Source: Pseudomonadota bacterium (GTDB lineage Bacteria; Pseudomonadota; Alphaproteobacteria; Acetobacterales; Acetobacteraceae). Taken from it: 34,600 bases of DNA. Location of the stretch: contig JABBNW010000018.1 in NCBI GenBank assembly GCA_019352115.1, positions 1-34,600 of the forward strand, in the 5' to 3' direction. This document shows positions 1 through 34,600 of the stretch, piece by piece; the stretch's first letter is position 1, and each line of letters begins with the position of its first letter. The translations under genes and the position numbers were made by a program. The notes under the pieces are model-generated. The model ran no database searches. It had not been told where the DNA came from and saw nothing but the letters and a program-made list of their open reading frames with translations.

Positions 1-19
1 CGAACCAACCCCGAGGGGT

Positions 20-67
20 CCAGGGGACTAGTCCCCTGGTGGGGGTCCAGGGGGCGAAGCCCCTTGG
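20..67. repeat. Pair of palindromic GC-rich intergenic repeats
   Basis: Bases 20-39 are a perfect 20-base palindrome, CCAGGGGACTAGTCCCCTGG. Bases 47-67 form a second hairpin, CCAGGGGGC and GCCCCTTGG around a GAA loop with one G-T wobble. Both share the GGGGTCCAGGGG core, so they look like two copies of one element. They lie 38-86 bases past the fliR stop on the minus strand and could act as an mRNA 3' hairpin. Similar GGGGTCCAGGGG elements are common between genes in Acetobacteraceae (recalled, not searched). There is no T-tract, so a terminator role is uncertain. Confidence 0.6.
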
Positions 68-105
68 CCTTACTTGCGATGGGTCAAACATCCCGCGGCT
101 TGGCA

Positions 106-888
106 TCAGCCGAGGCCGGGCAGGAGGTCGAACCCCGACCGCAACGCGTCGTGCCAGGCGGTCAGCATTGCCCCCGACAGCAGCGCGAGCAGCAGCACCC
201 CGCCCGCGATCTGCGCCGGCATCGACAGGAAATAGACCTGCAGCCGGGGGATCAGCCGCGCTACCACCCCGCTCGCCACCTGCCAGACGACCGCGGCCAG
301 CACGAACGGCGCGGCGAGCCGCAAGGCCAGCGCGAAACCGCCCGCAACCGCCGTCGCCGCCGCCGCGGCCGTATCGCCCGCCGGCAGCAGGGCGCCCGGC
401 GCGATCAGCCGGAAGCTGCCCGCCAGCGCGGCCACCGGCACCGCCCACAGCCCCGAGGCCAGCACCACGACCGCGGCAGCGAGCGAAAACATCCGTCCGA
501 CCGCGGTCGATTGCGCGCCGAGCCCGGTATCCGGCTCCAGCACGTTCGCGAGCCCGATCATGTAGGCCGCGATCTGACCCGCCATCGGCAGCGTGAGCAC
601 CAGCACCCGCGCCAGCCAGCCGAGCCAGAGCCCGGTCGCGACCTCGGCCAGCACCATGCCGGCGGCCGGCACCAGCCCTACCGGAACAGCGGGGATCAGC
701 GGCTGCACCACCGGCAGCAGCAGCAGGGTGATGGCCCCCGCCATCCCGGCGCGCAGCATCGGCGGCGGCCCGCTCTCGCCGAGGCCCGGCAGCAGCATCA
801 CCGCCGCGCCGACCCGCGCCAGCACGAGGACGAACGCGAACGCCCAGCCCGGCAGCGCGGCAAGCAGCGCCGTGTCGATCGCCGTCAC
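106..888 (-). CDS. fliR: Flagellar export apparatus protein FliR
   Basis: FliR is an inner-membrane component of the FliPQR export gate of the flagellar type III secretion system. The 260-residue product matches the usual FliR length of about 255-265 and is almost entirely hydrophobic. It shows several membrane segments, an N-terminal segment AFVLVLARVGAAVMLLPGLG typical of the family, and a late YFLSMPAQI segment. The start chosen is a GTG at 888 that overlaps the fliQ stop (GTGA), giving translational coupling. A longer in-frame extension exists but would run through fliQ. It is last in the minus-strand flgB-flgC-fliE-fliQ-fliR run. flhB, which often follows, would lie beyond the window edge or elsewhere. 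Confidence 0.93.
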   Translation of the reverse strand: MTAIDTALLAALPGWAFAFVLVLARVGAAVMLLPGLGESGPPPMLRAGMAGAITLLLLPVVQPLIPAVPVGLVPAAGMVLAEVATGLWLGWLARVLVLTLPMAGQIAAYMIGLANVLEPDTGLGAQSTAVGRMFSLAAAVVVLASGLWAVPVAALAGSFRLIAPGALLPAGDTAAAAATAVAGGFALALRLAAPFVLAAVVWQVASGVVARLIPRLQVYFLSMPAQIAGGVLLLALLSGAMLTAWHDALRSGFDLLPGLG

Positions 889-1157
889 GATCCGCCGATC
901 GCGACGATCCGGTCGAACAGCAGCCGCGCGTAGGCTTCGAGCGCACCCAGCATGAACGGGCCGAGCAGCACCAGGGTCGCGGCCATCGCGGCGACCTTGG
1001 GCACGAAGCTGAGGGTCGCCTCGTTGATCTGGGTGATCGCCTGGATCAGCGAGATCACCAGCCCGACCACCAGGGAGACCCCGAGCAGCGGACCGGCGAG
1101 CTTGAGCGCCAGCAGCAGCCCCGATTCGAGCAGCATCGCCACTTCGGATTGGCTCAT
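885..1157 (-). CDS. fliQ: Flagellar export apparatus protein FliQ
   Basis: FliQ is a small subunit of the FliPQR export gate in the inner membrane at the base of the flagellum. The product is 90 residues, the standard length, with two long hydrophobic hairpin segments (about residues 13-38 and 52-78). The family signature around ISLIQAITQINEATLSFVPK, which leads into the second segment, is intact. It starts 44 bases after fliE ends and overlaps fliR by four bases (GTGA), so the two are probably translated together. Nothing is unusual in the sequence. Confidence 0.95.
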   Translation of the reverse strand: MSQSEVAMLLESGLLLALKLAGPLLGVSLVVGLVISLIQAITQINEATLSFVPKVAAMAATLVLLGPFMLGALEAYARLLFDRIVAIGGS

Positions 1158-1201
1158 GGCGCGCGCCCGGCCAGGTCGGCATCGACCAGGATCGGCATTG
1201 G

Positions 1202-1516
1202 TCAGATCGGCATCTGCATGACGTCCTGGTACGCCTGCACAAACTTGTCGCGCACCGCCGTCGCGGTCTGCAACGCGAGTTCGGCCCGGTTCACCGCCGT
1301 CACCACGTCCGTCAGGTTGCCCTGGCCGGAGATCGCGCCCATCGCCTGCTGATCGGCCGCGTGGCCGTCGCCGACCGCCGCGCCGATCGCACGTTGCAGA
1401 GTGGCGCTGAAATCGCTGCCCGCCGCATCCCCGCCCGAACCGGTCGCGCCGGCCGTCTGCCCGTACGCGCGCGCCGCAGCGCCGGGGGTGACGGTGATGG
1501 TGGGGATCAGGCTCAT
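1202..1516 (-). CDS. fliE: Flagellar hook-basal body protein FliE
   Basis: FliE joins the MS ring to the proximal rod and is exported by the flagellar secretion system. The 104-residue product has a low-complexity Gly/Ala-rich N-terminus. It then carries the typical C-terminal helix pair: DVVTAVNRAELALQTATAVR followed by DKFVQAYQDVMQMPI, which matches the conserved VRDKvv-AYqEIMrMqI ending of the family. Its ATG overlaps the flgC stop (ATGA at 1516-1513), so translation is coupled to flgC. Start choice is supported by that overlap. Confidence 0.93.
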   Translation of the reverse strand: MSLIPTITVTPGAAARAYGQTAGATGSGGDAAGSDFSATLQRAIGAAVGDGHAADQQAMGAISGQGNLTDVVTAVNRAELALQTATAVRDKFVQAYQDVMQMPI

Positions 1517-1920
1517 TTCAGCAGGTCGATGGTGCGGGTCAGCATGCTGCGGGTGGCCTGCATGACGGACAGATTGGCGTCGTAGCTGCGCTCGGCGTCG
1601 CGCATGTCCATCATTTCGATGAAGCTGTTCACGTTCGGCAGCTTCACGTAGCCCTGCGCGTTGGCGGCCGGGTTGGAAGGATCGTAGCGCAGGGGAAACG
1701 CGCTCGGGTCCTCCCCCACTTCGGCGACGGTGACGAGCTTCGTGCCGGAGCGGCTGTCGACCGTGTCGGCGAAGGTCACGGTCTTGCGGCGGTACGGGTT
1801 GGCGCCGGGGGCGCCGCCGGTCGTGTCCTGGTTCGCCAGGTTCTCGGCGATCACGCGCAGCCGCGTGCCCTGCGCGTCCATGCCGCTGGCGGAAATGCTG
1901 AGTGCCTTCGTGAGATCCAT
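1513..1920 (-). CDS. flgC: Flagellar basal-body rod protein FlgC
   Basis: FlgC is a proximal rod subunit that polymerises in the periplasm after export. The product is 135 residues. The N-terminal flg_bb_rod motif is visible (SASGMDAQGTRLRVIAENLA followed by NQDTTG, a variant of the ANxxT signature). The C-terminal helix contains NSFIEMMDMRDAERSYDANL, typical of rod and hook proteins. A GGAGGGG ribosome-binding site sits about eight bases before the ATG at 1920. It lies 16 bases downstream of flgB and overlaps fliE, consistent with one transcript. Confidence 0.95.
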   Translation of the reverse strand: MDLTKALSISASGMDAQGTRLRVIAENLANQDTTGGAPGANPYRRKTVTFADTVDSRSGTKLVTVAEVGEDPSAFPLRYDPSNPAANAQGYVKLPNVNSFIEMMDMRDAERSYDANLSVMQATRSMLTRTIDLLK

Positions 1921-1936
1921 CTGCGCGCCCCTCCGG

Positions 1937-2323
1937 TCAGCCGTTGCCGTGCCCGAGCGTGAGCTGGAACATGGCCAGGTATTTCGTGTAGATCGTGGTC
2001 ACCAGTTGCTGGTCCGTCGCGGTATCGGCGATGTTCTTCAACTGGGTATCGAGCGAGACGGCATTCCCGTCCGGCGCCCGCGCATCCGGCCGCCCCCGCC
2101 CCGACAGCAATTCCGGCGCGGCCCCGGCCAACTGGCGTGCGCTCGTGCGGCGCAAAGTCCCCGCCGCGTCCGCGAGGGTGGCCGCGAACGCCGGCAGGTC
2201 GCGCGGCGTGTAGCCGGGCGTATCTACATTGGCGACGTTCTCGGCCAGCACCGTCTGGCGCTGGTCGAGCCACTTCATCCGCTGCGCGGCGAGATCGAAC
2301 AGGCCGATGTGGGTGGGGTCCAT
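1937..2323 (-). CDS. flgB: Flagellar basal-body rod protein FlgB
   Basis: FlgB is a proximal rod protein of the flagellar basal body. The 128-residue product carries the rod motif RQTVLAENVANVDTPGYTPR near residues 22-41. It has a C-terminal TTIYTKYLAMFQLTLG helix where FlgB proteins usually end with a YRKMLNMIRTAIG-like helix. It is the first flagellar gene of the minus-strand run, with 66 bases between it and the upstream permease gene. No sigma-54 or sigma-28 flagellar promoter was recognised in that gap; a lone GTTAAC is the only AT-rich word there. The flagellar genes may therefore be read from an upstream promoter. Confidence 0.93.
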   Translation of the reverse strand: MDPTHIGLFDLAAQRMKWLDQRQTVLAENVANVDTPGYTPRDLPAFAATLADAAGTLRRTSARQLAGAAPELLSGRGRPDARAPDGNAVSLDTQLKNIADTATDQQLVTTIYTKYLAMFQLTLGHGNG

Positions 2324-2389
2324 GCCGGCAAGGTGGGCCGGAATGCTTGCGCGTCCGTTAACGCCGCCCCGATTCGCGGCCGGACCGGG

Positions 2390-3124
2390 CTATGCCTGCA
2401 CCAGCCCGCGCAGGATCAGCATCAGCGCCAGCAGCGACAGCACCGTGAGCGCGGTGGCGCGGTGCTGGCGCGGGGTGGTGCGGCGGAATCCCCACGCGCC
2501 GAGCCGCGCGCCGGCGAACAAGGTCGGGAAGGCGAGCGCGGCGAGGACCAGCAACCGCGGGCTCACCAGCCCCTCCCCCGTCATCGGCACCAGCGCGACC
2601 GAGGCGGTGATCACGAAGAACACGATCGCCGAGGCGCGCACCACCGCGGTGCTGTGCGGCAGGGCCAGCAGATACGCCACCACCGGCGGGCCGGACATGC
2701 CGGCCAGCCCGTTCATCGTCCCCGAGACCATGCCGACCCCGAGGGTCAGCAACCGCGACGGCCTTGGCGGCAACCGCACCCCGTACGCCAGCACGCCCAC
2801 CGATCCCGCGATCACGAGCCCGATCGCCAGCCGCGCGTGCCCGGCCGAAAGGCTCGTCAGCACCAGCAGCCCGAGCGGCGTGCCGATCAGCATCCCCGGC
2901 GCCAGCCAGGCGAGCGAGCGCCAGTCGCACAGCCGCACGGCCACCCGCAGGTCGATCAGCCCGACCTCGATCTGCAGCAGGATCGCGAGCGGCACCACCC
3001 GGGTCGGCGGCAAGGCCAGGCTGAGCAGGGGCACGGCGGCCATCACGAAACCGAAGCCGGTGAAGCCGCGCAGCAGGGCGGCCAGGAACGCGCCCAGCAC
3101 CACCAACAGGGCCGTATGGATCAT
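2390..3124 (-). CDS. TSUP-family (TauE/SafE-like) membrane permease
   Basis: This is a probable anion or organosulfonate permease of the TauE/SafE (TSUP) family in the inner membrane. The 244-residue product is hydrophobic with about eight predicted segments. It begins with the family N-terminal pattern LLRGFTGFGFVMAAVPLLSL and repeats a related motif mid-protein (SGTMNGLAGMSGPPVVAYLL), as expected for the two inverted halves of TSUP proteins. The substrate cannot be read from sequence; members move sulfite, sulfoacetate, taurine-derived anions or others. It precedes flgB on the same strand, but nothing links it functionally to flagella. Confidence 0.8.
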   Translation of the reverse strand: MIHTALLVVLGAFLAALLRGFTGFGFVMAAVPLLSLALPPTRVVPLAILLQIEVGLIDLRVAVRLCDWRSLAWLAPGMLIGTPLGLLVLTSLSAGHARLAIGLVIAGSVGVLAYGVRLPPRPSRLLTLGVGMVSGTMNGLAGMSGPPVVAYLLALPHSTAVVRASAIVFFVITASVALVPMTGEGLVSPRLLVLAALAFPTLFAGARLGAWGFRRTTPRQHRATALTVLSLLALMLILRGLVQA

Positions 3125-3355
3125 GCGCGCGGCGCCGTCCCGCCTTGGCGCGCCCGCCCGCCGGCGTCGGCAACTTTTCGATCACCCATTAGGCCCATCT
3201 CCTGCGGCGCCGACGCTTCGATCTGGTAGCCCGCAGCGGTGCGAAGTTCCAGTGCCCGCGACCTTGCCGTCATTGGCGGCCGGTTCCGCGCCCCGGCTTC
3301 TCCCCCGCGCCGACGCGGTGTAGCGTGCACCCAAGAGGACCGGGGAAATCGTTCG

Positions 3356-4558
3356 ATGGACATGCCGACCGGCGGCCCTACCGCTGCCACCGCTGCCGCC
3401 GTGAGCGGCGCCGATCCGATCGCGCGCGCCCGCGCGCTGATCCCCCTGCTGGACTCCGCCGGCCCGCGCATCGATGCGGCGCGTCAGCTGCCGGCCGACG
3501 TGGTCGATGCGATGCACGCCAACCGGATGTTCCGCCTGCTGCTGCCGCGTGCGTTCGACGGCGAGGAGCTCGACCCCGCCACCTATGTCCAGGTGGTCGA
3601 GGCGATCGCCAGCGGCGACGGCAGCACCGCCTGGTGCATGAACCAGGGCACCGGCTGCTCGATGACCGCCGCCTATCTGGAACCTCGCGTCGCGCGCGAG
3701 GTGTTCGGCAACCCGCGCGACGTGCTCGCCTGGGGCCAGGGCAAGACCCGCGCGGTGAAGGTGCCGGGCGGCTGGCGGGTGACCGGCACGTCGCATTTCG
3801 CGTCCGGCTCGCGTCATTCCACCTGGCTCGGCATGCACTGCCCGACGTTCGAGGCGGACGGCACGCCGCGCCGCCATCCGGATGGGACGGCGTTCGAACG
3901 TACGATGCTGTTTCGCCGCGAGATCGCAACGATCACCGATCCCTGGCAGGTGCTCGGCCTGCGCGGCACGGGATCGGACACCTATGCGGTGGACGATCTG
4001 TTCGTGGCGGACGAATATTCCGTGACGCGCGATCGCGACGACGAACGCCGGGAGACCGGACCGCTTTATCGGTTCAGCACCAGCAACATCTACGCGGCCG
4101 GATTCGGCGCGGTGGGGCTGGGTGTCGCGCGCGGGATGTTGGATGCGTTCCTGCGGCTGGCCGGGGCGAAGACGCCGGCACTGACCAGCACGACGATGAA
4201 GGACAACCCGGTGGTGCAGGGGCTGATCGGGCGTTCGGATGCGCGGCTGCGGGCGGCGCGAACCTGGCTGATCCAGGTGCTGACGACGGCGCAGACGCAG
4301 GCACAGGACGGGCCGCTGCGGCTCGACGACAAGATGGACATCCGCCAGGCGGCAACCTTCGCGATCGCGGAGGCGCGCGAGGTGGTGAACGCACTGTGGC
4401 ACGAGGCGGGCGCGACGGCGATCTTCGATGCGCAGCCGTTCGAGCACCGGTTCCGCGACATGAACGCGGTGTCCCAGCAAGTGCAAGGCCGGGCCGCGCA
4501 TTTCGAAACGATCGGCCAGCACAAGCTCGGCATGCCCGCGAACCAGCGCTGGGTGTAG
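3356..4558 (+). CDS. Acyl-CoA dehydrogenase-like flavoprotein (HsaA/DszC-type monooxygenase group)
   Basis: The 400-residue product has the acyl-CoA dehydrogenase fold: an N-terminal helical domain, a central beta domain (GGWRVTGTSHFASGSRHSTW, then LRGTGSDTYAVDDLFV) and a type-2 C-terminal helical domain ending in FRDMNAVSQQVQGRAAHFET. That type-2 ending is typical of two-component flavin monooxygenases such as HsaA, DszC and HpaH relatives rather than of true beta-oxidation dehydrogenases. The start at 3356 (MDMPTGGP) is preferred; a reading 39 codons longer has a basic, low-quality extension. The gene ends ten bases from the convergent oxoprolinase gene. The substrate and any flavin reductase partner are unknown. 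Confidence 0.82.
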   Translation: MDMPTGGPTAATAAAVSGADPIARARALIPLLDSAGPRIDAARQLPADVVDAMHANRMFRLLLPRAFDGEELDPATYVQVVEAIASGDGSTAWCMNQGTGCSMTAAYLEPRVAREVFGNPRDVLAWGQGKTRAVKVPGGWRVTGTSHFASGSRHSTWLGMHCPTFEADGTPRRHPDGTAFERTMLFRREIATITDPWQVLGLRGTGSDTYAVDDLFVADEYSVTRDRDDERRETGPLYRFSTSNIYAAGFGAVGLGVARGMLDAFLRLAGAKTPALTSTTMKDNPVVQGLIGRSDARLRAARTWLIQVLTTAQTQAQDGPLRLDDKMDIRQAATFAIAEAREVVNALWHEAGATAIFDAQPFEHRFRDMNAVSQQVQGRAAHFETIGQHKLGMPANQRWV

Positions 4559-4568
4559 TCGCGCGGGG

Positions 4569-7500
4569 CTACGCCGCCCCGTAGCCACCGCCGCCCGGCG
4601 TTTCGATCACGAACACATCCCCCGGCGCGAGGTCCGCGCGCGCCGTGCCGGACAGTGCCTCCCGCGTCCCGTCCGCGCGTTCCACCCATTGCCGCCCGGC
4701 CGCGCCGTCCGCTCCGCCCGCCAGCCCGAACGGGGCCACGTTGCGGCGCGAGGCGACGATCACCGCCGTCATCGGCTGGAGGAACCGGATCCGCCGCACC
4801 GACCCGTCCCCGCCGTGCCAACGCCCGGCGCCGCCGGACCCACGGCGGATCGCGAAACTTTCCAGCCGCACCGGATATCGCAGCTCCAGCACTTCGGGGT
4901 CCGTCATGCGCGTGTTGGTCATGTGGGTCTGGATCGCCGCGGTGCCGTCGAACCCCGGACCCGCGCCGGTGCCGCCGCAGATCGTTTCGTAATACTGCGA
5001 CTCGGCATCGCCGAACAGGAAGTTGTTCATCGTCGCCTGCGAGCACGCCATCGCGCCCAGCGCGCCGAACAGCGCGTTGCACACCGCCTGCGACACCTCG
5101 GTATTGCCGGCGACGACCGCCGCGCCCGGGCGTGGCGACAGGAACGATCCCGCCGGGATCACGATCTCCAGCGGCTTCAGGCAGCCGTCGTTGAGCGGGA
5201 TATCCTCGCCCACCAGGCAGCGAAACACATAGAGCACGACCGAGCGGGTGACCGCCGCCGGGGCGTTGAAATTGTTGTGATCGCGCTGCGCCGCGGTGCC
5301 GGTGAAATCCACTTTCGCCGTGCGCGCCGCATGATCGACTGTGACGGCGACCCGCAGCAGCGCGCCGTCGTCCATTGTATAGTCGAACGCGCCGTCGCCG
5401 ATGCGCGCGATCACACGGCGCACGCTTTCCTCGGCATTGTCCATCACGTGGCGCATATAGGCCGCGACCGTGTCCCAGCCGTATTGCGCAACGACCTGGC
5501 CCAGCTCCTGCACGCCCTTCTCGTTCGCCGCCACCTGCGCCTTGATGTCGGCGACGTTCACGTCCGGACTGCGCGCGGGATAGCGCGCGCCCGCGAGCAG
5601 CGCGCGCAGCTCCGCTTCCCGGAAGCGCCCGCCGTCCACCAGCAGGAAATCGTCGATCACCACGCCTTCTTCTTCCAACGTCGTGGAGGCGGGCGGGGTG
5701 GACCCCGGCGTGATGCCGCCGATATCGGCATGGTGGCCGCGCGAGCCGACGAAGAACAGCAGCCGTGTGCCGGCGGCGTCGAACACCGGCGTGATCACCG
5801 TCACGTCGGGCAAATGGGTGCCGCCGTTGTACGGGTTGTTCAGCGCCACCACGTCGCCCGGTTTCAGGCTGCCGCGCCGATGCGCCAGCACGGTGCGCAC
5901 GCTTTCGCCCATCGCGCCGAGATGGACCGGGATGTGCGGCGCGTTGGCGACCAGGGCGCCGTCGGCGTCGAACACGGCGCAGGAGAAATCGAGCCGCTCC
6001 TTGATGTTCACGCTCATCGCCGTGTTCTGCAGCACCGCGCCGGTCTGTTCGGCGACGTTCATGAACAGGTTGTTGAACAGTTCCAGCAGTACGGGGTCGG
6101 GCCGCCCGGTGCCGGCGACGACCCGGGCCGGCAGCGGCGCAATTCGGCGCAAGGTCATGTGGTCGGCCGGCGTGATCTCCGCCTGCCAGCCGGGTTCGAC
6201 GACGGTGGTGGCGTTCGCTTCGCGGATCAGCGCCGGGCCGGCGATCGTGTCTCCGGCGGCGAGGGCCGCGCGGTCGAACACCGGTGCATCATGTGCGATG
6301 CCGCCGCTGAACAGCGCGACCCGGTCGATTTCCGCCGGCCCGCCGTCGGTGCGGGGCGCGAGCTGCGCTTCGGCCACCGGCTCCCCCGCGGCCACCGCCT
6401 CCACCGCGACCGCCTGGACGGTCAGCGGATGGTCGGGGGTGGCGAAGCCGAAGCGGGCGCGGTGCGCCGCGGTGAAGTCCGCAACGATACGGTCGTGGTC
6501 GGTCAGCAGCACGATCAGCGCCGCCTCGGTGCCGGTGTAGCAGACATGCAGGCTGCGATGGGTGGCGATCTGCGCCGGATCGGCGCCCTGTTCGGCCAGC
6601 GCCGCCGTCGCATCGGCGGCCAGCCGGTCGGCGAGCGCGTGCAGCTCCGGCAGGCCGGCGGCATCGAGCGTGCGCTCCACCGCCTGCTCGCGCAGCGCGG
6701 CCTGGTCGGCAAGCCCCATCCCATAGGCCGACAGCACACCGGCGAACGGATGCAGGAACACGGTCTGCATCCCGAGCGCATCGGCCACCAGGCAGGCGTG
6801 CTGCCCGCCCGCGCCGCCGAAGCAGGCGAGCGCGAAGCCGGCCGGATCGTGGCCCTTCTGCACCGAAACCTGCTTGATCGCATTCGCCATGTTGGCGACC
6901 GCGATGCGCAGGAATCCTTCCGCGATTTCCTCCGGCGCGCGCGCGTGCCCGGTCGCGGCGGCGATCGCGTCGGCCAGGGCGGCGAATTTCGTTGCCACCA
7001 CGGCGCTGTCCAGCCGCTGGTCGCCGCCGGGGCCGAAGATCGCCGGGAAATGCGCGGGCTGGATCTTGCCGACGCAGACATTGGCGTCCGTCACCGTGAG
7101 CGGGCCGCCGCGACGGTAGCAGGCAGGACCGGGATCGGCGCCGGCGCTGTCGGGGCCGACCCGCATCCGCGCGCCGTCGAAATGCAGGATCGATCCGCCG
7201 CCGGCGGCGACGGTATTGATCGCCATCATCGGCGCGCGCATGCGCACACCGGCCACCTCGGTCTCGAACGCGCGTTCGAACGCGCCCGCATACAGCGCGA
7301 CATCGGTGGACGTGCCGCCCATGTCGAAGCCGATGATCCGATCGAGCCCGGCCATCGCCGCGGTGCGTGCCGCGCCCACGATCCCGCCGGCGGGGCCGGA
7401 CAGGATCGCGTCCTTGCCCTGGAAACTGTGTGCCTCGGCGAGCCCGCCGCTCGACTGCATGAAGAACAGGCGCACCCCGGCGAGTTCGTTCGCCACCTGG

Positions 7501-8168
7501 TCGACATAGCGGCGCAGGATCGGCGAAAGATACGCATCGACGACGGTGGTGTCGCCGCGCGGGACCAGCCGCAGCAGCGGGCTCGCCGCGTGGCTGGCGG
7601 AGACCTGGGCGAAGCCGGCGGCGCGCGCGAGGGCGGCGAGGCGCTGCTCATGCGCGGGGTATTTCCAGGCGTGCATCAGCACGATCGCGCAGGCGCCGAT
7701 GCCGGCCGCGCGCGCGGCGGCGAAGGCGGCGGTCGCGGCGGCTTCGTCGAGCGGTTCCACCTCGGCCCCGTCCGCACCGATGCGGCCGGGGATTTCCGCG
7801 ACCTGTTCATACAGCAGGGACGGCAGGGTGATCGCAAGGTCGAACAGCCGCGGGCGGGCCTGGTTGCCGATCCGCAACGCATCGGCGAAGCCGCCGTTGA
7901 CCACCAGCAGGGTGCGCTCGCCCTTGCGTTCCAGCAGCGCGTTGGTCGCGACCGTGGTGCCCATCTTCACGGCATCGATGGTGCCGGGCGGGATCGGCGC
8001 GTCGGGGGCGAGGCCGAGCACGGCGCGGATGCCGGCGATCGCGGCGTCGCGGTAGCGGCCGGGGTTTTCCGACAGCAGCTTGTGGGTGGACAACGCCCCG
8101 TCCGGCGCGCGGGCGACGATGTCGGTGAACGTGCCGCCGCGATCGATCCAGAACTGCCAGCCGGTCAT
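4569..8168 (-). CDS. Hydantoinase/5-oxoprolinase, fused A and B domains
   Basis: This is a likely ATP-dependent lactam or hydantoin hydrolase (5-oxoprolinase, N-methylhydantoinase or acetophenone carboxylase superfamily), cytoplasmic. The 1199-residue product joins HyuA (about 1-690) and HyuB (about 700-1199). HyuA begins [20 protein letters not shown] and contains the second phosphate loop [15 protein letters not shown]. HyuB begins around [20 protein letters not shown] and ends with the family tail ETPGGGGYG. Length and order match single-chain eukaryote-like 5-oxoprolinases. The ATG at 8168 is chosen because the WIDRGGT motif normally lies within ten residues of the start; longer readings run through the VOC gene. 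Which substrate it hydrolyses cannot be told from sequence. Confidence 0.9.
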
Positions 8169-8194
8169 GGCGGCCCCCGCATGTTGCAGTGCGG

Positions 8195-8223
8195 TGAATA
8201 CGGGCCGGGCCGGGCCGGGGCAA
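8195..8223 (-). promoter_or_regulatory. Candidate promoter of the oxoprolinase gene, with tandem repeat in the spacer
   Basis: On the minus strand TTGCCC (8223-8218) and TATTCA (8200-8195) are separated by 17 bases, placing transcription start near 8188, about 20 bases before the ATG at 8168. The spacer is built from a five-base repeat (CGGGC on the plus strand, three full copies plus a partial one at 8201-8220). Repeat slippage would change the spacer by five bases. The match is reasonable but is a sequence-only prediction. Confidence 0.42.
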
Positions 8224-8241
8224 GCCGCCCCTCTCGCGGTG

Positions 8242-8270
8242 TTGAACCGGACCGGGCGGGCCTCTAGGCT
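8242..8270 (+). promoter_or_regulatory. Candidate promoter of the VOC/hydrolase gene pair
   Basis: TTGAAC (8242-8247) and TAGGCT (8265-8270) are spaced by 17 bases. The predicted start is near 8277, and a GGGAGG ribosome-binding site (8286-8291) precedes the ATG at 8301. It is back to back with the oxoprolinase promoter within a 132-base divergent region. Confidence 0.4.
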
Positions 8271-8300
8271 GCGCGGGAGAGCACCGGGAGGCCGCGCAGC

Positions 8301-8843
8301 ATGGACGCCACCGACATCGCCCACCTCGCCCGCCCGCACGGGCTTCCGTTCCGGATCGCGAAGATCGGCCACATCGCGCTGCATGTGGCCGACGTCACGC
8401 GCTCCGCCCGCTTCTACACCGAAGTGCTCGGCTTCCAGGTGTCGGACGCCTACGGCGACAACATGATCCCGGGCGGTGCGGCGTTCCTGCGGTGCAACAC
8501 CGACCACCACGGCATCGCCCTGTTCCGCGCCGACGAAAGCCCCGGCGCCGGGCTGCACCATGTCGCCTTCGAGGTCGGGACCCTCGGCGAAGTGCTGCGC
8601 GCACGCGACCACCTGCGCGCCCGCCACGTGCCGATCAGCTTCGAGGGCCGCCGCCGCGCCGGCTGCCAGATCGCGGTGGAATTCCGCGACCCGGACGGGC
8701 ATTGGCTCGAAATCTACTGGAACATCGACCAGGTCGGCAGCGACGGGCGGGTGCGCCCGCCCGAGGAATGGAAAGGCGTCGCCGGCATCGAAGCCGCGAT
8801 CGCCGATCCGGTGCGCGGCCAGGACACGTCGTTGCCAGGCTGA
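8301..8843 (+). CDS. VOC-family (glyoxalase/extradiol dioxygenase fold) protein
   Basis: The 180-residue product is a vicinal-oxygen-chelate metalloprotein. It shows the beta-alpha-beta-beta-beta modules starting at [20 protein letters not shown] (His24 a likely first metal ligand), [10 protein letters not shown] for the second module, and [14 protein letters not shown] with the family's terminal Glu ligand. That set of His, His and Glu suggests an active metal site, so it is more likely an extradiol dioxygenase-like or lyase enzyme than a resistance binding protein. It is followed one base later by the alpha/beta hydrolase gene, so the pair is probably one operon acting on one substrate. The substrate is unknown. 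Confidence 0.85.
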
Positions 8844-8844
8844 G

Positions 8845-9732
8845 ATGGACACGCACCACATCGCCGCCGGCGCGCTGGACGTCGCCTACCTGGAATCCGG
8901 GCCCGCGGACGGGCCGGTGGCGATCCTGCTGCACGGGTTCCCCGACGATGCGCTTGCGTATCAGGACGTGGCCCCGGCGCTCGCGGGCGCGGGAATGCGG
9001 GTGCTGGTGCCGTATCTGCGCGGCTATGGGCCAACCAGGTTCCGCGACGACGCGACCCCGCGGTCCGGCCAGCAGGCGGCGCTGGCGGCGGATGTGGTCG
9101 CGTTCATGGATGCTCTTGCGATCGGGCGCGCTGTGCTCGGCGGCTACGACTGGGGCGGGCGCGCGGCGTGCATCGTCGCCGCGTTGTGGCCGGAGCGGGT
9201 GCGCGGGCTGGTCAGCGCCGGCTACATGATCCAGGACATCGCGCGGGCGACCGAGCCGGCCCCGCCCACGCAGGAACTGCGCTACTGGTACCAGTGGTAT
9301 TTCCAGACCGAGCGCGGCCGGGCCGGGCTTGGCGCGCACCGCGCCGAGCTGTCGCGGCTGCTGTGGCGGATGTGGTCGCCCGACTGGGATTTCGACGAGG
9401 CCGCCTTCGCCCGCACCGCGGCAAGCTTCGACAACCCGGATTTCGTCGCCGTTGCCATCCACTCCTACCGCCATCGCTACGGCAATGCGGCGGGCGATCC
9501 GGCGCTCGATGCGATCGAGCAACGCCTGGCCGCGGCCCCGCCGATCGCCGCCCCGAGCGTGCTCCTGCACGGGGAGACGGACGGCGTGACGCCGGCCCCC
9601 GACCCCGCCGCCGAGGCCGCGCATTTCACCGGCCGGATGCGCCGGCAGGTCCTGCCCGGGATCGGCCATTTCCTGCCACGGGAAGCGCCGCACGCGATGG
9701 CCGCGGCACTGTTGGAGGTCGCGGGCGGATAG
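8845..9732 (+). CDS. Alpha/beta hydrolase with Asp nucleophile (epoxide hydrolase/haloalkane dehalogenase type)
   Basis: The 295-residue product has the alpha/beta hydrolase core: oxyanion motif HGFP (30-33), nucleophile elbow GGYDWGG with Asp102 in place of Ser, a later acid in [10 protein letters not shown], and catalytic His in GIGHFLPRE. The Asp elbow (compare GHDWGG) is the mark of soluble epoxide hydrolases and haloalkane dehalogenases, so ester hydrolysis is unlikely. The ATG at 8845 follows the VOC stop by one base; upstream in-frame sequence belongs to the VOC gene in another frame. With the VOC gene it suggests a ring- or epoxide-degrading step. Conversion is not identifiable. Confidence 0.85.
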
Positions 9733-9738
9733 GCCGAA

Positions 9739-10956
9739 CTACGCCCAGATAGCCTTAGACGTCGCGGTATCGGGCGGATAGACCGAAACCGGCTTGCCCC
9801 CCTGCCACTGCACGATCACGAGGGTCGCGCCGACCCGCAGGCCCTTGGCGTCGAACTGCAAGCGGTGACCGGGGAAATACCGCGCCGGCCCGTCGGTGAT
9901 GTCGATCCTGCGCAGGCCCTGGGCGATGCCGGGTTTCGTCGCCGCCGCGCCGTGTTCCAGCAGATAGCGCAGCAGCATGATGTGGCCGTAGGCAAAGATC
10001 GATTCCTGGCCCATCCAGGGTTCCTTGGTGCGCTTCATGAAGCGTTCCACCAGCGGACCGGTCCCGGGACCGGGCCAGTTGGTCACCACCGCCATCATCC
10101 CCTGCACGATATGCGTGCCGGTCGTCTGCACCACTTCCGGGGCGACCATGTGCCCGCCCTCGGTCAGCGCCGGCAGATGGCCCGACAGGCCGAACTCGTG
10201 CAGTGCGTCGAGCAGCAGCTTGTCGTCCGGCACGTTCGACGAGGCCAGCAGCAGGAAGTCCGCGCCCGCCGCACGCAGCGGCTGCACGAGGCCGGATGCA
10301 TCGGCCAGCGGCGGCGTGTAGGTCTCGTCCAGCACGAGCTTGAGGCCGAGGTCCTTCAGCACATGCGTGCGCAGCGGCTTCGTGAAGCTGACCGAAGCAG
10401 CGGTGTTGTCGCCGATGATCGCGACCTTCGTCGGATGCTTCCCCGCCGCGCGCGCCATCGCGAGCATCGCCGGCACGGTATGCGCCGCCTGGTAGGAGGC
10501 CGGCGCCGACGTGTCGAAGACGTAGTGGAATCCGCGCGCGGTGATCGCATCGGAATAGCCGTGCGTGAGCCAGGGAAGCTTTGCCCGCTCGCTCACTTCG
10601 GTCGCCGCCAGGGTGAAGGTGGACAGCCAGCAGCCGATGCCCGCGATCAGGTCGGGATGGTCGGCGATCATGCGGGTGGCGCCGTCCTTCGCGCGCTCCG
10701 CGGTGTCCTGGGTATCGTAGGGCACCAGGATGAGTTGCGCCCCGCCCAGCGCGCGGATGCCGCCCGCGGCGTTCACGCCGGCGATCGCCATTTCGGCACC
10801 GAGCCGTTCCAGTATGCCCTCGCGCGCCCAGGGACCGGTAAAGGGCATCAGCATGCCGATCTTCACGGGCTTGGCGGCGGCCAATGCGGGCCGGCCCAGG
10901 CTCGCGAGGCCAAGGCCGAGGGCCGTCCTGCGGCCGATCGTGGTCGTTGCGGGCAT
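9739..10956 (-). CDS. Branched-chain-type ABC transporter substrate-binding protein (distal paralogue)
   Basis: This is a periplasmic binding protein of the LivJ/Peripla_BP_6 class, 405 residues. The N-terminus IGRRTALGLGLASLG followed by ALAAA is a twin-arginine-like signal. The mature chain opens KIGMLMPFTGPWAREGILER. The start at 10956 is fixed by a GGGAGGG ribosome-binding site; an upstream in-frame Met lacks a signal peptide. It closely resembles the product of the adjacent upstream gene over the whole length, with shared blocks such as GCWLSTFTLA, RAKLPWLT, YSDAIT, GDNTAASVSF and DITDGPA. This gives two receptors for one permease. The ligand could be an amino acid, amide or aromatic acid. 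Confidence 0.88.
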   Translation of the reverse strand: MPATTTIGRRTALGLGLASLGRPALAAAKPVKIGMLMPFTGPWAREGILERLGAEMAIAGVNAAGGIRALGGAQLILVPYDTQDTAERAKDGATRMIADHPDLIAGIGCWLSTFTLAATEVSERAKLPWLTHGYSDAITARGFHYVFDTSAPASYQAAHTVPAMLAMARAAGKHPTKVAIIGDNTAASVSFTKPLRTHVLKDLGLKLVLDETYTPPLADASGLVQPLRAAGADFLLLASSNVPDDKLLLDALHEFGLSGHLPALTEGGHMVAPEVVQTTGTHIVQGMMAVVTNWPGPGTGPLVERFMKRTKEPWMGQESIFAYGHIMLLRYLLEHGAAATKPGIAQGLRRIDITDGPARYFPGHRLQFDAKGLRVGATLVIVQWQGGKPVSVYPPDTATSKAIWA

Positions 10957-11046
10957 TGTTCGTTCCCTCCCTGTTGTCCGCGCGCGGGGCGGCGCGGGAT
11001 GCGGCACGTCTCCTTCGGTCGGTTCGGTTTTCGTTTCGGTCGCGCG

Positions 11047-11076
11047 GCGCGCCGTCCCCGGGCGGGGACGGCGCGC
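11047..11076 (-). other. Strong intercistronic hairpin between the two binding-protein genes
   Basis: A perfect 13-base-pair stem (arms 11047-11059 and 11064-11076, GCGCGCCGTCCCC and its complement) encloses a GGGC loop, six bases past the stop of the first binding-protein gene. There is no T-run on either side, so it is not a standard intrinsic terminator. It may stabilise the upstream mRNA and lower expression of the distal gene. Confidence 0.55.
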
Positions 11077-11082
11077 GCAGGC

Positions 11083-12315
11083 TCAGGTGGGCCAGACGGC
11101 CTTGCCGACCGCCATGGCCTCGGGGAAGACCGTGACCGGGCGGCCGTTCTGCCATTGCACGATGACGAGTTCGGCATCCACCCGCCGGCCCTTGCTGTCG
11201 AATTGCAGGTGGTGGCCGGGGAAGTAGATCGCCGGGCCGTCGGTGATATCCATGGTGCGGATCGCGTCGGCCACCTTCTCCCGGTTCGCCGCGCCAGCCT
11301 TGTTCAGCGCCCAGGCCAGGATCTGCACGTGCGCGTAGGCAAAGATTTCATTATGGCCGAACCACGGGTTGCCGGTGCGCTTCTCGTAGCGCGCGGACAG
11401 CGCGTTGAGATCCTTGCCGGGCCAGTTGGCGAGCCCGATCATGATGTCCTGCAGGATCGGCGCACCGGTGGTCTTCAGCAGCTCCGGCACCACCCAGTGC
11501 CCGCCGTTGCCGATCAGCGGCATCTTGCTGCCGGGCATGCCGTATTCGCTGAACGTGTCGGCGAGCAGCTTGTCGTCCCCGCTCGCGGTCGACAGCAGCA
11601 GCACGAAATCCGGATGCGCCGCGCGCACCGGCTGCACCAGGGTGGTCGCGTCCGACAGCGGCGGGGTGTAGATCTCGTCCACCACCGCGGTCAGCTTCTC
11701 GTCCTTCAGGATGTGCGACTTGATCGGCTTGAGGAAGCTGACGGAGGCTGCGGTGTTGTCGCCGACGATCGCGACCTTGGTCGGCCGCTTGCCGGTCGTG
11801 TCCTGCGCCAGTTTCATCAGGATCGGCACGATCTGCTCGGCCTGCGCGTTGGCGGTGGGCGAGGTCTGGAAGATGTAGTGGAACCCGCGATCGGTGATCG
11901 CATCGGAATAGGACAGCGTCAGCCAGGGCAGCTTGGCACGCTCCGTCACCTCGGTCACCGCCAGGGTGAAGGTGGAAAGCCAGCAGCCCATGCCGCCGAC
12001 CAGGTGCGGGTGCTCGGAGAGCATGCGCTGGGCCGCATCCTTGGCAGTCTCGGCGGTGGCGCCGGTGTCGATCACCAGCAGCTTGAGCTTGGCGCCGCCG
12101 AGCGACTTGATGCCGCCCGCCTTGTTCACGTCGTGCACTGCCATTTCGGCGCCGAGCCGTTCCAGGATGCCCTGCTCGGCCCAGGGGCCGGACAGCGGCA
12201 CCAGCAGCGCGATCTCGACCTCCGCTGGCGCGGCGACCGCGCGGGATGCGCCCGCGAGCGCGGCCGCACCGCCAAGACTGAGCGCCGCACGGCGTCCGAT
12301 CGTTGGTGTTTTCAT
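11083..12315 (-). CDS. Branched-chain-type ABC transporter substrate-binding protein (proximal paralogue)
   Basis: This is a periplasmic ligand-binding protein of the LivJ/Peripla_BP_6 class, 410 residues. It begins MKTPTIGRRAALSLGGAAAL with twin arginines and an Ala-rich signal ending near AVAAPA. The mature part starts EIALLVPLSGPWAEQG. A GGGAGGA ribosome-binding site supports the ATG at 12315; a reading 20 codons longer has no signal peptide. It follows livF by 22 bases, so it belongs to the transporter operon. Its downstream neighbour is a full-length paralogue, which points to tandem duplication and possibly different ligand preference. The ligand is not known. Confidence 0.9.
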   Translation of the reverse strand: MKTPTIGRRAALSLGGAAALAGASRAVAAPAEVEIALLVPLSGPWAEQGILERLGAEMAVHDVNKAGGIKSLGGAKLKLLVIDTGATAETAKDAAQRMLSEHPHLVGGMGCWLSTFTLAVTEVTERAKLPWLTLSYSDAITDRGFHYIFQTSPTANAQAEQIVPILMKLAQDTTGKRPTKVAIVGDNTAASVSFLKPIKSHILKDEKLTAVVDEIYTPPLSDATTLVQPVRAAHPDFVLLLSTASGDDKLLADTFSEYGMPGSKMPLIGNGGHWVVPELLKTTGAPILQDIMIGLANWPGKDLNALSARYEKRTGNPWFGHNEIFAYAHVQILAWALNKAGAANREKVADAIRTMDITDGPAIYFPGHHLQFDSKGRRVDAELVIVQWQNGRPVTVFPEAMAVGKAVWPT

Positions 12316-12337
12316 GTGGTGTCCTCCCGTTCCTGTT

Positions 12338-13046
12338 TCATGCCTCGCCGAGACCCAGGTAGGACCGCCGGACACGATCGTCCGCCAGCAGGGTCTCGTA
12401 CGGTCCTTCCAGCACCATCCGCCCGGTTTCCAGCACGTAGCCGCGGTCGGACAGTTCCAGCGCTTCCGCCACCCGCTGTTCCACCAGCAGGATGGCGAGC
12501 CCGTCTTCCTTGTGGATCTGGGCGATGCGTTCGAAGATCGCCTCCGCCACCGCCGGCGCGAGCCCCATCGAGGGTTCGTCCAGCATCAACAGCCGCGGGG
12601 CGGACGCCAGGCCACGGCCGATCGCCAACATCTGCTGCTCGCCGCCCGACAACGTGCCCGCCAACTGGCTGGAACGTTCCGCCAGGATCGGGAACAGGGT
12701 GTGGATGCGTTCCAATGTCTGCGCCCAGCGCGCGCGACCGGCGGCGGGCCAGGCGCCCATCTCCAGGTTCTCGCGCACGGTCAGGGTGCGGAACACCTGC
12801 CGGCCTTCCGGCACATGCGCGATGCCCAGATGCGCGCGCGCCGAGGCCGGCCGGCTCAGCAGCGGCGCGCCGTCCCAGGACACGCTGCCGCCGGCGGCCG
12901 GCACGACGCCGCAGATCGTCTTGAACAGGGTCGTCTTGCCGGCCCCGTTCGGTCCCACCACCGTCACGAACTGGCCCGGTCCGACCGCGAGCGACACGCC
13001 CTGCAAGGCGCGCAGCCCGCCGTAGGAGACCGACAGGTCGCGCACC

Positions 13047-13054
<8 letters not shown>
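12338..13054 (-). CDS. livF: Branched-chain amino acid-type ABC transporter ATPase LivF
   Basis: LivF is one of the two ATPases energising the Liv-type importer at the cytoplasmic face. The 238-residue product has Walker A GPNGAGKTT (34-42), the LivF-typical IAHVPEGRQVFRTLTVRENL stretch, an intact signature LSGGEQQ (135-141), Walker B LLMLDEP (155-161) and a terminal RRSYLG motif. Its ATG at 13054 overlaps the end of the livMG fusion by eight bases, indicating coupling. All ATPase motifs are canonical, unlike the partner ATPase domain in livMG. Confidence 0.93.
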
Positions 13055-14800
<1,746 letters not shown>

Positions 14801-14801
<1 letters not shown>

Positions 14802-15742
14802 CAGGCGCGTTCCGCCGAGCGGCCGAACAGACCCTCCGGCCGGAGCCCGACGATCAGCAGGAAGACGACGAAGATCGCCGCGTTCTGCAATTGCGGCGGC
14901 AGCACCAGCGCCGAGACCTGCTGGACGAAGCCGACCGTGAGCCCGCCCCAGAATGCGCCCAGGATACTGCCCATCCCGCCCAGCACGACGCCGGAATACA
15001 TGATGATGACGTAATCGAGCCCGACGAACGGGGTGAAGGTCAGGTACGTTGCCATCAGTCCGCCGGCGATCGCGGTGATCCCGGCGCCGAGGCCGAAGGC
15101 GATGCGGTAGGCCCGATCGACGTCGATGCCCATGTAGGTCGCCGCGACCGGATTGTCGGCCGCGGCGCGCAGGGATTTGCCGAGCCTGGTGCGCTCCATC
15201 ACCAGCCACAGCACGATCGCGACGACGATCGCGACCGCGCAGGAATAGACGCGCGCCTGGTTCAGGAACAGAAGCGCGCCGCCGGGGAACGGGCCGAGGA
15301 TGAAGGCACGCGCCGACAGCGGCGTGAGCACGCTTTTCGGCGTCGAGCCGAACACGATCAGGCCGCCGTTCTGCAGGATCAACGAAATCCCCAGGGTGAC
15401 GATGAGCTGGCCGAAGCCGCCGGTTTCAGTGCGAGAGGCGATCGAAAGCCCGGACACATGCGAGATCAGGAACCGGTGCAGCAGCGCCCCGCCGACGAAC
15501 AGCACCGGACCCGCCAGCAGGGCGGCGACGAAGGGTCCGATATAGGGGCCGAGGATGCCGAGGGCCACGAACCCGCCTACGAGATACAGGCTGACATACA
15601 TGCCGAGCATCAGCAGCTCGCCCTGGGCGAAGTTCACGACCTTCATGATGCCGAAGATCAAGCCGAGGCCGATGCACATCAGGCCGTACAGGCAGCCGAT
15701 GATGAGCCCCGCCGCGACGGCGTTCAGGACGTTCTCGAGCAA
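14801..15742 (-). CDS. livH: Branched-chain amino acid-type ABC permease LivH
   Basis: LivH is the second membrane subunit of the Liv-type importer. The 313-residue product opens LLENVLNAVAAGLIIGCLYG and contains IFGIMKVVNFAQGELLMLGM, the LivH hallmark, with about eight hydrophobic segments. The likely start is a TTG at 15742 preceded by GGGAGG four bases away. Extending upstream adds an unlikely Arg/Pro-rich leader that would cross the promoter. It is first in the operon livH, livMG, livF and two binding proteins. Regulation is suggested by an extended -10 and an adjacent palindrome. Confidence 0.9.
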
Positions 15743-15779
15743 GGCGCCTCCCCGCCCCGGCGCTGTCGCCGGTGGCTTG

Positions 15780-15788
15780 ATTATGGCA
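15780..15788 (-). promoter_or_regulatory. Candidate extended -10 promoter of the liv operon
   Basis: The minus strand reads TGCCATAAT (15788-15780), an extended -10 (TGn plus CATAAT) with no convincing -35. The predicted start near 15773 gives a leader of about 31 bases to the livH TTG at 15742. A 21-base palindrome lies just upstream, as expected for an activator or repressor site at a promoter lacking a -35. Confidence 0.42.
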
Positions 15789-15792
15789 GCAA

Positions 15793-15813
15793 CGACCGTC
15801 CGCCGGACGGTCG
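15793..15813. promoter_or_regulatory. Candidate operator: 21-base palindrome at the liv promoter
   Basis: Perfect inverted repeat with nine-base arms CGACCGTCC and GGACGGTCG around GCC. It spans about -20 to -40 relative to the predicted liv start. It lies in the 239-base region shared with the divergent hydrolase gene. The regulator that would bind it is not in view. Confidence 0.45.
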
Positions 15814-15905
15814 CGCTGGGCGCCGGGACGGTTTCCCGCCACGACAGGCCTATAGCCTGCCCCAACGTCGTGCTGGACGCCACCCCCCGGTCGCCCGCCG
15901 CGCTC

Positions 15906-15935
15906 TTGACGATCTCGCGGGCGCCTTCCTACCGT
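15906..15935 (+). promoter_or_regulatory. Candidate promoter of the alpha/beta hydrolase gene
   Basis: TTGACG (15906-15911) and TACCGT (15930-15935) are 18 bases apart. The predicted start near 15942 gives a 40-base leader to the GTG at 15982. The -35 matches consensus at five of six positions. Confidence 0.42.
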
Positions 15936-15981
15936 CGCGGCACGCCGCGCGTGGCGCGAACGCAAGCCCGGAGACCGCGGC

Positions 15982-16833
15982 GTGGACGTTGCCTGCCCGA
16001 ACGAAACGCCGGACGCCGTCCTGGCACGGCTCGAAGCCGCGGCCGCACGGATCGACACGCCCTGCGGCGACGGGCGGATGGTCTGGCACGCATGGGGCGC
16101 CGGGCCGCCGCTCGTGTTGCTGCACGGCGGCAGCGGGTCGTGGCGGCACTGGGTGCGCAACATCGACGCCTTCGCGCGCGACCGGCGGGTGATAGCACCC
16201 GACCTGCCAGGGTTGGGCTGCTCGGATCTGCCGCCGCAGCCGGGGGACGCGCGGGCGATGGCCCGGATCCTGGCTGACGGCCTGGAGGTGGTTGCGGGAT
16301 CTGAGCGTTACGACCTTGCCGGGTTCTCGTTCGGCGGCGTGATGGCGGGCTGCCTCGCGGCGGAGATGGGCGCGCAGGTGCGCAGCCTGACGATCGTTGG
16401 CTCGAGCGGGCTCGGCACGCCGCGCGCGGCGGTGGAGCTGGTGAAGGTGCGCCACCTGAGCGGGGCAGCGCGGATCGCGGCGCACCGGACCAATCTGGCG
16501 CGGCTGATGATCGCCGATCCGGCGCGGATCGACGACCTGGCCTTGGCGATCCAGGACTGGAACACGGAGCATTCGCGGCTGAAGACGCCGCAGATCTCGC
16601 GCGGGACGTGGCTTGCCGACGCGCTGCCGGCGGTGCGCTGCCCGGTTGCGGGCATCTGGGGCGGGCAAGATGCGCCGTCCCTGCCCGACATCGGCGCGCG
16701 CGAACGGGCGCTGCGGGCGTTACGGCCGGAGCTGCGGTTCGTCGTGATTGCGGGCGCCGGGCACTGGGTGGCGTACGAGCAGGCGGTGGCGTTCAATACG
16801 GCGCTGGCCGTGTTGCTGGCGCAGGTTGCCTGA
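15982..16833 (+). CDS. Alpha/beta hydrolase (Ser nucleophile)
   Basis: The 283-residue hydrolase has oxyanion motif LLHGGSGSW (47-55), APDLPGLGCSD, nucleophile elbow GFSFGG with Ser116, an acid in WGGQDAPS and catalytic His in GAGHWVAYE. The pattern resembles meta-cleavage product hydrolases and related C-C or ester hydrolases. The start is a GTG at 15982 with a GGAG-like site about 12 bases upstream, which is only fair. It is transcribed divergently from the liv operon, sharing a 239-base control region. It may act on a compound imported by that transporter; that link is inference. It is convergent with lspA. Confidence 0.83.
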   Translation: MDVACPNETPDAVLARLEAAAARIDTPCGDGRMVWHAWGAGPPLVLLHGGSGSWRHWVRNIDAFARDRRVIAPDLPGLGCSDLPPQPGDARAMARILADGLEVVAGSERYDLAGFSFGGVMAGCLAAEMGAQVRSLTIVGSSGLGTPRAAVELVKVRHLSGAARIAAHRTNLARLMIADPARIDDLALAIQDWNTEHSRLKTPQISRGTWLADALPAVRCPVAGIWGGQDAPSLPDIGARERALRALRPELRFVVIAGAGHWVAYEQAVAFNTALAVLLAQVA

Positions 16834-16887
16834 TCCGCCGGGCGCACCATACCACCCGCAAGGCTGCGTAGGTTCGCCCGCCCCTGC

Positions 16888-17424
16888 CTACGGGCGCACG
16901 GAGGCGCCGGGCTCGTGCGGTTTCGTTTCGGCCTCGTCGGCCTGCCCCGACCGCCCCGCCCCGCCCAGGAGCACGAGCGCGGCAACGCCGCAGACGATCG
17001 CCGCGTCGCCGATGTTGAACACGTACCACGACCAGCCGAACGCATGGGCACGGATGAAATCGACCACCGCCCCGTAGCGCAGCCGGTCGGTCACGTTGCC
17101 CAATGCGCCGCCGGCGATCGCACCGAGCGCGATTGCGGACGAAACCCGATCCGTCCGCCGCAACCAGACGCCGAGCGCGGCCACGATTACGAGCGCCAGC
17201 GTGGCCAGGATGGCGACGCTCCATCCGCTGCGGCCGGTGAGCAGGCCGAACGTGACGCCATGGTTCCAGACCATCGTGAGGTCGAGCACCGGCAGCACCC
17301 GTACGTCACCCAGGCGCGGCAGGTCGAGCCCGTGCAGGATCCAATACTTGCTGCCCTGATCGGCCGCGTAGACGACCAGACCGATCAAGGCGCCGAGCGA
17401 GGTGAGGCGGTTGCGCCGGGTCAC
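16888..17424 (-). CDS. lspA: Lipoprotein signal peptidase (signal peptidase II)
   Basis: LspA is the inner-membrane aspartyl protease that removes signal peptides from diacylated prolipoproteins. The 178-residue product has four membrane segments and the family motifs YAADQGSKYW (19-28), WNHGVTFG, GNVTDRLRYGAVVDF and FNIGDAAI. Asp122 (VVDF) and Asp140 (NIGD) are the expected catalytic pair. The C-terminal tail is hydrophilic. Start is a GTG at 17424 that overlaps the ileS stop (GTGA), so lspA is co-translated with ileS, a pairing common in Proteobacteria. Any attenuation of the ileS message would also affect lspA. Confidence 0.95.
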   Translation of the reverse strand: MTRRNRLTSLGALIGLVVYAADQGSKYWILHGLDLPRLGDVRVLPVLDLTMVWNHGVTFGLLTGRSGWSVAILATLALVIVAALGVWLRRTDRVSSAIALGAIAGGALGNVTDRLRYGAVVDFIRAHAFGWSWYVFNIGDAAIVCGVAALVLLGGAGRSGQADEAETKPHEPGASVRP

Positions 17425-20282
17425 GCTTCGGTCGCGCGGCAGACGAGGCCGGAGTCCACTGCGTCGGCGCAGCGGAGGCAGAGGGTCGGGTGGGCTTCGG
17501 TTTGGCCGACTTCGGGAAGCACGCGCCAGCAGCGGGCGCATTTGGTTCCGGGGGCAATTTCGATCCCGACCGGCCGGAGGTCCGACGGCTCGTCAGGAGA
17601 GGCGCCGGAGGGACGCGGCACGATCACTGCTGCGTCGTCGTAGATATTCAGCCGCGAGACGATCGCCACCTCGGCCCATTCTTCCGGGGTCAGAAGGCCT
17701 GCCTCATCGGCGCTAAGCGGCAATTGCACCGTTGCCTGCAAAGACGATCCGATAAGCCCATCCTTGCGCTTCACTTCAAGATGGGCGGTGACGCTGCGGC
17801 GGATGTCGCGGATGCGCGCCCACCTCTCCGCCAGCGCGTCATCCCGCCACGCCTCCGGCAACTCCGGGAACAATTGCAGATGCACGCTGTCCGCATCCCC
17901 GAACCGCGCGCACCACGCCTCCTCCGCCGTGAAGCACAGCACCGGCGCGAGCCAGGTGCACAAGGCCCGGTGCAGCACGTCCAGCACCGTCCGCGCCGCA
18001 CGCCGGCGCAGGCTGTCCGGGCGGTCGCAATACAGCGCGTCCTTGCGGATATCGAAATAGAATGCCGACAGATCGGTCGCGCAGAAATGATGCAGTTCCG
18101 GATAGACCCCGGTCCAGTCGTAGCTCACGACCGCGGCGCGCACCCGCGCATCGAGCTCGGTCAGCCGGTGCAGCACCCAGCGCTCCAGCTCCGGCATGTC
18201 CGCCACAGCCACCCGCTCCGCCTCGGAGAACCCATCGAGCGCCCCCAGCAGCCAGCGCAACGTGTTGCGCAGGCGGCGGTAAAGCTCCGCCTCCTGCTTC
18301 AGGATTTCCGCCCCGATGCGCAGATCCTCGGTGGTGTCGGACATCATTACCCAGAGCCGCAGGATATCGGCGCCGTACTGCTTCTCCACCGCCTCCGGCG
18401 CCACCACGTTGCCGAGCGATTTCGACATCTTCCGGCCCTGCTCGTCGGTGACGAAGCCGTGCGTCAGGATCGCCTGGAACGGCGCCCGCCCGCGGGTGCC
18501 GATCGCCTCCAGCAGGGACGAATGGAACCAGCCGCGATGCTGGTCCGATCCTTCCAGATAAAGATCGGCCGGCCACGGCAGCCCGCGCGCCTCCAACGTG
18601 AACGCATGGGTCGATCCTGATTCGAACCAGACATCGACGATGTCGCGCACCTGCTCATACGCGTCCGGATCGCGGTGCGGACCCAGGAAGCGCGAAGGCG
18701 GGGAGGCATACCACGCATCCGCGCCCTCGGCGGTGAACGCGGCAACGATGCGCGCGACCACATCCGGATCGCGCAACGGCTCCCCGCTGCGGCGATCGAC
18801 GAACACCGGGATCGGCACGCCCCAGGCACGCTGGCGGCTGATGCACCAGTCCGGCCGCGCCGCAACCATCGATCCGATGCGGTTGCGCCCCGCATCCGGC
18901 ACGAACACGGTTTCATCCAGCGCCGCCAACGCCCGGTCGCGGATGTGCTCGGGTCCGTCCATGCGGATGAACCATTGCGGTGTCGCACGAAAAATCAGCG
19001 GCGCGCGCGACCGCCAGGAATGCGGATACGAATGCACCAGCGACCCGCGCGCCAGCAGCCCGCCGGCGGCGATCAGCGCGGCACAGACCGGCTCGGCGGC
19101 CTTGTAGACATGCACGCCGGCGAAGCTCGGCACCCAGGCATTGAAGGTGCCGTCTGGGCCGACGGTATCGGGGATTTCGATCCCCTGCGCACGGCCGAGC
19201 TGAAAATCCTCCTCGCCGTGGCCGGGCGCGATATGGACGAAGCCGGTGCCCGCCTCGGTGGTGACGAAATCGCCGAACAGCACCGGCACGTCGTGGTCGT
19301 AGCCGTGCCCGCGCAGCGGATGCGCGCACACCACCCCGGCAAGTTCCGCGCCTGCCAGCACGCGCAGGACGTGGTGGGTGGCGATCTTCGTTGCAGCCAG
19401 GGAACCGGGCAGCAGGTGCAGCGCGACCAGCAGCCGATCGCCGGCGCGCACCAGTGAGCCTTCCGAAACGGTATCGACATGGATCAACGCGTAGTCGATC
19501 GCCTCCCCGGCCGCGATGGCGCGGTTGCCTGGCATGGTCCAGGGCGTGGTGGTCCAGATCACGATCGCCGCGTCGGCCAGGTCCGCCGCCGGCGCCGTCA
19601 CGATCGGAAAGCGCACCCAGATCGTCGTGCTGGTGTGGTCGTGGTATTCGATCTCGGCTTCCGCCAGCGCGGTCTTCTCCACCGGTGACCACATCACCGG
19701 GCGCAGGCCGCGGTACAGCGCGCCGTTCAGCAGGAACTTGCAGATCTCCCCGGCGATCGCGGCTTCGGACGGGTGGTCCATGGTGGCGTAACGATCGGCC
19801 CAGGCGCCTTCGACGCCGAGGCGGCGGAACTCGTCCTTCTGCACCGACATCCAGTGCGCGGCGTAGGCGCGGCACTCGGCGCGGAAATCGAGCAGCGGGA
19901 CGGCGTCCTTGTCGCGGCCCTTGGCGCGGTACTCCTCCTCGATCTTCCATTCGATCGGCAGACCGTGGCAGTCCCAGCCGGGGATGTACAGCGCGTCGTA
20001 GCCGGCCATCTGGCGGGTACGGTTGATGACGTCCTTCAGGATCTTGTTGAGCGCGGTACCGATATGGATGTTGCCGTTCGCGTACGGCGGGCCGTCGTGC
20101 AGGATGAACAATGCCCGCCCGGCCGCCTGCGCACGCATCCGCCCCCACAAATCCATCGCCTCCCACCGGGCGAGCAGCGCGGGCTCGCGCTTCGGCAGGT
20201 CGGCGCGCATGGGGAAGGACGTGCGCGGCAGGAACACGGTGTCGCGGTAGTCGCGCGGCGCGGGATCGGTGGGGCTGTCCAT
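17421..20282 (-). CDS. ileS: Isoleucyl-tRNA synthetase
   Basis: IleS charges tRNA-Ile with isoleucine and edits misactivated valine. The 953-residue product shows the class I HIGH motif as HIGT (73-76, in YANGNIHIGT), a variant usual in alphaproteobacterial IleS. The connective-peptide editing domain contains the VIWTTTPWTMPGNRAI block, GWDCHGLPIEWK lies near the active site, and GRKMSKSLGN carries KMSKS. A C-terminal zinc knuckle has Cys915, Cys918, Cys935 and Cys938. The ATG at 20282 gives a normal N-terminus. It is coupled to lspA. A leader of about 134 bases with its own promoter, a short Ile-containing ORF and hairpins precedes it. Confidence 0.97.
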   Translation of the reverse strand: MDSPTDPAPRDYRDTVFLPRTSFPMRADLPKREPALLARWEAMDLWGRMRAQAAGRALFILHDGPPYANGNIHIGTALNKILKDVINRTRQMAGYDALYIPGWDCHGLPIEWKIEEEYRAKGRDKDAVPLLDFRAECRAYAAHWMSVQKDEFRRLGVEGAWADRYATMDHPSEAAIAGEICKFLLNGALYRGLRPVMWSPVEKTALAEAEIEYHDHTSTTIWVRFPIVTAPAADLADAAIVIWTTTPWTMPGNRAIAAGEAIDYALIHVDTVSEGSLVRAGDRLLVALHLLPGSLAATKIATHHVLRVLAGAELAGVVCAHPLRGHGYDHDVPVLFGDFVTTEAGTGFVHIAPGHGEEDFQLGRAQGIEIPDTVGPDGTFNAWVPSFAGVHVYKAAEPVCAALIAAGGLLARGSLVHSYPHSWRSRAPLIFRATPQWFIRMDGPEHIRDRALAALDETVFVPDAGRNRIGSMVAARPDWCISRQRAWGVPIPVFVDRRSGEPLRDPDVVARIVAAFTAEGADAWYASPPSRFLGPHRDPDAYEQVRDIVDVWFESGSTHAFTLEARGLPWPADLYLEGSDQHRGWFHSSLLEAIGTRGRAPFQAILTHGFVTDEQGRKMSKSLGNVVAPEAVEKQYGADILRLWVMMSDTTEDLRIGAEILKQEAELYRRLRNTLRWLLGALDGFSEAERVAVADMPELERWVLHRLTELDARVRAAVVSYDWTGVYPELHHFCATDLSAFYFDIRKDALYCDRPDSLRRRAARTVLDVLHRALCTWLAPVLCFTAEEAWCARFGDADSVHLQLFPELPEAWRDDALAERWARIRDIRRSVTAHLEVKRKDGLIGSSLQATVQLPLSADEAGLLTPEEWAEVAIVSRLNIYDDAAVIVPRPSGASPDEPSDLRPVGIEIAPGTKCARCWRVLPEVGQTEAHPTLCLRCADAVDSGLVCRATEA

Positions 20283-20317
20283 CGGGGTCTCTGGCGGTTC
20301 CGGCGCGGCAGCCGGCG

Positions 20318-20345
20318 AAGGAGAAGGCCCGCGCGCGTGCGGGCC
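20318..20345 (-). terminator. Candidate attenuator terminator in the ileS leader
   Basis: Reading the minus strand, GGCCCGC (20345-20339) pairs with GCGGGCC (20332-20326) around a six-base loop, giving seven G-C pairs. It is followed at once by TTCTCCTT (20325-20318), a U-rich tail in the transcript. It sits between the 16-codon leader ORF and the ileS ATG. The short tail makes strength uncertain. Confidence 0.45.
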
Positions 20346-20356
20346 GGCGGACGGTC

Positions 20357-20380
20357 CCGGCGCTCTCAGCGAGAGGCCGG
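20357..20380 (-). other. Candidate pause hairpin overlapping the ileS leader ORF stop
   Basis: CCGGC-CTCTC (plus a one-base bulge) pairs with GAGAG-GCCGG around a three-base loop, ten pairs in all. The 5' arm covers the last sense codons of the leader ORF and the loop lies next to its TGA. A ribosome stalled on the Ile codons two to three codons earlier would disrupt this stem, freeing its 3' arm to pair with CCGGC at 20347-20343. Confidence 0.45.
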
Positions 20381-20416
20381 GCGGATAATTCGCGCCTGGC
20401 GCGGGCCCGTGCTCAT
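20366..20416 (-). CDS. Candidate leader peptide of ileS (16 residues, tandem Ile codons)
   Basis: An ATG at 20416 opens a 16-codon frame, MSTGPRQARIIRPASR, ending TGA at 20366. The ATG is eight bases after a good -10 (CATTAG), so the transcript would begin at or next to the AUG, making the peptide leaderless. Codons 10-11 are ATT ATC, both Ile; ATT is unusual in a genome this GC-rich. The stop lies inside the 20357-20380 hairpin. The position, composition and nested hairpins match amino-acid attenuation leaders such as that of E. coli pheST. Two Ile codons are few, so this is a candidate. Confidence 0.5.
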   Translation of the reverse strand: MSTGPRQARIIRPASR

Positions 20417-20423
20417 GGGCGGA

Positions 20424-20452
20424 CTAATGGAAGCGCCCGGCGGCGGGGTCAA
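20424..20452 (-). promoter_or_regulatory. Predicted ileS-lspA promoter
   Basis: On the minus strand TTGACC (20452-20447) and CATTAG (20429-20424) are separated by exactly 17 bases. The predicted start is 20416-20417, on the AUG of the leader ORF, and 134 bases before the ileS ATG. This is among the best promoter matches in the window. Confidence 0.55.
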
Positions 20453-20474
20453 GGCCGCGGCCCCGCAGGCGGGC

Positions 20475-20900
20475 TCAGCAATCGCGCGGCGGCCGGGCAC
20501 GCGCGCGCTTGACGCCGCCCTGGCGGGCCTTCTCGGTCAGCCGCCGTTCGCGCGCCGCCTTCCCCGGCCGGGTCGGCACCCGGCGCACCGGCGCGATCGC
20601 GGCGGCGCGGATCAGGCGCAGCAACGTGTCCATCGCCTGCGCCCGGTTGCGCTCCTGGGTGCGATGGCGCTGGGCGGTGATCACCAGCACGCCGGCCTGG
20701 CTCAGCCGCCGCCCGGCCAGGCGCGCCAACCGCGCGGCCACCGCCTCCGGCAGGCCCATCTCGGCCAGCACCACCCGCAATTCCACCGCGGTGGCGAGCT
20801 TGTTCACGTTCTGCCCGCCGGGACCCGAGGCGCGCACGAAGGTCTCGGTCAGCGCGCGGTCGTCGATGCTCAGGGTCGCGGTGACCGGGATCGACGCCAT
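20475..20900 (-). CDS. arfB: Peptidyl-tRNA hydrolase ArfB (YaeJ), ribosome rescue
   Basis: ArfB is a codon-independent release-factor-like protein that frees ribosomes stalled on truncated mRNAs. The 141-residue product has the catalytic GGQ motif (28-30, in SGPGGQNVNK), a single domain-3-like fold of the usual length, and a basic C-terminal tail (about residues 105-141, rich in Arg and Lys) that would enter the empty mRNA channel. The tail is unusually Arg-biased, matching the genome composition. Its ATG at 20900 overlaps the stop of the cis-prenyltransferase gene (ATGA), so it is coupled to it. It precedes the ileS promoter. Confidence 0.92.
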   Translation of the reverse strand: MASIPVTATLSIDDRALTETFVRASGPGGQNVNKLATAVELRVVLAEMGLPEAVAARLARLAGRRLSQAGVLVITAQRHRTQERNRAQAMDTLLRLIRAAAIAPVRRVPTRPGKAARERRLTEKARQGGVKRARARPPRDC

Positions 20901-21772
20901 CAGCGGCCGAAGCGACGGTCGCGCGATTGGAAGGTGCGGATCGCGCGCAGGAAGTCGATGTGGCGGAACGCCGGCCAGTTCACGTCGGTGAAGTGGAACT
21001 CGGTATAGACCGACTGCCAGAGCAGGAACCCGGACAGGCGCAGCTCGCCCGAGGTGCGGATGATCAGATCGGGGTCCGGCAGGCCGGGGGCATAGAGATG
21101 CCGCCCGATCGCCTCCGGCGTCACCGCCGCCGCCGCGTCTTCCGCCGACAGGCCGCGAGCGGTGAATTCGCGCATCAGGGAACGCATGGCGTCGACGATC
21201 TCCTCCCGCCCGCCGTAGTTGGCGGCGATCGTCAGGGTCATCTGCCGGTTCGCCGCGGTCGCTGCCCGCGCCTGGTCCAGGGCGGCGACCAGGGAGGGCG
21301 GCAGCAGGTCGAGCCGCCCGATCGTCTCGACCCGCACGCCGAGGCGGTGGATGCGCGGATCGGCGGCGAGGCTGATCATCTTGGCCTCGATGGCGGCGAG
21401 GATGCCGGTCAGTTCCTCGGCCGGGCGGGACAGGTTGTCGGTCGAGCAGACCCACAAGGTGACCGCGCCGACGCCGAGCCCGGCGCACCAGTCGAGCACG
21501 TCGTCCAGCTTGTGCGCGCCCATGGCGTAGATGGCGCGGAAGTCGCTGAGGCCGCGGTCGCGGCCGTGGCGGCGGTTGCCGTCCAGGATGATGCCGATGT
21601 GGCGCGGCATCGGGCCGTCGTGGATTTCGCGCAGCAGGCGGGCTTCGTACCAGCGGTAGATGCCGCCGCGCGCCAACCGGCGCAGCAGCTTGAGCCGCCA
21701 CGGGCGGGGCCATCGCCGGGACCGCGCCGGCGCGGCGGGGTCCGGGTGCGCCTCTTTCACGAACGAGACCAT
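20900..21772 (-). CDS. Cis-prenyltransferase (UppS family, Rv1086-like subtype)
   Basis: This enzyme condenses isopentenyl diphosphate with an allylic diphosphate to make Z-prenyl chains. The 290-residue product has HIGIILDGNRRHGRDRGL (58-75) with Asp64 as the expected Mg-binding residue and, near the C-terminus, DLIIRTSGELRLSGFLLWQS. Standard proteobacterial UppS has DGNGRWA and RTGGExRLSNFLLWQ. The DGNRR and RTSGExRLSGF forms recall mycobacterial Rv1086, a short-chain Z-farnesyl diphosphate synthase (recalled similarity). It also sits outside the usual frr-uppS-cdsA-dxr context. It may be an accessory prenyltransferase rather than the cell-wall enzyme. A basic stretch of about 45 residues precedes the catalytic core. 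Confidence 0.85.
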   Translation of the reverse strand: MVSFVKEAHPDPAAPARSRRWPRPWRLKLLRRLARGGIYRWYEARLLREIHDGPMPRHIGIILDGNRRHGRDRGLSDFRAIYAMGAHKLDDVLDWCAGLGVGAVTLWVCSTDNLSRPAEELTGILAAIEAKMISLAADPRIHRLGVRVETIGRLDLLPPSLVAALDQARAATAANRQMTLTIAANYGGREEIVDAMRSLMREFTARGLSAEDAAAAVTPEAIGRHLYAPGLPDPDLIIRTSGELRLSGFLLWQSVYTEFHFTDVNWPAFRHIDFLRAIRTFQSRDRRFGR

Positions 21773-21818
21773 CGGGGCGGGAGTATCGGTCTGCCCGGGC
21801 GGCGGCGCCAGGGGGACT

Positions 21819-22865
21819 TCAGCCCGCCCCGCCCAGCTCCGCCCGCACGATCGCCGCGCCTTGCGCCAGCGCGCGCAGCTTGCCCTGCGCGCTCGCCCGC
21901 GGCAGGTATTTCATGCCGCAATCGGGCGCGGCGACCAGCTTGTCCGGCGCCACCCAGCGCAGCGCAGCGCGCAACCGGGCGGCAACCGTTTCCGCCGTCT
22001 CGACCGCCGGATCGCCGAGATCGAGCACGCCGAGCAGGATCGTCTTGCCGGCCAGATCCGCCAGCACGCCGAGGTCGAGCTTCGGCTGCGCCGCCTCGAT
22101 CGAGATCTGACTGGCCGCGCAGGCGGCGAGCTGGCCCAGGAAGCTGTAGCCGGTCGGCTTGTCCTGCACCACCGCCGCATAACCGAAACAAAGATGCACG
22201 ACGGTGGGGCCATCGATCCCCTCCAGCGCGCGATCGATCGCGGCGAGACCGTAGGCGCTCGCGGCCTCGGGCGCGGTGCGTACCCAGGGTTCGTCGAGCT
22301 GGACCACGTCGACGCCGGTCGCCTTCAGGTCGCGCAGTTCCTCGTTGACGGCGGTGGCGTAGTCCATCGCGAGTTCCGCGGGGTCGGCGTAGAACGCGTT
22401 CTCCACCTGGCGCGAGAGGGTGAACGGCCCGGGCAGGGTGATCTTGGTGGCGCGATCGGTATTGGCGCGCAGGAATTCCGCGTCGCGGCGTTCCACCGGT
22501 CCGCGACGGCGGATGCGGCCGACCACGCGCGGGACCGGCGTCACCCGTCCGCCGGCGGAGCGCACCTCGCCCGGATGCGCGAGGTCGATCCCCTCCAGCG
22601 CGAGGGCGAAACGGTTCGAGTAGCTCTCGCGGCGTATTTCGCCGTCCGTCACGATATCGATGCCCGCACGTTCCATATCGCGGATGGCGAGGATCGTGGC
22701 GTCGTCCTGCGCGGCTTCCAGCAGCGCGGGCGGGATGCGCCAGATGTCGGCCGCGGCGACCCGTGGCACGCCGTGGTGGGCCAGGGTGGCGCGATCGACC
22801 AACCAGTCCGGCTGCGGGAGGGAGCCGACCACGGTGGTGGGCAGCAAATGGGTAGGGTAGGGCAT
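21819..22865 (-). CDS. MetE-core-like zinc methyltransferase (methionine synthase II family)
   Basis: The 348-residue product corresponds to the C-terminal catalytic half of cobalamin-independent methionine synthase and lacks the N-terminal half of full MetE. It begins LLPTTVVGSLPQPDWL, as the family does. The zinc ligands are all in place: His224 and Cys226 (VVHLCFG), Glu257 (SIEAAQP) and Cys316 (APDCGMKYLP). VVQLDEP (188-194) is also typical. Short MetE-core proteins may transfer methyl groups from donors other than folate triglutamate. It follows the ThDP decarboxylase genes by 50 bases and precedes the prenyltransferase gene by 46, so it may be co-transcribed. Confidence 0.85.
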   Translation of the reverse strand: MPYPTHLLPTTVVGSLPQPDWLVDRATLAHHGVPRVAAADIWRIPPALLEAAQDDATILAIRDMERAGIDIVTDGEIRRESYSNRFALALEGIDLAHPGEVRSAGGRVTPVPRVVGRIRRRGPVERRDAEFLRANTDRATKITLPGPFTLSRQVENAFYADPAELAMDYATAVNEELRDLKATGVDVVQLDEPWVRTAPEAASAYGLAAIDRALEGIDGPTVVHLCFGYAAVVQDKPTGYSFLGQLAACAASQISIEAAQPKLDLGVLADLAGKTILLGVLDLGDPAVETAETVAARLRAALRWVAPDKLVAAPDCGMKYLPRASAQGKLRALAQGAAIVRAELGGAG

Positions 22866-22915
22866 CGACGCGTCCTCGTGAGTGCGGTTGACCCGCAGGC
22901 TAGTGTCCTGCGGGA

Positions 22916-23512
22916 TCAGCCTTCGGCCACGCCGAGCGCGCGGCGGAAGCGGTCCGCGAGATAGGCGCCGTCGCGCGGCGGCAGGTGACGCGGCACCTCG
23001 GCGGGGGAGATCTTCAGCACCGCGAACAGCGCCTCGGAGCGCAACCGGGGCGTGAGCGCGGCGACCGCGTCCATGTCGCGCGCAGTGGCGACCTCGGCCC
23101 AGCCGCAGGCGGCCGCGACGGCAGCGAGGTCGGTCGCATGGCCGGTGTGGGAGCGCTGGGCCCCCGTCTCCCCGAAGCGGGCGTTATCCAGCACGGCGAT
23201 CGCGAGGTTCGGGGGCTTCGCCGCGGCGATGGAGGCGAGCGCGCCCATGCCCATCAGCATCTCCCCATCCCCGGTCAGCACCAGCACGTGCCGGTGCGGC
23301 TGCGCCAGCGCGAGCCCGAGTCCGATCATCGCCGCCCCGCCCATCGCGCCCCACAGATAGAAATTCAGCGCCCGGTCGCCGGCGGCGCCCACGTCGTAGG
23401 TGGCCGAGCCGAGGCCGCTCACGACCAGCAGCTCGCCCGGGTCCCGCACCAGCTCCGCCACCACGGCGCGGCGGTCGAGCGTGCCTTCGTTGTGCATGCG
23501 ATCGGGACTCAT
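22916..23512 (-). CDS. ThDP-dependent decarboxylase beta subunit (sulfopyruvate/phosphonopyruvate decarboxylase type)
   Basis: The 198-residue subunit carries the pyrophosphate and Mg-binding half of a split thiamine diphosphate enzyme. The ThDP motif runs from GDG (81-83, in LTGDGEMLMGMGALASI) to Asn110 (VLDN), the expected spacing. NFYLWGAMGGAAMIGLGLAL before it is characteristic of ComE and phosphonopyruvate decarboxylase C-terminal halves. Its ATG overlaps the alpha-subunit stop (ATGA at 23512-23509), which fixes the start. Sulfopyruvate to sulfoacetaldehyde is the best-known reaction for split enzymes of this family, but related 2-oxo acids are possible. Confidence 0.82.
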   Translation of the reverse strand: MSPDRMHNEGTLDRRAVVAELVRDPGELLVVSGLGSATYDVGAAGDRALNFYLWGAMGGAAMIGLGLALAQPHRHVLVLTGDGEMLMGMGALASIAAAKPPNLAIAVLDNARFGETGAQRSHTGHATDLAAVAAACGWAEVATARDMDAVAALTPRLRSEALFAVLKISPAEVPRHLPPRDGAYLADRFRRALGVAEG

Positions 23513-24027
23513 TTCACGAACACCTTGCTGCCGATCAGGCGTTGGGAGAACAGCACCGCGACCGGCACCGCCGAATCGAACGCGAGCGACGCCGCGGCGG
23601 CCACCGTCTCGGCGGCCTCGCCCGGATGGTCGGCGCGGCGCACGTGCACCCCGGCGGCGGTCAGCACGGTGGGCGTCGCCGCACCCATCGGCACCTGCCA
23701 CGGATTGAACTCGCCCCACTCGCCCCGCATGGTCACGAGGGTCAGGAACGGCATTCGGCAATTCACCGGCAAGGACAGCATGTTGATGCAGTTGCCGACG
23801 CCGGAGGATTGCATGAGCAGGCAGGCGCGCTTGCCGCCCAGCCAGGCGCCGGCGGCGAGGGCGATGCCTTCTTCCTCCGTCGTGAGCACGATCGCCTGCA
23901 TATCGGGGTCGGCGTGCGCCGCCTCGATCAGATGCGCGTGGCCGGCGTCGGGCACGTAGGCGAGTTGGGTGATGCGGGCGGCTTGCAGCGCGGCGAAGAC
24001 ATCCGCCTGCCAGGTCGGTCGGTCCAT
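23509..24027 (-). CDS. ThDP-dependent decarboxylase alpha subunit (sulfopyruvate decarboxylase type)
   Basis: The 172-residue subunit is the pyrimidine-binding half of the split decarboxylase. IVLTTEEEGIALAAGAWLGG (46-65) includes the Glu that activates ThDP, and LLMQSSGVGNCINMLS and TLVTMRGEWGEFNPWQ are typical of ComD-like proteins. The ATG at 24027 has a CGGAGGG ribosome-binding site. It is coupled to the beta subunit, so a heteromer is expected. Together the pair equals one fused phosphonopyruvate decarboxylase in length. A TSUP-family permease, some members of which export sulfite, is elsewhere in the window but too distant to support a sulfonate pathway. Confidence 0.82.
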   Translation of the reverse strand: MDRPTWQADVFAALQAARITQLAYVPDAGHAHLIEAAHADPDMQAIVLTTEEEGIALAAGAWLGGKRACLLMQSSGVGNCINMLSLPVNCRMPFLTLVTMRGEWGEFNPWQVPMGAATPTVLTAAGVHVRRADHPGEAAETVAAAASLAFDSAVPVAVLFSQRLIGSKVFVK

Positions 24028-24086
24028 GGTCCCTCCGGGGTCGGGGCGCATCCTGCAAGCGGATGCGGCGGAGGGCAAACCCGACG

Positions 24087-24404
24087 CTATTTCAGGACGG
24101 CAAGCCCGGCGAGGCCGGCGGCATAGGCGGCGACCAGCACCGCCAGGATGCCCCACATATAGAGCTTGCCCGGTTTTTCGCCGAGATCGGTGCGCAGGTC
24201 GCCGCGCAATTGGGCGAGTTCCGCCCGGGTCGCGAGATGCGGCAGGCTGGCGGCGAGCATCGCCTTGATCTCGACGAGCGCCGTTTCCACCCGCGCGATC
24301 CCGGCCTGCATGTCACGCATGTCGTCCTCCACCCGCGAAACGCGGCGATCGAGGCCGGGATCGTAAGGGAACGGCGCATGGGGTGCAACGGGCGTGTCGG
24401 GCAT
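24087..24404 (-). CDS. Small coiled-coil protein with C-terminal membrane anchor
   Basis: A 105-residue protein of unknown function. Residues 18-50 form a heptad-like amphipathic helix (RRVSRVEDDMRDMQAGIARV onward), followed by LPHLATRAELAQLRGDLRTD, and residues about 83-104 (WGILAVLVAAYAAGLAGLAV) form one membrane segment ending with Lys. It should sit with its N-terminus in the cytoplasm. Short proteins with this layout recur as hypothetical proteins in alphaproteobacteria (recalled). Upstream lies a -10 TACGAT and an FNR/FixK-type box about 41 bases before the predicted start, so oxygen-responsive expression is possible. It precedes the ThDP decarboxylase genes by 59 bases. Confidence 0.78.
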   Translation of the reverse strand: MPDTPVAPHAPFPYDPGLDRRVSRVEDDMRDMQAGIARVETALVEIKAMLAASLPHLATRAELAQLRGDLRTDLGEKPGKLYMWGILAVLVAAYAAGLAGLAVLK

Positions 24405-24467
24405 TCCGGCATGCTGCCAGCGCTGGGTTAATCAAAGGTGGAGGCAGAAACATCGGCATTGCACACG

Positions 24468-24508
24468 ATCGTAACCGTCACGGCATGGTTCCGTTTGATC
24501 CAGGTCAA
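24468..24508 (-). promoter_or_regulatory. FNR/FixK-type box with class II promoter spacing
   Basis: TTGATCCAGGTCAA at 24495-24508 matches the FNR-family consensus TTGAT-N4-ATCAA at nine of ten defined positions. On the minus strand a TACGAT -10 lies at 24473-24468, predicting a start near 24461. The box centre (24501.5) is then about 41 bases upstream, the spacing of FNR-activated class II promoters. This drives the membrane-protein gene at 24404. No good -10 was found on the plus strand toward the oxygenase genes, where the box lies about 88 bases before the ATG. Confidence 0.5.
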
Positions 24509-24589
24509 TGCCGCCCCCCGGCCACTCCCCCACCCCTTCGCGCCACGGCCCCGCGACACCACCGGGGGCGGGCAGGAGGAATCACCACC

Positions 24590-25261
24590 ATGCACCCCAC
24601 CGAAGCCCCGCTGGCACTGCTCGACGAGGCCGCGATCGCCGGGGCCGAGCTGCGCCAAGACCCGTACGACTACGCCTTCGTGGACCGGGCGATCGACCCC
24701 GGGTTGAAGGACGCGGTGCTGTCGCACGCCCCGCGCATCCCCGACCGCGGCAGCTACGGCCTGCCCGACCTGCGCTACGGCCCGCGCTTCGGCGCCGTGG
24801 TGCGCGACCTGCTGAGCCCGCGTTTCCGCACCCTGGTGGAACGCAAGTTCGACATGGACCTGTCGCCCTATCCGCCGGTGATCGTGATGATGGGCAACAC
24901 CACCGGCCACTACAACGAGGGCCACGCGCACCCGGATTCGAAGCACAAGATCGTCACGGTGCTGCTCGGCTTCTCGCGCGAATGGCCGCACGAGCGCGGC
25001 CGGCTGCGCGTGCTGCGCAGCAGCGACCGGGAGGACTACGCTTTCGAGTTCGCGCCCGAGTTCGGCCGCATGCTGATGTTCCGCGTCTGCGACCATTCCT
25101 GGCACGGCTTCCTGCCGCAGAAGGGCCAGCGCATGAGCTTGCAGCTCTGCTACGTGGACAGCCCGTGGTATGTACGCAGCGAATACTGGCGCCACAGCGT
25201 CAGCGCCTTCGCCAAATCGGTGCCGGTGCTGCGCAAGCTGATCGAATACGCGCCGCGCTGA
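24590..25261 (+). CDS. 2-oxoglutarate/Fe(II)-dependent oxygenase (first of pair)
   Basis: The 223-residue product has the double-stranded beta-helix oxygenase triad: His114 and Asp116 in GHAHPDSKHK, distal His172 in HSWHGFLPQ, and Arg181 (GQRMSLQL) placed to bind 2-oxoglutarate. VIVMMGNTTGHYNEGHAHPD resembles the entry to the metal site in prolyl-hydroxylase-like proteins. The ATG at 24590 is fixed by AGGAGGA nine bases upstream. No signal peptide is seen, so it is cytoplasmic. The second oxygenase follows after 14 bases, implying one operon. Hydroxylation of a small molecule, nucleotide-sugar or protein side chain is possible; the substrate is unknown. Confidence 0.82.
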   Translation: MHPTEAPLALLDEAAIAGAELRQDPYDYAFVDRAIDPGLKDAVLSHAPRIPDRGSYGLPDLRYGPRFGAVVRDLLSPRFRTLVERKFDMDLSPYPPVIVMMGNTTGHYNEGHAHPDSKHKIVTVLLGFSREWPHERGRLRVLRSSDREDYAFEFAPEFGRMLMFRVCDHSWHGFLPQKGQRMSLQLCYVDSPWYVRSEYWRHSVSAFAKSVPVLRKLIEYAPR

Positions 25262-25275
25262 ACCGGAGCGTGCAC

Positions 25276-25953
25276 ATGACCTATCCCCCGGTGCCGGCGG
25301 CCGACGCGATCGCCGATCATTTCGCCGCCGCGCTCGGCGCGGCCCGCCGCGACGACACGCCGTATCGCCACTGGATGCTGGACGACGTGCTGCCGGAGGC
25401 GCTGTGCACCGCGATCCTGGTGCTGCCGATCGTCCCGCCCGCGCTCGGCCGCACCGACGGCACCCGCAACAGCTACAACGACCGCCGCTGCTTCATCACC
25501 CCGGCGATGCGGCGCGACTTCCCCGCCTGCGCGGCGCTGACGGCGGCGCTGCAACGCCCCGACGTCGCCGCCCTGCTGGGGCAGACCCTGGCCATCCCCG
25601 CCGCCGGCAGCTTCCTGCGCATGGAATACATGCAGGACACCGACGGCGCCTGGCTGGAGCCGCATCGCGACATCCCGGAGAAACTGTTCTCCATGGTGAT
25701 CTATCTCTGCACCGGACCGGAGGCCACCGGCTGGGGCACCGATATCTACGATGCGGACAAGCGCTGGGTCGGGCGGTCGGAGGCGAGATTCGATTCGGCG
25801 GTGATCTTCGTGCCCGGCCCGGCCACCTGGCATGGGTTCGAGCAGCGACCCATCCTCGGCGTGCGGCGGCTGATGGAAATCAATTACGTGCGCGCGGACT
25901 GGCGCGACCGCGCGCAACTGGCGGATCCCGAACACCCGATCCGGATCGCCTGA
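25276..25953 (+). CDS. 2-oxoglutarate/Fe(II)-dependent oxygenase (second of pair)
   Basis: The 225-residue product has its own intact iron site: His130 and Asp132 in LEPHRDIPEK, distal His186 in ATWHGFEQR, and an Arg at 197/198 (GVRRLMEINYV) for the cosubstrate carboxylate. It starts with an ATG at 25276, preceded by a weak CCGGAG site. It differs clearly from the first oxygenase outside the motifs, so the pair is not a recent duplication. Two active oxygenases in one operon suggest successive oxidations of one substrate or two sites on one protein. Decayed transposase sequence begins within 15 bases of its stop. Confidence 0.8.
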   Translation: MTYPPVPAADAIADHFAAALGAARRDDTPYRHWMLDDVLPEALCTAILVLPIVPPALGRTDGTRNSYNDRRCFITPAMRRDFPACAALTAALQRPDVAALLGQTLAIPAAGSFLRMEYMQDTDGAWLEPHRDIPEKLFSMVIYLCTGPEATGWGTDIYDADKRWVGRSEARFDSAVIFVPGPATWHGFEQRPILGVRRLMEINYVRADWRDRAQLADPEHPIRIA

Positions 25954-25964
25954 CGCGCGGGGCC

Positions 25965-26190
25965 GGGATCGCCTTCAAGCAGGCGCTGATCGAGGCGTCG
26001 CTGAACGCCGCGCTGACGCAGCGAGCGGGCTACGCGCCGGGCGCGGACCGACCGGCGTCCACGACCAACCAGCGCAACGGCGTTGCCGCCAAGACGGCCT
26101 GACCGGCGACGGCAAACTACGGATCGAGACACCGTGCGACCGCAATGAGGGTTTCGAGCCTTTGCTCGCGCAACCATTCGCGTTGCCTTC
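25965..26190 (+). pseudogene. Remnant of an IS256-family (mutator) transposase
   Basis: The frame at 25968-26099 reads IAFKQALIEASLNAALTQRA, then NQRNGVAAKTA, which resembles the N-terminal part of IS256-family transposases (typically ALNAEMDHHL ... NSRNGYxxKTV). A one-base deletion at about 26099 shifts the continuation, LTGDGKLRIETPCDRNEGFE followed by PLL, into another frame; the family has GxLxIExPRDRxGxFEPxLI there. A further shift near 26165 may recover a RNHSR-like piece. The rest of the transposase (DDE domain) is missing and no terminal inverted repeats were found. It is a dead relic of an insertion. Confidence 0.6.
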
Positions 26191-26521
26191 CGAGTTGGTA
26201 ACCTCGTCGGCGCCCGGGGCTTGCGGCTTTCGCGGCTAATTGGTCGGCCCTGACCGGACGCGCCTGGCCGGCACGCAAGGGCGAGCGTCGAACTCGGAGC
26301 GGGTTCGTATCAGCTCGCCAGCTTGCGGGGGGAATACCGCTCGTTGCATTCGACCCTGGACAGCAAAAGGTCGATCCGAGAGCAGCACTTTCAGTACTCT
26401 TCGCGCTTGGTGGATCAAGTCATGGCCAAAGCCCGACAAGGCGGGTCGTTTCAACTCCCTGTTCAGGATGCGCGTCTGGTTGCCTCATTGATAGTGGCAA
26501 ATTCACTGGCGACGTATCCGG
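26191..26521. other. AT-richer gene-poor stretch after the IS256 relic
   Basis: About 330 bases between the transposase relic and the mutY stop with no recognisable gene. Composition changes sharply: 26341-26400 has 31 G or C in 60 bases, against well over 40 in neighbouring genes. On the plus strand a frame open from 26254 reads LRGEYRSLHSTLDSKRSIRE, then LVDQVMAKARQGGSFQLPVQ, which looks protein-like but has only a TTG start at 26323, runs into antisense mutY, and matches nothing I recognise. It is most simply imported or decaying DNA. Confidence 0.45.
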
Positions 26522-27598
26522 TCAACCCGCCCCCATCAGCGCTACGCATTTCCGCATCACCGACGGCAGCGCCGCCTCCGCCAGCCCCGCCACTGGCCGC
26601 AGCAGCCCGCCCGCCGCTATCGCCGGCGCCGCGATCGCGCCCACCGTCGCCGCATACACGTCGATCGTCAGGGTGAAATGCGTGAACCCGTGCCGCACCT
26701 GCCCCGCTTCGCGCCAGGCGGCGGCCATCGGCGCCAGCGCCAGCGCCTCCGCCGGCAGCCACGGCGCGGGGCGCCAGTCGGTGCCCGGCAGTTCCGTCAT
26801 CCCCCCGAGCAGGCCCGACGGTGGCCGCCGGCGCAGCAACACGCATCCCGCGGCATCGGTCAGCCAGAAATGCGCCCCGAACCGCGCCGGGCGGGCCGGT
26901 TTCGGCGCCTTACGCGGCAGCTCGGCCGCGATCCCCAGCCGGCGCGCCGCGCAGCCGTCCCGCCACGGGCACAGGCCGCAGGCCGGGGCGGCCGGCGTGC
27001 ACAGGCTCGCCCCGAGGTCGAACAGCGCCTGCGCGAAATCGGACGGCCGCGCGCGGGCGGCGGGATCTTGGCCCAGCGCCTCGGCCGCGGCCCGGATCGC
27101 GGCCCGCGCGCCCGGCAGCGGCGCCTCGATGGCCGCCACCCGAGCGGCCACCCGCTCCACATTGCCGTCCACCGGGACGCCCGGCACCCCGAAGGCGATG
27201 GCGGCGATCGCGGTCGCGGTATAGGGCCCGATCCCCGGCAGCGCGCGCAGCCCCGCGACGTCGCGCGGGAAGCCGCCCGCAGCCACGACCGCGCGGGCGC
27301 AGGCGTGCAGGTTGCGCGCCCGGGCGTAGTAGCCGAGGCCGGCCCAGGCGCTCAGCACGTCGTCCAGCGGCGCCGCGGCCAGCGCCGCGACGTCGGGGAA
27401 CCGGCTGACGAAACGTTCATAGTAGGGTATGACCGCGGTGACCGTGGTCTGTTGCAGCATCGCCTCCGACAGCCAGACCCGATAGGGGTCGGTCGTCGCA
27501 CCCGGCGGCGCGCGCCAGGGCAGGCGGCGGCGATGGCGGTCGTACCATGTCAGCAGCGCCGCAGCCGGCGCGTGAGGGGCGATGACGGAAGCGGACAC
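26522..27598 (-). CDS. mutY: A/G-specific adenine glycosylase MutY
   Basis: MutY removes adenine mispaired with 8-oxoguanine. The 358-residue product has Glu45 (SEAMLQQTTV), GLGYYARARNL, the helix-hairpin-helix LPGIGPYTATAIAAIAFG, catalytic Asp144 (VPVDGNVERV) and a 4Fe-4S cluster motif Cys200-x6-Cys207-x2-Cys210-x5-Cys216. A Nudix-like 8-oxoG-recognition domain follows from about 235, including GLLGGMTELPG. The start is a GTG at 27598 without a clear ribosome-binding site; it overlaps the divergent dciA 5' end by 17 bases. The mutY-DUF721-dsbA-smc order is widely kept in alphaproteobacteria. Confidence 0.95.
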   Translation of the reverse strand: MSASVIAPHAPAAALLTWYDRHRRRLPWRAPPGATTDPYRVWLSEAMLQQTTVTAVIPYYERFVSRFPDVAALAAAPLDDVLSAWAGLGYYARARNLHACARAVVAAGGFPRDVAGLRALPGIGPYTATAIAAIAFGVPGVPVDGNVERVAARVAAIEAPLPGARAAIRAAAEALGQDPAARARPSDFAQALFDLGASLCTPAAPACGLCPWRDGCAARRLGIAAELPRKAPKPARPARFGAHFWLTDAAGCVLLRRRPPSGLLGGMTELPGTDWRPAPWLPAEALALAPMAAAWREAGQVRHGFTHFTLTIDVYAATVGAIAAPAIAAGGLLRPVAGLAEAALPSVMRKCVALMGAG

Positions 27599-28064
27599 GC
27601 GATCGGGTATGGCAACCGGGGCGCGCCACGTCTACGGCCCGCGCCCGATCGGCGCGCTGGTGCCGGCTCTGACCCGTGCCGCCTTTCGCCGCCGCGCGCC
27701 GGCCACGGCCCAGGTGCTGGCCGACTGGGGGCTGATCGTGGGGCCGGCGCTCGCCGCGGTGACCGCCCCGCGGCGGCTTTCCGCCGGCACCCTCACGATC
27801 GCCTGCGCCGGGCCGGTGGCGCTGGAGTTGCAACACCTGAGCGAGGAATTGCGGGCACGCATCAACACCCATCTCGGCGCGCCCACGGTGCAGCGGCTGC
27901 GCTTCCTGCAGGACGCGCCGCGCGCGCCCGCCGCGCCTGCTCCGCCGCCGCCGCCGGATGCGGCGGGGCTCGCGCATGTGGAGGCGGCGGTGGCCTGCCT
28001 GCCGGACGGGCCGCTGCGTCTGGCGCTGGCGGCACTCGGCCGTGCGACCCTTGCCCGCCGCTGA
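27582..28064 (+). CDS. dciA: DUF721 protein, DciA-type replicative helicase loader
   Basis: DciA-family proteins carry a DUF721 domain and assist loading of the DnaB helicase in bacteria lacking DnaC/DnaI. The 160-residue product has the domain at about 22-110: RPIGALVPALTRAAFRRRAP, then VLADWGLIVGPALAAVTAPR, and LTIACAGPVALELQHLSEEL. A Pro/Ala-rich linker and a short C-terminal helix follow. The ATG at 27582 has a GAGGGG ribosome-binding site; an alternative ATG at 27609 would avoid overlap with mutY. Synteny with dsbA and smc supports the call. Functional assignment as DciA rests on the family. Confidence 0.82.
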   Translation: MTEADTRSGMATGARHVYGPRPIGALVPALTRAAFRRRAPATAQVLADWGLIVGPALAAVTAPRRLSAGTLTIACAGPVALELQHLSEELRARINTHLGAPTVQRLRFLQDAPRAPAAPAPPPPPDAAGLAHVEAAVACLPDGPLRLALAALGRATLARR

Positions 28065-28198
28065 TGCGGATCGCGGCGGCTGCGTCCCGCGCGGGAAGGA
28101 CGGTCCGCCGGGGATGCCGCCGCGCTCGACCTTCGGGGGCCGCTGCGGGTAGGAACCGCCCAAACCGGGTCATCCCGGCCCGTCGTCCGCGCATGCCC

Positions 28199-28290
28199 CG
28201 CCATCATCCGGCAGCCACCCGCCACGCCCGCCATCCGCCGGCCCCTCGCCCACCCCTCGCCATCCACCAGAACGCCACCCACCAGAATAG
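28199..28290 (+). promoter_or_regulatory. C-rich, G-poor leader upstream of dsbA (possible Rho-loading region)
   Basis: Bases 28201-28290 hold 50 C and only 15 G, a marked C-over-G bias in the mRNA sense and with little structure, as in Rho utilisation sites. It contains a nine-base direct repeat CCACCAGAA (28264-28272 and 28279-28287). It lies in the 233-base gap between dciA and dsbA. Termination after dciA or conditional readthrough into dsbA is possible. Confidence 0.3.
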
Positions 28291-28297
28291 GTCGCCC

Positions 28298-28987
28298 ATG
28301 TCGCACAACGTCTCCGCCCCGTCCGGCCGCACCCCGCTTCGCCGCCGAACCCTGCTGCCGCTGCTCGCGGCCGGGCTTGCCGCGCCGTCCGTCCTGGTCC
28401 GCCCGGCCCAGGCCGCAACCGCGGCGACCTCGGACCAGGCCGCGGCCACCGCGGCCCAGACCGCTGCCTGGGAAACCCCGCGCACCCTCGGCAAGGCGGA
28501 CGCGAAATTCGTCGTGGAGGAGTGGTTCTCGCTCACCTGCACCCATTGCGCGGACTTCTCGCAGACGACGTTCCCGGAGCTGCGCACGAAGTTGATCGAC
28601 ACCGGCAAGGTGCGCTGGGTGTTCCGCGATTTCCCGCTCGACAAGGTGGCGTTGCAGGCGGCCCAGGTGGCGCGCGCCCTGCCGCCGGACCGCTACGCGG
28701 CCTTCGTCCTTGCCCTGTTCGCCGACCAGGACCGCTGGGCCTTCGCGAGCGGGACGCACTACGTGAAGGCGCTGTGGCAGATGGCCGCGCTCGCCGGCAT
28801 GGACCGCCCCACCTTCGATGCCGCGATCGGCGACAACGACCTGCGCGACTGGATCCTGGCCCAGCAGACGATGGCCGAGAAGAAATGGAAGATCGACGCG
28901 ACTCCGAGCTTCGTGATTAACGGGCACATGGTGGCCGGCGAGATGCCCTACGCGCAGTTCGTGAAGGAGCTGCCCGGCCTAACCTGA
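28298..28987 (+). CDS. DsbA-family thiol oxidoreductase (thioredoxin fold), exported
   Basis: A periplasmic disulfide-forming or disulfide-exchange protein, 229 residues. The signal peptide spans about 1-40 (LRRRTLLPLLAAGLAAPSVL, ending near AQAA), with arginines suggesting possible Tat export. The active site is Cys81-Thr-His-Cys84 (LTCTHCADF), differing from the common CPHC of E. coli DsbA. The cis-proline loop is ATPSFVING. TFPELRTKLIDTGKVRWVFR and the helical insert match the thioredoxin_4 group. The ATG at 28298 has only a weak AGG upstream. It lies 14 bases before smc, so the two may be co-transcribed, as in other alphaproteobacteria. Confidence 0.9.
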   Translation: MSHNVSAPSGRTPLRRRTLLPLLAAGLAAPSVLVRPAQAATAATSDQAAATAAQTAAWETPRTLGKADAKFVVEEWFSLTCTHCADFSQTTFPELRTKLIDTGKVRWVFRDFPLDKVALQAAQVARALPPDRYAAFVLALFADQDRWAFASGTHYVKALWQMAALAGMDRPTFDAAIGDNDLRDWILAQQTMAEKKWKIDATPSFVINGHMVAGEMPYAQFVKELPGLT

Positions 28988-29001
28988 GAGGGGACCCACG
29001 C

Positions 29002-32000
29002 TTGCCGGTCAGCTTCGCCCGCCTGCGCATCGCCGGATTCAAGAGTTTCGCCGAACCCGCCACGGTGGAAATCCGCCCCGGCCTCACCGGCATCGTCGGC
29101 CCGAACGGCTGCGGCAAGTCGAACGTGGTCGAGGCACTGCGCTGGGCGATGGGCGAATCGAACGCCCGCACCCTGCGCGGGGCCGAGATGGACGACGTCA
29201 TCTTCGCCGGCACCGCCGGCAGGGCGTCGCGCAACCTCGCCGAAGTGGTGCTGACCTTGGAAGAAGCGGCCGGCCTCGCGCCGCCGCCCTTCCACGAGCA
29301 GGCGGACCTCGAGATCGCGCGCAAGCTCGAACGCGGCGGCGGCAGCGTCTATCGGGTGAACGGCAAGGAACTGCGCGCGCGCGACGTGCAGACCCTGTTC
29401 GCCGATCTGGCGTCCGGCGCGCGCGCCTCGGCGATGGTGAGCCAGGGGCGGGTCGGCGCGCTGGTCGCAGCAAAGCCGGAAGACCGCCGCGCGGTGCTGG
29501 AGGAAGCGGCCGGCATCACCGGCCTGCACGCGCGCCGCCACGAGGCCGAGCTGAAACTGAAAGCCGCCGAGGCCAACCTGGCGCGGGCGGAGGATCTGCG
29601 TGGCCAGCTCGAAGCCCAGCTCGGCGGGTTGAAGCGCCAGGCGCGCCAGGCCAGCCGGTACCGTAATCTGTCGGGCGCGATCCGTGCCGCCGAGGCGGAA
29701 TGGCTTGCGATCCAGCGCGCCGTCGCCGAAGCCGCCCGTGCCGTCGCCGCCGCCGCGCTGGCTGCCGCGCGGGACGCCGCGGACGCCGCTGCCGACACCG
29801 CGCGGGACCACGCCGCCCGGGCCGCCGCGGCCGCCGCTGCCCTGCCGCCGCTGCGCGAGGCCGAGGCCGTCGCGCGGACCACGCTGGAACGCCTGCGCCT
29901 GACCCAGGAGCAGCATGCCGCGGAGGAAGCGCGCGCCCGCGCCGCTCTCGGCGAGGCCGAACGCCGGCAGGCGCAGATCGCCCGCGACCTGGCCCACGCC
30001 GAGCAGGTCAGCCGCGACGCCGCCGCCGCCGCGTCCCGCTTGGCCACCGAAGCCGCCGCCCTGACCGCGGCGGCCGAAGCCCATCCCGACCGCATGGCCG
30101 CCGCCGAGACCGCCGCCACTGCCGCCGCCGAAGCCGCCCGTGCGGCCGAGGCCGAGGCCAACCGCGCCACCGAAGCCGCCGCCGAACAATCCGCCCGCGC
30201 CCAGGCCGCCACCCAGCAGCGCGAGGCCGCCGGCCAACGCGCCCGCCGCCTGACCGCCCAGCACGCGGAGGTGGCCCAGGAGCTTGCCCGGGTCCGCGCC
30301 CAGGCGGTCGATCCGGCGCGGCTCGCCGCTGCTGCCGCCGCCGAACAATCCGCCGGCGCCGCGCTGGCCGACGCCCGCGCGGCGCTGGAAACGGCGGAGG
30401 CCGCGCGCAACGCGGCCCAGACCGGGCTTGCCGAGGCACGGTCCCGCCACACGGCGGCCGAATCCACCCGCGCAAGGCTGGCGGCCGAGGCGCGCGCGCT
30501 GGCCGAGGTGCTGGGTGTGAAGGACAGCGAGCGCTGGCCGCCGATGGTCGATGCGCTGATCGTGCCGGCCGGACTGGAAGCGGCGTTGGGCGCGGCGCTC
30601 GGGGAGGAACTCAGCTCCGCCGCCGATCGCGCCGCCGCGCGGCACTGGCGCGAACTCCCCCCGCTCGCTGCCCCGCCGCCGCTGCCCGCCGCCGCGACCC
30701 CGCTCGCCACCGGCGACACGGGTCCGGACGGAACCGGCAGCCGTCTGGAGGAAACCCGGGCGCGCGACCGGGTCGCCGGGCCGCCGGCGCTGGCGCGCGC
30801 GCTGTCGCAGATCGGGCTGGTCGCGGACGACGCCGCCGGGGATGCCGCCCAGGCAGGGCTGGCGCCGGGCCAGGTCCTGGTCTCGCGCGCCGGCGCCGTC
30901 TGGCGCTGGGACGGCTATACGATCCGCGCCGGCGCGCCGACCGCCGCGGCCGTGCGCCTCGCCCAACGCAACCGCCTGACCGCCCTGCGCGCCGAGCTTG
31001 CCCTGGCGGAAGGCGCCGCTGCCGCCGCCGCCGCCGCCCGCACCGCCGCCGAGGCCGCCGAGCGCGATGCCGTCGCCGCCGAAACCCGTGCCCGCGCCGG
31101 CCGCCGCGACGCCGAGCAGGCGGTCGAACGCGCCCGCGCCGCCGGTGGTCAGCTCCGCGCTCAGGCCGCCGGCGCCGCCGCCCGGCTCGCCGCGGTAGAG
31201 CAGCGATTGGCCGCCCTTGCGCCCGAACAGGCGGACGCCGCCGCAACCCTCGCCCGCGCCGAGGCTGCGTTTGCCGCGCTGCCCGACATCGCCGCCCTGC
31301 GCGCCGCGGTCGGGGCGGCCCGCGCCGCGCTCGCCGCCGCCCGGGGCACGGAGGCGGAAACCCGCAGCGCGCGCGAAGCCCTGGCCCGCGAGGACGCCAC
31401 CCGCACCGCCCGGTTGCGCAGCATCGGCGCCGAACAGGACGGCTGGCGGGACCGCGCCGCGGACGCCGCCGCCCGGGTCACCGACCTCGCCGCCCGCCAG
31501 CGCGAGGCGACCGCCGAACGCGCCACCCTCGCCGACGCCCCCGCCCGCGCCGCTGCCGCGCGCGCCGAGGGCCAGGACGCGCTGGCCGCCGCCGAGGCCG
31601 CGCATCGCCGCGCCGCCGCCGCCCTCGCCACCGCCGATCGCGACGCTACCGCCACCGATCGCGACGCCCGCGCCGCCGAGACCGCCGTTGCCGCCGCGCG
31701 CGAACAGGCCGTGCGCACCGAAGCCGCCGCCGAGGCGGCCGACCACGCCTGGGGCACGGTTGCCGAACGCATCCTGGACCGCCTCGGCGCCACGCCCGTC
31801 CTGCCCGAAATCCCCGCCGACCTCCCGCCCGACGCCGAGGACAAGGCGCGCCGCCGGCACGACCGCCTGGTGAAGGAACGCGAGGAGATGGGCCCGGTGA
31901 ACCTGCGCGCCGAGATCGAGGCCGGCGAGATCGAGCAGCAGATCGCCGCCATCGACCACGAGCGCGCGGAAATCACCACCGCCATCGCCAAGCTGCGCGG

Positions 32001-32529
32001 CTCCATCGGCCATCTGAACCGCGAGGGCCGCGAGCGGCTGGCCGCCGTGTTCGCCCAGGTGGACCGGCATTTCCAGGCGCTGTTCTCCCGCATGTTCGGC
32101 GGCGGACGGGCGCACCTGGCCCTGGTCGGGTCGGACGATCCGCTCGCCGCCGGGCTGGAAATCTACGCCCAGCCCCCCGGCAAGAAGCTCGCCACCCTGT
32201 CATTGCTATCGGGCGGGGAACAGGCGCTGACCGCGCTGTCGCTGATCTTCGCCGTGTTCCGCTGCAACCCCGCGCCGGTCTGCGTGCTGGACGAGGTCGA
32301 CGCGCCGCTGGACGATGCTAATGTGGAACGTTTCTGCGCGCTGCTGGAAGACATGGTCCGCGAGACCGCAACCCGCTTCCTGGTGGTAACCCACCACCCG
32401 CTGACGATGGGCCGGATGGACCGGCTCTATGGCGTGACCATGCAGGAACGCGGCGTGTCGCGCCTGCTGTCGGTCGACCTCGGCGCCGCAGTCGCAATGG
32501 TCGAGCCGGCACGCCTGGCGGCGGAGTAG
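29002..32529 (+). CDS. smc: Chromosome segregation protein SMC
   Basis: SMC is the ATPase of the condensin complex that organises and segregates chromosomes. The 1175-residue chain has Walker A GPNGCGKSN (33-41), coiled coil from about 165 to 500, a hinge region about 500-655 including VWRWDGYTIRAGAPTAAAVR, a second coil, signature LSGGEQALTA (about 1069) and Walker B VCVLDEVDAP (about 1093). The start is a TTG at 29002 with GAGAGGGGA upstream; PVSFARLRIAGFKSFAEPAT follows as expected. The coils are extremely Ala- and Arg-rich with long GCC runs. ScpA and ScpB partners are not in the window. Confidence 0.96.
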   Translation: MPVSFARLRIAGFKSFAEPATVEIRPGLTGIVGPNGCGKSNVVEALRWAMGESNARTLRGAEMDDVIFAGTAGRASRNLAEVVLTLEEAAGLAPPPFHEQADLEIARKLERGGGSVYRVNGKELRARDVQTLFADLASGARASAMVSQGRVGALVAAKPEDRRAVLEEAAGITGLHARRHEAELKLKAAEANLARAEDLRGQLEAQLGGLKRQARQASRYRNLSGAIRAAEAEWLAIQRAVAEAARAVAAAALAAARDAADAAADTARDHAARAAAAAAALPPLREAEAVARTTLERLRLTQEQHAAEEARARAALGEAERRQAQIARDLAHAEQVSRDAAAAASRLATEAAALTAAAEAHPDRMAAAETAATAAAEAARAAEAEANRATEAAAEQSARAQAATQQREAAGQRARRLTAQHAEVAQELARVRAQAVDPARLAAAAAAEQSAGAALADARAALETAEAARNAAQTGLAEARSRHTAAESTRARLAAEARALAEVLGVKDSERWPPMVDALIVPAGLEAALGAALGEELSSAADRAAARHWRELPPLAAPPPLPAAATPLATGDTGPDGTGSRLEETRARDRVAGPPALARALSQIGLVADDAAGDAAQAGLAPGQVLVSRAGAVWRWDGYTIRAGAPTAAAVRLAQRNRLTALRAELALAEGAAAAAAAARTAAEAAERDAVAAETRARAGRRDAEQAVERARAAGGQLRAQAAGAAARLAAVEQRLAALAPEQADAAATLARAEAAFAALPDIAALRAAVGAARAALAAARGTEAETRSAREALAREDATRTARLRSIGAEQDGWRDRAADAAARVTDLAARQREATAERATLADAPARAAAARAEGQDALAAAEAAHRRAAAALATADRDATATDRDARAAETAVAAAREQAVRTEAAAEAADHAWGTVAERILDRLGATPVLPEIPADLPPDAEDKARRRHDRLVKEREEMGPVNLRAEIEAGEIEQQIAAIDHERAEITTAIAKLRGSIGHLNREGRERLAAVFAQVDRHFQALFSRMFGGGRAHLALVGSDDPLAAGLEIYAQPPGKKLATLSLLSGGEQALTALSLIFAVFRCNPAPVCVLDEVDAPLDDANVERFCALLEDMVRETATRFLVVTHHPLTMGRMDRLYGVTMQERGVSRLLSVDLGAAVAMVEPARLAAE

Positions 32530-32550
32530 GCGGCGCGGCGCGGAAGGAAG

Positions 32551-32568
32551 GGCCAGCGCCCCCTGGCC
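32551..32568. terminator. Hairpin between convergent smc and regulator genes
   Basis: GGCCAG (32551-32556) pairs with CTGGCC (32563-32568) around six bases, 22 bases past the smc stop. On the minus strand it is followed by CTTCCTTCC, a pyrimidine-rich tail. It may end transcripts from either side, but the stem is short. Confidence 0.3.
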
Positions 32569-32609
32569 AGCCCCCCTGGCCTTGCCGACGAGCCGATCGG
32601 TGGTCGCCG

Positions 32610-33497
32610 TCACCCCGCGACGACGGCATCCGCGAGGTGGCGCAGGCGCTGCGCGCCGGCGGGGCCTTTCAGCGCGTCGCGCCAGGTGGCTTCGGCGACC
32701 CTCTGGTGGGCGGCGACGGCATCGTCGGCGGCCGTGATCATGGCGACGCCGGTTTGTACCCCGGGTGAGGTTTCGGGGCGAAACGGGTTGATGGCGAGGC
32801 TGATCCGATCGCGCGCGCGCAGCACTTTGAAGAGCGAGGTCGGCTCGACGCCGTCGAGCAGGCCGAACTGCAAGCCCATGGGTTCGGCTTCCATCAGCGC
32901 GGCCATGTTTTCGACCTCGGTGGCGGCGACCTGGCGGCCGATGCGGCGGATCCGGTCGGATACGGGCAGGCCGCCGGCGATTCCCTGGTCCAACAGGCGC
33001 TGCACGCCGCTCACGGTGACCATGCAGATGATGTTGGGGCGCCGCATGTTGTACATCCGCTTGCGGGCCGCCAGAATGCCGAGCACCTGTTCGGCCTGGC
33101 TGCGCAGGGCGGCGCGCTCGCTGCCGGACTTGTCGGCCAGTTCCTCGAACGCCTCCGACAGCGCCAGGTCGAACGCGTCCGACGTCGTCAGGTAGCAGAG
33201 CGGGCCGAATATCTCGAGGATCTGGTCGGCGGTTTCCTCCAGCTGGCGCAGCCGCTCGAAATAGCCGACCGAGCGGTTGTAGTACTCGATTCCGATGCCG
33301 AGCAGGGACAGCGGCGAGATCTTCAGCAGCTCCGCCAGCCGCTTGATCGTGTCGAGCTTGATGACCTCGCCTTTTTCATAGCGATACAAGGCGGCGCGGG
33401 ACACGCCGAGGCGGGCGGCGATCTCCTCGGCGCGCAGACCGGATTCGAGCCGAAAGGCCCGCAACTGGTGGCCGATCTCGTTGAAACGCATCGACAT
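32610..33497 (-). CDS. XRE-family transcriptional regulator with C-terminal sensor-like domain
   Basis: The 295-residue product begins with a helix-turn-helix of the XRE/Cro type at about 8-63 (LRAEEIAARLGVSRAALYRY followed by EKGEVIKLDTIKRLAELL). The remaining 230 residues are mostly helical, with no recognised enzyme motif, and may bind an effector or form oligomers. The ATG at 33497 is followed by a second Met at codon 3. Its own upstream region has a promoter and a perfect palindrome over the predicted transcription start, suggesting autoregulation. It is transcribed in the same direction as the downstream-coordinate hydroxyacid dehydrogenase gene but separated by a hairpin, so it is probably independent. 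Confidence 0.85.
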   Translation of the reverse strand: MSMRFNEIGHQLRAFRLESGLRAEEIAARLGVSRAALYRYEKGEVIKLDTIKRLAELLKISPLSLLGIGIEYYNRSVGYFERLRQLEETADQILEIFGPLCYLTTSDAFDLALSEAFEELADKSGSERAALRSQAEQVLGILAARKRMYNMRRPNIICMVTVSGVQRLLDQGIAGGLPVSDRIRRIGRQVAATEVENMAALMEAEPMGLQFGLLDGVEPTSLFKVLRARDRISLAINPFRPETSPGVQTGVAMITAADDAVAAHQRVAEATWRDALKGPAGAQRLRHLADAVVAG

Positions 33498-33537
33498 GGT
33501 GTCCGCCCGCTCCCCGCGCCCTGCGCCCCAGTTTCAG

Positions 33538-33557
33538 GTGCGGGCCCCCGCCCGCAC
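33538..33557. promoter_or_regulatory. Candidate operator palindrome at the XRE gene start
   Basis: GTGCGGGC (33538-33545) and GCCCGCAC (33550-33557) form a perfect inverted repeat around CCCC. It begins about three bases downstream of the predicted transcription start near 33560. Binding by the encoded XRE protein would block its own transcription. It could instead be an mRNA 5' hairpin. Confidence 0.4.
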
Positions 33558-33566
33558 GCATTCTTG

Positions 33567-33596
33567 AGGATAGAGGCCGCTTCGGGTCGGACGCAA
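33567..33596 (-). promoter_or_regulatory. Candidate promoter of the XRE regulator gene
   Basis: On the minus strand TTGCGT (33596-33591) and TATCCT (33572-33567) are 18 bases apart, predicting a start near 33560 and a leader of about 63 bases to the ATG at 33497. Confidence 0.4.
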
Positions 33597-33612
33597 CGGG
33601 CAATTCACCGCA

Positions 33613-33638
33613 TGCGACCCGTCTCCCCCCGGGTCGCA
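33613..33638 (-). terminator. Hairpin downstream of the hydroxyacid dehydrogenase gene
   Basis: A nine-base-pair stem, TGCGACCCG (33613-33621) with CGGGTCGCA (33630-33638), encloses an eight-base pyrimidine loop, 16 bases past the stop of the dehydrogenase gene. No U-run follows on the minus strand, so it may stabilise the mRNA end rather than terminate. Confidence 0.38.
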
Positions 33639-33654
33639 CGCGCTCACCGCATGG

Positions 33655-34542
33655 CTATTTCGTAACGCGGAGCGAAAAATCCGCCAGCCCCTCGATCGCC
33701 GTCACCAGCGCCGAGTGGTCGAGGTCGGCGCCGCCGTGGGCCGCGCAGGAGGACATCATCTGCTGCGCAACCGCCGTGTTGGGCAGCGACAGATTCAGCG
33801 CCCGCGCCGAGGACAGTGCCAGGTTCAGGTCCTTCTGGTGCAGCCGGATGCGGAAGCCGGGATCGAAATTCCCTTTGATCATCCGCTCCCCATGCAGTTC
33901 GAGCACGCGGGAAGCGGCGAACCCGCCCGAGATCGCGGCCCGCACCTTGGCCGGATCGGCCCCGGCCTTCGCCGCGAAGACCAGGGCTTCGGCGACCGCC
34001 TGGATGTTCAGGGCGACGATGATCTGGTTCGCCACCTTGCAGGTCTGCCCGTCTCCGTTCTCGGCGCCGACATGGGTGATGGTCTTGCCCAGGACGTCGA
34101 ACAGCGGCTTGGCGCGGGCGAAGGCCGCGTCCGGGCCGCCGACCATGATCGTCAGGCTGGCCTGCCGGGCGCCCACCTCGCCGCCGGAGACCGGGGCATC
34201 GAGGTAGTCGCAGCCCTTCGCGTTCACCTGGCGCGCATAGTCCTTGGTGGCGATCGGGCTGATCGAGGACATGTCGATCACCAGACTGCCGGATGCCAGC
34301 CCCTCGGCCGCCCCGTGCGCGCCGAACAGCACGGCTTCGACATCGGGCGTGTCCGGCACCATCAGGATCACGACCTCGGAGGCCGCGGCGACGTCGCGCG
34401 GGGTGCCGACCACCGTCGCGGCCTGCCGGATCTCCGGCGTGAGGCTGCTCCGTTCCGGCACCGTGAGCGTGTGGCCGGCCGCCTTCAGATTGAGCGCCAT
34501 GGGGCGGCCCATGATGCCGAGGCCGATGAATCCGATTTTCAT
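33655..34542 (-). CDS. NAD(P)-dependent beta-hydroxyacid dehydrogenase, probable tartronate semialdehyde reductase
   Basis: This enzyme most likely reduces 2-hydroxy-3-oxopropionate (tartronate semialdehyde) to glycerate, as in GarR/GlxR of glyoxylate or glucarate use. The 295-residue product has the Rossmann motif GFIGLGIMGRPM (Gly7, Gly9, Gly12), substrate motif LDAPVSGGEVGA (Asp115 to Gly121) and catalytic Lys169 in GQTCKVANQIIVALNIQAVA. The GARQASLTIMVGG block and C-terminal helices fit. An AGGAGA site lies ten bases before the ATG at 34542. 3-hydroxyisobutyrate dehydrogenase is the main alternative; the exact substrate cannot be proved from sequence. No glyoxylate carboligase gene lies in the window. 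Confidence 0.87.
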   Translation of the reverse strand: MKIGFIGLGIMGRPMALNLKAAGHTLTVPERSSLTPEIRQAATVVGTPRDVAAASEVVILMVPDTPDVEAVLFGAHGAAEGLASGSLVIDMSSISPIATKDYARQVNAKGCDYLDAPVSGGEVGARQASLTIMVGGPDAAFARAKPLFDVLGKTITHVGAENGDGQTCKVANQIIVALNIQAVAEALVFAAKAGADPAKVRAAISGGFAASRVLELHGERMIKGNFDPGFRIRLHQKDLNLALSSARALNLSLPNTAVAQQMMSSCAAHGGADLDHSALVTAIEGLADFSLRVTK

Positions 34543-34572
34543 AGCGGGGTGATCTCCTGTTACCGAAAACCT

Positions 34573-34595
34573 CCCTCCCCCCTTGCGGGGGAGGG
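34573..34595. repeat. GC-rich palindromic repeat at the window end
   Basis: CCCTCCCCC (34573-34581) pairs with GGGGGAGGG (34587-34595) around CTTGC. This nine-pair hairpin is the common dispersed CCCTCCCCC/GGGGGAGGG element seen between genes of many proteobacteria (recalled). It lies 30 bases upstream of the dehydrogenase ATG. Confidence 0.55.
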
Positions 34596-34600
34596 CCGGG

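Follow-up and report, generated by a model that had tools for sequence, protein, structure and literature searches.

A putatively leaderless leader peptide upstream of ileS in an Acetobacteraceae genome and its probable place in an alphaproteobacterial family of branched-chain amino-acid leaders

In the 34,600-nucleotide stretch of an Acetobacteraceae genome analyzed here (the window), a short open reading frame (ORF) with its own promoter lies between arfB (upstream) and ileS-lspA, the gene identities being taken from NCBIfam. The initial annotation had proposed that this ORF is an isoleucine-responsive attenuator, and the locus thus raises the question of whether the leader senses charged tRNA-Ile and, if so, through which step ileS would respond. 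We consider it likely that this leaderless ORF encodes a leader peptide through which charged tRNA-Ile is sensed, and that the element is one of a family of branched-chain amino-acid leaders in Alphaproteobacteria; across the class, the Ile, Leu, and Val leaders are very probably a family of amino-acid-starvation switches. The analysis supports the ORF, its frame, the match between codon and gene, the spacing, the covariation of the hairpin, and a long-range helix in the leaders of genes encoding a small ACT-domain protein (ACT genes).

In the proposed mechanism, transcription would start on the AUG of the short ORF and a ribosome would translate toward a single rare control codon, placed after CGA and 5 nt ahead of a hairpin of ~10 bp (P2). 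This codon is AUU in Ile leaders, CUU at leuA, and GUU in part of the ACT leaders. When charged tRNA is scarce, the ribosome would halt with its A site over the control codon and its P site over CGA. It would thereby cover a leader segment that is otherwise paired downstream in a long-range helix (P1); P1 would open, and its opening would be expected to raise expression of the downstream gene. At ACT genes, P1 would sequester the ribosome-binding site, making the output translational. At ileS, more synthetase would be expected when tRNA-Ile is uncharged, with the output step proposed by analogy.

The leader upstream of ileS and its conservation

The layout of the leader and of the genes that follow it is given below, all features lying on the minus strand.

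20452-20447, minus: -35 box TTGACC, read from the sequence; TTGAC-like boxes occupy the same place in relatives
20429-20424, minus: -10 box CATTAG, separated from the -35 box by a 17-nt spacer; CATAGT/CATAT in relatives
20416-20366, minus: putatively leaderless leader ORF MSTGPRQARIIRPASR*, 16 codons, with its stop TGA (20368-20366) at the hairpin loop
20392-20387, minus: CGA AUU, codons 9 and 10, the invariant Arg codon (CGA, 20392-20390) followed by the Ile control codon (ATT, 20389-20387)
20381-20356, minus: hairpin P2, 11 pairs (6+5, one bulged C), starting exactly 5 nt 3' of the control codon; covariation over 27 sequences; the 5' arm is the ORF end and the loop holds the start of the stop codon
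20407-20399, minus: predicted 5' arm of long-range helix P1, GGCCCGCGC, leader codons 4-6; pairing probability 0.90 in free RNA
20334-20326, minus: 3' arm of P1, GCGCGGGCC, predicted by folding and common to the terminator-like hairpin
20345-20326, minus: terminator-like 7-bp all-GC hairpin with a weak U tail at 20325-20316 (TTCTCCTTCG; 5 U in 8), not conserved in relatives
20315-20300, minus: candidate hairpin P3, CCGGC-UGCCGC-GCCGG, just 5' of the ileS ribosome-binding site, known from sequence only
20292-20288, minus: probable ileS Shine-Dalgarno sequence AGAGA, as judged from its letters
17421..20282, minus: ileS, isoleucyl-tRNA synthetase (TIGR00392, 797 bits)
16888..17541, minus: lspA, signal peptidase II (TIGR00077; ORF as listed)

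The promoter TTGACC-17-CATTAG and the 16-codon ORF described in the initial annotation are both present and conserved in relatives; 7 nt separate the end of the -10 box from the ATG at 20416, which is consistent with initiation on the AUG. Its tandem Ile codons (ATT ATC) are indeed codons 10-11, but only the codon directly after CGA is conserved, the next one varying among relatives (AGC, ATC, ACC, ACG, etc.). The first hairpin is likewise real and conserved, although its bounds are 20381-20356 with 11 pairs rather than 20380-20357 with 10. Hairpins at the place of P3 appear to recur in relatives with differing sequence.

The ileS loci used for comparison were gathered by protein similarity alone, so that the leader played no part in choosing them. 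CGAATT (CGAATG once) was found upstream in 47 of the 80 named loci, and a CC-initiated hairpin core begins exactly 5 nt past the codon in 45 of the 80; the element-bearing loci include those of Neoroseomonas, Falsiroseomonas, Caldovatus, Roseococcus, Belnapia, Limobrevibacterium, Inquilinus limosus, and Azospirillum oryzae. Each of the 45 has an in-frame ATG without an intervening stop, whereas such an open ATG occurs in only 5 and 4 cases for the two remaining frames. The element is absent altogether from about 33 of the 80 relatives, including acetic acid bacteria such as Gluconobacter; it has been lost at many Acetobacteraceae ileS loci, and one congener (L049) carries ATG instead of ATT together with a damaged hairpin. 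The survey of relatives for an ileS gene lacking the ORF or the Ile codon is thus mixed but favorable, and with the element kept at 45 of the 80 loci, the claim of a leaderless, Ile-responsive leader peptide upstream of ileS is supported. Conservation beyond chance, across order and class, holds for the ORF, for CGA-ATT, and for the first hairpin. Sequence is free before CGA and past AUU, the constant part being ...R-I-x-x-P-(A/V)-x(-x)-stop, and the control codon is ATT in 88 of 89 non-redundant ileS leaders. Three CGA-ATT elements (L164, L165, L166) stand 5' of diverged ileS-like frames in one genus, with IleS matches of only 1e-17 to 1e-19; these frames may represent an additional synthetase gene or a decayed copy.

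Folding of the window leader by itself was not better than that of shuffles (z -0.24), so single-sequence folding is no evidence here, and conservation is. RNAalifold returned no consensus for the full MAFFT alignment of 62 ileS leaders because their downstream part is unalignable. Over 27 ileS leaders, however, P2 scored a covariation of 0.289 vs. 0.178 ± 0.019 for shuffled controls and at most 0.231 for slid pairings, with 90% of cells paired and 18 double changes. Most P2 hairpins have 9-11 pairs, with loops of 3-6 nt. The gap between the control codon and P2 is 5 nt in 130 of 144 leaders; nearly all the others carry an extra leading C and are apparent 4-nt cases. The class-wide set came from a model including this spacing, unlike the 45 named ileS loci. 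CGA, the control codon, and these 5 nt add up to 11 nt, without meaningful variation across ileS, ACT, and leuA leaders.

Where an ATG lies 3-10 nt past a sigma-70-like promoter, it is in frame with the control codon in all 117 non-redundant cases (82 ileS, 22 ACT, and 13 leuA). The modal distance of 6-7 nt from the -10 box to the ATG leaves no room for a Shine-Dalgarno sequence, and transcription should therefore start on the AUG; from this promoter position we infer that the leaders are leaderless. Both fixed codons are uncommon in the ileS genes themselves, where AUU accounts for 6.9% of all Ile codons and CGA for 1.1% of all Arg codons, yet both are nearly invariant in the leaders. In a modeling study of attenuators, sensitivity is predicted to depend on which synonymous codon is used (PMC1183508). 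At six loci (L159, L175, L178, L187, L199, L202), the leader ORF does not end at the hairpin; it totals 34-39 codons and stops close to where the ACT (or ileS) gene begins, an arrangement suggestive of translational coupling.

Related leaders before ACT, ilvA, and leuA genes

A covariance model built from the 27 ileS leaders (R1) found the element in 83 of the 289 alphaproteobacterial genomes scanned; among 299 genomes sampled across the phylum, its matches fell in Alphaproteobacteria only. By automatic classification, 41 of the 90 matches analyzed lie before ileS and 30 before a small ACT-domain gene; inspection of the remainder revealed more ACT genes as well as three genes for threonine dehydratase (ilvA). 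Two R1 matches before leuA carry CTT where the others carry ATT. With redundant cases removed, the control codon is ATT in 3 of 3 ilvA and 30 of 32 ACT leaders and CTT in 14 of 14 leuA leaders, where the targeted CGACTT search pre-selects CTT and the unbiased part consists of the two leuA cases from the AUU-trained R1 and 15 well-formed CGACTT hits before leuA. Many other CGACTT hits were chance matches inside genes, with neither hairpin nor leader ORF. Most hits of an initial, loosely defined search for other control codons fell within the ileS coding region; it was discarded and replaced by this pattern and a codon-masked model (R2), which revealed no further gene class among its class-wide hits.

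The control codon thus matches the amino acid to which the downstream gene relates, and this strongly supports the sensing of charged tRNA; read from sequence, the match is the strongest single argument that the leaders read tRNA charging. The leuA leader peptides are rich in further Leu codons (e.g., MTYTNRLLGLLRLTSPVL and MNYANELLGLLRLTGPAL), and GUU is the control codon in some ACT leaders. Two ACT leaders, L203 (MITKTSQRRLTDPAFQADRAVACVRVTGPVP...) and L200, hold a Leu and then a Val module in one ORF. In L200 (G227) and in L203/L251 (G357), R-L-T-(D/G)-P-A is followed 16-17 codons on by R-V-T-G-P-V, each with its own hairpin, an arrangement that suggests combined sensing of Leu and Val.

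The genome of the window itself contains a second copy of the element, with the leader MTIRTMGKRISRPAA*, before an ACT gene (L115, contig C345:15796-15843). The solitary ACT-domain protein of ~100 residues (ADPGxLPRVLExFAKRGLVP...) is the second main target, at this locus and 31 further ACT loci. It matched no Pfam or NCBIfam family above cut-off, and its profile weakly resembles those of acetolactate synthase small subunits (E about 0.02). At L148, L149, L153, and L216, two separate CGA-ATT elements ~200 nt apart precede a single ACT or ilvA gene.

Long-range pairing and output at ACT genes and at ileS

In folding of the ACT leaders, the long helix P1 joins the ORF region to the ribosome-binding site of the downstream gene, as in L162 (CGAUUCCCGACGACGCGA with GUCGUUCG...UCGGGAAUCG) and in the copy from the window's own genome (L115); within these leaders, CGAA pairs with UUCG. 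Compared with dinucleotide shuffles, P1 of the ACT leaders has a mean z of -2.28. When each leader was paired with the downstream parts of other leaders as well as its own, the own partner was usually among the best for the ACT class (mean rank 0.09, p 1.9e-8, n=28). Masking the footprint of a ribosome with AUU in the A site changed the cost of opening the ACT start region by -3.5 kcal/mol on average, an effect that fades as the masked ribosome moves onward. In these models, the ACT leaders point to the anatomy of translational attenuation, in which a stalled ribosome would expose the start.

The same tests gave little at ileS. There, the start region changed by a mean of 0.43 kcal/mol under stall (0.1 in the window), the P1 duplex was near background relative to dinucleotide shuffles (mean z -0.38), and the partner-swap test gave weak support within the first 45 nt (p 0.007) and none when the whole stretch was used (p 0.1). 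P1 of the window (20407-20399 paired to 20334-20326) has a probability of 0.90 in free RNA and excludes the terminator-like hairpin, which forms with a probability of 0.98-1.0 when a ribosome is at AUU and 0.01 without it. By analogy, starvation is expected to open P1 and raise ileS. Counting against the favored sensor reading are the near-constant cost of opening the ileS start, the weak backing for P1 there, the AUG of L049, the roughly 33 relatives without the element, and the few elements found before genes unconnected with Ile.

These results bear directly on classical transcription attenuation, the switch that the initial annotation had drawn for this locus: a stall would open the first hairpin, an antiterminator GCCGG:CCGGC would form, and the U-tailed hairpin 20345-20326 would fail to terminate, so that ileS is transcribed. 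Transcription attenuation is known for E. coli pheST and for many amino-acid operons, and the window does contain the seven-pair all-GC hairpin with its tail of 5 U in 8. The Caulobacter ilvIH operon was reported to be attenuated through a leader CDS (PMC4117421). The hairpin with its U tail is, however, missing from three congeneric genomes (L060/L005, L049/L006, L007), and the antiterminator has a pairing probability of at most 0.06 in every state tested. Folding also gives the opposite sign, since a stall favors the terminator hairpin; if terminating, this hairpin would lower ileS on starvation, which is hard to reconcile with physiology, and the switch as first drawn is not supported. Terminator-like sites number 5 in 5 kb of the window vs. 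2.0 ± 1.6 in shuffles. Intrinsic terminators were likewise rejected as a general output: U-tailed hairpins occur in 34 of 92 ileS leaders (37%) vs. 62 of 276 shuffles (22%), only mildly above background and at scattered positions. We therefore regard transcription attenuation at this locus as unlikely.

The other explanations are less probable still. In one, the lineage studied here has an ileS leader that is in decay or has lost its regulatory role, with the ACT and leuA leaders as the active members; the losses at Acetobacteraceae ileS loci, the degenerate L049 copy, and the lack of a visible expression platform in the ileS set speak for it, but 88 of 89 ileS leaders keep AUU, spacing, and hairpin over very distant lineages, which needs ongoing selection and makes decay very unlikely. 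Arrest peptides rich in Arg and Pro exist, and every class of the leader keeps the codons for R and P along with the I/L/V position, as would be expected if a conserved R-I-x-x-P peptide stalled the ribosome independently of tRNA charging. We judge such nascent-peptide arrest to be highly improbable: the Pro codon falls in a hairpin arm, its neighbor changes among A, V, and I along with stem pairing, one ORF ends right after the Ile codon with the hairpin kept (L085, MEMARRARI*), and arrest alone leaves unexplained why codon identity tracks the amino acid of the gene. The least probable reading takes CGAAUU and the hairpin as an RNA element that binds a protein or ligand and is open in one frame by chance. 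Conservation of nucleotides and not of amino acids alone (CGA, AUU), as well as the CGAA-UUCG pairing of ACT leaders, would fit it; the perfect frame linkage to a leaderless ATG, the swap of AUU to CUU before leuA, the two-module Leu/Val ORFs, and the lack of any matching Rfam family argue against it.

A possible hairpin gate and relation to known systems

For the tRNA sensor that we favor, the fixed 11 nt suggest how a single codon might suffice. Stem-loops at 11-12 nt from the first P-site base block binding of tRNA to the A site (Bao et al., PMC7282821), and a follow-up study stresses stems of about 11-12 pairs (PMC8861025). P2 lies 11 nt from the first P-site base, the geometry of an A-site-occluding stem-loop, although with its 9-11 pairs it is slightly shorter than the stated pausing optimum. 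We tentatively propose, as a possibility that we rate below even, that P2 sits at the mRNA entry channel and gates the A site while the control codon is there, the leader being a hairpin-gated sensor of tRNA at a single codon. P2, perhaps aided by the rare CGA in the P site, would then make decoding of the control codon rate-limiting, and one codon could replace the run needed elsewhere. If this holds, the module could be re-addressed from Ile to Leu or Val by one codon and chained within one ORF. Similar stem-loops promote pausing and frameshifting in dnaX and HIV (PMC7282821, PMC8861025), with which P2 shares the 11-nt distance from the first P-site base, a stem of 9-11 pairs, and a short loop; unlike these, the leaders have no slippery sequence, and the A-site codon is the sensing codon.

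The leaders resemble attenuators of the trp/his/leu/phe type (E. coli trpL, pheST) in having a short ORF with cognate codons, a first hairpin over the ORF end, and amino-acid or synthetase genes downstream. They differ in having one obligatory codon instead of a run (though Leu leaders contain several), a leaderless start, and a fixed distance from codon to hairpin; no conserved terminator or antiterminator was found in the leaders analyzed, the U-tailed hairpin being weak in the window and absent from congeners and the antiterminator failing to form under a stall in folding. The reference for attenuators of this type is Vitreschak et al. 2004, as cited in PMC10117765. The closest precedent for the start is trpL of Sinorhizobium meliloti (peTrpL/rnTrpL), a leader ORF, likewise alphaproteobacterial, that is transcribed from its AUG onward and whose product is a leaderless leader peptide (PMC7298713, PMC10117765); it differs in its Trp codons, in being a transcription attenuator, and in belonging to another sequence family. 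For the output, the ACT leaders appear in our models to act like those of ermC-type translational attenuation, in which a stall in the leader frees the ribosome-binding site. Such a sequestered site freed by a stall was seen in folding for the ACT class, not for ileS, and whereas ermC responds to an antibiotic, these leaders would respond to the charging of the tRNA that reads one particular codon.

In Caulobacter crescentus, a translated leader CDS before ileS (CCNA_03934) is mentioned as a control only, and the text of that report, as far as available, states no codon, hairpin, or mechanism for it (PMC4117421). This CDS is possibly the same element. Searches with the curated Rfam models, T-box included, gave no match at gathering score under either threshold, the best chance match having an E of 0.81. 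Leaderless leader peptides (trpL) and, from Caulobacter, an ileS leader CDS are thus already known, and in the literature searched, which leaves out much subscription literature, no description of an Ile/Leu/Val leader family was found.

Taken as an alphaproteobacterial family of leader sensors for branched-chain amino acids that spans the class and has no Rfam model, these elements would link ileS, leuA, ilvA, and the small ACT-domain gene into one regulon-like set, and their fixed geometry together with the natural codon swap offers a directly testable model of a ribosome sensing one uncharged tRNA. The leaders also suggest that genuine attenuation could rest on one codon, a design missed by attenuator searches that seek codon runs.

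Leaders of the Ile type also occur in some lineages before genes with no obvious link to isoleucine, namely a P-loop kinase-like gene (L190, L191, L193, L195, L205) and an NTF2-like gene (L208, L211). Between the CGA-CTT leader and leuA, 100-250 nt past the element, there is a second conserved stretch, CTCT(G/C)CGACTTANNNNCGGTC (L207, L226, L243, L248, L254-L257). It is readable as another short ORF with R-L-x-x-G and may serve as an additional leader for leuA or repeat the first control site at the RNA level.
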